Of a stretch of 64,000 nt of DNA, positions 1-64,000 are shown piece after piece. A model generated the notes under the pieces. The model did no database searches. It was not told the DNA's origin and saw nothing but the letters and a program-made list of their open reading frames with translations. The stretch spans positions 124,001 through 188,000 of the forward strand of contig NZ_WEZF01000008.1 of assembly GCF_009177065.1 (NCBI RefSeq), read 5' to 3'. Within the stretch, counting starts at the first letter, position 1; each line of letters begins with the position of its first letter. This DNA comes from Tautonia marina. Its GTDB lineage: Bacteria > Planctomycetota > Planctomycetia > Isosphaerales > Isosphaeraceae. A program made the position numbers and the translations under genes.

Positions 1-3000
1 CGCGAGCAAGTGCTCTCGGTTCTCCGATCGCCAGACGAACAATTCTGCAGGCCAGTCGTGCAGCGGATCGGGCCGGGGGGCGGGGTCGGCCTCGTAGGCT
101 TCAAGCACCGCGTGAAAATTGGTGCCGCCAAAGCCAAACGCACTGACACCGGCCCGCCTCGGATGCTGAGGGTCGGAATGCAGCCAGGGACGAACGGCCG
201 AGGACACGCGAAGGGGGCCGTCTCGCAAATCGGCCGCGGGATTCAGTCGTTCAATCCCGATCGTCGGCGGAAGGATCTTGTGGTACAAGGTCAGCGATGC
301 GTTGATCAATCCAGCCAGACCCGCCGCGCATTTCGTATGGCCAATCATCGACTTGACCGATCCCACGGCAATGGATGCAGGGGCCGCGCCGTCCCGGCGA
401 AGGAACTGGGACAGCGCATTGACCTCGACCACATCTCCCACGGCCGTGCCGGTCCCATGAGCCTCGACGTATCCGACACTCCTCGGAGCCACGCCCGCCT
501 TGGCATACGCTCTCGCCAGGGCTCGGGCCTGACCGTCGCCGTTGGGAGCCGTCAGACCGCGGGCTCGGCCGTCACTGGAACTGCCAAGCCCCTTGATCAC
601 GGCATAAATCCGGTCACCATCGCGCTCGGCGTCGGCAAGTCGTTTGAGCACGACCACACCGACCCCCTCACTGATCACAATTCCATCGGCCGAAGCGTCG
701 AACGGCCGGCTGCGTCCTCGGGGCGAGAATGCTTGTGTTTTACTGAACGCGAGGTAGGTGAACGGATTTTGAACCGTATCCGCTCCTCCCAGAATCACCA
801 TGTCGGCCGCGTGTGTTTCCAGCTCTCGAACGGCAAGGCTCGCTGCGGCCAGCGAGGAACCGCAAGCGGCATCGACGGTGTAATTCGCTCCTCCCAGGTC
901 GAAGCGATTCGCCACGCGACCGGCCGTCACATTCAAGAGAAAGCCCGGAAAGGCGTCTTCCGTCCACTCGGGCAAGTAGTGTTCAGCCTGTTCGCGGACA
1001 GCTCGACCGGCCTCGGGAGCGATCGATTCAAGCATCGGCAAATACGACCGAAACGCATATCCCATTGCGAGCTGGGCTGCACCTCCTCCCATCCCGAGAA
1101 CAACCGCGGTGCGATCTTTGGGAAACGGCCGATCCGAGTAGCCCGCATCATCCAGCGCCGCGCGAACCGTTTCCAGCACAAGCAACTGAGCCGGTTCGAT
1201 CGAGGGAAGACTTGTCGGCGGCATCCCATATCGCAAGGGGTCGAAGGGGATGTCGGGCAAAAATCCGCCCCACCTGGAGATGATCTTGTCGGGGGCTTTT
1301 CCATCAGGATCGTAGTAGGGTCGCCAATCCCAGTGATCGGAAGGAACTTCGACAATCGCATCCACCCCATGCAGGGTGTTGTTCCAGAATGCTTGCAGAT
1401 TCCTGGCGCCCGGCATGATCGCCGCCATGCCAACAATTGCCACGTCCGAGGGAGTCGCCGCCGGCGCTTTGGCCTCCGGTTCGACGATGGGGCGATCGAG
1501 CCGCGCTGTGCTTTGCACACATAACTGATCGTGTAATTCGGCAATCGTGGTAACCCGATCGCGCAAGGTGGCAACCTGGCCGATCATGTAAAGGCCACGG
1601 GCGTACTGCTCGGCCTCGCTGAGCGGTTCGAGCGGGGCTCTCGCACCTGGGCCCCGATCGACCCCTTTGCTCGCCACTCGCAAGCGGCCGACGTTCAATT
1701 CTTCCAGCGTGGCCTGAATCACCTCGGCCGAGGTCCCCGCGGCGATCAAGCGTTTCCGCTCACTCGCAAACTGTTCCGTGAACGGAGACGGAACCGCGCG
1801 GACCTCGTGGCCGGGGCCCGTCGGCAGCAAGACGGTCGATTGGCAACGCACCGCCTCGGCCTGAAACCTCGGCGCAATCGCTCCGGTTTCAACCGCCTCT
1901 TGCGTGAACAGGTAGGCGGTCCCCACCAGTACGCCGATCTTCGCCCCTCGATGGGCAAGAGGACCCGACAGGGCCGCCACGCCCGCGGCGGATCGGGCGT
2001 CGTGAATCCCTCCCGCGAACAACAGCTGCAGTTCACTCGGCTCCTTGATCCAACCCTGTTCAATTCCCTCTTGAACGATCGTGACCGCCTGTTGCCATAA
2101 CACGAGGCTCGACCTCGGCCCCACGTGTCCACCACATTCGCGGCCTTCCAGCACGAACCGACGGGCCCCGTCGCGGAGATACTGACCGAGCAATCCCGGC
2201 GACGGCGCATGCAAGAACGTCTGAATCCCAATCTGTTCCAGCTCCTCCGCCTGGTCCGGTCTCCCGCCAGCAATCAAGGCAAAAGGGGGCCGAACCTGCC
2301 GAATCGCCTCGATCTGCTCAGCACGCAAGGCGGGGTCGACAAAGCCTAGCAGGCCAACCCCCCAGGGTTTGCCCTCCAGCCGTCGGGCCGTTTCGATCAG
2401 CAATTCGGCCGATGCCGGTCCACGAAGCATCGCCAGGGCAAGCATGGGAAGAGCGCCGTCCCGGGCCACCGCCTCGGCAAAGCGGGCCGAGTCACTGACT
2501 CGGGTCATCGGCCCCTGAACGATCGGGAAGCGCGTGCCCAGCGACTGCGCCATCGGCGATTCGGGCGAGAGGGGCCGGGCGGTCGCGGCCGCCGCCAAGC
2601 CGTCCTCAATCGCTTGCGAAACGGCCTGGACAATCCCGCCCACTGTCACCCAACGGTGTGCCAGGGCCGAGGCGAAGGCACCATCCTGGCCGATTGGCCT
2701 CGCCTGCCCGCGCGACCAGCCAATCTCATCGCGGATCGCCTGAAGCCAGCGCGCTCCGCCTTCCTCGGCCGCTTCCTTCAAGCGAGCCACGGCAGGACTT
2801 CCGGGAAGGGAATCGATCCGAACCATTGGACCATCGTCGGGTCCAATGGCCAGGGTCTCGCCGCCATCGAGCCGGGCGATCCGAGCACGATCCGAGTCCT
2901 CAAGCGGTGCCTCTCGGGCCAGCAATACCGCGCCGTCGAGCACCACCCCCGAGGCACCAGATCCCACGCAAGCCGCGGCCGAATCCCTTCCAATCCCTCC

Positions 3001-3495
3001 CCGAACCCAGCAGGGAGTCTCGCCGTCGGACAGCACCCCTTGAAGCAAGATCAACGAGGAGTCGGTACCGCAACGACCACCGGCTTCGAGCCCCGAAACA
3101 ATCAGCCCCTCCACCCCGGCATTTCGCGCTGCCCGCGCAGATTCGCGGTCCACCACCTCGGCCATCGCCACCCGACCCGACTGCCGGATCGTGCGGACGA
3201 CCTCATCCCAGGGAGTCGACCGATCCCCCACGCAAATCACCACTTCAAGCCGCTCGGGCCACGTCTCCGGCGCGAGGTTCTGAGCCTCGATGCGTGCCGC
3301 GAAGGGCCGGTCAATCCACCGTTGAACCCGATCCAGCGCCGACCGACAGGCCAGAAAGCCGAGCCGGTCGAGGTCGAGCGCACCCAGCGCCCCCGAACGC
3401 CCCGCAGCGATCAGAGCTCCTTCCCATCCCGGCTCGTTCGGAATCAAGACAAGGATGCGATGCAGACAACGCTGACTCGAAGCGGTATTCCTCAC
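1..3495 (-). CDS. PfaA-like type I polyketide/fatty-acid synthase, two NMO/ER-like domains then ketosynthase (3' end outside window)
   Basis: An open frame runs off the left edge; about 1165 residues are visible. The start is a GTG at 3495 preceded by GGAGGAAT at good spacing. Residues about 10-230 look like a degenerate TIM-barrel flavin domain. Residues about 290-560 are a clearer nitronate monooxygenase/PfaD-type enoyl reductase with IVQGPMTRVSD, the catalytic-type His457 in EGRECGGHVG, and LLFAGGIHD. From about 685 a ketosynthase follows, with VDAACGSS (Cys878), EAHGTGT (His1013) and GHTKCAAG (His1053), so the full condensing triad is present. After it the KS-AT linker begins. By family knowledge such proteins assemble polyunsaturated or polyketide chains iteratively. 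Downstream AT, ACP and KR domains are expected beyond the window but not seen. The product is unknown. Confidence 0.9.
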   Translation of the reverse strand, partial: MRNTASSQRCLHRILVLIPNEPGWEGALIAAGRSGALGALDLDRLGFLACRSALDRVQRWIDRPFAARIEAQNLAPETWPERLEVVICVGDRSTPWDEVVRTIRQSGRVAMAEVVDRESARAARNAGVEGLIVSGLEAGGRCGTDSSLILLQGVLSDGETPCWVRGGIGRDSAAACVGSGASGVVLDGAVLLAREAPLEDSDRARIARLDGGETLAIGPDDGPMVRIDSLPGSPAVARLKEAAEEGGARWLQAIRDEIGWSRGQARPIGQDGAFASALAHRWVTVGGIVQAVSQAIEDGLAAAATARPLSPESPMAQSLGTRFPIVQGPMTRVSDSARFAEAVARDGALPMLALAMLRGPASAELLIETARRLEGKPWGVGLLGFVDPALRAEQIEAIRQVRPPFALIAGGRPDQAEELEQIGIQTFLHAPSPGLLGQYLRDGARRFVLEGRECGGHVGPRSSLVLWQQAVTIVQEGIEQGWIKEPSELQLLFAGGIHDARSAAGVAALSGPLAHRGAKIGVLVGTAYLFTQEAVETGAIAPRFQAEAVRCQSTVLLPTGPGHEVRAVPSPFTEQFASERKRLIAAGTSAEVIQATLEELNVGRLRVASKGVDRGPGARAPLEPLSEAEQYARGLYMIGQVATLRDRVTTIAELHDQLCVQSTARLDRPIVEPEAKAPAATPSDVAIVGMAAIMPGARNLQAFWNNTLHGVDAIVEVPSDHWDWRPYYDPDGKAPDKIISRWGGFLPDIPFDPLRYGMPPTSLPSIEPAQLLVLETVRAALDDAGYSDRPFPKDRTAVVLGMGGGAAQLAMGYAFRSYLPMLESIAPEAGRAVREQAEHYLPEWTEDAFPGFLLNVTAGRVANRFDLGGANYTVDAACGSSLAAASLAVRELETHAADMVILGGADTVQNPFTYLAFSKTQAFSPRGRSRPFDASADGIVISEGVGVVVLKRLADAERDGDRIYAVIKGLGSSSDGRARGLTAPNGDGQARALARAYAKAGVAPRSVGYVEAHGTGTAVGDVVEVNALSQFLRRDGAAPASIAVGSVKSMIGHTKCAAGLAGLINASLTLYHKILPPTIGIERLNPAADLRDGPLRVSSAVRPWLHSDPQHPRRAGVSAFGFGGTNFHAVLEAYEADPAPRPDPLHDWPAELFVWRSENREHLLA

Positions 3496-4262
3496 AGCTC
3501 GGATTCCTCCAGAAATCTCCTGCGCACCACTCCGACCGCCTCGGCCACTCGAAGACAGTTCTGTCCGAGGTTGTTGCCTGTCGTCCCGAGCCTTCGATTC
3601 AACCCAATTCCTCATGGTCGACATTTGCGGCAACACTCATTTGCTGAAAATGTTCGAGCGAACGCGATGGGTTCTCTCATGGGTGGATTGCCGACGGCGC
3701 GGTACGACACGCTGATCCTTCGATCTCCCGAAACTCTCGGCGGGGCATCATCGTCCCTCGATTGGCCACCCATCCTTGACTTTAGGGCAACGTGATCCCA
3801 GACATCGCGGTAAAATAACTTTACCCGATACTCAAGCTAGGAAAAATGCAATGGCTGGGAAAAACAGAGAATGTGCGGCTTCGGCCGAAAGTTCTCCATT
3901 TTCGTGAACGACAACTCATGTGGAAAATGCGTAAGATGACCTGCCGAACGTGGGACGCGAATGGGTTGCCAAACGCGCTCTTTTGCCTCACAACAGGGCC
4001 GATCTTCCTCCGCAATCCCTGATGCCATCAAGAGATGCAATCCGAGACTCTGTTTCATTCACTCCCCCGGCCGTCTCTCGCTGCTTCGGATTTCTGGTTC
4101 AATCGGGCCAGAATTCTGGCGAATGGGCCTGACGTGTTGCATCGTGAGGAATTGCCAATTCCATACGCCGTGATGACGGGGCGATTCAAGCCAGAGTAAG
4201 CGTCGCGTGCATTGGTCGCAACGACCGGCGGATGTTCCCAGAGGATGAGGACCTGAGGAATT
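3496..4262. other. 767-bp intergenic region between the divergent synthase and secreted-protein genes
   Basis: No convincing gene is seen on either strand; short open frames here lack ribosome sites and family resemblance. The stretch 3790-4060 is visibly richer in A/T than its surroundings and probably holds the promoters for both flanking genes. Confidence 0.5.
3809..3825. promoter_or_regulatory. GGTAAA-N5-TTTACC inverted repeat, possible operator
   Basis: A perfect 6-bp inverted repeat with a 5-bp AT-rich centre lies about 315 bp upstream of the synthase start, in the AT-rich part of the divergent spacer. It looks like a binding site for a dimeric regulator. The role is inference only. 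Confidence 0.35.
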
Positions 4263-5171
4263 ATGGTGCGTCATGTGGTCCGGATCACCTGTCTGGCAAT
4301 GCTCTCGCTGCCGATTGCCTGCGGTAGCGGCGATGCGGCACCTCGGTTGCCGGTCGAGCCGTTGGCGTTGCCTGAGCTGGTCCACCTGGAACCTGGGGCG
4401 GAGGTCGGACAGGGGCCACCGGGAGGCTGGACGCATCGGGTCGTCCGGTCGGTCCCTCGGCTGGTCTCGGGCGATCTTGAGGCGCTTCCCGAGTCGGCCA
4501 GTGCGACGGCCACTCGATTCCGGACCGTCATCACGGCAGAGGTCGAACCGCCGGGGCCTCGGGGCCGGTCGGCTCGTTTGATCCGCGTGGGGGTCGGAAA
4601 CGCGGTGCCGGTCGGTGATCGGGAACTGGTCATCACGCGACTCGGTCCTCGCGAGGCCTTCGAGACCCTTGGAGTCGTTGATCGGGTCGTTCTCATCGCG
4701 GCCGAAGCCAAATTGAACCGAGGGCGGCTGATCGCCCGATCGCCAACATTCGCGCTCTTTCAGACCCCGACAGTGCTGGTGGTCGAGGGCCGGCACCGTG
4801 AGGTGGACCTGCATTATGCCTTGCTCGTGGACCCTGCGTCTGGAGCCTTGACGACCCTTTGCTGGCCGAAGTTCGGGGAGAACCCGTCACCACCTGATGC
4901 AATCCTCCGGCTGGCTCCCGAATTAAGCTTCGATGCCCAGCTCGATGCCCAGATCACCCGGCGGATCGGCCCGGCTCCGGTGTCCTGGTCCTTTGCGATG
5001 ACTGGGCCTCCTCCCGGCGATCGGATCCCCCTGAGCGACGCCGAAGCCTCGGCTCTGGTGACGCTCAAGGCCGTCGATCGGCTGGAACCCCTGCTGCGAT
5101 CGCTGGCCGAGAAACCCTCCAGCGCTTCCCAAGCACCCGCTCACGAGCATGGACCAGTCCGCCGCAAGTAA
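4263..5171 (+). CDS. Hypothetical secreted protein or lipoprotein
   Basis: 302 residues with a short hydrophobic N-terminus (ITCLAMLSLPIACGSG) that reads as a signal peptide ending at a possible lipobox cysteine. TGAGGAATT precedes the ATG. The rest is soluble, with no recognised domain. The final 20 residues are polar and rich in E, A and H. The gene stands alone on the plus strand, about 150 bp before the next small lipoprotein. I do not recognise the family. Confidence 0.7.
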   Translation: MVRHVVRITCLAMLSLPIACGSGDAAPRLPVEPLALPELVHLEPGAEVGQGPPGGWTHRVVRSVPRLVSGDLEALPESASATATRFRTVITAEVEPPGPRGRSARLIRVGVGNAVPVGDRELVITRLGPREAFETLGVVDRVVLIAAEAKLNRGRLIARSPTFALFQTPTVLVVEGRHREVDLHYALLVDPASGALTTLCWPKFGENPSPPDAILRLAPELSFDAQLDAQITRRIGPAPVSWSFAMTGPPPGDRIPLSDAEASALVTLKAVDRLEPLLRSLAEKPSSASQAPAHEHGPVRRK

Positions 5172-5326
5172 AGTTTGCCCGGATGGCCCGCGATTTGCCT
5201 GAGCAGAGGTGACTCAGTCCTCGCCTCGGAACCGGGAAGGTCCTGGTTTCCTCCCCGGCGAAGACCTCCTTGAAATCGTTGCTGCCCAACGGTTTCGTCA
5301 TTTCTCAGCAAGACGGAGTGTTCACC

Positions 5327-5527
5327 ATGACCCATCGAACTGGATTCGGCTGGATCGTGACCCTGCTGGCCGCCATCACCCTGGGAGTCGGCTGCGATCA
5401 GCAAGGACCGGCGGAGCAAGCCGGCGAATCGCTCGACAACGCGGCGCAGGACGTGCAGGAGACGCTCGATCCTCAGGGCCCGGCCGAGGAAACCGGCGAA
5501 GCCGTGGATGACGCCCTGGGCAACTGA
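5327..5527 (+). CDS. Small lipoprotein with a duplicated acidic motif
   Basis: A 66-residue product. The start at 5327 is preferred because a hydrophobic segment and a cysteine (TLGVGCDQQ) follow directly and GGAG precedes it. An in-frame upstream start at 5270 would bury the signal peptide. The mature part is made of two related units, QQGPAEQAGESLDNA and PQGPAEETGEAVDDA, so it arose by internal duplication. It is probably an outer- or inner-membrane-anchored small lipoprotein of unknown role. Confidence 0.65.
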   Translation: MTHRTGFGWIVTLLAAITLGVGCDQQGPAEQAGESLDNAAQDVQETLDPQGPAEETGEAVDDALGN

Positions 5528-5554
5528 TTGCCGAGACGCGACCGGCCCGATCGC

Positions 5555-6409
5555 TCAGCGACTCAACTCCCGTCGAAGCCGGCGGATCTGGTCCTGAGCG
5601 ATCAGGCTGAACTTCGATCGCAGAATCGGAGCGCCGTTGAACCAGGCATTCGGCTCGGCGAACGCAAACCGCAGTTCCACGAGCACGGTTTTCGGGTCGT
5701 CCTTCAACCGCGTCAGCTTGGCATAGCCGATGCCTCCGGCATAGCGTTCGGGCGTGCCGGTTGATTCGGAGGTTCCCTGCCGCTCGATCGTCCACCAACG
5801 GTTCGGCCATTGCTCATGGTCGTCAAACTGCCGATCGGTCCGGGAGGCGACCACCACCGAATCGGTCGATCGAGACGCCGAGACCCGAGCCGTTGACTCA
5901 ACGCCGATCCGGTCGAGCAGCCTTCCGGTCGAATGCACGAACCGAGCCGAGGCTGATCCGTCGATCCCTTCGCCGGGATCGTCGAGGACCTGCACCTCAA
6001 ATCTCATGTTTCCCGCTTCAACCGGCCCGCTCTCCTCCTGACCAAACAGGGCGTCGGGGTCGATCGTGTCCAGATCCACCTGGATCGCAAAGAACAGATC
6101 GCCCGAGCGGATCGTGGCTCCGTCCACCGTCCGGTCTTCCAGGGAGAGGAGAAACGGCGCGGTGACCGACGGCCGGAGCAAACCTTCGACCGCTCGATCC
6201 GATCCGGCCAGGCTGCGCAGCGTCTCGCGTTGTTCCTGGGCGGTTTGATCGTCTGTGAATCTGGGTCCATCGAGCCGAATCGACTGCCCACCGACAGTCA
6301 ATCCTTCCTCGCGGACTGAGGCATACACCGCATTCGCCTCGAGCGAGGCGGCGGGGCCGTCTGCCCCAATCATCACGGCCAGACCAACACTCACGATCAT
6401 TCCGGTCAT
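5555..6409 (-). CDS. Hypothetical exported protein
   Basis: 284 residues from the ATG at 6409, chosen because MTGMIVSVGLAVMIGADG then forms a signal peptide and AGGCGGGG lies upstream. A longer in-frame start at 6538 would add a polar tail with no support. The mature protein has no family I recognise; it is soluble and acidic, with a Trp-rich patch (NRWWTIERQG). It is convergent with the small lipoprotein gene and divergent from the S49 peptidase homologue. Confidence 0.7.
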   Translation of the reverse strand: MTGMIVSVGLAVMIGADGPAASLEANAVYASVREEGLTVGGQSIRLDGPRFTDDQTAQEQRETLRSLAGSDRAVEGLLRPSVTAPFLLSLEDRTVDGATIRSGDLFFAIQVDLDTIDPDALFGQEESGPVEAGNMRFEVQVLDDPGEGIDGSASARFVHSTGRLLDRIGVESTARVSASRSTDSVVVASRTDRQFDDHEQWPNRWWTIERQGTSESTGTPERYAGGIGYAKLTRLKDDPKTVLVELRFAFAEPNAWFNGAPILRSKFSLIAQDQIRRLRRELSR

Positions 6410-6631
6410 AACAATTCCCCGCCTCTCGCTGCTTGAGTCTGCTGACAAGTCCCATCCGCATGTTGCCGATAACTGCGATTGTACCGAACCGAAGGAAAAC
6501 GCGGCGACTCGCCCCAATCGTGTTCGACGTGAAGTCATTGAGGGGCCGACACGTCGGCAGCCGCTTCGGTCGGCACGCCCCCGCTCGGATGGGGATTCGG
6601 ACCTTGTCTTAAAATCCTAGGGGAACTCCTG

Positions 6632-7771
6632 GTGCCGATCATGGGATTTCATAACCTGACCCGGTCTCGGCTCCTGATTCTCATCGCGGGGGTCGTCCTG
6701 CTGTCGGGGGTGGTCGGTTGCGGTCACATTCCGGTCGTCGGGCGGTTCGACACCGACTCGACCTTCCGAGGGCATGCCGACGTGGCCGCGACCGTCTCGG
6801 CGCAGGTCCAGGGGCCGATCGAGGTCCAGATCCCAACCGTCACCGACCCCGGCCCGATGGCCGCCGTGCCGGTTCGATCGGGCGGAGCAGGGGGGAGAGG
6901 GACTCGGGTCGCCCTGGTCGAGGTCGATGGCCTCCTCTTGAACCAGGCGCCAACCGGCCCCTACTCGGCGGGTGAAAACCCGGTCGCCGCCTTCCGGGAA
7001 CGGCTCGACGCCATCGCGGCCGATCCGAGCGTCCGGGCCATCGTGATCCGGATCAACAGCCCCGGAGGCTCTGTCACGGCCTGCGACATCATGGCCGAGG
7101 ACCTTCGCCGCTTCCGGGAACGCTCGGGCCTGCCGGTCGTCTGCTGCCTGATGGATCTGGGAACCTCTGGAGCCTACTATCTGGCGGTCGGGGCTGACCG
7201 AATCGTCGCGCACCCGACGACCGTCACGGGCGGCATCGGGGCGCTCATCAACCGTTACAATCTTCAAGACGCGATGGCCCAGTTCAACATCCTCGCCGAG
7301 CCGATCACCTCCGGCCCCCTCGTCAATATGGGCAATGTCGCCGAACCCCTGTCCGACGACGCCGCCCGCCTGCTTCAGGACATGGCCGACCGCTTCGCCG
7401 AGCGCTTCGGCCGACGAATTCTGGAATACCGCCCCCATCTCGGCGACGACGCCCGCGACCTTCTGGCCGATGGCCGCGTCGTGCCGGCCGACGAGGCCCT
7501 GACGCTCGGGCTCGTCGATCGCCTCGGCTACCTCGACGACGCCATCGCCGAGGCCGAGGCAAGGGCCGGCATCCCCGAATCCGGGGCCGAGGTGGTCCTC
7601 TTGAAGCGGCCCGGCGACCCGGCCCGATCGGTCTACTCGGTCACGCCGAACCGGCCGATCCAGGGAGAGTTGTTCCCGATCAGCTACCCCGGACTCGACC
7701 GCGCCAAGCTGCCGACCTTCCTCTATATCTGGGCCCCCGACCCGACCTTGCTCTCGATCGGGAGCCCCTGA
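6632..7771 (+). CDS. S49 (SppA/ClpP-fold) signal-peptide-peptidase homologue lacking the catalytic lysine
   Basis: 379 residues from a GTG that has AGGGG at 8-9 bp; the ATG 9 bp later fits less well. A lipobox-like VVGC follows a hydrophobic N-terminus, so the protein is probably membrane-anchored. The SppA core is clear: VIRINSPGGSV (about 138-148), GTSGAYYLAVGAD with nucleophile Ser179, and TVTGGIGA. In Bacillus subtilis SppA the general base Lys199 sits 52 residues after Ser147, in a SGxxKD context. Here the residue 52 after Ser179 is Val231, in SGPLVNMG. Activity as a Ser/Lys protease is therefore doubtful. The epimerase gene starts 2 bp after the stop, suggesting co-translation. Confidence 0.85.
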   Translation: MPIMGFHNLTRSRLLILIAGVVLLSGVVGCGHIPVVGRFDTDSTFRGHADVAATVSAQVQGPIEVQIPTVTDPGPMAAVPVRSGGAGGRGTRVALVEVDGLLLNQAPTGPYSAGENPVAAFRERLDAIAADPSVRAIVIRINSPGGSVTACDIMAEDLRRFRERSGLPVVCCLMDLGTSGAYYLAVGADRIVAHPTTVTGGIGALINRYNLQDAMAQFNILAEPITSGPLVNMGNVAEPLSDDAARLLQDMADRFAERFGRRILEYRPHLGDDARDLLADGRVVPADEALTLGLVDRLGYLDDAIAEAEARAGIPESGAEVVLLKRPGDPARSVYSVTPNRPIQGELFPISYPGLDRAKLPTFLYIWAPDPTLLSIGSP

Positions 7772-7773
7772 CC

Positions 7774-8811
7774 GTGCCTGCGATCGCTCCGGGAGATTGG
7801 CCCGTCCTTGTGACCGGGGCTGGCGGCTTCGTCGGCGGCCACATCGCCCGCGAATTGTCCCGGGCCGGTCATCCGGTGCGCGGCCTTGCACGAAGACCGC
7901 CGACGATCGAGCCCGACGACCCACCGATCGACTGGCAGATCGGCGACCTGCTCGACCCCGCCACTCGCCGCGCCGCCATTCGGGGGATGCGGGCCGTCAT
8001 CCACGCCGCCGGCTGGGTCAGCCTCGGCCCCGACGACGAAGACTGTGCCCGGATCGTCAACGTCGAGGCGACCCGCGCCTTGCTCGCCGAGGCCGACACC
8101 GCCGGTGTCGAACGCTTCGTCTTTACCTCCACCTTGCATACGGTGGCCGCCGGGACTCCCGAGAAACCGGCCGACGAGCGAACCCCCTGGAACCTGCACG
8201 CCGTCGATTCCCCTTACGCCCGAACCAAACGCGAGGCCGAGGCGATCGTTCTTCAGGGGATCGGCGATCGCATGCAATGCCTGGCGATCTGTCCCGGCAT
8301 GGTCGTCGGCCCCCGAGACATCCGACCGACCTCGACCGGCCTCTTGCTGATAATGGCCCGGACCCCGGTTGTCGTCATTCCCGGCGGCGGAATTCCGATC
8401 GTCGATGCTTCGGTCATCGCCCAGGCCCACCGCGCGGCCCTCTCGCTCGGCGAACCTGGCCGTCGCTATGCCGTGGTCGGTCCGTATCTGTCATACACCG
8501 AGATGGCTCGTCTTGTCTCCCAAATCACCGGCCGCCCCCGAATGATCCATCGTCTCCCCGACGCCGCCCATCGGCCGATGCGTTATTCCTACGCCGCCGG
8601 CGGATTGATCTCTCGCCGCCTGCGAGCCATCGGCTCACCGGCCCTGGTCGCCGGGGCCTTCCTCCGCCTTCATGTCCGAGGCGACCTGGCCGACGCCACC
8701 TTCGGCCTCGCTCACCCCGATCCGATCGTCACCATCCGATCCGCCCTGGCCGATGCCCACCACTCCGGTCGAGCCCCCTGGCTCCGCCTCCGTCCCGAAC
8801 CGTCCGCGTAG
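7774..8811 (+). CDS. NAD(P)-dependent epimerase/dehydratase, extended SDR (3-beta-HSD/dihydroflavonol reductase-like)
   Basis: 345 residues from a GTG. It has an N-terminal Rossmann TGAGGFVGGH, a conserved HAAGWVSLG, and the SDR catalytic pair Tyr148-x3-Lys152 in SPYARTK. This matches hopanoid-associated or dihydroflavonol-4-reductase-type SDRs, which reduce or epimerise carbonyls on sterol- or sugar-like substrates. The substrate cannot be told from sequence. It lies 2 bp after the SppA homologue and is probably in one transcript with it. Confidence 0.85.
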   Translation: MPAIAPGDWPVLVTGAGGFVGGHIARELSRAGHPVRGLARRPPTIEPDDPPIDWQIGDLLDPATRRAAIRGMRAVIHAAGWVSLGPDDEDCARIVNVEATRALLAEADTAGVERFVFTSTLHTVAAGTPEKPADERTPWNLHAVDSPYARTKREAEAIVLQGIGDRMQCLAICPGMVVGPRDIRPTSTGLLLIMARTPVVVIPGGGIPIVDASVIAQAHRAALSLGEPGRRYAVVGPYLSYTEMARLVSQITGRPRMIHRLPDAAHRPMRYSYAAGGLISRRLRAIGSPALVAGAFLRLHVRGDLADATFGLAHPDPIVTIRSALADAHHSGRAPWLRLRPEPSA

Positions 8812-8835
8812 GCCAGGCCCGCTTCACCCGAAGGA

Positions 8836-9924
8836 TCACAACCCCGGTCGGATTCCCATGCGGGGCCGGTCCGGATCGGGCGGCGCATTCAAGGCCGTTT
8901 CCAGGCTCGACAGCGGTTGCCAATCGGACACAAGATCTTCGAAGGGAAACGCCCCGGCCGCCGCGAGGAAGTCGAGCGCCTGGCCGAGATGATCCGGTCG
9001 ATAATTATGCACGCCTCGAATCGTCAAACAGCGGCGAACAATCTGCTCGGGCACGATCGACACCGGCCTCGTTGGGCAAACCGCGCCGACCCAGACGAAC
9101 ACGCCGCCGATCCGGAGGATCGGCAAGGCAAGCTCAATCGCCTCCGTGGCCCCGGTCAACTCGATCGCGACATCGACACCTCGCCCCTCGGTGCAATCCG
9201 AGACGACCCCGGCCAGCGTCTCGGGCGTGGCCGTTCGTGTTGCGCCGAAGGTCCTGGCCAGGTCGAGCCGCCGGGCGTCGGCATCGCAGCAAATCACCTC
9301 CTCGGCCCCGAGCGTTCGAGCCCAGGCCGCGGCAGTCAGGCCGAGCATCCCCGCGCCGAGGATCAGGACCCGGTTCCCCCCGATCGAGCCTGCCGCCTCC
9401 AGCGCCGCGGCGACGGTCGCCGTCGCGCAGTTGGCCGGACAGGCGACAGCGTCGGGCAAGTCCTCCGGGACGAGGAAGATGGCGGTCCCCCGCACGAGCA
9501 CGCAATGCCCGGCCAGGCCGCCGGTCAGTTCGAGCCCTGGTCGAATCGCCTCATGACCATACTTCACCATCCGCTCACATTTTTGCGGCAGATTGTGTCG
9601 ACAGAAGAAGCACTCGCCGCAGCAGGCGACCACGCCCCAGGTCACACGATCGCCGACCTCCAGGGGCCGGCCGTTGGCGTCCTGCGTCGGAGCGTCCGGG
9701 CCAAAGGCGGCGATCCGGCCGAGGATCTCGTGGCCGAGGATCGTCGGCACCGGCACGTTGCGTCGGCCGTGATAGCTGTGCAGGTCGCTGCCGCAGAGCG
9801 TACAGGCGACGACCTCGACCAGCACCGACGCCCCCAGCCGATCGGGGTCGGGCAGGGGGACCTCCCGGAATTCCAAAGGCACGCCCGAGCCGTGAAAGAT
9901 CGCCGCCACCGAGGAACCTGTCAC
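8836..9924 (-). CDS. Zinc-dependent alcohol dehydrogenase of the phosphonate-associated HpnZ type
   Basis: 362 residues, the normal size for a medium-chain dehydrogenase. The catalytic zinc ligands are CGSDLH and GHE. The structural zinc site is CCGECFFCRHNLPQKC. The Rossmann motif is LILGAGMLGL. The sequence resembles the putative phosphonate-catabolism dehydrogenase family TIGR03366, and its neighbours support that. It overlaps the 3' end of the permease gene by 4 bp, so the two are translated together. It may oxidise or reduce an alcohol or aldehyde intermediate of phosphonate breakdown; the exact substrate is not known. Confidence 0.85.
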   Translation of the reverse strand: MTGSSVAAIFHGSGVPLEFREVPLPDPDRLGASVLVEVVACTLCGSDLHSYHGRRNVPVPTILGHEILGRIAAFGPDAPTQDANGRPLEVGDRVTWGVVACCGECFFCRHNLPQKCERMVKYGHEAIRPGLELTGGLAGHCVLVRGTAIFLVPEDLPDAVACPANCATATVAAALEAAGSIGGNRVLILGAGMLGLTAAAWARTLGAEEVICCDADARRLDLARTFGATRTATPETLAGVVSDCTEGRGVDVAIELTGATEAIELALPILRIGGVFVWVGAVCPTRPVSIVPEQIVRRCLTIRGVHNYRPDHLGQALDFLAAAGAFPFEDLVSDWQPLSSLETALNAPPDPDRPRMGIRPGL

Positions 9925-11246
9925 GCTCGTTGCCCTCCGACCGTCTCGATCGCTGTCACCCGCCGGGAGAAGAATCCCCAGCTCATCGCCAGGCTCACGC
10001 TCGTCAAGAGCGCGACGATCCCACAGGTCACGGCGAAGAAGGTCATGAACGATTCCCCGGTCGGCAAGAGCCCCCGAGCGATCATCAATGCCGCGTAGCC
10101 AAGGTAACCGGCCGAGTCGGCCACGTACATCAGGAAGCCCAGGTTCCCCCGGTCCCTCGTCATGGCGATCAATCGTTCAAAAATCGTGGTGTGGATCGCC
10201 ACGTACGGCAGATAGAGTCCGGTGCCGATCAAGACCATGAACGCGAACCCGCCGACCCACGATTGCCGAAGCGCCACCAGGGCGAACAGCATCATCACCC
10301 CTCCGGTCAGGGCCACGGCGATCGACGTGAAAAATGCCCGGCGGTTGTTGAGGATCAGGACGCTCATCCCGTTCGCCAGCAGCACGAACAGCGTAACCAG
10401 CACCTCCGAAGTCGCGAACGTCGCCGGCACGGCCTCCACCCCCAACCCCCGCCAGAGTTCGGGCATGAAGTCGGCCCGGATACTTCGCAGCACCGTGATG
10501 AGCACGTAGGCCAGGACGATCAGCATCAATCCCGGCCCGTACTTCATGATCATCGCCACCCGGTCGTGCCGATCCATCGCCGATCGGTGCCCCCGGCGTT
10601 CGATGTCTCGGCGGTCGGGGGGTGGAATTCGGGTCAGCATCCCGACAAACAACAGCAACGGCGGGACGAACATCAAGCCCGCCACGCCCGGCATCCAACG
10701 CTCGGACACCCCCTGATCGAGCAGCCACGTCCCGACCGACTTCGCTACCCCGTCGGCCAGGATGAAACTCCCGCACAGGCCCGCCGCCAGGGCCTCGGTG
10801 CTACGTCTCCCCTCGACGAACCCGAGCACCATGCCGAAGACCATCCCCAGCGCCAGGCCGTTGACGAACAGGCTGGCGACATGCAAGGGGGACGGCACCA
10901 CCGCGAAGAGCAGCAACGCCACCAGGGCCGACCCGTTCAGGACCAGGATCCCCGCCGCCCTGCGATTTGGCGGCAGCTCCGCAATCACCCGGATGCCGAC
11001 GATTTTCGAGATCGTGTAGCCGAACACCTGCGCCGTCACCAGGACCGTCTTCTCTTTCAGTCCCCAGATCAATCCCTCCTGAAACGCCGCCGCCGTGAAC
11101 GGCTTGCGAAAGGCGTACATGCAAAAATACGTCCCAAATGCCGCCACCAACGACCAGAGGGCGATCATGGGCATCGCGCGACCGACGCTGGCCCCGGACT
11201 CCGGTTCCGACTCGGCCTCGGCCGGTTGCTCCTGGGCAGTCGTCAT
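9921..11246 (-). CDS. DUF5690-type MFS permease, candidate organophosphonate transporter
   Basis: 441 residues with about 12 hydrophobic segments. The first helix region reads FGTYFCMYAFRKPF, which resembles the Y-x-R-K signature of the organophosphate:phosphate antiporter branch (GlpT/UhpT). The family is DUF5690 as I recall it. GGAGGAG precedes the start. Its place at the head of the minus arm of the phosphonate locus suggests it imports the phosphonate substrate; that is inference. No phnCDE ABC transporter is visible in the window. Confidence 0.8.
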   Translation of the reverse strand: MTTAQEQPAEAESEPESGASVGRAMPMIALWSLVAAFGTYFCMYAFRKPFTAAAFQEGLIWGLKEKTVLVTAQVFGYTISKIVGIRVIAELPPNRRAAGILVLNGSALVALLLFAVVPSPLHVASLFVNGLALGMVFGMVLGFVEGRRSTEALAAGLCGSFILADGVAKSVGTWLLDQGVSERWMPGVAGLMFVPPLLLFVGMLTRIPPPDRRDIERRGHRSAMDRHDRVAMIMKYGPGLMLIVLAYVLITVLRSIRADFMPELWRGLGVEAVPATFATSEVLVTLFVLLANGMSVLILNNRRAFFTSIAVALTGGVMMLFALVALRQSWVGGFAFMVLIGTGLYLPYVAIHTTIFERLIAMTRDRGNLGFLMYVADSAGYLGYAALMIARGLLPTGESFMTFFAVTCGIVALLTSVSLAMSWGFFSRRVTAIETVGGQRA

Positions 11247-11388
11247 GGAATAATCTCCTCCACGTCCCTCGACGTCGCATCCCGATTGGCCTCGGCGGCT
11301 CGACGCGACACTCGGCCGGCGGTCTGAATGGTCAAACGCGTTTCCAGCCTAACGCAACCCTGTGAAGATCGGATGGAGATCCGAGCCG
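11247..11388. promoter_or_regulatory. Divergent promoter region of the phosphonate locus
   Basis: The 142-bp spacer separates the two divergent arms and must hold promoters for both. I see the ribosome site for the minus arm (GGAGGAG) and one for the plus arm (GGAGAT, 8 bp before the ATG at 11389), but no clear -35/-10 pair or operator. No regulator gene is adjacent. Confidence 0.5.
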
Positions 11389-11973
11389 ATGGCCAACACT
11401 CCGGCCGAGACGATTGCCACCATCCGCCGCCTCTTTCTTGATCGCGGCCACGCCGAATACGGCGGCGAGGCCGTCTCGCAGCTTCAGCATGCGCTTCAGG
11501 CCGCTCACCTGGCCCGACAATCGGGGGCCGACCCCTCGTTGATCACCGCCGCCTTGCTCCACGACATCGGCCACCTGCTCCACGACCTGCCTGAGGACGC
11601 CGCGGAACAGGGCATTGACGACCATCATGAAGGGCTCGCCGGTCGATGGCTTTCCCAACATTTCGGGCCTGCGGTCGTTGATCCGGTCCGTTTGCATGTC
11701 GCCGCCAAGCGCTATCTCTGCGCCGTCGAACCATCCTACCGCGACCAGCTCAGCCCGCCATCCCAGCTCAGCCTGCAACTGCAAGGCGGCCCGATGTCGG
11801 CCGAGGAGGTCGAGCGCTTCCGCTCCTCTCCCCACCACGAGGCCGCCGTCTCCCTCCGCCGCTGGGACGATGAGGCCAAGGACCCGAACACAGCCGTTCC
11901 TGACTTCGACACCTATCTCCCCGTTCTCGAAGCCGCCCTCATTTCCGCTGATGCGCCCCGAGCCGATCCATGA
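11389..11973 (+). CDS. HD-domain phosphonate oxygenase (PhnZ-like)
   Basis: 194 residues. The start at 11389 is chosen over the in-frame GTG at 11362 because GGAGAT sits 8 bp upstream. The fold is a small HD-type mixed-valent di-iron enzyme: QHALQAAHLA supplies the first His, ALLHDIGHLLHD the HD pair, and DDHHEGLAGRWL the next histidines, followed by RLHVAAKRYL. This matches the phosphonate-operon HD family (TIGR03276), whose best-studied member PhnZ cleaves 1-hydroxy-2-aminoethylphosphonate to glycine and phosphate. The dioxygenase partner PhnY is not seen here. The stop overlaps the next start by 4 bp. Confidence 0.88.
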   Translation: MANTPAETIATIRRLFLDRGHAEYGGEAVSQLQHALQAAHLARQSGADPSLITAALLHDIGHLLHDLPEDAAEQGIDDHHEGLAGRWLSQHFGPAVVDPVRLHVAAKRYLCAVEPSYRDQLSPPSQLSLQLQGGPMSAEEVERFRSSPHHEAAVSLRRWDDEAKDPNTAVPDFDTYLPVLEAALISADAPRADP

Positions 11974-13127
11974 GCGATCCCTTTCCCCCTTCGGAACCTC
12001 CCGAAACCGTCGGCATCGTTGGGGCCGGTATCGTCGGTCTGGCGCATGCCTGGTCGGCGGCCCGTCGAGGCCATCAGGTGACGGTCTTCGAGCGATCACC
12101 AATCGCCTCCGGCGCCTCGGTGCGCAATTTCGGCATGGTCTGGCCTATCGGCCAGCCGAGCGGCGAAGCGCTGGCCATCGCCCTCCGGAGCCGAGCCTGC
12201 TGGCTCGAATTGAGCGAGCAAAGCAACATCTGGATCAACCCCTGCGGCTCGATCCACCTCGCCCACCGCGAGGATGAATGGGCCGTCCTCGAAGAATTTG
12301 CCCAGGTCGCCCCCGAACTCGGCTACTCCTGCGAGCTTCTCTCTCGATCCGAAGTCCTTGCCCGATCGCCGGGAGCAAATCCGGACGGCCTGCTCGGCGG
12401 ACTGTTCAGCCCGATGGAGCTGTGCGTCAACCCCCGCGCCGTCATCCGCACCCTGCCCGGCTGGCTGGCCGATCGCTTTGGCGTCTCCTTCCACCTCGGC
12501 ACCGCCATCACGCAGGTCGAGCCCGGCCTCGCCCGATCGGCCGATGGCCGCTCCTGGTCGTTCGATCGCCTGATCATCTGCGGTGGTGCCGATTTCGAGA
12601 CGCTTTTTCCCGACCTCTTGCACGGTTCCGGCCTCCGGCGCTGCAAGCTCCAGATGCTCAAGGCTGCTCCACAACCAAACGGCTGGACCCTCGGCCCTCA
12701 TCTCGCCAGCGGCCTGACCCTGCGGCACTACGCGAACTTTGAGGTGACCGACAGCCTCGCGGCCTTGAAGCAGCGCATCGCCGCCGAGACGCCGGAACTC
12801 GACCAGTACGGCATCCACGTCATGGCCTCGCAGAACGAACTCGGCGAGATCATCCTCGGCGATTCGCACGAGTACGACGACGCCATCGACCCGTTTGACA
12901 AGAGCCTGATCGACGATCTGATCCTCCGCGAACTTCGCCACGTGATTCAACTGCCCGACTGGTCGATCACCGAGCGCTGGCACGGCATCTACGCCAAGCA
13001 CGCCGCCGCTCCCGTGTTCGAGGCCGAGCCGATGCCCGGCGTCTCCGTCCGGACCGGAACCAGCGGATCGGGCATGACCATGTCCTTCGGCCTGGCCGAA
13101 CGCTCCTGGGAGACGACCCGATCATGA
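11970..13127 (+). CDS. FAD-dependent oxidoreductase of phosphonate catabolism (TIGR03364/HpnW type)
   Basis: 385 residues. The FAD-binding dinucleotide motif GIVGAGIVGLAHAWSAARRG is at the N-terminus, followed by FERSPIASGASVRNFGM, and a DAO-type C-terminus (VRTGTSGSGMTMSFGLAE). It overlaps both neighbours by 4 bp, so the three genes form a translationally coupled unit. By family knowledge such amine oxidases can convert 2-aminoethylphosphonate or N-alkyl derivatives to phosphonoacetaldehyde. Here that would feed the next gene and replace the usual PhnW transaminase, which is absent. Confidence 0.88.
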   Translation: MSDPFPPSEPPETVGIVGAGIVGLAHAWSAARRGHQVTVFERSPIASGASVRNFGMVWPIGQPSGEALAIALRSRACWLELSEQSNIWINPCGSIHLAHREDEWAVLEEFAQVAPELGYSCELLSRSEVLARSPGANPDGLLGGLFSPMELCVNPRAVIRTLPGWLADRFGVSFHLGTAITQVEPGLARSADGRSWSFDRLIICGGADFETLFPDLLHGSGLRRCKLQMLKAAPQPNGWTLGPHLASGLTLRHYANFEVTDSLAALKQRIAAETPELDQYGIHVMASQNELGEIILGDSHEYDDAIDPFDKSLIDDLILRELRHVIQLPDWSITERWHGIYAKHAAAPVFEAEPMPGVSVRTGTSGSGMTMSFGLAERSWETTRS

Positions 13128-13936
13128 CCCTCGCTTCGCCCCTTCCCATCGGCGCCATCCTGTTTGACTGGGCCGGAACCACCATCGACCACGGCAGCCG
13201 GGCCCCCGTCGAGGTCTTCGTCGAGGTCTTCCGCCGCGCCGACGTGCCGATCACCACCGCCGAGGCCCGCGGCCCGATGGGGATGGCCAAGCGCGAGCAT
13301 ATCGCCGCCATCCTTGCCGTCCCCCGAGTGGCCGAGGCCTGGCAATCCCGCTTCGGCCAACCCGCCACCGAGGCCGACATCGACCGCCTCTATGCCGACT
13401 TCCTCCCCTTACAAAAAGAGGTGCTGGCAAAGCACTCCGACGTGATTCCGGGCATTCCCGAGGTCGTCGCCGAATGCCGTCGCCGAGGGATCCGGATCGG
13501 CTCCAGCACCGGCTACACCCGCGCCTTGATGGAGGTCGTCGCCCCGATCGCCCGCGCCCAGGGCTTCGACCCTGAGGTCATCCTCTGCGCCGACGACACC
13601 CCGAAAGGCCGCCCCGCCCCCTGGATGATCTTCCGGGCCGCCCAGGCGCTCGACGTCTTCCCCATGTCCCGCGTTGTCGTGGTCGATGACACCGTTCCCG
13701 GGATCGAGGCCGGCCGCAACGCCGGCGCCTGGACCGTCGCCGTCACCCGGACCGGCAACGCCCTGGGCCTTTCGCTCGACGAACTCGCCCAGGTCGCCCC
13801 GAGCGACCTGGCCTCCCGCCTCAACTCTGCCGAGGCCACCTTCCGCAATGCCGGAGCCCACGCCGTCATCGAAAGCGTCGCCGACCTGCTCCCCGTGCTC
13901 GACACCATCGCCAAGGGCGATTCGAACCGCCCTTGA
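13124..13936 (+). CDS. phnX: Phosphonoacetaldehyde hydrolase (phosphonatase)
   Basis: 270 residues, the usual size. It is a HAD-superfamily enzyme: nucleophile Asp15 lies in LFDWAGTTID and the Schiff-base Lys56 in MGMAKREHI. The 41-residue gap equals that between Asp12 and Lys53 of the Bacillus cereus enzyme. Later motifs are RIGSSTGYT and VVVDDTVPGIEAG. It hydrolyses phosphonoacetaldehyde to acetaldehyde and phosphate. As last gene of the plus arm, it would use the aldehyde made by the FAD enzyme, and the dehydrogenase of the other arm might handle the acetaldehyde or a related intermediate. Confidence 0.93.
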   Translation: MTLASPLPIGAILFDWAGTTIDHGSRAPVEVFVEVFRRADVPITTAEARGPMGMAKREHIAAILAVPRVAEAWQSRFGQPATEADIDRLYADFLPLQKEVLAKHSDVIPGIPEVVAECRRRGIRIGSSTGYTRALMEVVAPIARAQGFDPEVILCADDTPKGRPAPWMIFRAAQALDVFPMSRVVVVDDTVPGIEAGRNAGAWTVAVTRTGNALGLSLDELAQVAPSDLASRLNSAEATFRNAGAHAVIESVADLLPVLDTIAKGDSNRP

Positions 13937-14083
13937 TCTCCACCCTGGCCAGGAAAGGCACGGTTGCCCTCAACCCCGCCCCTCCGTTAAACTGCGGTTC
14001 AACAATTGGCCGGATTGCGTGCCGATCCGGCCAACCGCGTTTTCGCTCTTGCTTCGCCTCGCCCTTGAGGGGGTTACCTGCCC

Positions 14084-16753
14084 ATGACCCTCCGCCGACG
14101 ACTCCGAGCCACCGGCGTGCTCCTTGCCTGTTGCATCTTCTTGCTCCCCGGAGCCGGTCCTTCGGCCAGGGCAGGGGAGGCCGATCCCCCGTCCGATCCG
14201 AATGCGCTCAGCTTCGAGCGCGACGTTCGACCGATTCTCAAGGAACACTGCTTCCACTGCCACGGCGAGGAACCGAAGCTGAAAAGCGGCCTCGACCTCC
14301 GCTTCGTCCAGACGATGCTCGACGGCGGCCTGACCGGCGAGGCGATCGTTCCCGGCGACCGCGACGGCAGCTTCCTCTGGCACCGGATCGACGCCGACGA
14401 GATGCCCCCCGGCGATGCCAAGCTTTCGGCCGAGCAAAAGGCGACCATCGCCGCCTGGATCGACGCCGGCGCCCCCACCCTCCGCCCCGAGCCCGAGGAA
14501 ATCCCGCCCCCCGGCGAGATGGTCCTGACCCAGGAAGACGCGGGTTTCTGGTCCTTCCAGCCGATCCAACGCCCCGACGTACCCGAGGTCGAGAACGACG
14601 CCTCCCTCGTCCGCACCCCGATCGACGCGTTTCTGCTCGATCGCCTTCAGGCCGAAGGGCTGAGCTTCGGCCCCGAGGCCGACCGCGCCACCTTCATCCG
14701 CCGCGCCTCGATGGACCTGCTCGGCCTGCCGCCGACCCCCGAGGAGGTCGCCGCCTTCCTCGCCGACGATGCCCCCGATGCCGTCGAGCGCCTCATCGAC
14801 CGCCTGCTCGAATCCCCTCACTACGGCGAGCGCTGGGCGAGACACTGGATGGACGTTGCCGGTTACGCCGACAGCGACGGCTACACCCTGGCCGACCCAG
14901 TCCGCCCCTGGGCCTATCGCTACCGCGATTACTTGATCCGAGCCTTCAACGCCGATCGCCCCTGGGATGAGCTCATCGTCGAGCAACTGGCCGGCGATGA
15001 ACTGGTTGCCCCCCCTTACGAGCAGCTCGGCCCCGAGGACCTCGACCGCCTCATCGCCACCGGCTTCCTCCGAATGGCCCCCGACGGCACCGCCGACCGC
15101 GAGGTTGACCCCGTCGTCGCCCGCAACGACGCCGTGGCCGAAACGATCAAGGTCGTCTCGACCGCCTTCCTCGGCCTGACCGTCGGTTGCGCCCAGTGCC
15201 ATTCCCACCGCTACGACCCGATCTCGCACGAAGACTACTTCCGCTTCCGCGCTCTGTTCGAGCCGGCCCTCGATGTTTCCGACTGGAAGCTGCCGAACGC
15301 CCGATTGATTTCCCTCTGGACCGACGCCGACCGCGAGCAGGCCAAGGCCGCCGCCGAGGCTCTCGCCCAGGTGAACAAGGAACGCGCCGAGGCCATCAAC
15401 GACCTCGTCAACCGCATCCTGGAGAAGGAGCTGGAGGCCGCCCCCGAGGAGCTTCGCCAGCCACTCCGCGAGGCCCGCGACCTCAAGCCCGCCGACCGCT
15501 CCGAGGAGCAGGTCGAGCTCTTGCGGACCTACCCCCGCGTTCTGGTCACCTCCGGCAACGTCAGCCTCTACGACGCCAAGGCGTACAACGCCATCACCGC
15601 CGACTTCGCCAAGCGCACCGCCGCCGTCGAGCCGAAGCGACCGGCCGACAACTACGTCCACGCCCTGACCGAGGTGCCCGGCAAGGTCCCCACCACCCAC
15701 CTGTTCCTCCGCGGCGATCCGAACCAGCCGGCCGAGGAAGTTGACCCCGGCGAGCTGACGATCCTCACCGTCGCCACCGGATCGCCCGACATCCCGATCG
15801 ACGACCCGAATCTCCCGACCACCGGCCGCCGTCTCGCCTATGCCCGGCACCTGACCAGCGGCGAGCATCCCCTGGTCGCCCGCGTGCTGGCCAACCGAGT
15901 CTGGATGCACCACTTCGGCCGCGGCCTTGTGGCCTCGACCGGCGACTTCGGCTTCCTCGGCGATCGCCCCTCGCATCCCGAGTTGCTCGACTGGCTGGCC
16001 GACGACTTCATGCAAGGCGGCTGGACTCTCAAGCGCTTGCATCGAATGATCATGACCTCGACCGCCTATCGCCAGGTCTCGACCCGACGCCCTGAGCTTG
16101 ACGCGATCGATCCCGAGAACGTCCTCGTCGGCCGCCAGAACGTCCGGCGCCTGGAGGCTGAAACGGTCCGAGATGCCATCCTCGCCACCTCCGGCGCGCT
16201 CAACCCCGAAGCGTTCGGCCCCCCCGTCCCCGTCGCTCCCGACGAGGCCGGGCGGATCATCGTCGGCAAGGACAACCGCGACTCCGCCGGCCGCCCCTCA
16301 AACGCCGATCAGTCGCTCGGCAATGCTGCCCGCCGCCGCACCCTTTACGTCCAGATCCGACGGACGATGCCCCTGGGCCTGACCGAGTCGTTCGACCCTC
16401 CCGACCTCTCCCCGAGCTGCCCCCAGCGCGACAGCTCGACGGTCGCCCCGCAATCCCTCATGCTCATGAACAATCCGTTCGTCCTGGAGCACTCCGAGAC
16501 GATGGCCGACCGCGTGATGGCCTCAGCCGGTAACGACGCCACCGCTCGCGTCCGCCTCGCCTGGCAGCTTGCCTTCGCCCGAGAACCAGATGCCGAGCAA
16601 GTCGCCGGTGCGCTCGACTACCTCGACCGCCAGCGCGCCACCCTCGCCGAGCAAGTCAAGGCCGACGCCCCCGACGCTGACCCCGACCGCCTCGCCCTGG
16701 CGAGCTTCTGCCACGCCTTGCTCTGCTCCAACGGATTCCTTTACGTCGATTGA
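14084..16753 (+). CDS. Planctomycete cytochrome C (PSCyt1)-DUF1549-DUF1553 protein
   Basis: 889 residues with a signal peptide (VLLACCIFLLPGAGPSARA). The PSCyt1 domain has one haem site, CFHCH, near residue 64. A DUF1549 domain follows (TPIDAFLLDRLQAEGL onward), then a coiled, charged linker and a C-terminal DUF1553 with LANRVWMHHFGRGLV. Such proteins are hallmarks of planctomycetes and are thought to act in the periplasm, perhaps in polymer breakdown or electron transfer; the function is unproven. The DUF1501 partner starts 37 bp downstream, the usual pairing. Confidence 0.92.
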   Translation: MTLRRRLRATGVLLACCIFLLPGAGPSARAGEADPPSDPNALSFERDVRPILKEHCFHCHGEEPKLKSGLDLRFVQTMLDGGLTGEAIVPGDRDGSFLWHRIDADEMPPGDAKLSAEQKATIAAWIDAGAPTLRPEPEEIPPPGEMVLTQEDAGFWSFQPIQRPDVPEVENDASLVRTPIDAFLLDRLQAEGLSFGPEADRATFIRRASMDLLGLPPTPEEVAAFLADDAPDAVERLIDRLLESPHYGERWARHWMDVAGYADSDGYTLADPVRPWAYRYRDYLIRAFNADRPWDELIVEQLAGDELVAPPYEQLGPEDLDRLIATGFLRMAPDGTADREVDPVVARNDAVAETIKVVSTAFLGLTVGCAQCHSHRYDPISHEDYFRFRALFEPALDVSDWKLPNARLISLWTDADREQAKAAAEALAQVNKERAEAINDLVNRILEKELEAAPEELRQPLREARDLKPADRSEEQVELLRTYPRVLVTSGNVSLYDAKAYNAITADFAKRTAAVEPKRPADNYVHALTEVPGKVPTTHLFLRGDPNQPAEEVDPGELTILTVATGSPDIPIDDPNLPTTGRRLAYARHLTSGEHPLVARVLANRVWMHHFGRGLVASTGDFGFLGDRPSHPELLDWLADDFMQGGWTLKRLHRMIMTSTAYRQVSTRRPELDAIDPENVLVGRQNVRRLEAETVRDAILATSGALNPEAFGPPVPVAPDEAGRIIVGKDNRDSAGRPSNADQSLGNAARRRTLYVQIRRTMPLGLTESFDPPDLSPSCPQRDSSTVAPQSLMLMNNPFVLEHSETMADRVMASAGNDATARVRLAWQLAFAREPDAEQVAGALDYLDRQRATLAEQVKADAPDADPDRLALASFCHALLCSNGFLYVD

Positions 16754-16790
16754 TTCAATCCGATCCGATCCGCTTTCCCGGAGAAGGCTC

Positions 16791-18245
16791 ATGGCTGCTC
16801 ATCGAGCCGTCGGCTGCTCGTCTCGCCGTCACTTCCTGGCCTCGCAAGGCGTGGGCATCGGCTCCCTCGCCCTCGCCTGGCTCGCGCACCAGGAGCGTGC
16901 TTCGGCTCGGCAGGAAGGCCCGAGCAAGCCGACGCTCGAAACCCCGACCTACGACCTCACTCCCAAGGCTCCCCCCGCCCCCGCTCGGGCGAAGAACATG
17001 GTCTGCCTGTTCATGCAAGGGGGTCCGAGCCACCACGACCTGTTCGACCCGAAACCCGAATTGACCCGCCGCAACGGCCAGGCGTTCACCGGCGAGATCA
17101 AGTTCGACAACGCCGGCCAGGCCAGCTCGAAGCTATTCGCCTCCCCCTGGAAATTCCATCGTCGCGGCGAGTGCGGCATGGAGCTGAGCGAGCTGCTCCC
17201 CGGCCTCGGCGAGGTGGCCGACGACATTAGCTTGATCCGGTCGATGCACACCGGCGTCAACAACCACGGCCAGTCGATCTCCGCCATCCACACCGGCCGC
17301 ATCCAGCGCGGTCGGCCGACGGTCGGCTCGTGGCTCTCCTACGCCCTCGGCACCGAGAACCAGAACCTCCCCGCCTACTGCGTCCTGACCGATCCCGGCG
17401 GCCTGCCCGTCCTCGGGGTCGAGAACTGGTCGAACGGCTGGCTCCCCTCGCTTTATCAAGGGACGGCCATCCGGCCGAAAGAGCCCCGCATCGCCGACCT
17501 CGAACCTCCCGACCACTACGCAGGCCAGGTCCAGCGCCAGTTTCTTGACTACCTCGGCACGATCAACCGCGACCACCTCTCCCAGTATCCCGGCGAGCTT
17601 GACCTCGCCGCCCGAATCAGCAGCTACGAGCTGGCCGCCCGCATGCAAGGCGCCGCCGCCGAGGCCCTCGACATCTCCGAGGAATCAGCCGCCACGAAAC
17701 GCCTTTACGGCATCGACGACCCCGACTCCCAGGAATTCGGCACCCGATGCCTCATCGCCCGCCGCCTCATCGAGCGCGGGGTCCGCTTCGTGCAAGTTTG
17801 CACCGGCAATCAACACTGGGACCACCACGGCAACATCACCAACCTCTTACCCCGCATGTGCCGCCGCGTCGATCGCCCATCCGCCGCCCTCGTCCGCGAC
17901 CTGAAAACCCGCGGCCTGCTCGACGAGACCGTCGTCTGGTGGGGTGGCGAGATGGGCCGTCTTCCCGTCGTCCAGAACGAGGCCAACATCGGCCGTGACC
18001 ACAACACCTACGGCTTTAGCGCCTGGATGGCCGGCGGCGGGATCAAAGGGGGCTACGTCCACGGTGCGACCGACGAGTTCGGCATCCGAGCCGTCGAATC
18101 CCCCGTCTCCCACGCCGACTACCACGCCACCCTTCTGCACCTCTTCGGCCTCGACCACACCCACCTCACCTTCCCCCGCCCCGGCGGCACCGCCTCCCTC
18201 GTCGATGGCCAGGAGGCCCGCATCGTCACCGAACTGCTCGCCTGA
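16791..18245 (+). CDS. DUF1501 protein, Tat-exported, sulfatase-like fold
   Basis: 484 residues from the ATG at 16791, with GGAGAAGG upstream. The N-terminus has a twin-arginine signal, SSRRHFLASQGVG. Family features include MVCLFMQGGPSHHDLFDPKP, GRDHNTYGFSAWMAGGG and HLFGLDH, giving an alkaline-phosphatase-like metal-site pattern. Its enzymatic role is not established. Following the PSCyt1/DUF1553 gene closely, it is almost certainly co-transcribed with it. Confidence 0.92.
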   Translation: MAAHRAVGCSSRRHFLASQGVGIGSLALAWLAHQERASARQEGPSKPTLETPTYDLTPKAPPAPARAKNMVCLFMQGGPSHHDLFDPKPELTRRNGQAFTGEIKFDNAGQASSKLFASPWKFHRRGECGMELSELLPGLGEVADDISLIRSMHTGVNNHGQSISAIHTGRIQRGRPTVGSWLSYALGTENQNLPAYCVLTDPGGLPVLGVENWSNGWLPSLYQGTAIRPKEPRIADLEPPDHYAGQVQRQFLDYLGTINRDHLSQYPGELDLAARISSYELAARMQGAAAEALDISEESAATKRLYGIDDPDSQEFGTRCLIARRLIERGVRFVQVCTGNQHWDHHGNITNLLPRMCRRVDRPSAALVRDLKTRGLLDETVVWWGGEMGRLPVVQNEANIGRDHNTYGFSAWMAGGGIKGGYVHGATDEFGIRAVESPVSHADYHATLLHLFGLDHTHLTFPRPGGTASLVDGQEARIVTELLA

Positions 18246-18449
18246 TCTCTGCCCCGCTCCCCAGCAACGCAACCGCCCCCGATCGCCCCCCGAGCCACCC
18301 GCTCTGAGCGCGATCGCGGTCGGAACTCGCTTCTCCTCTCGTTCCCCCCGGGCCCCGACCCCTGACCGAGGGACGGGGAGCAAGGGACTCCCAATCCATT
18401 CCAGCGGATACCAGAATCGGCTTCTAAATCCGGTAAATTGGCGGCTCGG

Positions 18450-18467
18450 AGCCCCCCAAAAGGGGCT
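18450..18467 (+). terminator. Possible hairpin downstream of the DUF1501 gene
   Basis: AGCCCC and GGGGCT pair across a 6-nt loop. No T-run follows, and it lies 205 bp past the stop, so terminator function is weakly supported. The rest of the 300-bp spacer shows no gene. Confidence 0.3.
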
Positions 18468-18545
18468 ATTCTGTCCACTAAAACCAACTAGGGTTCCGAG
18501 TCTGTCAATTCGCCGGAACGCCCGTCCTACCAAAGCTTTCACTAG

Positions 18546-18632
18546 CGGAGGGGGAGGGATTCGAACCCCCGGAGACGTTGCCGCCTCAGCGGTTTTCAAG
18601 ACCGCCCCAATCGACCACTCTGGCACCCCTCC
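18546..18632 (-). tRNA. tRNA-Ser(UGA)
   Basis: Read on the minus strand, the 87-nt sequence folds as a class II tRNA. The acceptor stem is GGAGGGG with CCCCTCC, discriminator G. The D-arm contains CCAGAGTGGTCGA. The anticodon loop CTTGAAA gives anticodon UGA, and a long variable arm follows. The T-arm is GGGGGTTCGAATCCCTC. The CCA end is not encoded. It reads UCA codons. Confidence 0.95.
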
Positions 18633-18709
18633 AACAGGGTTTGCCTCCCAATCGGCGGTGGCCGTGGGGGGCAGTTCTTATCCTAGCGAATCGAGAGGGA
18701 GCAGGGTAG

Positions 18710-19945
18710 TCAGAAGCAGAATTTGCCGCGGATGTCGCAAATGTCGAAGCCGTTGGCCGCGTCGCGGTAGATTTCGGCCAGCGGGAGCGTGGCGGCACTG
18801 CGCAGGGCGAAGCGGCCGTGGCGGTGGTTGATCGTTTCCTTGAGCAGGGCGACGGCCTCGGCGCGGTCGGCGGCGGCGGGCGAATCGAACAGGCCTCGGG
18901 GAGAGGAACTGCGGCGGACGAGGCGCTCGGCGATCAGGTGCATCCGGGTCGCGGCGATCCGGGGGACGTAGGCGTGTCGAAGGCACACCCGCGCCGAGTC
19001 AAGCAACAGGTCGAAGCGGTCGGTTGGCACGGTCGGGTTGACCTGGCCGACCCCCGCCTCGCCGTTGCGGTACGAAACCCAGACGGTCAACCGGCCGGCA
19101 CAGAGGCGGTGGAACCGAAGCTCCTCGATCAGGCGTTCGAGGTTCCGGACGAGCCAGGCGTACAGGACGATCGGGTCGGCCGCCGGCTCGCCGAAGCTCC
19201 CCCCGCGCGACAGGACGCGCTGCACCGGCCGCTCGGGCTGGATCGGGTGGACCGCCTCGCCGTTGAGCTCCCACCAGAGCGACTCGCCCGAGGCCGTCAG
19301 CAACCCCCGGACGAGCCGGCGGTCGGCCTGGGCCAGATCGAGACAGGAGCGGATCCCCCAGGGGGCCAGCCGACGCTCGCGGCGACCGGCGATGCCGGTG
19401 ATCTCCGTCACGGGCCGATCGGCCAGCAAGGCCCGCTCGGCCGCGTCGTCCAGCACCGCCAGGGCGCCGAAGGGCTTGGCCGCGTCGGAAATGAGCTTGG
19501 CAAGGGTCCGCGATCGGGCAATGCCGACCGTCACCGGCACGCCCAGGCGCTCCCAGATCGCGTCGCGGATCGCCTCGGCCGTCTGCTGGAAGTCCTTTCC
19601 TCGCAAGGGGATGGCGCGGAAGAAGAACTCGTCGATCGAGTAATACTCGACCCGGTCAGACAGCTCCCGCGTCACCTCCAGCATCAGGCGGCTGAGGACC
19701 TCGTACCAGCGAAAGTCTCGCTTCAGGTAGACCCCGGTCGGGCAGCGGTCGAGGGCATCCCAGATGGGCATCCCCGTGCCGACGCCGCTGGCCTTCATCT
19801 CGTAACTCTTGGCGATGACGCACGCCCCCTGATTGCCCAACACGCCCACCGGCTTGTCGCGCAGGAACTCATCCCGCACCCGCTCGGCCGACACGTAAAA
19901 GCAATCCGCGTCCAGGTGCCCCACCGCTCGATCTCGCGTCCTCAT
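18710..19945 (-). CDS. Y-family DNA polymerase (ImpB/UmuC/DinB-like)
   Basis: 411 residues from the ATG at 19945. An in-frame ATG at 19957 is possible but falls inside the putative -10 box. Catalytic carboxylates are in HLDADCFYVSAE and YYSIDEFFF; a little-finger-like C-terminal part follows. The order fits translesion polymerases IV/V. No imuA/dnaE2 or lexA partner is adjacent, so it is a solo gene. Neither candidate start has a Shine-Dalgarno sequence, which agrees with a leaderless or near-leaderless mRNA. Confidence 0.85.
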   Translation of the reverse strand: MRTRDRAVGHLDADCFYVSAERVRDEFLRDKPVGVLGNQGACVIAKSYEMKASGVGTGMPIWDALDRCPTGVYLKRDFRWYEVLSRLMLEVTRELSDRVEYYSIDEFFFRAIPLRGKDFQQTAEAIRDAIWERLGVPVTVGIARSRTLAKLISDAAKPFGALAVLDDAAERALLADRPVTEITGIAGRRERRLAPWGIRSCLDLAQADRRLVRGLLTASGESLWWELNGEAVHPIQPERPVQRVLSRGGSFGEPAADPIVLYAWLVRNLERLIEELRFHRLCAGRLTVWVSYRNGEAGVGQVNPTVPTDRFDLLLDSARVCLRHAYVPRIAATRMHLIAERLVRRSSSPRGLFDSPAAADRAEAVALLKETINHRHGRFALRSAATLPLAEIYRDAANGFDICDIRGKFCF

Positions 19946-19952
19946 GAACGAA

Positions 19953-19980
19953 AGCATAGTTTGCACAAATAGCCAGTCAA
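19953..19980 (-). promoter_or_regulatory. Promoter with internal TTTG-TG-CAAA palindrome for the Y-family polymerase
   Basis: On the minus strand a TTGACT (19980-19975) is followed after 16 bp by TATGCT (19958-19953). The spacer contains TTTGTGCAAA, an inverted repeat that could bind a repressor. The predicted transcription start falls at or next to the ATG at 19945. The operator role is inference. Confidence 0.45.
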
Positions 19981-20281
19981 GCCCGAACCACATGGCATCT
20001 CGGCACCATCGCCGGCGGAACCCTGGCAGGGACGCTCTGGTTGACCAGGCACATTGCACAGGATGACGACATCAGAGCTGAAACCGCCGCCGCACAGACT
20101 CATCGATGCTGGCCATGCTCTTGCATATGCCGAGCCCCCTCTCGATCATGAGAAACCTGATCGTCTGAGACTCCTCGACTCAATCGGATGTTGAGGAAGC
20201 AGGTGAACCACCTCAAGAGGCCCCGTGAGTCGGCCCCGCAGCTTGATCGTGCGGCTTGAGGCAAGAGAAAGGGGGGAAGCG

Positions 20282-20812
20282 ATGTGGGGAACCCTTCACC
20301 AACGCGTTGAAGCCCTGGGAACCTGGCCGAATGTCGCACTGCTGCTGGTGGCGTTCCTGGTGTGTCTGCAAGGCTTCGACTGGCGTCAGGAGTGGCTGGA
20401 GCCAACTCCCCAGATCCCCGATGCGCGCCCTGGCTATACGCCGGAGGAACTCCGAGAGGTGTTCGAGGTCTGGGGACAGGCAAAGCGCCAGCGCTATGCC
20501 ATCACCCAGGTCACACTTGATGGAATCTTTCCGCTGGTTTACGGCCTCCTGTTCGCCATCTGCGTGGCGCAGCTCTTCACAGGAAAGCGGGTCCGGTGGC
20601 TGGTGGTGGTCCCCATGCTGGCCATGCTCGCAGACCTCGTCGAGAACATGCTCCTCGCTCTCCTGGCCTGGAATGATCAGGACGACGCATCGCCCCTGGC
20701 CTGGATCGCCGCGGCATCGACCCTGGCCAAATTCTCCTTCTTCAGCGCGTCGCTCATCCTGCTGGTGGTCGGGGGAATCGCCGGCCGCCGTCGGTCGATG
20801 ACCTCCGCCTGA
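20282..20812 (+). CDS. Four-helix integral membrane protein, unknown function
   Basis: 176 residues from the ATG at 20282, which has a strong AAGGGGGG site just upstream. Four hydrophobic segments are visible, roughly at residues 14-33, 80-98, 104-126 and 142-165. A polar loop after the first helix (GYTPEELREVFEVWG) probably faces outside. No family is recognised and no operon partner is close. Confidence 0.75.
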   Translation: MWGTLHQRVEALGTWPNVALLLVAFLVCLQGFDWRQEWLEPTPQIPDARPGYTPEELREVFEVWGQAKRQRYAITQVTLDGIFPLVYGLLFAICVAQLFTGKRVRWLVVVPMLAMLADLVENMLLALLAWNDQDDASPLAWIAAASTLAKFSFFSASLILLVVGGIAGRRRSMTSA

Positions 20813-21193
20813 CGACGCTCAAGACGTTCTGAAGTTCCACGAGCGCGGCCGACGAGCCAGGGCTGGCGAACACGGACAGCCCTGCCCCCCGGCGGCCCTG
20901 CCACCTGACAGACGTCACAAAGACCAGGATCGTCCGAAGCATGTCGGCTCTCATGAGCCCTGGACCGCAAATTCCTTCGGCCCGCGGCGTGCTGCCTCTG
21001 CTTGCCCGAACGTGTACGCTATAAAGGGATTCACGAAGCTCGGCGCGGGAGGCCTGGCGAGGCCGATGATCCTCGTTCGTTCGACCGTCTCGCCGTGATG
21101 GCTTCGACTCGCCCCTCTGAATGAACCCGCTCGGATCGCGGCACGACGGCCGCGACGACGGCCCGTCACCGCGTCGAAGGAGTTCGCATCCGC
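20813..21193. other. 381-bp spacer without a recognised gene
   Basis: No RNA gene, repeat or convincing short gene was found. A likely ribosome site, AAGGAG, lies 12 bp before the M50 protease start at the right end. Confidence 0.4.
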
Positions 21194-22366
21194 ATGACCT
21201 GGTCCATCAAGCTCGGCAAGCTCGCCGGGATTCCGCTCTATGTGCACTGGACGTTCTTGATCCTGCTGGGGTTCATCGGCTGGCGAGCCTATACCATCAG
21301 CGATCAGGACATCGGGGCCGCCCTGGCAGCCGTCCTGATGGTCATTGCCGTCTTCGGCTGCGTCGTGCTGCACGAACTGGGCCACGCCTTGATGGCCAGG
21401 CGCTTCGGCGTGCCGACGTCCGACATCACCTTGCTGCCGATCGGTGGCGTCGCCCGGCTTCAACGCATCCCCGAGAAACCTTCGCAAGAACTCCTCGTCG
21501 CCCTGGCCGGGCCTGCGGTGAACGTGGTGATTGCCACCGTCCTGATCGGCGGCCTCTTGCTCTCGCGCAAGGACCTCGCCGAGATCATGCCAACCGGCAA
21601 CCTGTTCGATGCGGGCAGCAATCCCTTCGGCACGCTTGCCTTCCTCAACATCTTTCTCGTGGTCTTCAACATGATCCCTGCCTTCCCGATGGACGGCGGA
21701 CGGGTCTTGCGGGCCTTGCTCGCCATGAGCCTGCCCTACGCCCGAGCCACCCGGCTGGCGGCCACCATCGGCCAATCGCTGGCCATCGCCTTCGGCTTCC
21801 TGGGCCTGATCTCCAACCCGTTTCTCCTGCTGATCGCCCTGTTCGTCTGGATCGGGGCCGAGGCCGAGGCCCGACAGGTCGAGGAACGGGTGAACATGAG
21901 AGGCGCCTTTGTCCGAGACGCCATGCTCACCGACTACCAGACCCTCTCGCCCGACGATTCGCTCGGCCACGCCGCCGAGCTCTTGCTGGCCGGCTCGCAG
22001 CAAGACTTTCCCGTCGTCGAGGACGACGATCGCCACCGGCCGATCGGCGTTCTCACCCGATCAAGCCTGATGGACGGGCTCTCCAAGGCCGGACGAAACG
22101 GGCGCGTGGCCGACTTCGCCCAGCCGACCCTCGGCACCATCACGCTCGATTCCCCCCTCGTCCCCGCCCTCGCCCGACTCCGCGAAGGGGAAGGCCCCTG
22201 CCTTCAGGTCGTCGATGGAATGGGACGACCCATCGGCCTGCTGACACTCGAAAACATTAGCGAATACATCATGGTTCGCACGGCACTTGAGCACGTGCAG
22301 CCGCAGCTCGCCGCGTCGGGCGTCTCCCGAGCCCCCGAGCACTGGGGCGGTCCCAGACCGTCATGA
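21194..22366 (+). CDS. Site-2 protease family M50 metalloprotease with CBS pair
   Basis: 390 residues. Multiple membrane segments fill the first 240 residues. The zinc motif HELGH is in VVLHELGHALMARR, and the third ligand region is NMIPAFPMDGGR. Two CBS domains follow (about 250-310 and 315-365). This is the SpoIVFB/Rip3-like architecture: regulated intramembrane proteolysis controlled by adenylate or other ligands at the CBS pair. The substrate is unknown; no anti-sigma factor gene is near. It overlaps the HNH gene by 4 bp. Confidence 0.9.
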   Translation: MTWSIKLGKLAGIPLYVHWTFLILLGFIGWRAYTISDQDIGAALAAVLMVIAVFGCVVLHELGHALMARRFGVPTSDITLLPIGGVARLQRIPEKPSQELLVALAGPAVNVVIATVLIGGLLLSRKDLAEIMPTGNLFDAGSNPFGTLAFLNIFLVVFNMIPAFPMDGGRVLRALLAMSLPYARATRLAATIGQSLAIAFGFLGLISNPFLLLIALFVWIGAEAEARQVEERVNMRGAFVRDAMLTDYQTLSPDDSLGHAAELLLAGSQQDFPVVEDDDRHRPIGVLTRSSLMDGLSKAGRNGRVADFAQPTLGTITLDSPLVPALARLREGEGPCLQVVDGMGRPIGLLTLENISEYIMVRTALEHVQPQLAASGVSRAPEHWGGPRPS

Positions 22367-22722
22367 GCCTCGCCCGAACCTTCGACCAGGTCGCCCGCAC
22401 CGACTCCACCTTCGAGCGGCGCGGCGGCCTCTGGGTCGGCAAATGCCTGATCTGCAACGGCCCGATCGCCTTCGACGCCCAAACCGGCGAAGGGGCGACG
22501 CTCGAACATATCCGCGCCCGGAGCCGAGGAGGCACTGACGACCCCCGCAACCTCGCCCTCGTCCATGCCTCGTGCAACCACGAGAAAGGCCGACGTTGGG
22601 ACCCTCGCCGCCGACGCTCCCAGCTCGACTACGACGCCTTCATCGATTGCCTGCTCCAGCGCAGGCTCGATCGCTGGCGAGACGCCCCACCTCCCGGCAC
22701 GCCGCCTCCCCCCAATCGCTGA
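22363..22722 (+). CDS. HNH endonuclease
   Basis: 119 residues. The zinc-knuckle cysteines are CLICN near residue 28 and the second pair lies around HASCNHEKG. The HNH core reads TLEHIRARSRGGTDDPRNL then LVHASCN. The start overlaps the M50 stop (ATGA), so translation is coupled. It is probably a small nicking or restriction-type nuclease; no methyltransferase or phage gene is adjacent. Confidence 0.85.
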   Translation: MSLARTFDQVARTDSTFERRGGLWVGKCLICNGPIAFDAQTGEGATLEHIRARSRGGTDDPRNLALVHASCNHEKGRRWDPRRRRSQLDYDAFIDCLLQRRLDRWRDAPPPGTPPPPNR

Positions 22723-22752
22723 GCGAGAGCGCTCGACGAGCCGGGAACCGCC

Positions 22753-23040
22753 TCAGGCTGCCCGTCTCGCCGTCGCGTTCCGACCGACGAGCACCGCCAC
22801 CACCGGTCCGTCCGCACGTGCCTTCACGGCGATCGGTTCTCCCGGCTCAACCGTGACGCGATTGCCCGGCCCAACCTCCAGCCAGACATCACCGGTCAGC
22901 ACGCTGCCGACTCCATCCACAATTACCAGGACGGCCTCGCCACGATCCCAGGGGCTCGCGAGCGTCTCCGAGCATCCTCCCGGCTCGACCTGGATCAGGT
23001 ACGCCTGACCCCCGCCACTCTGCTGCAATCCGTTTGCCAT
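22753..23040 (-). CDS. Small beta-rich hypothetical protein, cupin-like
   Basis: 95 residues with GAGGA before the ATG. The sequence alternates short hydrophobic strands and glycines (AVLVIVDGVGSVLTGD, RVTVEPGEPIAVKA), as in small cupin or beta-barrel folds, but lacks the histidine metal site. It is convergent with the HNH gene and lies 45 bp upstream of the antiporter-gene end on the same strand frame side. Function unknown. Confidence 0.55.
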   Translation of the reverse strand: MANGLQQSGGGQAYLIQVEPGGCSETLASPWDRGEAVLVIVDGVGSVLTGDVWLEVGPGNRVTVEPGEPIAVKARADGPVVAVLVGRNATARRAA

Positions 23041-23085
23041 CGTGGGTTCCTCACCCTGCTTCGAGCCGTCCTGGACGATCCCGCC

Positions 23086-24261
23086 TCATCCTCCATCGGT
23101 CCCGCGGTTGTCCTGACTTGAGCCGCTCCGGTCCCCCAGATTGCTCGACCGGATCGCGTGTGTCGTCCGTCCCGATCGAACGGCCGAGACCACCGACACC
23201 CCCAGCGCCAGCACCGTCAGCGGCAACACGAACAGCAGCATCACCGTGCTGAATTCTTCCAGCAACGAATGCTCACCTTGCTTTAAGTACAAGTATGCCA
23301 GATAGGCCACGTAATATCCCAGAAACAGCAAGCCCTCTCGCCGGGCAATCCGGGCCCCCGTGTACACGACCGGCAAGCAGGTCAGGGCCACGGCAATCAT
23401 CACCGGGATGTCAAAATTCAGGGCCGCCCGAGACACCGGAACCCCCTCCGGCGCCGCCAGTCCCGCCGCGCCGAGCACGGCGAAAATATTAAAAATATTA
23501 CTTCCCACTGCGTTCCCCAGCGCCATCTCGCGCTCACCCTTCAACCCGGCGATAATCGACGTGGCCATCTCGGGCAACGACGTGCCGATGGCCACCACCG
23601 TCAGGCCGATCACCAGCTCGCTCACGCCCAGGCTCTTGGCAATCGCCGTGGCCGCCTGAACCAGGAGATCTGCCCCGACCACCAGAATCGACAGGCCGAA
23701 GACGATGAAGAAAAACTGCAAGGCGATCTGCCCCGGTCCGGTCGCCGGCCGCTCGGGCACCTCGTCCAGTTCTGCCAAGGCCGCCCGCTCTCGGGCCGTG
23801 ACCCGACGACCGTGGTAGATCGAAGCAATCGTGTATAACAGGATCCCCGCAAAGAGGATCGCCCCGTCGACCCGGCTCAGGCGGCCATCGTGGCCCAGGA
23901 CCAGCAGCGCGACCGAGGCCACGATCATCACCGGAACGTCCCAGCCGACCAGTCTCGATCGGACCACCAGCGGCGTGACCAGCGCCGACAATCCCAGAAC
24001 CACCAACACATTCGCAATATTGCTGCCGACCACGTTCCCGACCCCCAGGTCCGCCATGCTGGGGTCGCCCGACCAGGCTGCGCGCAGCGTGACGGCCAGT
24101 TCCGGCGCTCCGGTGCCAAAGGCCACCACCGTCAGACCGATCACCAAAGGCGAGACACCGACCGTCACGGCCAGTCGCGCCGCGCCCTGTACCAAGAACC
24201 GTGCCCCAAAGATCAATCCCACCACACCCAGCAAGAACTGCCCGACGATGACACCATTCAC
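23086..24261 (-). CDS. CaCA-family calcium/sodium antiporter (YrbG-like)
   Basis: 391 residues from the GTG at 24261, which has GGGAGG 8 bp upstream. A GTG at 24327 would add a polar tail. The two inverted alpha repeats are clear: VVAFGTGAPELAVTL in the first half and VVAIGTSLPEMATS in the second, each followed by GNVVGSNIANV- or GNAVGSNIFNI-type motifs. About ten membrane helices are visible. The family exchanges Ca2+ for Na+ or H+ across the inner membrane. Confidence 0.92.
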   Translation of the reverse strand: MNGVIVGQFLLGVVGLIFGARFLVQGAARLAVTVGVSPLVIGLTVVAFGTGAPELAVTLRAAWSGDPSMADLGVGNVVGSNIANVLVVLGLSALVTPLVVRSRLVGWDVPVMIVASVALLVLGHDGRLSRVDGAILFAGILLYTIASIYHGRRVTARERAALAELDEVPERPATGPGQIALQFFFIVFGLSILVVGADLLVQAATAIAKSLGVSELVIGLTVVAIGTSLPEMATSIIAGLKGEREMALGNAVGSNIFNIFAVLGAAGLAAPEGVPVSRAALNFDIPVMIAVALTCLPVVYTGARIARREGLLFLGYYVAYLAYLYLKQGEHSLLEEFSTVMLLFVLPLTVLALGVSVVSAVRSGRTTHAIRSSNLGDRSGSSQDNRGTDGG

Positions 24262-24510
24262 TCCCCGATCCTCCCGCTTGGTAAGTTCCTCTTCGTGATC
24301 GCCGTCCCCCCCCGGAGATGACTTCACGATCGTCTCCCGTCATCGCTCGGGCCCAGAAATGATGCATTCAGCATGCCACACCTGGTCAGCGACGATCCGT
24401 CCTCCCTTCGTCCGGCTCGTCATCGAAGGCGAAAAGCCCAAAGGCGACGGATCACGGCCATCAGACGCAGCCTCCTGGTTCTCCGCTACAGAGATTCGGG
24501 ATGGCGGGAA

Positions 24511-25482
24511 TCATGATGCGCCCCCCGGCCAAAGGCGATACCCTTCCAAGGCCACTGGCACCCGGTAAACCGTTCTGCCGGCCGTGACGTACAGGGTCGT
24601 TCGCTCAGGACCTCCAAACGTCAGGTTGGTGACAAGATCTTCGGCGATCGGGATCCGGCCGATCGGGTCGCCATCGGGACCGAAGACGTAGATCCCCGGC
24701 GGCACCTCGTCGGTTTCCCCGTCGTTCCTCGGCCGAGCCACCCCGGCGGCCACCCAGAGATGCCCCTGAGAGTCGAGCCGAATGCCGTCTCCGCCGCGTC
24801 CCCGGCCGAAATCGACCACCAGACGACGATTCCTCGGCAACCCGTCGTCGTCCACGTCGAACGCCCAGATCTTCCGGTTCCCGCCTGGCCGACTGTGCGA
24901 ATCGACCACGTACAGGGTTCGAGCATCGGGCGAGATGGCCAGGCCGTTCGGCCGCTCGATCTCCGGCTGCGACAGCACCCGAGTGACCGAGCCGTCCGGA
25001 TCGATCCGATACACGGCCTCGGCTCCTTGCTCCAGGATCTCCCGGTGAGGGCCATAGTACGGGTCGGTGAACCAGATACGACCGAGCGGATCAACCACCA
25101 CGTCGTTCGGACTATTGTAGCGCTTCCCCTGAAATCGGTCGGTCAAGACCTCGACCGCGCCGGTCGTCATGTCCGTGCGAACTACCCGACGTCCACCGTC
25201 GAGTCCTTGCTCGGTCCCCTCGCAGGTCACAAGCCTCCCCTCGGCGTCGAACGTGTTGCCGTTGGCCCGGCCGCTCGGCTCGCGCAAGGTGCTCAGCGAA
25301 CCATCCGAAGACCGCCGCAAGAGGCGGTTGCCGGCAATATCGCTGAAAAACAGGTTCCCTCGATCATCCTCGGCCGGCCCTTCCAGGAAGCAGACGGCCG
25401 CATCGACCGAAACCGAAGCCTCGGGCGCCAGCAAGGCATCCGGCCCATCCATTGCGGCGAAATCGATGCGATCCTGCCCCAT
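24511..25482 (-). CDS. SMP-30/gluconolactonase/LRE-family lactonase
   Basis: 323 residues forming a six-bladed beta-propeller pattern. The likely metal ligands are the Glu in FLEGPAEDDRG, Asn in RYNSPNDVVVD and Asp in YVVDSHSRPGG. GGDGIRLDSQGHLWVA is a strongly conserved blade. Members hydrolyse sugar lactones with a divalent metal. No signal peptide is evident, so it is probably cytoplasmic. It is separated from the antiporter start by about 250 bp without an identifiable gene. Confidence 0.88.
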   Translation of the reverse strand: MGQDRIDFAAMDGPDALLAPEASVSVDAAVCFLEGPAEDDRGNLFFSDIAGNRLLRRSSDGSLSTLREPSGRANGNTFDAEGRLVTCEGTEQGLDGGRRVVRTDMTTGAVEVLTDRFQGKRYNSPNDVVVDPLGRIWFTDPYYGPHREILEQGAEAVYRIDPDGSVTRVLSQPEIERPNGLAISPDARTLYVVDSHSRPGGNRKIWAFDVDDDGLPRNRRLVVDFGRGRGGDGIRLDSQGHLWVAAGVARPRNDGETDEVPPGIYVFGPDGDPIGRIPIAEDLVTNLTFGGPERTTLYVTAGRTVYRVPVALEGYRLWPGGAS

Positions 25483-25682
25483 GTCCGGACTCCCTCGTCA
25501 CCACGCGTCACGTTGGTTCCGGCCGCTCCGGCCAGGTCCTCATCCTTCGATCCATCGAGGCGACATTCTCGCACGACCCTTTGTGGGAAACCAGGGACCG
25601 GTGAGCCACACTCGCCGATTCATCACTCCTTCACCAATCACCTCGAGCGTGACGCCCAGGACCGACGTGCGAATCCCCCGCG

Positions 25683-25725
25683 CAAAAAGAAAACCCGATC
25701 GACGGCCAACACGCCATCAATCGGG
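25683..25725 (-). terminator. Intrinsic terminator of the lipoprotein/DUF1559 operon
   Basis: On the minus strand a 12-bp stem (two G-U pairs) closes an 8-nt loop and is followed directly by TTTTCTTTTT. It lies 32 bp past the stop of the last lipoprotein gene. This is the clearest Rho-independent terminator in the window. Confidence 0.88.
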
Positions 25726-25757
25726 CCTGGTCTGCATCGGTTCGAACCGATCGTCGG

Positions 25758-26357
25758 TCAACGACCGTCGGCTGAGGCGTCGTCCGTCGCCGGTTCTTCG
25801 ACCGAGGATTCCGACTCGGAAGATTCCGGTTCCGGAGCTTCCGCTGCGGCCTCCGCTTCCTCCGCGGGATCGGCCGAGTCCTCAGCCGCTGGCGGATCGA
25901 GCAGGGGGCCTTCCAGATCGAAGTCGAACGTTCCGCCCTCCTCGGGCACGGTCACGGTCAGTTCGGTCTGACCGAGGTCGCTGTACCTCGGCGGCACCAG
26001 TTCCTCGGCCACCGCCAGATCCGCCACCGGGGCCAGACTCGATCGGGCCGACAGCCCGACCGGCTTACCCGACGGCGGCATCAGGTAACTGATGCCGACC
26101 TGATACCGCCCGGGAGCGATCCCCCGCTGCATCATCGCTTGAAGCGTGTAGCTCCCTTCCTCGTCGGTCTCCCCATTCGCGGTTGTCCCCTTCTCGTCGG
26201 TCTGCAAGAAGGTAATCACCGCCCCGGCAAGGGGCTCGCCATCCACCGTCACCGTTCCACTGACCGGAACGAACGTGGTCGGCGTCGTCGAGGGTTCTGC
26301 CGAACAACCGGCAAGAAACGCAACCGCGCCAAGCGCGGTCAAGATTCGGAGTCGCAT
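25758..26357 (-). CDS. Lipoprotein with carboxypeptidase-regulatory-like domain and acidic tail
   Basis: 199 residues from the ATG at 26357, which places a canonical lipobox, FLAGC, after the signal helix. A transthyretin/CarboxypepD_reg-like fold follows: VSGTVTVDGEPLAGAVITF, then GSYTLQAM and APGRYQVGISY. The last about 40 residues are almost all E, S, A, D and P. It is the third gene of a minus-strand unit with another such lipoprotein and a DUF1559 pseudopilin, and ends at a strong terminator. A role in the cell envelope is likely. Confidence 0.82.
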   Translation of the reverse strand: MRLRILTALGAVAFLAGCSAEPSTTPTTFVPVSGTVTVDGEPLAGAVITFLQTDEKGTTANGETDEEGSYTLQAMMQRGIAPGRYQVGISYLMPPSGKPVGLSARSSLAPVADLAVAEELVPPRYSDLGQTELTVTVPEEGGTFDFDLEGPLLDPPAAEDSADPAEEAEAAAEAPEPESSESESSVEEPATDDASADGR

Positions 26358-26467
26358 GGGTGTTGAGTCATCTCCCGAAATGGCGAAGAATCGGCATGCC
26401 GATGTCAAGGGTGAAGGTGACGTGGCCTCGTCGAGTCGCGCGAGGATTCGAACGCCCAGAGACACGC

Positions 26468-26938
26468 TCACGACTCCGAGTCACCCTTCACGTCGAATTC
26501 GAACACCCCGCCTTCGGGTGGCACTTCGATGGTGAAGTCACTCTTCAACGGGTCCGAGTATTTCTCAGGCAAGGTTTCTTCCATGTAGCCCGCCATGGCG
26601 GCCATGGTCGGGTCTCCCATGATCTCCGGAGGAGCGTCTTCCGCTCCTTCACCGGTGCTTGCTTTCTTGCTGATCAGTACCGTGTACTTCCCTGCAGCAA
26701 GACCGGAGCGATAATTGTACATCGCCTTGTAATTGCCTTCCGGCCCGGTCTGGTCGCCTCCGGGAGTCACCTCGGCATTATTCGGGTCGGGAATGAAGGT
26801 CAGCTCCGCCCCTTCCAGCGGTTCACCATTGAGGGTCACAATTCCGGAAACCGGAACGAGCTTCGGGCCGGAACCGCACCCTGCCGAAACCAGCAAGGCG
26901 GCGCCGACCGCCACCGAGAAAAGCATCCTGATCGTCAT
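26468..26938 (-). CDS. Lipoprotein with carboxypeptidase-regulatory-like domain
   Basis: 156 residues with a signal helix ending at SAGCGSG. The domain matches that of the neighbouring gene: VSGIVTLNGEPLEGAELTF, and LAAGKYTVLISKK. The C-terminus is FTIEVPPEGGVFEFDVKG. It sits between the DUF1559 gene (109 bp upstream) and the second lipoprotein. Such lipoproteins regularly accompany DUF1559 genes in planctomycetes and may be its surface partner (inference). Confidence 0.82.
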   Translation of the reverse strand: MTIRMLFSVAVGAALLVSAGCGSGPKLVPVSGIVTLNGEPLEGAELTFIPDPNNAEVTPGGDQTGPEGNYKAMYNYRSGLAAGKYTVLISKKASTGEGAEDAPPEIMGDPTMAAMAGYMEETLPEKYSDPLKSDFTIEVPPEGGVFEFDVKGDSES

Positions 26939-26995
26939 CGCAGGTGTATCCCTAGAGGGAGAGTTCTCTCCTGTTGAGCCTCAACGCAAGATCCA

Positions 26996-27034
26996 CTTCG
27001 GCCGGTCGGCCCCTGGGGCACGAACCGGCCGAAG
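26996..27034 (-). terminator. Hairpin between DUF1559 gene and lipoprotein
   Basis: CTTCGGCCGGT pairs perfectly with ACCGGCCGAAG (11 bp) 14 bp past the DUF1559 stop. There is no T-run. It may act as an attenuator or stabilise the upstream mRNA, setting different levels for pseudopilin and lipoproteins. Confidence 0.5.
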
Positions 27035-27047
27035 CGTGAGAATAGGC

Positions 27048-28091
27048 TCAGAATTGATCGGCCGAAATGACTTCACCACCCTGAATCGTCTGCAATGACC
27101 ACCACACATACGGGTTGATCGTATCCTTGATGAACCGGACGCTGCCGTCACCAAAGGTCATGTTCACTCCACCCGGATGGAAGCTCCCGATTCGCCAGGC
27201 GTAAATCGTGCGTTCGTTGTTCGGTGGGAAACGATCGTCCCGCCACGGGGCGTTCGGGGTGCTCGACCAGACCCAGGTGTGCGTCGGCGGGTAGACCGTG
27301 CCGTGGCTCGACGTGTGGGCGCCAGCTCCCCAGTAGGGGCCGAAGTAGCGATTGGCGTCCCAGCTCCACTTGATCTGCGGCGACTCGCCGATCATCACCG
27401 TGTTGCTCAGACCGTCGCGAACTTCGCTGAACTTGACCGCCAGGTCCGTGAAGAACATCCCCTGGTCTCGCTTCACCGGAGCGGCGAAGGCCGGGCAATC
27501 GTATTCGGTGAACCGGCTCGACATCATCACGTAATTGCTGCGCATCCCCTCGGCCATCGCATACGGGCCGGTCCCCGTGCTGTCCCGATTGACCCGCTCG
27601 GGCGGAATGTCCGACGGGCAGGCGTAGGCCGAAACCAGCGAGCCGACGACGGTCGTGTTCACCCAGTGGCTGCCGATCAGGTTCGTGTTTCCGTTCCGCC
27701 AGGCCGCGTTGCTCGACGCCTGGCCGAAGTTGTAGGCATCGTATAGCGGTTGCTGTTCCAGGAAGTTCAGGATCATCGTGAAGCCGGTCGTGTTCAGCAC
27801 CGACCCGTTCGGATAACCCGGAATCCGGTTCGGCGCGTTGCAGCTTCCCGAGGCCAGCTTCACCGGCGGCATCGACCCGTTGGCGCTCTCGTAATTATGA
27901 ATCGCCAGACCGATCTGCTTCATGTTGTTCGTGCACTGGGCCCGACGAGCCGCTTCTCGCGCGCTCTGGACCGCCGGCAACAACAGCGCGATCAAAACAC
28001 CAATAATAGCGATCACCACCAGCAGCTCGATCAACGTGAAACCACGTCGGCTGCCCAGGTTCTCAGAAGTGAACGGTCGAGATCGTTCCAT
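27048..28091 (-). CDS. DUF1559 type II pseudopilin-like protein
   Basis: 347 residues from the ATG at 28091 (GGAG upstream); a GTG or ATG further out would add an unlikely leader. The prepilin site [15 protein letters not shown] lies after a 23-residue charged leader, followed by the long amphipathic helix [19 protein letters not shown]. The C-terminal H-x9-DG motif is [17 protein letters not shown]. Processing by a prepilin peptidase and envelope location are expected from the family. It heads the three-gene unit ending at 25683. Confidence 0.92.
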   Translation of the reverse strand: MERSRPFTSENLGSRRGFTLIELLVVIAIIGVLIALLLPAVQSAREAARRAQCTNNMKQIGLAIHNYESANGSMPPVKLASGSCNAPNRIPGYPNGSVLNTTGFTMILNFLEQQPLYDAYNFGQASSNAAWRNGNTNLIGSHWVNTTVVGSLVSAYACPSDIPPERVNRDSTGTGPYAMAEGMRSNYVMMSSRFTEYDCPAFAAPVKRDQGMFFTDLAVKFSEVRDGLSNTVMIGESPQIKWSWDANRYFGPYWGAGAHTSSHGTVYPPTHTWVWSSTPNAPWRDDRFPPNNERTIYAWRIGSFHPGGVNMTFGDGSVRFIKDTINPYVWWSLQTIQGGEVISADQF

Positions 28092-28728
28092 CTGGACTTT
28101 GCTCCGTGAAGGGAAGGGATTTGACGAAAACATGCCAACGCATGAACTCACCGCGCGATCTAAAATCACGCGATGACGAGGAGCAAACATTCATGCAAAC
28201 GCACAACGAAGCGGATTCGTTAATACGTTTTCAGGCAGGCAAGGTGCATTTGGAGAGAAATGCACGGGATGAGAAACTTTGGACGAGGCAGAATGGCCAG
28301 AAACCATTCCGGTTCTTTAAACAGAATCGCGTTTCGAGATCCCACAAAGGTGTTCTCTCAACGGTCCGGTTCGAACGGTGTTTAACTTCCCACGATCTTC
28401 ACTCAGTGTCAACACGCCACCGCCGCGAGCTCTTGAAAAAAGTCATCACGACACTTGCGGATCTCGCGTTCCAATCAGGCCGAATTGTCCCCTTGATCCT
28501 TAAGGTCAACGGCCCCGTGCGGCCGATGGCGTCGTCCCCGTCTCTTGGGATTTCCCCGCAGAACGAGCGTGATCGGCTTGCTCCGTTCCGACTCCCTGGC
28601 CCCTGTGGCACTTCAAGGCTGACTCCCTCGACTCGGGCTGTTAGACTGAGCCCACGATTGACCGGACGAGACACGTCAAAACACGACAACACGACCACCC
28701 CATCCGAGGCCGCGGCCGGGAGCCCCCC
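28092..28728. other. 637-bp divergent spacer
   Basis: It separates the DUF1559 unit from the ABM monooxygenase gene. The part 28150-28480 is A/T-rich for this genome and likely holds the pseudopilin promoter. A plus-strand open frame at 28106-28732 spans it but has no family resemblance, so I do not call it. A GGGCT/AGCCC hairpin lies near 28635-28655. Confidence 0.45.
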
Positions 28729-29037
28729 ATGATCCACGTCATTGCCACCATCACCACCCACCCCGGACGACGCGCCGACCTGCTCACCGAGTTCGCCAAG
28801 ATTCTCGAACCCGTCCGCGCCGAGGACGGTTGCATCGAATACGGCACCGCCGTCGATGCCAAAACCGACATCGCCGCTCAGATCCCCTTCCGGCCCGATG
28901 TCGTCACCGTTGTCGAGAAGTGGGAAAGCCTCGATCACCTCAAGGCCCACCTCGACGCCCCCCACATGCACACCTTCCGCGACCGCGTCAAGAACATCGT
29001 CACCGAAACCTCGCTCAGCATCCTTGAGTCGGCCTGA
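28729..29037 (+). CDS. Putative quinol monooxygenase (ABM domain)
   Basis: 102 residues, the full length of an ABM/YgiN-like dimeric ferredoxin-fold protein. Typical elements are MIHVIATITTHPGRRADLL, the EDGCIEYG turn, and EKWESLDHLKAHLDAPHM. Such enzymes oxidise quinols or small aromatics without cofactor, or act in stress protection. The gene stands alone. Confidence 0.85.
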   Translation: MIHVIATITTHPGRRADLLTEFAKILEPVRAEDGCIEYGTAVDAKTDIAAQIPFRPDVVTVVEKWESLDHLKAHLDAPHMHTFRDRVKNIVTETSLSILESA

Positions 29038-29251
29038 TCGACCCTGGCCACTCTTGTCTTGCCCAAGCGGTTTGCGAGACTCCCGTCGCCGCCCGGTTCT
29101 CGGGTTTGCGCGTCGGGACTCTCCGGTTAGACTTCGGTCAACACTGGGGCGTTGCGTGATCGCGCATTGTTCCAAGGAGACGGACGGACCCGAACTCGAT
29201 CGAAGCTGAACGCGAACTGACCCCACCATCCGCGACCAGGGAGGGAACCCG

Positions 29252-30175
29252 ATGACGCGCCGGATCGCGGTCTTGAACCAGAAGGGGGGCGTGGGCAAAA
29301 CGACCACGACCGTGAACCTCGCCGCCGCCCTCGCCAACGAAGGGCACCGGACCTTGGTGCTCGACCTCGACCCTCAGGCCCATGCCACGTTGCATCTCGG
29401 CCTGATGCCCGGCCGATCGGGGCCATCTCTTTACGACGTATTGACACAGGGGCTCCCCCTGAAGGACGTTCGCCGCCAGGTCGCCGACAACCTGTTCATC
29501 TGCGGCAGCCATATCGACCTGGCCGCCGCCGAGGTCGAACTGATCGGCACCGTCGGCCGCGAGGTCATCCTCCGCGACCTGCTGGCCGCCGACGAGGCCG
29601 ACGACGCCCCCTACGACTTCGTCCTCATGGACTGTCCCCCCTCGCTCGGCATCCTCACCCTCAACGCCCTCTGTGCCGCCCAAGAAGTGTTCATCCCCTT
29701 GCAGGCGCACTTCCTGGCCCTGCACGGGCTCTCGAAACTTCTGGAAACGATCCACCTCGTCTCGAAGCGCGTGAACCGCGACCTGCGCGTTTCCGGCGTC
29801 GTCCTCTGCCTGTACGACTCCGGCACCCGCCTCGGCGCCGAGGTGATCGACGACCTCGAACGCTTCTTCGAGGCGCGCCGCCAGGCCAACTCTCCCTGGT
29901 CGGATGCTCAGATTTTCAAATCCCGCATCCGCCGCAACATTCGACTGGCCGAGTGCCCCAGCTTCGGCCAGTCCATCTTCCAGTATGCTCCGTCGAGCCG
30001 AGGAGCGGCCGATTACTCCTCCCTCGCCGGTGAGATTCAAGGGCGCCCTCCCACCGGCTCCTGGGCCTCGGCCGACAGCACCCCCGCCACCCCCGAGCCC
30101 GACTCCGACGGCGAGCTTCCCGCCGTCGCCCGGCCTGCTCGCGTCGACGAACCCTCCTCCGCTCCGGCCGCATAA
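29252..30175 (+). CDS. ParA/Soj-family ATPase (orphan)
   Basis: 307 residues with AGGGAGGG before the ATG. The deviant Walker A is NQKGGVGKTTTTVNLA, the A' motif LVLDLDPQAH, and Walker B VLMDCPPSLG. The C-terminal 60 residues are rich in A, P, S and E and probably disordered. No parB or parS-like site is visible nearby, so it may position another cargo such as a protein cluster, or be the chromosomal ParA with a distant parB. The RNase HII-like gene follows 57 bp downstream. Confidence 0.88.
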   Translation: MTRRIAVLNQKGGVGKTTTTVNLAAALANEGHRTLVLDLDPQAHATLHLGLMPGRSGPSLYDVLTQGLPLKDVRRQVADNLFICGSHIDLAAAEVELIGTVGREVILRDLLAADEADDAPYDFVLMDCPPSLGILTLNALCAAQEVFIPLQAHFLALHGLSKLLETIHLVSKRVNRDLRVSGVVLCLYDSGTRLGAEVIDDLERFFEARRQANSPWSDAQIFKSRIRRNIRLAECPSFGQSIFQYAPSSRGAADYSSLAGEIQGRPPTGSWASADSTPATPEPDSDGELPAVARPARVDEPSSAPAA

Positions 30176-30232
30176 CGGGCCCGTTCCGCCCCGTTGGCCC
30201 TGCGTGTTGTCCATCGAGCCTTGCTCTTGCCC

Positions 30233-31213
30233 ATGCGCTGGATCGGCATCGACGAAGCCGGATACGGCCCGAACCTCGGCCCCCTGGTGATGACCGCCGT
30301 CATCGCCGAGGGGCCCGACGACACTCGCCCCGATCCCTGGCTCGACTGCCCCGACACCGTCTGCCGGTCGGGAGTCCGCGACGCTCGCCTCTGGATCGAC
30401 GATTCCAAGCGCCTCTATCGCCAGGGTGCCGGCCTCGACCGGCTCGACGCCGCCGCTTTCGCGGCCCTCGACGCCGCCCAGCTTCCGCTCCCCGACGGGT
30501 TCCGAGCGTTCCTCGCCACCCTCGGCGTCGATCCCGACCGTGACGGCGAGGTCTTCCCCTGGCTCCCGATCGGGACGGATTGCCCCGTCCCTCACCCGTC
30601 CTCCGCCGCTCGCGTGGCCGAGACGATCCGGCTCCGCCCCTTCGACTCCGCTCGCTGGCGGATCGTCGCCCTCCGCAGCGTGGTCATTGGTCCGTCTCGG
30701 TTCAACCAGACGCTGGCCCGCACCGGCTCGAAAGCCCTCGTCCACTTCTCCGCCTTCGCCGAGTTGCTCGGCTGGGCCTGGGACCTCGCCGCCGACGGCA
30801 CTCCCACCTTCGTCCGATCCGACAAGCACGGCGGTCGGCACTTTTACGCCGACCTGATCCGATCGTGCCTTCCTCCGTTCTCCGTCTCAATCCTTCCCGG
30901 CCCCGAAGGCCCCGCGCTCAGCCGCTACAAAATTTGCTCAAGTGCCGAGACAGGCACACCTCCCCGATCCCTCACCCTCGATCTTCTTCCTCGCGCCGAT
31001 GCCGACGACGCCCTCGTCTCGATCGCCTCAATCCTTAGCAAACTCATCCGGGAATACTGGATGGCCAGTTTCAACGCCTACTGGACAGCCCGAGTCCCCG
31101 GCCTCAAGCCCTCGGCCGGCTACCCCGTCGACGCGGCTCGATTCCGCCGCGACCTGCTCGCCCACCTTCCAGACCCCAATCCGCCCGTCGCAACCTGGTG
31201 GCGATTGAAGTAA
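30233..31213 (+). CDS. Divergent RNase HII-like protein
   Basis: 326 residues from the ATG at 30233; a TTG at 30194 is possible. It begins RWIGIDEAGYGPNLGP, matching the Asp-Glu pair (D7, E8) of RNase HII. Asp197 in SDKHGGRHFY takes the place of the third acid. Asp256 precedes SIASILSK with exactly the spacing of the E. coli sequence (D, then S-x-A-S-I-L-x-K at +7 to +14). The protein is about 120 residues longer than RnhB, with an insertion between the first motif and D197. It may cut RNA-DNA hybrids or be a repurposed relative. Confidence 0.7.
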   Translation: MRWIGIDEAGYGPNLGPLVMTAVIAEGPDDTRPDPWLDCPDTVCRSGVRDARLWIDDSKRLYRQGAGLDRLDAAAFAALDAAQLPLPDGFRAFLATLGVDPDRDGEVFPWLPIGTDCPVPHPSSAARVAETIRLRPFDSARWRIVALRSVVIGPSRFNQTLARTGSKALVHFSAFAELLGWAWDLAADGTPTFVRSDKHGGRHFYADLIRSCLPPFSVSILPGPEGPALSRYKICSSAETGTPPRSLTLDLLPRADADDALVSIASILSKLIREYWMASFNAYWTARVPGLKPSAGYPVDAARFRRDLLAHLPDPNPPVATWWRLK

Positions 31214-31374
31214 GCGGAATCACCTGGCATTCCCACGCCAGACACTCACACACAGGAACATACATCATCAAAATCACCTGATGGGTAGCCTCACTGGCCC
31301 CCCATCCAGCGGATCGGGACCCGAGGGCCTCGATCCGCCGTTGCACCGCAGTGCCGAGCGTTTCAATCCGTTCC

Positions 31375-32802
31375 TTATCGAACGGTGATCCCCGGCCACG
31401 AATCGGTCCGGAAGGGGGTCGCGGGCAAGTCCGCGCCGTTCCAGAGGTTCACCACCGGGTAATCGTCCCAACCGAACCGAACGGCGACCGGATGCTCGAC
31501 CTCGGGGCTGGACACGACGATCGTTTCCTCGTCCACAATCTCAGCCTGAGCGTTCACGAACTTCTGATCCTCGCCGGCAATCGTGAAGCCGGTCAACGAC
31601 CCGTCCTTGGCGACGAGGCCACCCTGGGTGTGGTCAAACGTCAGCGTCGCCTTGCCGTTGGCGAAGCGGGCCGAACGCAGGGTCGGACCGGAGTAGGGGA
31701 TGTCTTTCCCATACTCGAGCGCCAGCGCCGCCAACGCCAGCCGCTGACCAACCGGCTCCTTGGCCTTCGGATGGATGTCGTCTTCCTCTCCCACGTCGGT
31801 GATGACGGCCATCGCCACGTTGCGCAGAACCTGGGTGGCCAGCAGCTGGGCCTCGCGCAGCTCGGCCCAATCGCTCGGGCCGGGCTCGGTCCGGATCTTT
31901 TTGAACGGCGCGAGCTGCACGAGCAGGAACGGGAAGTCTCCCTGACCGAACGCGTCTCGCCAGTTCTCGATCATCGCCGGGAACAGGGTGCGATACTCAA
32001 AGGCCCGACCGGCGTTCGATTCCCCCTGATACCAGATCGCCCCGGCAATGCCGTAAGGGACGATCGGGTGAATCATCGCGTTGTAGAGCCAGCCCGGACG
32101 GTGCGATTCTCGCTCGTTCAGCGGTCGGTCGAGAATTCCCTTGAGATACGGGTGAGCGGCCATCGCGGCCGAGTCGGTCCAGGCTTCGGCCGGGGTGCCG
32201 CCGTAGTTCGTGCTGATCAGGCCGACCGGCACTCCCAACTCCTTGCGAAGCATCTTGCCGAAGTGGTACGCCACCGCCGAGAAGCCGGGAATCGTCTCCG
32301 GTCCCGAGGCCGACCAGGAAATGTCGACCGTGTCCTGCGGCTCAGCTGTTCCCACCCGAGGCACCGTCAGCAGGCGGAGCATGGGGTCGGCCGACCCGGC
32401 AATTACCTCATCCGGGTTGGCACTCTGCGTCACCGACCACTGCATGTTCGACTGCCCGGAGCAGACCCAGACCTCACCGACGAGCACGTCGTTGATCGTC
32501 ACCGAGTCGTCACCACTGGCAATCGTCAGGGTGTCGCCGTTGCCTCCCACGGCGAGATCGTGCAAGGAGGCCATCCACTTCCCGTCGTCGCCGGCGGTCG
32601 CGGTCGCTTCCTGATCCCGGAAGCGCACCGTCACCTCGGCTCCGGGGTCGGCGGTCCCCCAGATCGGCACCGTGGCGCCTTGTTGCAGCACCATGCCGTC
32701 CGAGAAGATCGGATTCGGCGTCACTTCGGCGAGGGCCGGCATCGCCGAGCCCATCCCCAACGCCACCACGGCGGCAAACCATCTGCTCATGCGGAGAGTC
32801 AT
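31375..32802 (-). CDS. Sialate O-acetylesterase-like SGNH hydrolase, exported
   Basis: 475 residues with a signal peptide ending near PALAEV. The SGNH pattern is complete: nucleophile Ser in VCSGQSNMQW, oxyanion residues in STNYGGTPAEAW and IWYQGESNAG, and the catalytic Asp-His in EDDIHPKAKE. An N-terminal beta domain precedes the catalytic core. The family removes acetyl groups from sialic acids or plant polysaccharides; the substrate here is unknown. It is convergent with the RNase HII-like gene. Confidence 0.9.
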   Translation of the reverse strand: MTLRMSRWFAAVVALGMGSAMPALAEVTPNPIFSDGMVLQQGATVPIWGTADPGAEVTVRFRDQEATATAGDDGKWMASLHDLAVGGNGDTLTIASGDDSVTINDVLVGEVWVCSGQSNMQWSVTQSANPDEVIAGSADPMLRLLTVPRVGTAEPQDTVDISWSASGPETIPGFSAVAYHFGKMLRKELGVPVGLISTNYGGTPAEAWTDSAAMAAHPYLKGILDRPLNERESHRPGWLYNAMIHPIVPYGIAGAIWYQGESNAGRAFEYRTLFPAMIENWRDAFGQGDFPFLLVQLAPFKKIRTEPGPSDWAELREAQLLATQVLRNVAMAVITDVGEEDDIHPKAKEPVGQRLALAALALEYGKDIPYSGPTLRSARFANGKATLTFDHTQGGLVAKDGSLTGFTIAGEDQKFVNAQAEIVDEETIVVSSPEVEHPVAVRFGWDDYPVVNLWNGADLPATPFRTDSWPGITVR

Positions 32803-32934
32803 CGATCAATCGCTCCTTTGGCGCCCGTTTGCGAAATCCAAGGCCAATCCTCCTTCCAGGGGAAGGAGCATTCGGCGATCATAACGCCCGTTCGCCACCC
32901 TCGCCACGATCCAGAACCCTCATCTCTGCCGTTC

Positions 32935-33936
32935 TCAACCGATTGCTCGATGCTCCCGCAACGCTTGCAGGACCGTTTGCATATCCTCCGGCACCGGCGA
33001 AACCAACTCCATCGGCTCGTCCGTCTTCGGATGAATCAACGAGAGCCGATGCGCATGCAACGCCTGCCGAGCAATCAAGACCCGATCCGCGTCGGGAGCC
33101 TCGGGACCGATCAGATCCCCCATCGTCAGCTTGTCGCGCCCCGAATACAGCTTGTCGGCCACGATCGGGCAACCGATGTGTGTCAGATGCACCCGAATCT
33201 GATGCGTCCGGCCCGTCTTCGGCTCGCACAAAATCAACGCATATCCACGAAAACGCTCCAGCACCTTGTAAAAGGTCCGGGCGACCTTGCCGCCGTCCTC
33301 CGGCCTTCGAATCGCCATCTTCTCTCGATGCGTCGGATGATGACCGATCAGCTTGTCGATATAATCACTGTCTCGTTCCGGCGATCCCGACACGATCGCC
33401 AGATATTGCTTCCGGATCGTCCGGTCTTCAAACTGCTTCGCCAGGTGCGTATGCGACCGATCCGCCTTGGCAATGAGGATCAGACCCGACGTATCCCGGT
33501 CGAGCCGATGCACGATCCCCGGCCGCAACTCTCCCGAAACGCTCGACAACTGATCGAGATGATGCTGCAACGCATTGACCAAGGTCCCCGACCAGTTCCC
33601 CTTTGCCGGATGCACCACCATGTTCGGCGCCTTGTCCACCACCGCCATCGTGTCATCTTCATAGATAAACTTCAGCGGAATATCTTCCGCCTGCGGCACG
33701 TCATGGTCGAGCACCGGCAGCCAGACCCGCACCCGGTCCCCCAGTTGCACCTTGTACGACGCCTTCACCGCCTGGTCGTTTACCAGGACCGCTCCCGCGT
33801 CGATCACCTTCTGAAAGACACTCCTGGAATAGTCCGGAAAGCGACTATGCAAATAATGATCGATCCGCTTCGCCTCCGACCGGGCCCGGATCGTGAACTC
33901 GGTCGGTTCGTCTGACAGCGATCGCTCACGAGGCAT
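32935..33936 (-). CDS. RluA/RluD-family 23S rRNA pseudouridine synthase
   Basis: 333 residues. An S4 RNA-binding domain occupies about 20-80 (IDHYLHSRFPDYSRS). The catalytic Asp is in VHRLDRDTSGL. KTGRTHQIRVHLTHIG is the conserved family block. The length and S4 domain fit RluD, which modifies helix 69 of 23S rRNA; another RluA-type target is possible. It stands 133 bp upstream of nothing co-directional that is related. Confidence 0.93.
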   Translation of the reverse strand: MPRERSLSDEPTEFTIRARSEAKRIDHYLHSRFPDYSRSVFQKVIDAGAVLVNDQAVKASYKVQLGDRVRVWLPVLDHDVPQAEDIPLKFIYEDDTMAVVDKAPNMVVHPAKGNWSGTLVNALQHHLDQLSSVSGELRPGIVHRLDRDTSGLILIAKADRSHTHLAKQFEDRTIRKQYLAIVSGSPERDSDYIDKLIGHHPTHREKMAIRRPEDGGKVARTFYKVLERFRGYALILCEPKTGRTHQIRVHLTHIGCPIVADKLYSGRDKLTMGDLIGPEAPDADRVLIARQALHAHRLSLIHPKTDEPMELVSPVPEDMQTVLQALREHRAIG

Positions 33937-34032
33937 GAAAGGTGGGTCCGTTCGATCGCGCGGGCCGAAGCGATCATGAGGTGTTCAGATGAGTGGAGGA
34001 ACAAACCACCAACGACGATCAACCGCCGTCCA

Positions 34033-34428
34033 TCACGGAACCAACTCGACAAAGCGGGGATCGCCCCGGAGAACGACCGACGCCCCTTCACCTCGGAGAA
34101 TCAGTGCCTCCGACGCTTCGGTCACGACCGAGAACACGACCGGTACGTGATGGACCTCGAGTGGGATCGGGATTTGATTCTCCCACCGCGACCCGTCGAT
34201 TGAGAAGGCCCCATCCGCCAGGATCATCGGGAACCGCGTTGGCAGCGATTCCACGGTCGCCTCCCGGAGGATCAGGTCAACCGCCTGGCCCCATCCCGTC
34301 CCCGAGTCGAAGCCGGGTCTTCCCTCTGATTGGTGCACGTACGCCGGTCTCAACCGGACCACAATTGCAGGACCGACCCGTTCCAGGCCCTCGACGGTCG
34401 AGTCGTGCAGTTCGATCATGCGGTTCAT
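34033..34428 (-). CDS. Hypothetical cytoplasmic protein
   Basis: 131 residues with no signal or membrane segment. It begins IELHDSTVEGLERVG, a pattern seen in small beta-sheet proteins of unknown role, and has the codon bias of its neighbours. It follows the DUF29 gene by 13 bp on the same strand, so the two are likely co-transcribed. The family is not recognised. Confidence 0.6.
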   Translation of the reverse strand: MNRMIELHDSTVEGLERVGPAIVVRLRPAYVHQSEGRPGFDSGTGWGQAVDLILREATVESLPTRFPMILADGAFSIDGSRWENQIPIPLEVHHVPVVFSVVTEASEALILRGEGASVVLRGDPRFVELVP

Positions 34429-34441
34429 CGGCCAGGGTCAC

Positions 34442-34915
34442 TCACGACCGGGCTTCAGGACCGGCCTCGGGCAAGACCATCGTGAGCAGTTGCTCCAGCG
34501 TATACGGGCAGTCGCTCGGGAAACGGTCGACCGGCAAATCCGTCTCCGCGGCGGCCCGCTCGACGGCCCGCTCGTAGACCGCCGGAAGCGTCTCCTCCGC
34601 ATGAGAACGGAGCACGCCTCTTGAGGCGATTGCATTCAGCTCTTGCCGCTGTTCGATGACCGTGACCCGCCAGCTCCGGGAGCGGTGATCGGGCTGAAAC
34701 TCCCACTTCAGCAGGTGCAGGAGGAGAACCACCAGGCGGCTCTCCACCTCGCGGCGATCGCGTCGGGCCATGTCCGAGAGGAACTCCACGAGATGGGCCA
34801 GGTCGAACTCCTCGACCCGCCCCTCACGTGCCAGTTCGGCCATCAGGTCGAGCCAGGCCGTTTCATCCTCCTCGTACAGCGAAGCCAGCGTGTCAAGGGT
34901 TCGAGTGGCGGCCAT
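34442..34915 (-). CDS. DUF29 family protein
   Basis: 157 residues from the ATG at 34915; the upstream extension of the same frame overlaps the end of the TPR-like gene in another frame and reads as low-complexity. Family hallmarks are LYEEDETAWLDLMAELARE, FDLAHLVEFLSDMARRDRREVE and LHLLKWEFQP. DUF29 proteins are small helical proteins of unknown function found in many copies in cyanobacteria and planctomycetes, sometimes with mobile elements. Confidence 0.82.
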   Translation of the reverse strand: MAATRTLDTLASLYEEDETAWLDLMAELAREGRVEEFDLAHLVEFLSDMARRDRREVESRLVVLLLHLLKWEFQPDHRSRSWRVTVIEQRQELNAIASRGVLRSHAEETLPAVYERAVERAAAETDLPVDRFPSDCPYTLEQLLTMVLPEAGPEARS

Positions 34916-34970
34916 CAGTTTCGCACCGATCTCGGGAGCGGGCGGTTCACTAAGCCCTTCGCCGATCCGA

Positions 34971-36209
34971 TCAGTTCGGGCCCCTTGACGGGAACACTTC
35001 GTCCGGTAATTCGCCGCTTGGGGCCGGGGTCTCCGGCGCCGGTTCCGGAGTCGCGGGAGCCGGTTCGGGATCGACGGGCTCCGGCGGGGCAGGGGCCGGC
35101 GTCCCGAACGGATCATCGGGCACGCGAGGGGCTTCTGGGGCCGGCGTCTCGCTTGGAGCCGGAGCCGGCGTCTCGCTCGGCTCGGGGGCCGGGACCACAG
35201 GCACATCGTCAGCCGGTTCCTCGGTGGTCGCCGGAGGCAGTTCCGGCAGGCCTACCGGAGCGGGCATGTCGGGGGCATCCGGCGTCTCGGAGGGCGTGCT
35301 CAGGTCGGTCGAGGGAGCCAGATTCAGCCCTTCGAGCCCTGGAATCGAGCCACCCGGCAAGCCACCGGGACTGCCGCCGCCGGGAGGCAGACCAAACAAC
35401 CCTTCCAGCGGGCTCGATGCCCCAGGAGCGAGGTTCAAGCCCGGCAGGTCCAGCCCCGAGGCTCCGCCAGCCGAGGCGCTCGGCTCATAGGCCGAAAGCG
35501 CCTCGTAGAAGGCGATGCTGTCGCTCCGACGCAGGCGTTTCAACGTCTTGGCGGCCTGCGCCGCCTCGGGGGTCTCGGGGAACTCCTCGATGACCGACTC
35601 ATACAGCGCCAGCACATCGTCGAGCTTGGCGTGGTCGGTATCGTCGGCGTTCAGCCCCATGCGGGCCTCGGCCGATCGGGCTCGACCAAGCGCGGCCAGG
35701 CGTTTCAGGGCGTCGTTTCCTGTTTCGACGTCTTGATAAACCTGGTTAAACAGGTCGTCGGCCTCGACCACCTTGCCCATCCCTGCCGATCGCCGCGAGG
35801 TCGCCAGTTCGGCCGAACCTTCGTTGAGCAACAGCGAGGCGGCCCGCAGCCGGGCCCAATGGGCGGCGGCGGTGTCGGGATGGGTTTCGGCAATCCCCTT
35901 GAGCCGTTCGGGCAAGCCCGCGTTGGGATCGGCGCCGAACGATGCCGCCGCCGAGGGGGCCACGCTGATCGAGGCCAGCTCGTTCCAGGCCGCCACGGCC
36001 GTCCGGTTCGGCCCGCCGACGCGATAGGCGATCCAGACGCCGCCCACCAGCCCGGCGAGGATCAGGACCACCCCTGCCCAGAACGCCGGCCCTTTCTGGA
36101 TCATCCGACGGATCCACTGTTCGAGCATCGTCGGCTCGTCGTGGTGAATCAACGACTCGGGGGGCGGCTCGCCCTCGTGATGGTGGCGAGGTTGGGGCTC
36201 GGTCTTCAT
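34971..36209 (-). CDS. Membrane-anchored TPR-like protein with Pro/Glu-rich tail
   Basis: 412 residues from the ATG at 36209. A cytoplasmic His-rich start (RHHHEGEPPPESLIHH) is followed by one transmembrane helix (about 43-62). A helical repeat region about 70-230 resembles tetratricopeptide units (LDDVLALYESVIEEFPETPEAA). From about 250 on it is low-complexity, with Gly/Leu/Pro repeats then Pro/Glu/Thr repeats, probably an extended periplasmic tail. Similar YfgM/TolR-like anchored proteins serve as scaffolds, but no specific function can be given. Confidence 0.75.
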   Translation of the reverse strand: MKTEPQPRHHHEGEPPPESLIHHDEPTMLEQWIRRMIQKGPAFWAGVVLILAGLVGGVWIAYRVGGPNRTAVAAWNELASISVAPSAAASFGADPNAGLPERLKGIAETHPDTAAAHWARLRAASLLLNEGSAELATSRRSAGMGKVVEADDLFNQVYQDVETGNDALKRLAALGRARSAEARMGLNADDTDHAKLDDVLALYESVIEEFPETPEAAQAAKTLKRLRRSDSIAFYEALSAYEPSASAGGASGLDLPGLNLAPGASSPLEGLFGLPPGGGSPGGLPGGSIPGLEGLNLAPSTDLSTPSETPDAPDMPAPVGLPELPPATTEEPADDVPVVPAPEPSETPAPAPSETPAPEAPRVPDDPFGTPAPAPPEPVDPEPAPATPEPAPETPAPSGELPDEVFPSRGPN

Positions 36210-36914
36210 GGTCGCTCGGCACGCTCGGCCCCGAAGCCGGGGCGATCTCGGGATCGGCAACGCAACACGCAACGAAGGGGATGCCCCCTTTGTCATCGCG
36301 TCATCTTAGCGGCCGGTCGTCACCATGGTCAAGCACACCCGCCCCTGCGATCCCATCCGCCTCCGCCAACCCTTCAATCCACAGGGCCGAGCGCAACCCC
36401 GGCGAACAGCCCCACCAGAACCAGGAGGCAACCCACGACAAAAACCAGAGACGCAAAGGAAGAAGACCCTTCCCTTTGCTCCTCAATAGAGCATTCAACC
36501 ATCAATGAGATCCCGCCCTGGTTGCACATCGCGAACAAACCACATGACAAGCACTTGGCGTTCCTCCCCTGCGAACGAAACGCGCAGCACTTTTTCCCCT
36601 CTCGGACGATCAGGAACCACTCAATCCATGACCTGCCTGCATCTCGGCAACCGTTCACGCGCAGGCAGTTCCAGGAATCCGCATTCAAGCTTCCCTAACC
36701 CGTCCGAATCACTTTGAAAAAAAAAGGTTGGAGAGTTAAGGAATATCTTGTTCCACTGGAGAGCGCATGATAACGTGACGGCACAGATCGAAATCTGTTT
36801 GAGGACGCTCGAAAACCCACTCGTGATCAACCAGTTCCCCTTGGGGCCGATCTGGCCCGTGGGATTGAGGTTCTGACCTCTCGTCTTTGATCAACACGAA
36901 GAGGGAAATCACGC
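36210..36914. other. 705-bp spacer, A/T-rich at its right side
   Basis: It lies between divergent genes. No gene is supported. 36460-36780 is relatively A/T-rich, with a nine-A run near 36717-36725, and probably carries the promoter of the lipoprotein/DUF1559 module. The ribosome site GAGGG is at the right edge. Confidence 0.45.
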
Positions 36915-37376
36915 ATGCGCATGAACGCGCGAACCAGGTCAGCCCTGGCGATCCTGACGCTCCTCAGCGTCAACGCGATCGGTTGCGGTGGCGGAGACAA
37001 TCTGCCCCGCGAGGCAATTTCGGGATCGGTCACCCTGAATGGCGCCATGCTGGATACAGGCATCATCACCTTCGTGCCTGTCGATCCAGATATTCCGACT
37101 CAGGGCGGAACGACCATCGTCGATGGATCGTATTCGATCCCCCGCGCTCAAGGTCTTGTTCCCGGCAAGTACAAGGTCGTCATCTCCTCTGGAGAGGGCT
37201 CCGAGGAAAAGCCCGTGGAAAGCCTTGATGAGTTCGGGCCTGGCATGCCCCCGGTTCCAGCCGAGGAATCGATTCCCGCGCAATACAGCGGAAACACGGT
37301 TCTGGAGGCCAATGTCACCGCCGGTGGCAGGAACCAGTTCGAATTCACCCTGAACAAGGGAGGTGGGGGAAGCTGA
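36915..37376 (+). CDS. Lipoprotein with carboxypeptidase-regulatory-like domain
   Basis: 153 residues. The signal helix ends at NAIGCGGGD. The body resembles the two lipoproteins at 25.7-26.9 kb: ISGSVTLNGAMLDTGIITF, GLVPGKYKVVISSG, and an N-terminal strand pattern ending in a short Gly-rich C-terminus. It precedes the DUF1559 gene by 191 bp on the same strand, repeating the module but in reverse gene order. Confidence 0.82.
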   Translation: MRMNARTRSALAILTLLSVNAIGCGGGDNLPREAISGSVTLNGAMLDTGIITFVPVDPDIPTQGGTTIVDGSYSIPRAQGLVPGKYKVVISSGEGSEEKPVESLDEFGPGMPPVPAEESIPAQYSGNTVLEANVTAGGRNQFEFTLNKGGGGS

Positions 37377-37567
37377 CGGCCTGATCCGGGGTGGCCTCCC
37401 GTCGTTCCTCATCGTCCGTGCGGGTCGCGGCGCATCGCTCGCTCTGGGCCGATCGCGCCGGCCGAAGACCTCACGAACGCCATCGTACATCTCCACTGTT
37501 TCAAGTCCGTTCAGTCGCGTCGACTCGGTCCGATCTCACAGTCCCAGTTCTTGGGAGGTAATCGACC

Positions 37568-38584
37568 ATGCATCGTTCCCGTCGCGGATTCACGCTGATT
37601 GAATTGCTGGTGGTCATCGCCATCATCGGCGTCCTGATTGCGCTGTTGCTGCCCGCCGTCCAGTCGGCTCGCGAGGCGGCCCGGCGTGCCCAGTGCACGA
37701 ACAACCTCAAGCAAATCGCCTTGGGGATGCACAATTACCACGACACGCACCAGGTCTTCCCGGCCGGTGCGAATTCGTGCTGCTGGGGCACCTGGATCCT
37801 CTACACGCTGCCCTATGTCGAGCAACAGGCCTTGTACAACGCCTGGAACTTCGGCGGCCGGTCGTTCGACACGACCGCCACGTTCCGCTACGCCGGTCCG
37901 TTGAACGCCACGGTCTCTGCAACTCGGGTCAAGGCATACCTCTGCCCCAGTGACGGCCAGGCGGAAAACCTGACCGGCATCGGCCCCACGCTCAACGGCG
38001 TCAAGTTCGCCACCACCTCGCAAAACTACGTCGTCAACTACGGCAACACGACGACCGACCAGCGAGCAACCTACACCAACGCCATCTACCCCGGCAGCCC
38101 CATCCAGTTCGGGGGCGCTCCCTTCTCCGACCTGTTCGCGCCCGGCAGCGGCACCGGCGGCAGACGGGTGTACGGCATCAACACCATTAACGATGGTACC
38201 ACCAACACCCTGCTCGTCTCGGAAGTCATCGTCGGCACCGGCTCCGGAGGTGGCGCGTACAACGCCCCCTTCGACCTCCGTGGCTTCTCCTGGTGGAGCA
38301 GTGCCGCCGTCTTCTCGGGCCTGATGCCCCCGAACACCACCTACCCCGACGTGACCGAGAGCAATTCGTACTGCATCTACCCGTTCCAGAACAATCCGCC
38401 CTGCACGGGCCCCACCACAGAATTGCCCCGCGTCAACTTTGCCCGCAGCGAACACCCCGGCGGGGTCAACGCCGCCATGGCCGATGGCAGCGTCCGCTTC
38501 ATCAAGGACACCATCGCCATCCCAACCTTCCGTGCCCTCTCGACCACCCGCGGCGGTGAAATCGTCAGCGCCGACCAGTACTAA
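37568..38584 (+). CDS. DUF1559 type II pseudopilin-like protein
   Basis: 338 residues with GGGAGG upstream of the ATG. The leader is very short, [18 protein letters not shown], followed by [19 protein letters not shown]. The C-terminal H-x9-DG motif is EHPGGVNAAMADGSVRF. Several Cys (NSCCWG, YCIYPF, PPCTG) may form disulfides outside the membrane. It pairs with the preceding lipoprotein. Confidence 0.92.
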   Translation: MHRSRRGFTLIELLVVIAIIGVLIALLLPAVQSAREAARRAQCTNNLKQIALGMHNYHDTHQVFPAGANSCCWGTWILYTLPYVEQQALYNAWNFGGRSFDTTATFRYAGPLNATVSATRVKAYLCPSDGQAENLTGIGPTLNGVKFATTSQNYVVNYGNTTTDQRATYTNAIYPGSPIQFGGAPFSDLFAPGSGTGGRRVYGINTINDGTTNTLLVSEVIVGTGSGGGAYNAPFDLRGFSWWSSAAVFSGLMPPNTTYPDVTESNSYCIYPFQNNPPCTGPTTELPRVNFARSEHPGGVNAAMADGSVRFIKDTIAIPTFRALSTTRGGEIVSADQY

Positions 38585-38611
38585 CCCGATCCTCTGGCCA
38601 ATCGCTTCTGG

Positions 38612-38643
38612 CCCTCTCTCCCCGCTCGCTCGCGGGGAGAGGG
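38612..38643. repeat. Strong GC-rich hairpin, REP-like
   Basis: Twelve bases (CCCTCTCCCCGC-type) pair across a short TCGCTC loop, 28 bp after the DUF1559 stop. It resembles the hairpin inside the gene at 57.6 kb and a widely scattered bacterial repeat class. It may also end transcription, though no T-run follows. Confidence 0.6.
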
Positions 38644-38813
38644 TTGGGGCGACGGGTCCCTGGCGATCGGAACCACGCGTTGCGCCTCGTCCGAGCCCCT
38701 CACCCGACCTGCGGCTCCTGACTCGCCGAATCGAGAAAGGGCCTTCGACCGCCAGAGAATGCCCCGGATGAACCACTCACGCGGCCCTCGCGTGTGTGGA
38801 ACCGACCCAACAA

Positions 38814-38851
38814 CGGGGACAGGCTCCCGCTCATCGAGGAGTCTGTCCCCG
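38814..38851. repeat. CGGGGACAG inverted repeat
   Basis: CGGGGACAG pairs with CTGTCCCCG, and inner CTCC pairs with GGAG, giving a 13-bp interrupted stem. It lies between the convergent DUF1559 and YkgJ genes and could be a bidirectional terminator or a dispersed structured repeat. Confidence 0.55.
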
Positions 38852-38980
38852 ATTCCATTTCCTCTCGCGCCGTTCTCTTGATGAACTCACAGGTCCGGGG
38901 AAAGAGCCGCGTCCTTGCATCTCCTGGTCGGCCTTCTGCCCTTGCCCTTGCCCCGACGTGACCATCGGCTCCCGATCGGA

Positions 38981-39835
38981 TCAAGCTCCCGAACCCTCTC
39001 CCCCCGGCACGCCCAACCCCTGATCACCCCCGCCGCGCTCCTCCGCACGCATCGGCGAGGATTGGCGCGCAAACCGGTCAATCAGGTCGCGGAACACATC
39101 CGGGGCCGGCCGGAGCGGCGGCCCTTCCCGATGCAAGGCCGCCCACTCGGGGGCCAGCACCAGCGGGACCCATCCGATCGTTTCAGCTTCGGGAGACGGG
39201 TCACACAACCTCGCCAACGCCATCCAGAGCGAGCCCGGCAGCTCCACTCCTTCCACCGCCCCCGGCGTCGGCTTCGCGCAGTGCTCGGCCGGCGAGGTCA
39301 CCAGGTACTCGCGACAAACCAGGGGACGCTCCGGGTGGATCGAGCACGACTCATCCTCCAGAAACGGGCAGGGGACCCCCACTGCGAAGTAGTCGCGCCC
39401 CAACTGGCCCCTCGCCTCGCGGTCCATCGTCCGGCGCTCCTCCGACCGCAACGGCTCCAGCAATCCCGCCTCGTCGAGCCGTCTCCGGGCCTCCTCAAAC
39501 CGATCGAACACCGCCGACCGCCTCGGCTCCGGCATTCCCTCGACCATCGCCGCGATCCGCCGCGCCTCCACTTCGGAGACCGGCACGAGCTGCCTGCAAC
39601 ACGCTCCGCACCCCGCCTTGCACGACACCCGACGCCCGGTCGATTCGACCTGATGGACTGCCAGCTCGACCACCCGGTCCTCCAAGGCCCTGGCCAAAGG
39701 CAGCAGTTCCTCCAGCTCCACCGGCCGGGTCGGCAGCCGCACATCCAGATCAAGCGTCCCCCCCGGCAGCTTCAATTGCAGCTTCGCCGACACCGACGCT
39801 CCCGGCCCGCCCTCGCCCCCTCCGGCGTCGTCCAT
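38981..39835 (-). CDS. YkgJ-family cysteine-cluster protein
   Basis: 284 residues. The zinc/iron-chelating clusters are SCKAGCGACCRQ near residue 72 and PCPFLEDESCSIHPERPLVC near 155. The family (CxxxCxxCC plus CPFL...C...RPxxC) is thought to bind Fe-S or zinc; no reaction is established. The N-terminal 40 residues form a beta-rich extension unusual for the short YkgJ proteins, and the last 20 are Gly/Glu-rich. Confidence 0.85.
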   Translation of the reverse strand: MDDAGGGEGGPGASVSAKLQLKLPGGTLDLDVRLPTRPVELEELLPLARALEDRVVELAVHQVESTGRRVSCKAGCGACCRQLVPVSEVEARRIAAMVEGMPEPRRSAVFDRFEEARRRLDEAGLLEPLRSEERRTMDREARGQLGRDYFAVGVPCPFLEDESCSIHPERPLVCREYLVTSPAEHCAKPTPGAVEGVELPGSLWMALARLCDPSPEAETIGWVPLVLAPEWAALHREGPPLRPAPDVFRDLIDRFARQSSPMRAEERGGGDQGLGVPGGEGSGA

Positions 39836-40023
39836 CGTCCCACCCTCCCGCTGCCGATGGTTCCCTCGCGCCTTCCCCCCGCGATTCTAAAGGCCAGTTC
39901 CGCACCCCGGCAACGACCCATCCCCTCGGGACTTGAACACGAACACGCAAGTGCTGACCTGATTTGAACGCGCGAGAACCTTCCAAACGTGTTCAGCTCG
40001 ATCTCTCTTGGTTTCCTCGACCG

Positions 40024-41040
40024 TCAATTTGTCTTTTCCAAAGCAACCCGCATGGGAATGAGATCCCTGTCGTCGAAGACCCTCCACGCATTCGCCAGAT
40101 ATGCCAGGTAGTGATTCACGGTCCTGACGCCGACCAGTTCGATCGCCCTTTCTTGATTCTCGGCGAGCCGGTTGAACCAGGCTTCCAGCGTCGGGCGATA
40201 GTCGTGGATCGAGTGGTGGACGATCCGAACGCCAACCTTGTCAAATACCCTCAGGTGTTCTTCCAGCGCAGCCAGCTCGGACCCCGGAAACACCTCGAAT
40301 CCGGGAAGGATCGTCGGCACCGTCCCGGGAGTGCTCTTGCAAAAGAAATGGTGAACGATGCGTCCCCCTGGCTTCAGCGCATCGCGAAGCTTCCTTGAAA
40401 ACATCTCTAATTGATGCGTCCTCACATGCTCCATGGTCCCAATCGAATAGATCTTGTCAAAATGCTCCTTCGGATACTCGCACGCGATCGCATCCTTGAA
40501 TTCGACGCGAAAGCCAAGAGTTTCCCTGACAAAATCAACCTGCTCCCTCGAAAGCGTGTACCCGACCAGGTTATCCGTGTCGTTCGTCATCCGAGCGATT
40601 TTCTTCATCATGGCCCCCCAACCACACCCAATTTCGAGAATCACCTCGCCCGGATGCGGATCGATCAGACCGGCAATGAAGGTCGCCTTGTTCTCCTGAG
40701 CCTCCTCAAGGGTTTCTCCCGCCCGAAGAAAATCCCCGAAAGAGTAGAACATGAACTCCCTGTCCAGAAACAATTCGTAAAATTCGTTCGACACATCATA
40801 ATGCTTCTCAATCCCGACCAGATGATTTCGGTACACGCGCGACCGGCGGTATAGAACCATGATCAACCTCACCACGGCCTGAGGCGGATACCTCCGGTCC
40901 CACCGCCCGCCCCCTCGCGCCATTCGCTCCCACACCTCTTGCGGGTCCAGAGGCGAGTCCTGGCGACTGAGGTGCCTGAACCTCGCCCAGCACCTCCCAA
41001 GGAGTACCGCTTCCGCAGCAACAATGAAATGAGCACGCAT
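40024..41040 (-). CDS. Cyclopropane-fatty-acyl-phospholipid synthase-like methyltransferase
   Basis: 338 residues from the ATG at 41040; an ATG at 40859 with GTGAGG upstream is an alternative. The conserved order is KHYDVSNEFYELFLD, FMFYSFGDF, the SAM motif ILEIGCGWGAMMKK, TLSREQVDF, SIGTMEHVRTHQL and GGRIVHHFFC. It resembles CFA and mycolic-acid-type methyltransferases but lacks the N-terminal lipid-binding domain of E. coli Cfa. It may methylate unsaturated lipids or another lipid-like substrate. Confidence 0.82.
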   Translation of the reverse strand: MRAHFIVAAEAVLLGRCWARFRHLSRQDSPLDPQEVWERMARGGGRWDRRYPPQAVVRLIMVLYRRSRVYRNHLVGIEKHYDVSNEFYELFLDREFMFYSFGDFLRAGETLEEAQENKATFIAGLIDPHPGEVILEIGCGWGAMMKKIARMTNDTDNLVGYTLSREQVDFVRETLGFRVEFKDAIACEYPKEHFDKIYSIGTMEHVRTHQLEMFSRKLRDALKPGGRIVHHFFCKSTPGTVPTILPGFEVFPGSELAALEEHLRVFDKVGVRIVHHSIHDYRPTLEAWFNRLAENQERAIELVGVRTVNHYLAYLANAWRVFDDRDLIPMRVALEKTN

Positions 41041-41475
41041 GATGTTCTCAGAAACAGAAATCGAATTAACCCATACAGATTACAGAACAAACACAAAAAC
41101 GAGTCGTTCCTCCTCTTCACGCCTTGACGAGGAAAAACGCATCCCCTTGAATTCCTGCCCCGGCCCGCTCGACGATTCGTTCCTCCATCGTCTTGACGAG
41201 AGGCAACAATTCCTACCCATCCACTGCCCCCGTCGTCCATCGCCCCACCGTCCCACTTACGACGGCCCCCTCACCCTCCTCCCAATCTTGGGAGCCCGTC
41301 CCATCCCCCTCTACAACCCATCACTCCGAAACGAATCACAGCATCAAATAAACGCTATAAACTTCCACAAAATGATTCAAGCAATCCAAGATTTAACGAT
41401 TAAAAACAAATTGCTTTTTTCATGACATCTTAATTCTAGAATATCCCCTTTATTACTTGTCCCCGAGCCCGACCA
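41041..41475. other. A/T-rich spacer upstream of the methyltransferase gene
   Basis: The stretch 41040-41130 and especially 41320-41455 has far more A/T than the rest of the window. No gene with a ribosome site is seen. It probably carries the methyltransferase promoter on the minus strand, and may mark inserted or relaxed DNA. Confidence 0.5.
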
Positions 41476-41500
41476 GGCTGGGGTCACGATGACCCCAGCC
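41476..41500. terminator. 11-bp perfect hairpin after the exported repeat protein
   Basis: GGCTGGGGTCA pairs with TGACCCCAGCC around a CGA loop, 30 bp past the stop of the minus-strand gene at 41530. There is no T-run, but the position and stability fit a terminator. Confidence 0.7.
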
Positions 41501-41529
41501 ATCCGAACGAGTCTCTCAGCGGTCGCCCC

Positions 41530-43299
41530 CTAGCGGTGGGCGAGAGAGCGATGAACGTCGGTGGGGAAGATGTCGAGCAGTTGCTCGTCGGCATCGACAC
41601 CGACGGAGAAGGTGCCTTCGGTCAGCTCCTTGATTGCGACATCGCCGTTGCCTCGGTCGAAGGTCAGCAGGATCGGCCATTTGCTGGTGAGGGTGGCCTT
41701 CGCTCCCCCTCGGACTACGCCCACGGTGTTGTCGAGCACATAGTGGAAGTCGTTCGAGTTTTCGGAGTTATCCAGGGTGATTTCGAAGGTCTTGCGGCGC
41801 AGGTCCCAGCCCTTGTCGTCGGTGACGCGGAAGGCATAGGTTTCCGGGGTCAGCTTGTAGCGGGCCGGGCCGAAGCTGCCGCCGCGGTCGAAGGAGATAA
41901 TCCAGCTCGTCCGGCCGGTCTTGGTGACCGACTCTCCCGGTTGCAGCGAGTACTGAGTGCCTTCGATGAGGAAGGTGGTCGAGCCTCCGGTTTCAGGCGG
42001 GTTCATCACGATGACGGTGAGGTCCCGGCGGGCCTGGGAGGAGTCGGGAGCGGCCTCGTCAACCGGTCGGCCGTCGACAATCGGCACGCCGATGTCAGAG
42101 GGTTGGCCCGTTTCGACGTTGAGACTACCGTCGCCTCCGGTGCCGACGAGCACGACGTCTTGCCAGAGCAAGGCCGTGGCATCGCTGGGCAAGGCGGGGT
42201 TGGAGACGATGAGGATCGGGCCGCCGGTCAATCCGGGGCCGGTGAACGGGTCGATCGACCCCGAGGAGATGTCCCGGATCTCGGCTAGCCGACCGATCAG
42301 CCCAGCCCGTCGTTCGAGCTCGTCGGCCATCATGCTGATGCCAAGCTTGCTGGCCGAATTGGGCTCGGCCGCCCAGAGCGACTGAAGCGATCGGGAGACC
42401 TCCCGCCGCGAGCGATCAAGCTGGGTCTTCGAGGCACCGCCGGCCGCCAGGCGCTGGAAGTCGTCGAGCGCCTTCGACGATTCGACCCGAGCCTTGTGCA
42501 GCTGAGCCACGGAGGCATCGACGCCGAGCTGGTTCTTGAGGATGTTGGCCACAGCGTCGCCGTCGCCGTCGCGGGAGGCTTGGGCAAGCCGGTCGAGCTG
42601 GTCTGCCGAGGCGCCGTGAGTAGCCGCCACCTGTCGGAGGTCATTCTCGACCCGGTTCGGCTCCAGGCCGAGCTTCTCGGCCGAATTGCGGAAGGACTCG
42701 ACCTCCTCGTCGATCGCCTGTTCGGTCAGTTGCAGGACCTCATCGCGACGGAGGTTGTTGACCAGCGAGAGGGAGACGACCTGGTTGGCCGGCACCTTCG
42801 CCCGCTGGGGAGCCTGCGGGATCGTGTTCGACGGCGGTGCGGGCGCGGCCGCAGGCACGACGTTTTGTGGCGGCGAGGGGGCCGCGGCGGGAGCAGGTGC
42901 CGTCGTGACCGTGGGCTGCGGCTGAGAGTAGACCGTCGGCTGCGGCGGCTGGATGTAGGTGGGCTGTGGCTGGATGTAGGTGGGCTGTGGCTGGATGTAG
43001 ATGGGCGGCTCATAGAAGTTGGGCGGTCGATACGGTGGACGGGGAGACGTCCAGCCGGGGTTGGTGGGCCGATAGGGCTGTTGCATCGACTGGCGAGCCA
43101 TCTCTTGGATGGCCAAGCCGCCCAAATAGCCGAGAGTGTAACCAACGTCGTAGCCAAGCTGGCCGTCCTGTGACCCTCCCTCAGGGTTCCGCCCCTGGTA
43201 GCCTCTCATCTGGGCCTGGACTGGCTCAGAGGCGACAGCTAAAAGGAACACCACAACAACAAAGCACGGGAGGGAACGTCGGAACACATAGTGACACAT
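41530..43299 (-). CDS. Large exported protein with Tyr/Pro/Gln repeats
   Basis: 589 residues from the ATG at 43299, with GGGAGG upstream; longer frames reaching 43479 have no ribosome site. The signal peptide is FVVVVFLLAVASEPVQAQ. Residues about 60-165 are low-complexity, with tandem YIQPQPT units, then A/P stretches. A helical region (about 170-320) follows, then beta-rich C-terminal domains (about 340-589). No family is recognised. Planctomycetes have many such secreted proteins; a structural or surface role is plausible. Confidence 0.75.
   Translation of the reverse strand: MCHYVFRRSLPCFVVVVFLLAVASEPVQAQMRGYQGRNPEGGSQDGQLGYDVGYTLGYLGGLAIQEMARQSMQQPYRPTNPGWTSPRPPYRPPNFYEPPIYIQPQPTYIQPQPTYIQPPQPTVYSQPQPTVTTAPAPAAAPSPPQNVVPAAAPAPPSNTIPQAPQRAKVPANQVVSLSLVNNLRRDEVLQLTEQAIDEEVESFRNSAEKLGLEPNRVENDLRQVAATHGASADQLDRLAQASRDGDGDAVANILKNQLGVDASVAQLHKARVESSKALDDFQRLAAGGASKTQLDRSRREVSRSLQSLWAAEPNSASKLGISMMADELERRAGLIGRLAEIRDISSGSIDPFTGPGLTGGPILIVSNPALPSDATALLWQDVVLVGTGGDGSLNVETGQPSDIGVPIVDGRPVDEAAPDSSQARRDLTVIVMNPPETGGSTTFLIEGTQYSLQPGESVTKTGRTSWIISFDRGGSFGPARYKLTPETYAFRVTDDKGWDLRRKTFEITLDNSENSNDFHYVLDNTVGVVRGGAKATLTSKWPILLTFDRGNGDVAIKELTEGTFSVGVDADEQLLDIFPTDVHRSLAHR
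42947..43010. repeat. 21-bp tandem repeat encoding YIQPQPT
   Basis: About three head-to-tail units of GGCTGGATGTAGGTGGGCTGT lie inside the exported protein gene. The units are nearly identical at the DNA level, which indicates recent expansion. The unit is a multiple of three, so copy-number change keeps the frame. Confidence 0.8.
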
Positions 43300-43608
43300 T
43301 GGAACCTCCCTTCTCCCAACACGGTCGGCACGAGGAAAAACCCTGGGAAGGGCAGTCTGCCCGACCCTTGGCCGAGCATGTCGCGCCGGCACAAGAAAAA
43401 AAGCTCCCTTGCGCGCAACCCGAACGCACAATAAGAGCCCTCGTGACCTGGTCAATCCGCCTCTCCGAAAACGGATCAATCCACTTCCACTATCACTCGG
43501 TTAGAAGGAGGGAGTCAAGGATATTTCCAAAAGGTTCGAATATCCGGGAAAACAATGGATTCTCAAAACAAAATAAAAAGCATTCTCAATTTATTGCTCC
43601 CTCAATCG

Positions 43609-43929
43609 TCACCATGGCCGCAGGCTCGATTCCAAGCCCCGCGTCGAGGCAGTGCTCTGGGTCCAGTCCTCCGAGCCGTAGGGCGTGCCGCCAGCGACGA
43701 CGTACCGCTTCGCGGCCAGGTCCGCGTCGCTCATCGGTCGGCCAATGCGTTTGGCACACGATCGCGGATACTCGGTCCCGGGCACCGATTCCGTCCGGAC
43801 GGGGCCGGGCGGGTTGAGAGCCGCGTGCAAGGCGCCGTCAAACCACTGCTCGACCTGCGGGACCAGACCGGTAGGCAAGGCGTCACGCTCGGCACCCCGC
43901 AGGATTGCCAAGAAATATCCACAGAACAC
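43609..43929 (-). pseudogene. Remnant of a REP-associated tyrosine (Y1/IS200-like) transposase
   Basis: The visible frame matches only the C-terminal third of RAYT-type transposases. RGAERDALPTGLVPQVEQW corresponds to the usual ERNxLRAxLVxRAExW block. GGTPYGSEDW and TRGLESSLRPWG correspond to the GxPxGxxxW and LGLExTLRPRGRP blocks, but a stop follows RPW. The catalytic HUH histidines and tyrosine are missing, and no start-proximal part is found upstream. The gene is dead. This spacer (43300-44004) otherwise holds nothing recognised. Confidence 0.68.
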
Positions 43930-44004
43930 AACACAACAATAAAGGGCGAAAGCGAGTCTCCACGCATCCCGCCCCGTGCCACATTCTCCTTGCGTGATCG
44001 AACG

Positions 44005-45021
44005 TCAGTACGAATCGGCGCTCACCACTTCACCCCCTGCCACGGTCCCCAGTGCTCGCCAGGTGAAGCCGTTGATCGTCTCCTTGACGAAGCGTACGCT
44101 GCCATCGCCAAAGAGTGCGTTGACACCACCGGGGTGATAGCTTCGGGCGGTGATGGCGGCGAAGGTCGGCCCACCGGTCTTTTCGCGCTTGCTCGTCAAA
44201 TCGAGGTCGGCGTACTCGCCGTTCGGGCCGCCGGAGATCTTCCGGTTCGGGGGCCAGGCGGTCGTGAAGCCAGTGTGGTGCGTGGCCGACTCGACCCACT
44301 CGTTGTGCCCTTCGGCTCGAAAGGCACATCCGCCAAGGTATTCAGGGGCGACCGTGTGGGGATCGGCATCCGGCGGAGGGACGTTGGCCGGATTGTTGAT
44401 ATTTGCGAGCGTCGGGCAGTCCCGGTAATACTCCTGGTACGACTTCCCCTCGGAAAGCAAGATCGTGTTGCTCAGGCCATCCCGAAACGACGCCCAGTTC
44501 CGCGAGAGCATCGGGCCGAAGGCCGATCGCCCCTTCACGGTCGTTCCGGTCCCTCCCCAAACAAACCAGTCTCCCGTGCAATAGCCATAATTGCAAACGC
44601 TCATCCGACCTCCCCGATCGTGGGTAAACTCCTGCTGGACTTCACTCGGGCAGACCAGCAACGAGAGCCGGGTTGCAGTCGCGGTCAAATTCGACGGATC
44701 ATACATCTCGAGATCGAAGTTTAACGCATTGAAGATCGCCCCCTGCTCGGCATACGGCAGGATCCGAGGGTGAGCGCCGAAGCTGTTCGTCCATGCCACG
44801 GCCCCCCCGGTCCCCGTGATCACCAGCGTCGGCGGCAGGCCGCCGATCGCATCGTGATAGTTGTGCAGGGCCAGCCCAAGCTGTTTCAGGTTGTTCGTGC
44901 ATTGCATCCGACGCGCCGCCTCTCGGGCCGATTGCACCGCCGGAAGCAACAGCGCGATCAGAACACCGATAATGGCGATGACCACCAGCAACTCGATCAA
45001 CGTAAACCCGCGACGACGCAT
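44005..45021 (-). CDS. DUF1559 type II pseudopilin-like protein
   Basis: 338 residues from the ATG at 45021, directly before [20 protein letters not shown] lies upstream. The family helix is [19 protein letters not shown] and the H-x9-DG motif is [17 protein letters not shown]. Unlike the other two copies in the window, it has no lipoprotein gene beside it. It is divergent from the radical-SAM gene, with a spacer of nearly 490 bp that holds no recognised gene. Confidence 0.92.
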
Positions 45022-45507
45022 CAGAGAGACTCCGAGAAGGATCGGGAACGAACCGGCGAACACTTGACGCACGCTGCCATGCAAGGCCCATACCACCCCA
45101 CAACCAATTGGATAAGCCACGTCACCTCAACGACTTACACGACTGCCCCCCATCCTGCCGCTCTGCCTCCCGGCGTTTTTTCCGCCGGGCGAGGTGATCG
45201 ATTGTCCTTCGAGGACCGCCCACCCGCCAGCATGCCTTCTCGCCTTGCGTCGAACGCAAACGACTCGAACGCCGTGTTGAGCCGTCCGAGCCTGGCGACG
45301 AATCAGTGCCAAACCGTCGCTCTCGCAAGGCAAAAGGACTTCGAGCATGTCCCGATCCTCCGCCAATTTCCGGGAACTTCCCGTTGGCATGAGACACCCA
45401 TCGCGGTTAGCCTCATTCAACCCCCTCTTTTTGCGCGGTTTTGTTCGTGACCCAGACGTTCCAAACGCCCCGTCGTCCCGTCCCAACCCGAAGGATCGGA
45501 CTTGCCC

Positions 45508-47082
45508 ATGGCCCGCATCTGCCTGATCAATCCGCGATTCCCGACCTCGTTCTGGGGGCTCAACCACGGCCTGCCGCTGATGGGCAAGAAGTGCAACATG
45601 CCCGTGCTGGCCCTGCCGACCATCGCCGGACTGACCCCCGACGAACACGAAATCGTCGTCATTGATGAAAACATCGACGACCTCGACTTCGACGCCCTCG
45701 ACGGCTTCGACCTGATCGGCGTCACCGGCATGACCGTCCAGCGCGACCGGATGGTCGAGATCCTCCAGGAGCTCAAGGCCCGCGGCCACTTCACCATCGT
45801 CGGCGGCCCCTGGATCACCGTCGCCGAGGGCTGGGAACCCTTCGAGGGGCTCGTCGACGTCACCTTCATCGGCGAGGCCGAGGACACCTGGCCGAAGTTC
45901 CTCGAGGACTGGAAGCGCGGCGAGCACGCCGATCGCTACGAGCAGGCCGACAAGACCGACATGACCAAGGTCCCCATGCCGCGCTACGACCTCGTCAAGT
46001 TCGACGAGTACGCCATGGGATGCGTCCAGACCTCCCGCGGCTGCCCCTTCCAGTGCGAGTTCTGCGACATCATCGTCATCTTCGGCCGCCGCCCCCGCAT
46101 CAAGACCCCCGAGATGGTCGTCGAGGAGATCGACTACCAGTACCGCCAGGGGGCCCGCATGATCTTCCTCGTCGATGACAACTTCATCGGCAACAAGAAG
46201 GCCGCCAAGGAGATCCTCCGCGCCATCATCGCCTGGCAGCGCAAGAACGGCTACCCCGTCGTCCTCGGCACCGAGGCCAGCCTGAACCTCTCCGAAGACG
46301 ACGAGATGCTCCAGCTGATGTCCGAGGCCAGCATGAACACTGTCTTCGTCGGCATCGAGAGCCCCGACGAGGAGGCCCTGCTCGAGACCAAGAAGATCCA
46401 GAACGTGAAGAAGGGCTTCACGATGATCGACCGCGTCCACAAGATCCAGGACGCCGGGATCGAGGTGTACGCCGGCATGATCGTCGGCTTCGACTCCGAC
46501 GACCTCACCGTCTTCGACCGCCAGTTCGAGTTCCTCACCGCCGCCCGCATCCCGAACGTCATGGCCGGCATGCTCTCGGCCATTCCCAGCACCCCGCTCT
46601 ACGACCGCCTCCTCGCCGAAGGCCGCCTCGACAACGCCGCCGCCGACGACCCCGCCATCGCCACCAACATCATCCCGCTCCAGATGTCCGTCCACGAAAT
46701 GCGAGACGGCTGGCTCGACCTGATGGATCGCCTTTACGACCCCGAAGAATACTTCAAGCGCTTCGATTCCCTCTTCGCCGACAACGCCATCCCCCTCGGC
46801 GCCGCCAAGATGCGCTGGATGCGCCGCCACCGCCCCGTCTCGTACGTCCTCCAGCACATCGGCATCGTTATCGCCGCCCTGACCATCCTCGGCCGCATCT
46901 GGCGCGACCCCCGCACCAAGCCCTTCCGCCCCGTCTACGCCCGCACCCTCCGCAAGCTCCTCCTCCGCCGCCGGCCCCTTCGCTTCCTCTTCACCTTCGC
47001 CACCCGCTGCGTCATGCACACCCACTTCGCCGTCATGACCCGCCAGATGGTCCGAGGAGAATCCCGTCTCGTGAACACCTGA
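45508..47082 (+). CDS. B12-binding-type radical SAM enzyme with DUF4070 C-terminus
   Basis: 524 residues from the ATG at 45508; a TTG 6 bp upstream is less likely. The N-terminal half is a cobalamin-binding-like Rossmann domain (IVGGPWITVAEG). The cluster-binding CxxxCxxC is in TSRGCPFQCEFCDII, followed by FGRRPRIKTPEMV. The C-terminus (LMDRLYDPEEYFKRF) fits DUF4070. Relatives include hopanoid C-2/C-3 methylases, so methylation of a lipid or similar unactivated carbon is possible. The substrate is not known. Confidence 0.88.
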   Translation: MARICLINPRFPTSFWGLNHGLPLMGKKCNMPVLALPTIAGLTPDEHEIVVIDENIDDLDFDALDGFDLIGVTGMTVQRDRMVEILQELKARGHFTIVGGPWITVAEGWEPFEGLVDVTFIGEAEDTWPKFLEDWKRGEHADRYEQADKTDMTKVPMPRYDLVKFDEYAMGCVQTSRGCPFQCEFCDIIVIFGRRPRIKTPEMVVEEIDYQYRQGARMIFLVDDNFIGNKKAAKEILRAIIAWQRKNGYPVVLGTEASLNLSEDDEMLQLMSEASMNTVFVGIESPDEEALLETKKIQNVKKGFTMIDRVHKIQDAGIEVYAGMIVGFDSDDLTVFDRQFEFLTAARIPNVMAGMLSAIPSTPLYDRLLAEGRLDNAAADDPAIATNIIPLQMSVHEMRDGWLDLMDRLYDPEEYFKRFDSLFADNAIPLGAAKMRWMRRHRPVSYVLQHIGIVIAALTILGRIWRDPRTKPFRPVYARTLRKLLLRRRPLRFLFTFATRCVMHTHFAVMTRQMVRGESRLVNT

Positions 47083-47143
47083 GCGATCCCCGGCGACGAC
47101 TCCCACCGAGGGCTCGTACACTGTCGCGGAGGAGGACTCCCCC

Positions 47144-47553
47144 ATGCCACTCCGCGACCACTTCCGCCCGCCCCTGTCCGACCGCCGATCGTGGGAAGGA
47201 TTCCACGGCGGCTGGCCCATAATTGATCGTCCAGGGGCTCAACCGGGAATGACCCTCCCGCTACATCGCTGAGCCCCAGGTCCACCTCGGGGCCGCGATC
47301 AAGATCGACGTGGCCACCTCCGGCGAGAACGAGGGCCCGGGACCAGCCCCCCCCCACCAAGTCCAACGGCGGCGGACCCACAGCCGCCGTCTGGGCCCCC
47401 CCACAACCGACCCTTGCCGTGGCCACCGAACCGCCTTCCCCAAACGAGTACGCCGTCCTCGTCTACGACACCCGATCCGGCCGCCGACTCGTGGCCGCGG
47501 TCGAACTCGTCAGCCCCTCGAACAAGGATCGCCCCGAGCACCGCCGAGAGTGA
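47144..47553 (+). pseudogene. Decayed DUF4058 gene
   Basis: Pieces of a DUF4058 protein lie in three frames in the right order: LRDHFRPPLSDRRSWEGFHG, then IVQGLNRE-stop-PSRYIAEP and VHLGAAIKIDVAT, then TLAVATEPPSPNEYAVLVYD and LVAAVELVSPSNKDRPEHRR. That requires at least two frameshifts and one in-frame stop, and the C-terminal half is missing after RR. The family is of unknown function and multicopy in planctomycetes. Confidence 0.82.
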
Positions 47554-47566
47554 CGGAGCCTACATC

Positions 47567-47764
47567 ATGCCGGTCATCATAAGCCCGAGCCTCTTTATAG
47601 ACACTCCAAAGCTTTCAAAATTCCAGGCGGTTAATCCACCTTCGACACCATTGAGTCGCATGCGCAAACACAAGCAAGAAGAAATTTGGGAAAAGTTGGC
47701 GCGCGACATCGTGGATGCACTTAGTGATAAGTTAAGAGTGATGAAGTTTCGCGGATGGTCCTGA
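47567..47764 (+). CDS. Uncertain 65-residue open frame in low-GC DNA
   Basis: MPVIISPSLFIDTPK opens a frame ending after LRVMKFRGWS. The DNA is visibly lower in GC than everything around it and begins right where the DUF4058 pseudogene breaks off. The C-terminal part (KHKQEEIWEKLARDIVDAL) is charged and helical. No ribosome site is evident. It could be an inserted fragment of a foreign gene rather than an expressed gene. Confidence 0.25.
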   Translation: MPVIISPSLFIDTPKLSKFQAVNPPSTPLSRMRKHKQEEIWEKLARDIVDALSDKLRVMKFRGWS

Positions 47765-47947
47765 TGGCCATTCCAGGGCATTCACCTCACCTTGTCCGTA
47801 CCCGACCGGCTGAAGACTGGTTCAACACGAACCAGAACCCTACAATTGTTCGAGGAAACTACACTGGCAGACCGGCCCCCGGATTGGTCCTGGGGCCAAT
47901 CGCCCGTGGATGGACAACACAATCGAACCGTAAGGGAATTCGCACAC

Positions 47948-48373
47948 ATGACGCGCTGGATTGCCCCCTGGGCGGCTTTGGCCCTGATGTTCGCCCTGGT
48001 GACCGGATGTGCTCCGAAGGAGGAAGCGCCGGTCGAACCGGCCCCGACGACGGAAACGCCCGGTGACGCTGCTGCGGAGACGACCGAAACCGGCGCGGAA
48101 GCCTCCGAGGGCGCGCTGACCTCCGAGCAAATCGAGATGATTCGCCAGCTTCCGGAAGCTGACGCCGAGCTGGCCCTGGTCCAGAAGACCTGCCCGGTTT
48201 CGGACGAGCCGCTCGGCTCGATGGGCGTGCCCATCAAGGTCACCGTCAAGAACCGAGACGTGTTCGTTTGCTGCGCCGGCTGTGAAGGATCGGTGGAGGA
48301 CGACCCCGATACCTACCTCGCCAAGGTCCCCCAGGGCGGCCCCGAACTTCCCTCGATGGGCGGCTCCCGCTGA
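47948..48373 (+). CDS. Lipoprotein with a Cys-rich YHS/TRASH-like metal-binding domain
   Basis: 141 residues from the ATG at 47948, which puts a canonical lipobox LVTGC after the signal helix. A Glu/Thr/Ala linker follows, then a domain with KTCPVSDEPLGSMG and VFVCCAGCEGSVEDDP. The pattern CPV...G...VxVCCxGC is seen in YHS- and heavy-metal-binding domains. It may bind copper or another metal in the periplasm. An 18-bp hairpin terminator follows 80 bp downstream. Confidence 0.8.
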   Translation: MTRWIAPWAALALMFALVTGCAPKEEAPVEPAPTTETPGDAAAETTETGAEASEGALTSEQIEMIRQLPEADAELALVQKTCPVSDEPLGSMGVPIKVTVKNRDVFVCCAGCEGSVEDDPDTYLAKVPQGGPELPSMGGSR

Positions 48374-48452
48374 TCGAGAGCTGGCTCGATCGCCCCACTC
48401 ACTCGGCTCGGCCGGTTTCCTCTCCCTCCGGCCGATTCAATCCTCGCAACGA

Positions 48453-48503
48453 ACAACGGCCCGGCTTCGATTCCCCTCAACAGGGTCGAAGCCGGGCCGT
48501 TGT
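48453..48503. terminator. 18-bp perfect hairpin, bidirectional terminator
   Basis: The arms at 48453-48470 and 48486-48503 are fully complementary across a 15-nt loop. It sits between the converging lipoprotein and glutamine synthetase genes, so it can serve both directions. No long T-run is present on either side. Confidence 0.75.
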
Positions 48504-48600
48504 GGTCTGTGCGGGCGACGAGACGATCCGAACTCCCGGCCGACGGCACCTCTCATCTTGCCATCGGCCGGGGGGATTCCGGAAATGCCTGGCGATCCGA

Positions 48601-50022
48601 TCAGATGTCGAAGTAGAGGTAGAACTCGTACGGAACCGGTCGGAGGTTAACCTGTTCGAGTTCCCGCTCGCGCTTGTAGCTGATCCAGGTGTCGATCACG
48701 TCCGGGGTGAACACGTCTCCCTTGAGCAGGTAGTCGTGATCCTTCTCCAGGGCGTTGAGCGCCTCGGCCAGCGAGTGCGGGGTGCTCTGGATCTTCACGG
48801 CCTCTTCGGGTTCGAGGTCGTAAAGGTCGCGGTCCATCGGCTCGCCCGGATCGATCTTGTTCTGGATGCCGTCGAGCCCGGCCATCAAGAGCGCCGTGAA
48901 GGCCAGGTACGGGTTGCACGACGGGTCGGGGCAGCGGAACTCAATCCGCTTGCCCTTGGCGCTCTTGCTGTAGAGCGGAATCCGGATGGCGGCCGAGCGG
49001 TTCCGCTGGCTATACACCAGGTTCACCGGGGCCTCGTAACCGGGGACGAGCCGACGGTACGAGTTGGTCGTCGGGTTCGTCAGGGCCAGCAGGCTGTCGG
49101 CGTGCTTCAACAGGCCGCCGATGTAGTGGCGGGCCGTGTCCGACAGTCCGGCGTACTTCGTGTCGTCGAAGAAGAGGTTCGTGTCCCCCTTCCAGAGGCT
49201 CTGGTGCGTGTGCATTCCCGAGCCATTGTCGCCGAACATCGGCTTGGGCATGAACGTCGCGGTCTTGCCGTGCTTGCGCGCCACGTTCTTGATGACGTAC
49301 TTGTAGTAGAGGACCTTGTCGGCCATCTCCCGCAAGGTGTCGAACCGCATGCCGATCTCGCACTGGCCGGCGGTGCCGACCTCGTGGTGGTGCAGGTCGA
49401 TCGGAATGCCCAGCTCTTCCATCACCAGGATCATCTCAGATCGGATGTCCTGCAGCGTGTCGGCCGGCGGAACGGGGAAGTACCCTTCCTTGTGCCGCAG
49501 CTTGTAGCCGAGGTTCGGCCCTTCGTCCTTGGCCGAGTTCCAGATCGCCTCCTTCGAGTCGATCTTGTAGAACCCGGTGCTCGACGACTGCTCGTAGCGC
49601 ACGTCGTCGAACAGGAAGAACTCGGCCTCGGGACCCCAGTAGCTGACGTCGGCAATGCCGGTCGACTTGAGGTACTGCTCCGCCTTCAGGGCGATGTACC
49701 GCGGGTCGCGGTTGTACGGCTCAAGCGTCACCGGGTCGTACACATTGCAGATCAGGCTCAAGGTCGGCGCGGCCATGAACGGATCGAGCTTCGCGGTGCT
49801 CGGATCCGGCCGCAGCAGCATGTCGCTTTCCTGAATCTGCTGGTAGCCCCGGATGCTCGAACCGTCGAATCCCAGCCCGTCCTCGAACAGGTCGTCGGTG
49901 AGGTTGCGTACCGGGATCGAAAAGTGCTGCCAGATGCCGGGCAGGTCGATGAAGCGCAGGTCCACAATCTGGATACCGGCGTCCTTGGCCATCTTCTGAA
50001 CGTCGGCGGGGGTCATAGCCAT
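48601..50022 (-). CDS. glnA: Glutamine synthetase type I
   Basis: 473 residues, normal for GSI. The enzyme joins ammonia to glutamate with ATP in the cytoplasm. Conserved blocks include [49 protein letters not shown] and NRSAAIRIP. The adenylylation tyrosine is kept: Tyr401 in [10 protein letters not shown] matches the E. coli NLYDLPPEE site, so the enzyme belongs to the GSI-beta type that a GlnE can modify. The gene for a GlnE-like enzyme lies directly upstream on the same strand, 313 bp away. Confidence 0.96.
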
Positions 50023-50335
50023 CGCTGGGAGGGACTCCGTGAGAGAGAGGGGAGAGGAGCGGGATGTCGGTCTGCGGATTGATCAAGAAAAACGCGCGGC
50101 ATTCTCCCTGCACGGTCGACAACGCACAGCGCGCAACCATGCCGTTTGGATTCGATCCTGGCTTGGAGCAATGAAATACCCGATCCGACCCGCCCAACGC
50201 AAGAGCCCAGATTCCCGAACCTTACGCCAGGCGTCCTCCGAACCAGGTCTGAGGGGGCTCTCGCCTTACCATCCCTCGATCCGACCGCGCCCCGCTCGCC
50301 TTGCCTCGCGGCGTTGATCGAACTGATCCCTTGTC
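50023..50335. other. Spacer upstream of glnA
   Basis: The 313-bp gap between the GlnE-like stop and the glnA start has no gene. It should contain the glnA promoter. I looked for a sigma-54 site and did not find one with correct GG/GC spacing. Confidence 0.4.
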
Positions 50336-52663
50336 CTAACCAAGCGGCTCCAGCACGCGGTCCACGGCCCGTTTCACCCCCTCGAGCTGATGCTGCAACC
50401 GCTGCCGGAGCGTCTCGGCCGAGTCCATCCGCATCCGTCTCGCCAGCTGGGCGAAGTCGTCCGACGTGGCGGGCGGAACCGTCAAATCCTCGGCGTTGCC
50501 TCGCACCACCCGCAACGCTCCGATCAACGATCGGAAGAACCGGCAGCCGTCGCTCAGAGTCGCCGCCGTCTCCCGGTCGAGGTGCCCGGCCTCACAAAGC
50601 GCCTCGATCGCCCCCAGCGTGCTCGGGCATCGCAGGGCCGGATTCTCCCGTCCGTGGTGAATTTGGAGCGCCTGCACGGCATATTCGATATCGACCAGGG
50701 CCCCCGGGCTGAGCTTCGCGTTGATCGTCCCCGGCCGGATGAGCTGCCGAAGCTGCATCGATCGCATCTTCCGCAGGGCCTCGTGGTCGAGCGGTTCGGG
50801 ACCGTACACAAACGCGTCTCGATGCTGTTCGAGCAACGCTCCCAGCTCCCGATCGCCGGCCACCGCTCGCAGGCGGATCAGGGCTTGCCGTTCATAGGCC
50901 CAGGCGGCTCCTCCGGCCCGGTAATACGATTCGAACAACGACAGGGCCGTGGCCGGCGGTCCTCCTTTGCCATACGGCCGCAGGCGGAAATCGGGCTCGA
51001 AGGTCGCCCCGTGCCGCACGCCGAGCACCTGGCGAAGCGTCGTCACAATCCGATCGAAGTACTCCGAGGCCGACGCCCCCTGCGCCGAGGCCGACTGGTC
51101 GTGATCGTCCCAGACGACCATCAGCTCCAGGTCCGACGCAAATCCCAGCTCTCGGCCGCCGAACTTCCCCAGAGCGCAAATGGAAACGGGCACCGGACTC
51201 CCATCCCCCCGCCTGGGCCGCTCCGGCCCGAGCCGTTCGATGCTCAGGTCGAGCGCCGAGGCGATCACCACCTCGGCCACGTCGGTCAATTCGTCGGCGA
51301 AGCCCTCCGGGCCGTCGCTCAGGCCGAGAATCGTCCGCACGTCGGCCCGGAAAATCTCGCGGTCCTTGAACCGTCTGAGGGCCCGGATACGGTCGTCCAG
51401 CTCGGCGTCTCGGGCCAGGCGCTGGGCCAGATCGCGGGCCAGTTCGTCGCGGTCGGGGCTGCGCCGCCAGCGTTGCGGATCGTCGATCAAGGGCAAGATG
51501 TTTTCCGGCTGCGACTGGAGGAAATCCTCCCATAAAAACCGGCTCTCACCCAGCACCCGAACCAAAGCGTCGAGCACCTCCGAGCGGTCCAGCGCGGCAA
51601 ACTCCCGAGCCCGATCCGGCCTCGCCATCAGGTCGTTGGCGAACCGGCTGAAGTGAATCAACGCCGATTCCGGATCGGTCGCCCTCGGCAGCCGAGTGCT
51701 GAAATGCTCGATCAGAATCAAGGCATATTTCAAGGCCAGCAGGCGATCAGGATCGAGAATCGGCCGCCCCGATCGGTCGGTGATCCAGAGCGTATCCTCG
51801 GCCCAGCCGTAATCGGCCACCGTGCAAATGTCGGCCCGGACGATCCGAAACCCGCTTAGGGCCAACGCCGAGGCCGTCAGCGACAGGAACCCGAAGCTGT
51901 CGCGCGCTCGCACGTCGATCCGCGTCGGCTTCTCGGGCCCTTCGGCCGAGATCTCCAGCAAGATCGAATCGAGCGGCCCGCCGATCGTCCGACGATCCCC
52001 CAACGCCGCGGCAAACCGGCTGATGAGCCGATGATGCACCTCGTCATGCTGCCCCTGGCGCAACAGTTGCGCCAGCTCCGACAGCTCCTCCTCAAACGCC
52101 TTCCAGTCCGGAGAGCCGCTCCCGCTCGTCGGCCTGACCGTGAAGACGTCCAGGATTTTCCTCCTGCGATCGGGGGCCTGCGACGATCGCTGCGGCCGAG
52201 CCCCCCCCGGCCTCCAGAAGCCCGAACGCCCCGCTCCCCCCGGCGTCGTCGGCCTCGGACGCACCGTCGCAGCCACCGCCCCCGATCCCGGTTCCTCGGC
52301 CGGAGGGTCCGACGTGAAGATGCTCGCTTCGACGATCGACAGCCGAGCCACCGTCAGCAGCATGCAGACGGTCGAGAGCAACTGAAAGGCGTCGTAACCG
52401 GCAATCTCGACTCGCCAGGTCTCCGGCTCCTCCGGCAACCGCTCGGCTCGCAACCGTACCGGACGATCGACTTCCAGCCCCCGGATCAATCCCAGGTGTC
52501 TCGAAATGGTCTCGGCATCGAACCGTTCGCAATACTCCGGCGGGAAGGCCCCGAGCAGATGATCTACCCAGGCTTCGGGATGCTCCCGTACCAGAGTCCG
52601 GCGCAGCTCGGCCGGGATTGGCGTGGCCATGACTGAGGTCCCGGACGATAATAAGTTCTTCAT
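50336..52663 (-). CDS. Non-canonical GlnE-like adenylyltransferase with ACT-like domains
   Basis: 775 residues from the ATG at 52663; starts at 52630 or further out are possible. Two ACT-like segments lie at about 60-125 and 245-320 (RDSFGFLSLTASALALSGF), separated by a Pro/Arg-rich linker. A helical part follows, then one nucleotidyltransferase domain with ALGKFGGRELGFASDLELM at about 495-515, and a C-terminal GlnE/GlnD-type helical domain (PGALVDIEYAVQALQ). Classic GlnE has about 950 residues and two nucleotidyltransferase halves. Here only one half is present, and ACT sensors like those of GlnD are fused. It probably controls glnA by adenylylation. Confidence 0.82.
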   Translation of the reverse strand: MKNLLSSGTSVMATPIPAELRRTLVREHPEAWVDHLLGAFPPEYCERFDAETISRHLGLIRGLEVDRPVRLRAERLPEEPETWRVEIAGYDAFQLLSTVCMLLTVARLSIVEASIFTSDPPAEEPGSGAVAATVRPRPTTPGGAGRSGFWRPGGARPQRSSQAPDRRRKILDVFTVRPTSGSGSPDWKAFEEELSELAQLLRQGQHDEVHHRLISRFAAALGDRRTIGGPLDSILLEISAEGPEKPTRIDVRARDSFGFLSLTASALALSGFRIVRADICTVADYGWAEDTLWITDRSGRPILDPDRLLALKYALILIEHFSTRLPRATDPESALIHFSRFANDLMARPDRAREFAALDRSEVLDALVRVLGESRFLWEDFLQSQPENILPLIDDPQRWRRSPDRDELARDLAQRLARDAELDDRIRALRRFKDREIFRADVRTILGLSDGPEGFADELTDVAEVVIASALDLSIERLGPERPRRGDGSPVPVSICALGKFGGRELGFASDLELMVVWDDHDQSASAQGASASEYFDRIVTTLRQVLGVRHGATFEPDFRLRPYGKGGPPATALSLFESYYRAGGAAWAYERQALIRLRAVAGDRELGALLEQHRDAFVYGPEPLDHEALRKMRSMQLRQLIRPGTINAKLSPGALVDIEYAVQALQIHHGRENPALRCPSTLGAIEALCEAGHLDRETAATLSDGCRFFRSLIGALRVVRGNAEDLTVPPATSDDFAQLARRMRMDSAETLRQRLQHQLEGVKRAVDRVLEPLG

Positions 52664-52776
52664 CGTCGGCCTTTCCCCGCGCACGATCGGGGGCCGGCGT
52701 TCAACGAGTCCCCTGGAGTGTACCAACAATCCGCCCCGACCGAATCGGGGAGGTCGTGGTCAGTGAACGGAACACG

Positions 52777-53421
52777 ATGAAAATCGGTCTGCTCGGCGAC
52801 ATTCACGGAGACACCCGAGCCCTGGAGTCGGCCCTGCGGCATCTGGAAACGCTGCGCGTCGATCAACTGCTCTGTACCGGCGATCTCGTCGGCTACGGCT
52901 ACCAGTCCGATGCCGCTGTCGCCCGGGTCCAGAGCCTGGGCATCCCCTGCGTCCGGGGCAATCACGATCGCTGGGCCCTCGAACGCCGGCAGCTCATCGG
53001 CCCTCGGGGCTGGCGTCCCGCGTCCCTGCACGACACCACCTGGGAGTTTCTCGAACAACTCCCGGCCTCGCGATCCCTGACCGTCAAGGGCATCACCATC
53101 GAAGTCCACCACGGTTCCCCCGCCAGCGATACCGAGTTCGTCACCCCTTACCGACCTTTACCTGAGTCCGTGACGCAATTCTGGGACCGTTCCGACGCCT
53201 CCGTCCTCGTGCTCGGCCATACCCACCTGCCCATGATCGACCGCCACTTCAACGGCGGCACCCTCGTCAACCCCGGCTCGATCATGGGAGTTCCCGGCAT
53301 CCAGACCTCCTACAGCTTCGCCGTCCTCGAAGTCCCCTCCCTTGCCGTCCGCGTCTTCGAGGTCCGCACCGGCCGCGAAATCCGCCGCGACCCCGTCTTC
53401 CTCAACGGCGACCCCGTCTAA
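52777..53421 (+). CDS. YfcE-type metallophosphoesterase
   Basis: 214 residues from the ATG at 52777; a GTG at 52756 would add seven residues. The metal-binding motifs are in order: GLLGDIHGD, CTGDLVGYG, RGNHDRW, EVHHGSP and VLGHTHLPM. The family cleaves phosphodiesters or nucleotides; many close relatives are uncharacterised. It is divergent from the GlnE-like gene. Confidence 0.9.
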   Translation: MKIGLLGDIHGDTRALESALRHLETLRVDQLLCTGDLVGYGYQSDAAVARVQSLGIPCVRGNHDRWALERRQLIGPRGWRPASLHDTTWEFLEQLPASRSLTVKGITIEVHHGSPASDTEFVTPYRPLPESVTQFWDRSDASVLVLGHTHLPMIDRHFNGGTLVNPGSIMGVPGIQTSYSFAVLEVPSLAVRVFEVRTGREIRRDPVFLNGDPV

Positions 53422-53567
53422 CCTTTTTGCCGCCCCACCCGCCAACCCCTCGCAATCCACACCATTCGCCTCAAGCTCACAGGCCGATCGGCCGATCGCA
53501 ATCGATGAGGTGCCTTCGCAATCCTCGCCGAAACGATTCGGATTGGCCGAATGAGATCGACGCGCTG

Positions 53568-55280
53568 ATGTGGGAACGCTCCGCTCTGCTCTGTCTGCTC
53601 ATGCTCGGACTCCCCGGCCTGACCCTTGCGGGTGCTCAGGACGACGGTTCGGTCTCCGATCCGGAACCGGCCTCCCCTTCGCCTCTTTCCCTGCCCCCCC
53701 TCGACCCCTCAATCACTCCTTCCGACCCCGCTCCCCCCGCCGATCCGATTGACCGCCTCGAAGCCATCGAGGCCCGCCTCCGCGCCCTCGAAGATCAGAA
53801 CCGCCAGCTCACCGAGGAAAACCAGGAACTCCGACGCCTCATCGCCATCCCGCCCCCGGCCCCTCCCGATCCCAACCCAACGGCCCCGCCAGCCCCCGGA
53901 GCGGGCTCCCGATCCCTGACCGAAGCGTTCGGATCCACTCCACCTCCAGCCTCAACCTCAACCTCGGTCCCCCGAGGCTCCGGCACCGCCCTCGGCAATC
54001 CGCCAAACACCCCCGTCCCCGGCATTACCGCCGTCTCTCCGGGGCGTGCCGAGGAGCGCGTCCCCATCCTTGGCCGCTTCGGCCAGGGATTCCAGTTCGA
54101 GAGCGAGAACAAGGAGTTCTTGCTCCAGATCAATCTCGAAAGCCAGACCGATTACCGCGCCTTCGACCCCAGCGGTGACGGCCTGGCCCGCGACGGGTTC
54201 TACCAACCTCGAAACCGGATCCTGTTCGGCGGCCGGGTCACTCGGCCGGTCGAATACCTCTTCTCGATCAACCGCGGCTTCAGTGGCCTGAACCTCCTCG
54301 ACAGCTTTATCAACGTCCACGCCGACGACCGCCTGATGTTCAAGGTCGGCCGCTTCCAGTCGCCCCAAAACTACGAGCAGTTTGCCGTTTCCAACCTCTG
54401 GCTCATCGCCCCCGAACGCTCCCTGTTCACCTCGAACCTCGGCCTCAACCGCCAGGTCGGGGCCATGTTCTGGGGTGAACTGTTCGATGAGCGCCTCGAC
54501 TACGCGCTCGCTCTCGTCAACGGTCCGCGCAACTCGTACGAGGATTACAACAACGACAAGGACCTGATGACCTATTTCAACCTCCGCCCCTTCCAGGACC
54601 AGCCCCGCGGCACCTTGCTTCGGCTGCTCAACCTCGGCGGATCGTTCGTCTACGGCACCCAGGACAACCCCCTGGTCCCCGACTCCTTCCGCGTCGCCAC
54701 CAACGCCTCGAACGCCGACACCGCCGACCGCGCCGCCCCTCCCTTTTTGATCTTCAACCCCGGCGTCATCGAACGAGGCCAGCGAGCCTTCTGGTCGGCC
54801 CACATGGCCTACTTCTACCGCTCCCTCTCCCTCCTGGCCGACTACAACGGCGCGATCCTGCGGTACGCTCCCAGCCGGACCGCCCCGAATTCCGCCGTCC
54901 TTCCCGCGCACGGCTTCTCCATCGCCGCCGGCTACTTCCTCACCGGCGAGGAACTCGAACGCCGCAGCCTGGTCGAACCCCTCCGTCCCTTCAGCCTCAA
55001 GCGAGGCTCGTTCGGCCCCGGCGCCATCGAGCTGTTCGGCCGCTACAGCACCCTCGACTTCTCCTCGAACATCTTCACCGCCGGCCTGGCCGATCCGAAC
55101 CTCTGGAGCAACTCCGCCGCCGTCACCAACCTCGGCGTCAACTGGTACCCGAACCGCTTCACCAAGGTCCTCCTCACCTGGCAATACGCCTCCTTCGGCT
55201 CCCCCGTCCTCTACGCCCTCCCCGATCAAAAGATGATCGATAACAACATGCTCTGGCTCCGCTTCCAGCTTTATTACTGA
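53568..55280 (+). CDS. Outer-membrane porin (OprO/OprP-like) with coiled-coil N-terminus
   Basis: 570 residues from the ATG at 53568, which places a signal peptide (LLCLLMLGLPGLTLAGAQ) at the N-terminus. A Pro-rich stretch is followed by a short coiled coil (IDRLEAIEARLRALEDQNRQ) and another Pro/Ala/Ser linker. From about 210 a beta-barrel pattern runs to the end, closing with WLRFQLYY, an aromatic C-terminus as in outer-membrane barrels. The coiled coil may anchor the barrel to the cell wall or trimerise it. The solute is unknown. Confidence 0.85.
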   Translation: MWERSALLCLLMLGLPGLTLAGAQDDGSVSDPEPASPSPLSLPPLDPSITPSDPAPPADPIDRLEAIEARLRALEDQNRQLTEENQELRRLIAIPPPAPPDPNPTAPPAPGAGSRSLTEAFGSTPPPASTSTSVPRGSGTALGNPPNTPVPGITAVSPGRAEERVPILGRFGQGFQFESENKEFLLQINLESQTDYRAFDPSGDGLARDGFYQPRNRILFGGRVTRPVEYLFSINRGFSGLNLLDSFINVHADDRLMFKVGRFQSPQNYEQFAVSNLWLIAPERSLFTSNLGLNRQVGAMFWGELFDERLDYALALVNGPRNSYEDYNNDKDLMTYFNLRPFQDQPRGTLLRLLNLGGSFVYGTQDNPLVPDSFRVATNASNADTADRAAPPFLIFNPGVIERGQRAFWSAHMAYFYRSLSLLADYNGAILRYAPSRTAPNSAVLPAHGFSIAAGYFLTGEELERRSLVEPLRPFSLKRGSFGPGAIELFGRYSTLDFSSNIFTAGLADPNLWSNSAAVTNLGVNWYPNRFTKVLLTWQYASFGSPVLYALPDQKMIDNNMLWLRFQLYY

Positions 55281-55462
55281 TCCGCCCAACCAAACAACAA
55301 AAACCCATACCAATCAATAACTTACAACAAACCACAGAACCACCGCCAGACAGCCTTCCCTCCCCGCTTGACACTCAGCCTTAGAATAAATCACTTTGCG
55401 CCGACGTCGATTCCTCCAGGTCCAGACCCTCTCGAACTCATCACAGAGGAGGCGCGGCACCG

Positions 55463-55933
55463 ATGGCGTTCAACCCTTCGAGAATCCCTCGGTTTGTGAC
55501 CAATGCCGATGGCGTCACCGTCGACCGAGATCCGACTCCCGAGACGCACTCCATCGCGGTCGGCAAAGCGACCTTCCTGGACAAAGTGTTCATGGGCCTT
55601 TCGGTGACGTTGCTCACGCTTCTGTTTGGCTCAATGGTCTGCTCGGTCTTTTACCTGATCCTGGCCAATTTCATGGGCTGGACGCCGACTCGATTGCGCC
55701 CTGCCCATGAGGTCATCGAGCGGCTCGGGGATCGCTTGCCGCAGGGGCAGACGTTCCACGCATTTCAGATGGAGACATGGCCCGAGCGCGAGCGGCTCGA
55801 GGATCGCCTGTTGCTGAGAGAGACGTTCCAGGCGAATGAGTTCGAGCCGTGGGCCCAGCGCACGCCCACCGCGTCGGGGGTAGGGCACCCAGCACCCAAC
55901 GCCCCACGAGTCAGCGAATGGGACTCGAACTGA
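55463..55933 (+). CDS. Small single-pass membrane protein with an internal duplication
   Basis: 156 residues with GAGGAGG before the ATG. One membrane helix spans about residues 42-68 (LSVTLLTLLFGSMVCSVFYL). The C-terminal part contains two related units, GDRLPQGQTFHAFQMETW and EDRLLLRETFQANEFEPW. No family is recognised. The next gene overlaps its last 16 bp. Confidence 0.7.
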   Translation: MAFNPSRIPRFVTNADGVTVDRDPTPETHSIAVGKATFLDKVFMGLSVTLLTLLFGSMVCSVFYLILANFMGWTPTRLRPAHEVIERLGDRLPQGQTFHAFQMETWPERERLEDRLLLRETFQANEFEPWAQRTPTASGVGHPAPNAPRVSEWDSN

Positions 55934-56136
55934 TCCTGCTTACGCATGCGGTCGGCCTTGTCTTGCTCTGTTACGGCGCCTCTGTCCTCGTGGTTGGCCG
56001 TATCTCCCTGAGCGTCCGAAACAGCACGCCCATCCGAGGGCTTGAGGCCCGCGCCTGGGGCATCCTCTGTATCTTGCTCGCTCTGATTTGGTTCCTCACG
56101 GTCACCTGGGCCTGGGGAGAATTTGCCCGAGCCTAG
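55918..56136 (+). CDS. 72-residue two-helix membrane protein
   Basis: MGLELILLTHAVGLVLLCYG starts the first hydrophobic helix; a second follows (ILCILLALIWFLTVTWAW). It overlaps the preceding gene in another frame by 16 bp, which suggests translational coupling and joint function. No family is recognised. Confidence 0.6.
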   Translation: MGLELILLTHAVGLVLLCYGASVLVVGRISLSVRNSTPIRGLEARAWGILCILLALIWFLTVTWAWGEFARA

Positions 56137-56156
56137 TCCCCCTTCCACCCTCAACG

Positions 56157-56325
56157 GATGCGTTGCCCCTTGGCCTTGGGTGACCCCGGTGCTCGGCCTT
56201 GGATGGCCCCGGTTGCTCGCCAACCGGGGCGGCGCAGCCGCAAGAGGCGACAGGAGGCCGCCCCGAGATCGTTCGTCGCTCCGCGACCCCGGTGGACGAA
56301 CCGCGAACAACCAGGGCCACCCCAG
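56157..56325 (+). repeat. Structured repeat, copy 1 (imperfect terminal inverted repeats)
   Basis: The core from 56205 matches copy 2 at 58253 over about 95 bp with only a handful of differences. It includes the hairpin CCCCGGTTG/CAACCGGGG. Copy 1 also has an extra 24-bp duplication of its left end and worn right end (CCAGGGCCACCCC). It lies between the two-helix protein and the unknown gene, in direct orientation with copy 2. Confidence 0.85.
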
Positions 56326-56659
56326 ACAAACTCACCCGTTTTGATGGGAAGCGGCACAAGCGCACAGCCCCGTCGGCCCCGCTGCGCAGCCCTCCCTGAT
56401 CCCCCTCGACCGACCTCAACCTCTCCCCGTCGCCTCTCCTCCGCCAACCGCCCACGACTCGTTTCCCGCGACACCTCGCCCCCCACCTCCCATCCCATCC
56501 GTGTTCCATCCGTGGCTCTCAACCTCCCTGTTCCGATTTCACTTCCCCGAAAAAAACGCAATAAAGCCTCCTCTTTTTCCAGATTGTTTCAGACAGGAGC
56601 AAGCTCGCTCCTCCCGTTCCTGGTCCGCCCCCATCGCATCCTTTGGAACACGCACCCTC

Positions 56660-57880
56660 ATGGCCGCCTCCTTGAAACAGACCCTCGCCAACCGCCTCAA
56701 CGCCCTCCGCTCGACCGGCCCAAAATCGACCGAGGGCAAAACCCGATCGAGCCGCAACGCCCAGACGCACGGACTCTCCCGCGTCGGCCTTCACCCCCCG
56801 GCCGCAATGGCCGAGGCCATCGCCGAACGTCAATCGCTCTGGCGAACCGACTACCACCCGACCGGCTCCGCGCAGGAATGGCACTTCGACCGCCTCGTGG
56901 CCGAATCCGTCCGCCTCGACCTCTGCGAGGCCCGCATCTGTGCCTCCCGAGCCGAACGCGCCACCCGAGCCTCCGAATCCTGGGACGACGACCAGGCCGC
57001 CGCCATCGCCCAGCGTGCGGCGACCCTCTCCCAGCGCCCCGAGATCATCCAGCCCGTGCTCCTGCAAACCAAGCACGGCGTCCTCTGGCTCCTGGAGCGC
57101 TGGGACGAGATCCTTGAATCCCTCCAACGCCTCGACGGCTGGACCCCCGAAACCTGGAACCTCGCCCTCGACCTGCTCGGCGTCCCCACCTCGGCCCGAG
57201 ACGCCTCCGGCCCGTGGGACCTCCACCCCGACGACTCCAGCGCCGCCCCCGGCCTCGACCTCGTCGCCCAGTCCACCGCCGCCCTCCGCGACCGCCTCGA
57301 CACCTTCCTCAACGCCCGAGACGACCGCGCCCGCACCGACGCCTGCCTCGGCCTCGATGCCGACGACCCGCCCGCCCTCCGTCTTCTGGAACGCTACGCC
57401 GCCGACGCCCGACGCCGCTTCTCCTTCTTCCTCAACGGCTTGCGACGCCTCCAATCCGAAGCCCCCGCGTTAACCTCCGCCTCTCCCCCCGCCGGTCCTC
57501 CCTCCCCCCGACCCGTCCGATCCGCCCTCCCGCCCGAGCCCTCCCCGACTCCTGCCGCGTTTGACCGCTCCCAGCCCTCGCCCCCACCCGCAGCCGCCGG
57601 CCGGTTGCCCATGCCTTCCCAACCCTCGCCCCCGATTGCGGGGGAGAGGGTGGCCGAAGGCCGGGTGAGGGGGTCCGACCACCTCGACGCCCCCGTGAAC
57701 CCCGCTCCGACCCCTGCCCCGGCCTCAAACTCGGCCCCCTCGGCCGCGCCGACGGCTCCTTCCACCCGGCTCCCTGGCGGCTCGCTCGCCTCGACGGTCC
57801 GCGATCGCCTCGACGCCCGCGCTCTTTCGCTCAACCGCCGCGCCCGACGCGCCCGAGCCGCCTCGGCCCGACGTTCCTGA
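56660..57880 (+). CDS. Unknown protein of the STGPK-TEGK type, bracketed by direct repeats
   Basis: 406 residues from the ATG at 56660, chosen because the family signature follows directly: LANRLNALRSTGPKSTEGKT, then SSRNAQTHGLSR. This start motif is shared by a multicopy family of unknown function in planctomycetes and acidobacteria. A helical middle (about 60-270) is followed by about 140 residues of Pro/Ala/Ser low complexity, in which a REP-like hairpin (57623-57670) has been read as code (GERVAEGRVRGS). The C-terminus is basic (RRARRARAASARRS). No catalytic motif is seen. Confidence 0.75.
   Translation: MAASLKQTLANRLNALRSTGPKSTEGKTRSSRNAQTHGLSRVGLHPPAAMAEAIAERQSLWRTDYHPTGSAQEWHFDRLVAESVRLDLCEARICASRAERATRASESWDDDQAAAIAQRAATLSQRPEIIQPVLLQTKHGVLWLLERWDEILESLQRLDGWTPETWNLALDLLGVPTSARDASGPWDLHPDDSSAAPGLDLVAQSTAALRDRLDTFLNARDDRARTDACLGLDADDPPALRLLERYAADARRRFSFFLNGLRRLQSEAPALTSASPPAGPPSPRPVRSALPPEPSPTPAAFDRSQPSPPPAAAGRLPMPSQPSPPIAGERVAEGRVRGSDHLDAPVNPAPTPAPASNSAPSAAPTAPSTRLPGGSLASTVRDRLDARALSLNRRARRARAASARRS
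57623..57670. repeat. REP-like hairpin inside a coding region
   Basis: CCCTCgCCCCCG pairs with CGGGGGaGAGGG across an ATTG loop, and GGCC-GAA-GGCC follows. The pattern resembles the hairpin at 38612. It sits in frame in the low-complexity tail of the unknown gene. Confidence 0.65.
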
Positions 57881-58226
57881 GCGGCGTCACTCCTCGGCGA
57901 TCCTCTGTTCCGCTTCGGATCTGCCCCCCGACTGTCCCCAACGCCGAACCCACGAACCCCCGATCGGTCCCGAGCCCCTCCTTGATCCGCCCGATCGCCG
58001 CTCTCCGTCCGTCCCGTGCCACCGCTCCGCCCCCCGCCACTCCATCCGACGAGCCCGGCCATGCCCTCGATCCCGCTCCGCATCCGCCTCCTTGGCCCTC
58101 CAATCCTCCCCGCGCGAATCGAACCCAATCGGCCCGCCCGATCGCAGCCTCGACGGTTCCTTCTCGTCCTTCCGACCCTTCTCGTCGGATGCCGTCGCGT
58201 TCTCGTCGGGTGTATCCACTCTCAAA

Positions 58227-58367
58227 TGATGCGTCGCCCCGTTGTCCTGGGTGGCCCCGGTTGCTCGCCAACCGGGGCGGCGCAGCCGCAAGAGGCGACG
58301 GGAGGTCGCTCCGAGACCGCTCGTCGCTCCGAAACCCCGGTGGACGAGCCACCGGGGCCACCCAGGA
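58227..58367 (+). repeat. Structured repeat, copy 2, with perfect 17-bp terminal inverted repeats
   Basis: The unit 58245-58367 (123 bp) is flanked by TCCTGGGTGGCCCCGGT and its exact complement. Internally it has the hairpin CCCCGGTTG/CAACCGGGG, a GC-rich middle, and a second CCCCGGTGG/CCACCGGGG hairpin at the right end. The left flank from 58227 is also shared with copy 1. It has the form of a REPIN or small non-autonomous element. Confidence 0.9.
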
Positions 58368-58566
58368 ATAAACCCACCTTTGGTGAGTGGAAGCGGTACT
58401 ACGGGCGATCCAAGCCAGGCGTTCCCCCTCCGGGGCGTGGCCGACGAGGCGAGGCAATGGTATGACAGTCATCGTGAGGGCGGGCCTCGGCCTGCCTGTT
58501 CCCCGGTGGCAGGCCAAGGCGTCCTGCCCATCCATCCCTCATCTCGATTCCCGACGAGGTGCCGCC

Positions 58567-59421
58567 GTGTCGAGTCATTCGTTCGAGCCCTTGACCCTGG
58601 GCGTCTGTAGCTGGAGCCTTCAGGTCACCAGCATCCCCGAGCTGAACCGCCTGCTCGCCGAGCTGGGGGTCAAGGCCACCCAGATCGCCTGCGGCGACCC
58701 GCATCACGCCGCCTGGGACGAAGGGGACGCCATGCCCCAGGCCGCCCTGGCCGCCGATTTCGTCATGACCGGCGCCATGCTCGGCTTCCCCGGCGAGGAC
58801 TACACCACCCCGCAAACCATCAAGGAGACCGGCGGATTCGGCCCCGAATCCCTCCGCGCCGAACGGATCGAGCGCCTCAAGTGGGCCCTGAGCCGCACCA
58901 AGGCGCTGGGCCTGACCCACCTCATGCTCCACGCCGGCTTCATCCCCCACCCCGGCGATCCCGGCCGCTCCGCCTTTCTCGATACCCTGCGCGAGGCCGG
59001 CCGCCTCGCCGCCGAGCAAGGCGTGACCCTCGCCTTCGAGACCGGCCAGGAACCGGCCGACCTGCTCCGCCAGACCCTCGACGAGCTGGCCTCACCCACC
59101 TTGAAGGTCAACTTCGACCCGGCCAACATGCTCCTCTACGACATGGGCGACCCGATCCGGGCCGTCGAGATCCTCGGCCCCGACATCGTCAGCGTCCACC
59201 TCAAGGACGCCCGACGCCCGACCACTCCCGGGCACTGGGGCGAGGAGGTCCCGCTCGGCCAGGGCGAAGTCAACATCCCCCGCTTCCTCGACACCCTCAA
59301 GGCCGTCGGCTACACCGGCCCCCTGATGATCGAGCGCGAGGTCGGCGACCAGGCCGCCCGCATCCGAGACATCGGCCTCGGCCTTGAGGTCGTCCGCGAG
59401 CACCTGGCCAAATCCTCGTAA
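58567..59421 (+). CDS. Sugar phosphate isomerase/epimerase (AP endonuclease 2-like TIM barrel)
   Basis: 284 residues from a GTG with GAGGTG 6 bp upstream. The TIM-barrel metal residues appear as Glu in LAFETGQEP, Asp in VNFDPANMLLYDMGD, His in VHLKDAR and Glu in LMIEREVG. Members isomerise or epimerise sugars or inositols. It starts about 200 bp after repeat copy 2. Confidence 0.87.
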   Translation: MSSHSFEPLTLGVCSWSLQVTSIPELNRLLAELGVKATQIACGDPHHAAWDEGDAMPQAALAADFVMTGAMLGFPGEDYTTPQTIKETGGFGPESLRAERIERLKWALSRTKALGLTHLMLHAGFIPHPGDPGRSAFLDTLREAGRLAAEQGVTLAFETGQEPADLLRQTLDELASPTLKVNFDPANMLLYDMGDPIRAVEILGPDIVSVHLKDARRPTTPGHWGEEVPLGQGEVNIPRFLDTLKAVGYTGPLMIEREVGDQAARIRDIGLGLEVVREHLAKSS

Positions 59422-59453
59422 TTCCCCCGTCGGCCCGCGTCTCCCGCACCGCC

Positions 59454-59514
59454 GGACGATTGCAATGCCCTGAAGCTCGCCGGTTTGCTTCAGAGAAATC
59501 CATTGCAATCGTCC
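59454..59514. terminator. Long two-part hairpin
   Basis: GGACGATTGCAATG pairs perfectly with CATTGCAATCGTCC (14 bp); inside, CTGAAGC pairs with GCTTCAG. It lies 33 bp past the isomerase stop, so it may end that transcript. It could also belong to the leader of the BON-domain gene. No T-run follows. Confidence 0.55.
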
Positions 59515-59658
59515 TGCCCCACTCCGGAGCCACAGACCCCGTTGGCATGAGGCTTGCTGGATTCTGTACCTCAAATCCCATCCGTCCGGTCCCGTCTCGA
59601 CCGCTCGCCCGTCAGGGCGGGGCACCTGACTGGATCGAATTTCAGGAGCGTTCAGACC

Positions 59659-60141
59659 ATGCAATCGCGTTACCAAAACTCAATCGTTCCGGCCTTGATG
59701 CTTGGCCTCGGCCTGCTGCTCACCACGATACCGGCCCCCGCGTTCGCACAGGACCCCAATCCCCAGGACCAGGGGGTTGCTGAACGGGCCGGGGCCCAGG
59801 TCGACCGGTTCCTCAACCGCTTGCAACGGAACTTCCGCGACCTTTCCGAAGACGTTCGCCGACGCGCCGCCGAGGTGCAACAACGGGTCGAGGACCTCGG
59901 CGTCGAGGCCCGCGTCTACAGTCGCATTCGATGGGACAAGGCTCTGAGCGAGGCCGAGATTGCCATCGAGTCCAAGGAAGGGGGCGTGGTCATCCTGCAC
60001 GGCACCGTGCCCGACGCCGAGTTGCGCCGCAAGGCCGTTCGTCTGGCCGTCGAAACCATTGGGGTCGAACGGGTCCAGGATAACCTGACGATCGGCGCGG
60101 CCCCGACCGACGATCCGGCCCCGGCCGCCGCGCCTCGCTAA
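59659..60141 (+). CDS. Exported BON-domain protein
   Basis: 160 residues from the ATG at 59659, with AGGAG upstream and a signal peptide (LMLGLGLLLTTIPAPAFA). A helical, charged section (about 35-85) precedes one BON domain: SEAEIAIESKEGGVVILHGT, then GVERVQDNLTI. BON domains bind phospholipids or envelope structures; OsmY-like stress roles are known. It probably sits at the periplasmic face of a membrane. Confidence 0.85.
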   Translation: MQSRYQNSIVPALMLGLGLLLTTIPAPAFAQDPNPQDQGVAERAGAQVDRFLNRLQRNFRDLSEDVRRRAAEVQQRVEDLGVEARVYSRIRWDKALSEAEIAIESKEGGVVILHGTVPDAELRRKAVRLAVETIGVERVQDNLTIGAAPTDDPAPAAAPR

Positions 60142-60166
60142 GCTCGAATTCGACGCGTCACCGCCT

Positions 60167-60207
60167 GGCCTCGGCTCGCTCAACACCCAGAGAGCTGAGC
60201 TGAGGCC
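60167..60207 (+). terminator. Hairpin downstream of the BON gene
   Basis: GGCCTC, GCTC and CTC pair in order with GAGGCC, GAGC and GAG, giving an interrupted 13-bp stem 25 bp past the stop. No T-run is present. Confidence 0.45.
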
Positions 60208-60392
60208 GGCCGGTCCCGTCGAACCCAAGAACAAGCCGTGATGCCGAAGCGAACCATCAGCAACACGGCCTTCAACCATCCGGGCACACCGGCATCACCA
60301 ACGACAAGAGCAACCGCGGAGGGAAAGAAAGAGGGGGGGAAGAACGTCGGCGATCGCAGCGATGAATGACTGAACCGATGCGAATAAGGTGA

Positions 60393-60776
60393 TCAGACGA
60401 TGGCGTCGACCACCTGCGCCAGTTCTCGACCGGCATCGGTCAAGTAGTAATAGTTATGCTTGCCCGTCCGACGGGGCTCGATCAACCGGCCATGACGAAG
60501 CAGGGCCAGGTGATGGCTGACGGCCGGCTGACTGGTCGATCCGAGGTCGGTGCAAAGCTCAGAGACATTGCGTTCCTTTTCGGTCAGCAACATCAAGACT
60601 TGCAGCCGTGTCGGGTCCGACACCTGTTTGAGCAACTCGGCGGCCTGACGAACGTTGGCCGACGGCCCTTTCCCCCGCTTGGGAGCGGAGCGGCGAGCCG
60701 GGGCGGTCGCGGTCGCGGAGGCCGAAGACTTCGACGCGCCGGCAGACTTTGTCGCGGTGGTCGACTTTGAAGGCAT
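60393..60776 (-). CDS. ArsR-family winged-helix regulator with Ser/Ala/Lys-rich tail
   Basis: 127 residues. The first 40 are low-complexity and basic (SKSTTATKSAGASKSSASAT), probably a disordered DNA-binding tail. The winged helix follows: AAELLKQVSDPTRLQVLMLL, recognition helix around QPAVSHHLALLRHGRL and wing RTGKHNYYYL. No ArsR-type metal Cys pair is present, so the signal is not a thiol-bound metal of the usual kind. The target is unknown; a strong promoter lies about 100 bp upstream. Confidence 0.88.
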   Translation of the reverse strand: MPSKSTTATKSAGASKSSASATATAPARRSAPKRGKGPSANVRQAAELLKQVSDPTRLQVLMLLTEKERNVSELCTDLGSTSQPAVSHHLALLRHGRLIEPRRTGKHNYYYLTDAGRELAQVVDAIV

Positions 60777-60883
60777 GTGCGGAACTCAAGACTCGTTCAA
60801 CAAGGGGAAACGGCCCACGACCCCAATTCGTCGCGAGCCACGCTCAGCGCGATGGAACGCGCATGCATGAGCATTCCGCCGTA

Positions 60884-60910
60884 ATTATACGTAACTCTCC
60901 GGCCAGTCAA
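60884..60910 (-). promoter_or_regulatory. Sigma-70-like promoter of the ArsR-type gene
   Basis: On the minus strand TTGACT (60910-60905) and a perfect TATAAT (60889-60884) are separated by 15 bp, slightly short. It predicts a leader of about 100 nt. The rest of the 391-bp spacer to csrA shows no gene. Confidence 0.6.
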
Positions 60911-61167
60911 GCTCATTTGCAAAAGATGTTCGTCATGAGCAACCGTCACACGAGAAATGCACCCTCGTATGCATTCTCAGATCGCGATCGCTTGAGCCCC
61001 GCGGCAACGATTGCCGACTGCCCGACGCCGGGCCGATCGCGTTGATCCCCAGAGCCCCGACAGCGATAGGGAACAGGCTTGCATTGAAACGCCTGTCCAG
61101 CATACAATCCGCTCGGCCCTGAGGTCTTGTCCCCTTTGGCCCCCGAGGACGCAGGAGGTCCCGCACC

Positions 61168-61434
61168 ATGTTGGTCTTGAGCCGCAAGATCGGGGAACGG
61201 ATTCGGATCGGAGACACCGTGACCTTGACCGTGGTCCGCGTCCACGGCGACAAGGTTCGTCTGGGCATCGAAGCGCCCGACACCGTGACCATTCACCGCG
61301 AGGAGGTCTATCAGCGCTTGCAGCGCGACGGCTCCTCCCCGGCGTCGCCGGCCGATGACGACTCGGCGTCCGCCGGTTCCGACACCGAGTCGAGGACCGA
61401 CGCCTCCTTGTCGAGTGCCCCCTCGCGTCGGTAA
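61168..61434 (+). CDS. csrA: Carbon storage regulator CsrA with a C-terminal extension
   Basis: 88 residues; the core MLVLSRKIGERIRIGD, VRLGIEAPDTVTIHREEVYQ is typical. CsrA dimers bind GGA motifs in mRNA leaders and change translation or decay. The last about 28 residues are Ser/Asp/Ala-rich, an extension not present in the usual 60-65-residue form. GGAGG precedes the start. No flagellar gene or fliW is near. Confidence 0.95.
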   Translation: MLVLSRKIGERIRIGDTVTLTVVRVHGDKVRLGIEAPDTVTIHREEVYQRLQRDGSSPASPADDDSASAGSDTESRTDASLSSAPSRR

Positions 61435-61596
61435 AGTAAGAGGGATTGGCGACCTGGCAAACGGCCCGCTCGACCGCGTTCCTTCTCGGGCCGACCTGGT
61501 CCACCGGATCGGGGGAGGGAGGGTCGCGCGGTCCTCGGTCACTCGACCATCGTGCCACGCCGCCAATCCGCTCGGAACGCCGCGAGGAACGCCGCG

Positions 61597-63045
61597 ATGA
61601 CCGTCTCGACCTCGACCCTGCCTCGAACCGACACCGACCTGGCCTATCAGCGCTGCATCAACCCCCGTTGCGGTGTCACCCTGCCGGTCGATCGCGCCGT
61701 CTTTTCCTGTCCCGACTGCGGCGACCTGCTCGACGTCATCTACGACTGGGACCGCCTGCCGGTCCCGGCCCGTCTGAGCGACTTCGAGGCCAAATGGTCT
61801 CGGCGGCTCGACCCGCTCTGCTTCTCCGGCGTTTGGCGCTTCCACGACCTGATGCCCTTCGTCCCTCCGGAGAAGGTGGTCACCATCGGTGAGGGGCAGA
61901 CCTTGCTCCGCCCCTCGACCAAGGCCGCCCAGTACGTCGGCGTCCAGGAGGGGAACCTCCTGCTCCAGTACGAGGGGATGAACCCCTCGGGCAGCTTCAA
62001 AGACAACGGCATGACCGCGGCCTTCAGCCACGCCAACATGGTCGGCGCCCGCCGCGTCGCCTGTGCCAGCACGGGCAACACCTCGGCCTCCCTGGCCGTC
62101 TTCTGCTCGGCGACCGATTTCGGCTTCAAGGCCATCATCTTCATCGGCTCGGGCAAGATCGCCTACGGCAAGCTCGCCCAGGCTCTCGACCACGGCGCCC
62201 TCACGATCCAGATCGTCGGCGACTTCGACGACGCCCTGGCCCGGGTCCGCGAGGTGGCCGACCGCCTCGGCATCTACCTGATGAACTCGGTCAACCCCTT
62301 CCGCCTCGAAGGGCAGAAGGCGGTGATGCTCCGGGTCCTCGAAGCCCTCGGCTGGGAGGTCCCCGACTGGATCGTCGTGCCCGGCGGCAACCTCGGCAAC
62401 TCGTCGGCCTTCGGCAAGGCGTTCCAGGAACTGCATTATCTCGGCCTGATCGACCGCATCCCTCGCCTGGCGGTCATCAACGCCGCCGGCGCCCAGACCC
62501 TCGACCAGCTCGTCCGCTCTCACGGCCTGAGCTGGAACAGCGGCCTGCCTGACGAGTCGATCCCGAAGGCCTATTACGACCACCTCGACCACGAGCACAT
62601 CCGGGCCTCGACCATCGCCTCGGCCATCGAGATCAATCGCCCAGTGAACCTGAAGAAGTGCCTCCGGGCCCTCGACGTCTGCGACGGCGTCGTCCGGCAG
62701 GTCTCCGACCAGGAGATCATGGACGCCAAGGCCCGCGTCGGGGCCGGCGGCCTGGGATGCGAACCGGCATCGGCCGCCAGTGTCGCCGGGGCCAAACGGT
62801 TGCGAGAGGAAGGGATCATCGCCCCCTCCGATCGCGTCGTCTGCATCCTCACCGGCCACCAGCTCAAGGACCCGAACGCGACGGTCGCCTACCACTCGGC
62901 CGACCGCGAGGAGTTTGACCGCGTGCTCGGCTCGCGAGGGGTCAAGCGGGCCGGCTTCGCCAACCGTCCGGTCGTCGTCCCGAACGAGCTGGACGCGATC
63001 ATCCGGACCATCGGCCTCTACTCCGACGCCCCGCCAACGGCCTGA
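61597..63045 (+). CDS. thrC: Threonine synthase
   Basis: 482 residues from the ATG at 61597 (GAGGA upstream). It converts O-phosphohomoserine to threonine with PLP. The PLP lysine is in [23 protein letters not shown] and [15 protein letters not shown] bind the cofactor phosphate. An N-terminal zinc-ribbon-like pair (CINPRCG, CPDCG) is typical of this type. dapB follows 36 bp later, so aspartate-family synthesis genes cluster here. Confidence 0.9.
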
Positions 63046-63081
63046 GCCATCGCTCCATCATCCTCTGGGAGACGCCCGATC

Positions 63082-63891
63082 GTGAGCCTCGGACCCTTGA
63101 ATCTTGCCATGCACGGCGCGACCGGCCGCATGGGCGCCCGCATCCTCTCGCTGATCGACGAGGCGGACGACCTGACCCTGGCCGCGGCCATCGAGCGAGC
63201 CGATCACCCCCGAATCGGCGGCGACGTGGGTCCGATCATCGGCCTCGGCCCGCTGGGGGTCTCCCTTTCGAGCGTGATCGACCCCGGCACGCCGGTCGAT
63301 GTGGTCATCGACTTCTCGGTCCCCGAGGCCTCGCTGAACATCGGCCGCTGGTGCGGTGAGCATGGCGTTCCCCTGGTCGTTGGCACGACCGGCTTCGAGC
63401 CCGCCCAGCGGACCGAGCTGGAGCAACTGGCCGACCGCATCCCCATCCTCATCGCAGCCAACTTCAGCAAGGCCGTCAACCTGCTGTTTCACCTCGTCGG
63501 CGTGGCGGCCCGCTCGCTCGGGCAATCGGCCGATATCGAGATCGTTGAACGTCACCACCGCTTCAAGAAAGACGCCCCGAGCGGCACGGCCCTTCGCCTG
63601 GCCGAAGTGGCGGCCGAAGGGATCAACACATACCGATTCGTCCATGGGAGACATGGGCTGATCGGTGAGCGGCCGACCGGCGAGATCGGTCTGCACGCCC
63701 TGCGAACCGGAGACAACCCGGGCGAGCATACGGTTGTCTTTGGCTTGATGGGAGAATGCCTGGAACTGTCGCACCGCGCCCTGAACCGCGACGGCTTCTC
63801 CCGAGGGGCCCTCGACGCCGCCCGGTATCTGGCCGGCAAGCCCCCGGGACGGTACGCGATGGAAGACCTGCTCCAGCTCGGAGGAGGATGA
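63082..63891 (+). CDS. dapB: 4-hydroxy-tetrahydrodipicolinate reductase
   Basis: 269 residues from a GTG. The Rossmann start is MHGATGRMGARIL; VVGTTGFEP and AANFSKAVNLL follow. The catalytic block is VERHHRFKKDAPSGTA. It reduces the cyclic product of DapA with NAD(P)H on the route to lysine and meso-diaminopimelate. It lies between thrC and the start of another gene on the same strand. Confidence 0.95.
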   Translation: MSLGPLNLAMHGATGRMGARILSLIDEADDLTLAAAIERADHPRIGGDVGPIIGLGPLGVSLSSVIDPGTPVDVVIDFSVPEASLNIGRWCGEHGVPLVVGTTGFEPAQRTELEQLADRIPILIAANFSKAVNLLFHLVGVAARSLGQSADIEIVERHHRFKKDAPSGTALRLAEVAAEGINTYRFVHGRHGLIGERPTGEIGLHALRTGDNPGEHTVVFGLMGECLELSHRALNRDGFSRGALDAARYLAGKPPGRYAMEDLLQLGGG

Positions 63892-63996
63892 TTCCATGCG
63901 ATCGGCGCGGTTCGCCTTGTCGACCGGCCCCTTGCCTCGCTATCGTGTCTGCGCCCGAAGGTCGGGCGGAGCCAACGCATCCAGGAGGGTTCGGAC

Positions 63997-64000
63997 GTGA
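63997..64000 (+). CDS. Start of the next gene (truncated by window end)
   Basis: A GTG at 63997 is preceded by AGGAGG at 8-bp spacing. Only the first codon is visible, so the product cannot be named. By context a lysine or threonine pathway gene is plausible. Confidence 0.45.

Follow-up and report, generated by a model that had tools for sequence, protein, structure and literature searches.

The locus examined here raises the question of whether a gene and the two repeats that bracket it travel together. It lies in a 64,000-nucleotide stretch of Tautonia marina DNA (the window, G000:C8:124001-188000), where a gene encoding a 406-residue protein of what we call the STGPK family sits between two related repeats in the same orientation. 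The initial annotation had proposed that gene and repeats form a small mobile cassette of about 2.2 kb, or alternatively that the gene belongs to a family spread with REPIN-like elements. We examined the repeats, the gene and their distribution in the source genome (G000, a 7.07-Mb draft) and in related genomes.

The sequence features that led to this proposal are real (Table 1). The gene does lie between two direct repeats, which match at 91% over 103 nt (56200-56302 versus 58248-58350), and the perfect 17-bp terminal inverted repeats described for the second copy can be seen in the sequence: its core is a palindrome with 51-nt arms that are 78% complementary, the outer 17 bp pairing without mismatch. 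Relative to shuffled sequences, the DNA fold of copy 2 has a z of -5.7, and that of the decayed copy 1 a z of -1.7. The length of 123 bp originally given for the repeat holds for the core but not for the element, since an alignment of 30 genomic copies revealed outer arms (consensus ~GTAGTACCGCTTCCACYCTCAAATGATGCG) that reach past the 123 bp and bring the full repeat to about 195 bp. The repeat consists of two GTGG-tagged REP hairpins of the form GTGG-CCCCGGTTG...CAACCGGGG, set in inverted orientation and nested in these longer outer arms. A structured RNA was also considered and rejected, the only Rfam match being sub-threshold (22 bits, cut-off 50).

Table 1. Features of the STGPK locus, in window coordinates.
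Feature	Position	Strand	Remarks
REPIN copy 1 with outer arms	56137..56358	+	Decayed; short internal duplication on left side; REP-doublet core ~56200-56322
STGPK-family gene	56660..57880	+	ATG 56660, stop 57880; 406 aa
REP-like hairpin from another dispersed repeat family, unrelated to the REPINs	~57640..57671	+	In frame with the coding sequence, inside the linker
REPIN copy 2 with outer arms	58205..58403	+	REP-doublet core 58245-58367, perfect 17-bp ends

To count the REP hairpin across the source genome, we used a pattern of one hairpin plus its tag (GTGGCCCCGGTTGCTCGCCAACCGGGGCGG) with up to three mismatches, and the reversed pattern as a control. There were 79 matches to the REP hairpin and 0 to the control, which shows that chance does not account for the repeat. 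The 79 hairpins group into 49 sites spread over many contigs, of which 28 carry at least two REP halves (within three mismatches).

Three Y1 tyrosine transposase genes are present in the same genome (on contigs C1, C19 and C22), and all three pass the NCBIfam cut-off for REP-associated tyrosine transposases (RAYTs). The C19 RAYT (G000:C19:97218-97727) scores 117 bits against NF047646 (cut-off 80) and 57 bits against PF01797, has TnpA-REP 4er8 as its best solved relative, and keeps both the DHVH motif and the catalytic tyrosine (KYIHLNP). GTGG-tagged REPs flank each of the three genes, by REP type: window-type REPs lie 3' of the C19 RAYT and a closely related REP lies 5' of it, and the REP flanking the C1 and C22 RAYTs is a sister type (GTGG plus CCCGGACAAC..GTTGTCCGGG), which a pattern search of the source genome did not find anywhere away from these two genes. 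Different RAYTs in one genome have been described as associating with their own REP families, whose hairpins have GTAG or GTGG as a tag at their foot (PMC6006769), and the RAYT-specific REP types found here fit this published picture.

The initial annotation's comparison with REPINs therefore stands, as the genome contains dispersed pairs of inverted, GTGG-tagged hairpins together with a cognate RAYT. The likeness is to the REPIN/RAYT (TnpA-REP) systems of Pseudomonas and E. coli, where GT[AG]G-tagged inverted hairpin pairs are dispersed (PMC3116915, PMC2817692, PMC6006769), the gene for a tyrosine HuH transposase is flanked by the same REP, and several RAYTs may each have their own REP type. 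Unlike those systems, the one described here has a moderate copy number (49 sites), the GTGG tag, and outer arms of ~45 bp on its dispersed copies, and the RAYT motif set (DHVH, WQ, YIHLNP) does not correspond to any one of the subclasses tabulated in PMC6006769. Planctomycetes have been reported among the REP carriers, and REPs that are read within genes have been reported as well (PMC3733652).

The outer arms (GTAGTACCGCTTCCAC...) raise the alternative that a DDE transposase acts on them and that the repeat is its MITE, the inner REP-like hairpins being incidental. Such an origin would account for long outer inverted arms on most dispersed copies and for their absence from the REPs beside the C19 RAYT. 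We consider it quite unlikely, as the REPs are GTGG-tagged and paired with a RAYT, all 14 genomic matches to the outer-arm pattern adjoin a REP site, and the genome search with this pattern found no longer or other element with such ends. The 14 matches also indicate that the arms are part of the element and not of its target sequence. REP dimers inside long palindromes, for example A. variabilis GTAG-15, have been reported alongside TIRYT families (PMC3733652); compared with those palindromes, the outer pattern here occurs only next to REP sites and so looks like a component of the element.

By analogy with TnpA-REP, we infer that a RAYT moves the REPINs. These would be non-autonomous mobile DNA, and the C19 RAYT is the most likely source of their amplification in trans. 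As an HuH single-strand nuclease, this enzyme would be expected to recognise the tagged hairpin in single-stranded DNA and cut beside it, which would let REPIN copies insert elsewhere.

The genus offers some comparison of transposase state with repeat number. The nearest RAYT of genome G001 (G001:C1:7963369-7963857) has serine in place of the catalytic tyrosine, and the RAYT of G003 (G003:C22:85596-86101) is split by a frameshift; judged from their sequences, both look inactive. G001 contains only two partial window-type repeats and G003 contains none. The nearest relative of the source genome, G002, has ~20 REPINs and distant RAYTs only, so that loss of its own RAYT must be assumed. Such a loss is also suggested by the site syntenic with the C19 RAYT, where G002 lacks a RAYT and retains only truncated remnants of REPs. 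At this site (L125:5340-5720, on G002:C20), the two truncated REP halves lie around an element of ~250 bp that has its own inverted ends (CCCCCCTTTCAACATTT...AAATGTTGAAAGGGGGG) and is adjoined by a third type of GTGG-tagged hairpin. The correspondence between an intact RAYT with many sites and a defective RAYT with few or none is only suggestive, because it comes from four genomes.

The protein encoded between the repeats has a helical core extending to about residue 267, a proline-rich disordered linker and a short, basic C-terminal helix (NRRARRARAASARRS). The AlphaFold model has a mean pLDDT of 77.7, with residues 51-267 of the core nearly all above 90. The family has no match in Pfam, NCBIfam, PHROGs or PADLOC and no solved relative, and a literature search for the motif string STGPRTPEGK did not find it. 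A function could not be derived from the fold, as a search of the model against PDB and viral structures gave no match at E<=0.001, nor from genomic context, as the paralogues have no conserved neighbour gene. We rejected a phage or plasmid origin, since a tblastn search of phages and plasmids found no match, and viral contigs likewise contained none. The head motif (STGP...NA..HGL) and the basic tail are both conserved, and on these two grounds we would tentatively guess at a nucleic-acid-associated helical protein acting through this head and tail, a role that we regard as possible rather than probable.

The source genome has 10 close and ~10 distant copies of the family. Members are present in 18 of the 40 relatives searched (E<=1e-10). 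The number of matches in one genome reaches 37, the maximum among all genomes searched, in G023, which is of the same taxonomic family and has these matches scattered over 7.2 Mb. A search of named genomes gave a single weak match, in Planctomycetales. In the source assembly, the ends of three contigs fall at or within distant members of the family (G000:C1:10-492, G000:C24:10-486 and the end of G000:C3), and near-identical fragments are encoded at the C1 and C24 ends, so that the family is a probable cause of breaks in the assembly.

The history of the gene can be read at the orthologous locus of G002, where the order of a porin gene, a small ORF, the STGPK gene and a TIM-barrel gene is kept. 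The G002 orthologue encodes a protein 80% identical to that of the window, in the same location, and neither REPIN is present. Between the two genes, dS is 0.35 and dN 0.11 (dN/dS ~0.32, and 0.28 for the helical core), values that reflect purifying selection. In the tree of the family, the copies of G000 and G002 are mostly paired one to one, and in the pairs compared the flanks are syntenic, with the C35 pair comparable over the gene region only because of a contig end. One copy shows a discordant placement: G000:C1:366295-367386 is syntenic with G002:C7, yet its protein clusters in the tree with that of the C11 paralogue G000:C11:166302-167372 (support 94/84), a possible sign of gene conversion between copies. 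The family is an ancient paralogous one of this planctomycete lineage and vertically inherited, and the window gene keeps its locus.

These comparisons bear directly on the idea that the gene and its two repeats form a composite cassette of ~2.2 kb that moves as a unit. Two direct repeats 2 kb apart around one gene, and a gene family in many copies, are what such a cassette would look like. At the window locus, the gene without either repeat in G002 refutes it, unless both repeats were lost precisely there, and the paralogue on C14 tells the same story, its G002 counterpart being kept with no REPIN. No second member of the family has a repeat on both sides, and no neighbouring genes are common to the paralogues. 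The paralogues are 42-66% identical in protein and the repeats mostly 84-95% identical in DNA between copies, which argues that they did not spread together. A pair of neighbouring sites this close is also expected by chance: for a spacing of 0.4-2.2 kb, the genome-wide expectation has a mean of 0.59 (P ~0.45). We therefore regard the cassette as extremely improbable. Very probably, this locus juxtaposes two independent components: dispersed REPINs and an old, vertically inherited gene. The two REPINs would have inserted on either side of the gene after the split from G002, or would have been lost in G002; the junctions of the window repeats are too diverged in the comparison with the G002 locus for a target-site duplication to be read.

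The second proposal, a gene family spread with REPIN-like elements, is not supported either: among the 10 close paralogues, 7 lie more than 500 bp from any REPIN, and the paralogues have no flanking genes in common. The remaining three do have one within this distance, as do 0 of the 10 distant copies. With uniform placement of sites, ~0.08 close genes would be expected to have a REPIN this near (p 5e-5); allowing for a preference for intergenic DNA, the expectation rises to ~0.5 and p to ~0.01, both of which are rough estimates and not measurements. In addition, a REPIN lies ~250 bp upstream of the C11 gene and also of G002:C22, which is among its closest relatives in the tree, in one alignable stretch, so that some dependence in placement is possible. 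The positional association between REPINs and STGPK genes is a weak one.

This association could mean that REPINs are drawn to STGPK genes or retained beside them, because the loci are permissive or because a REPIN serves there as a terminator or mRNA stabiliser. The three close genes and the upstream REPIN common to C11 and G002:C22 speak for it. We think it unlikely, given the lack of a REPIN within 500 bp at most close and all distant genes, a presumed general preference of REPINs for intergenic DNA that would reduce the excess, and the location of most of the 49 sites nowhere near the family. More elaborate, and very improbable in our estimation, is a new composite unit, defined by the outer arms, in which a REPIN set in its own terminal palindrome owes its mobility to a planctomycete RAYT acting in trans and preferentially lands or is retained next to STGPK genes, with the proteins of these genes perhaps involved in the handling of the hairpins. 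We retain the reading of REPINs and gene as independent neighbours: the repeats occur at many sites away from the family and the gene occurs without them in G002, both of which the initial annotation had named as observations that speak against its proposal, and the weak association is what is left of the link.

The initial annotation was also right that a hairpin is embedded in the coding tail of the gene, although it comes from a separate repeat family with 35 copies genome-wide (control 0). It sits in frame in a linker insert of ~30 residues that is missing from most close paralogues. The insert is also present in the G002 orthologue, which indicates that the hairpin was absorbed into the gene before the split of G000 and G002. 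In-frame REP insertions tolerated in flexible linkers or loops have been described (PMC6006769).

REPIN/RAYT is a known kind of system, found here in Tautonia next to an uncharacterised gene family of many copies; among the papers listed by our literature search, none joins REPIN/RAYT terms with Tautonia or Isosphaeraceae. The analysis corrects a tempting cassette reading and documents a small REPIN/RAYT system in this genus, together with a large uncharacterised planctomycete gene family that lies outside all curated libraries searched. The genus itself provides a natural comparison, with ~49 sites in the genome that has an intact RAYT, almost none where the RAYT has lost its tyrosine, none where it is frameshifted, and orphan REPINs in a genome that has no close RAYT.
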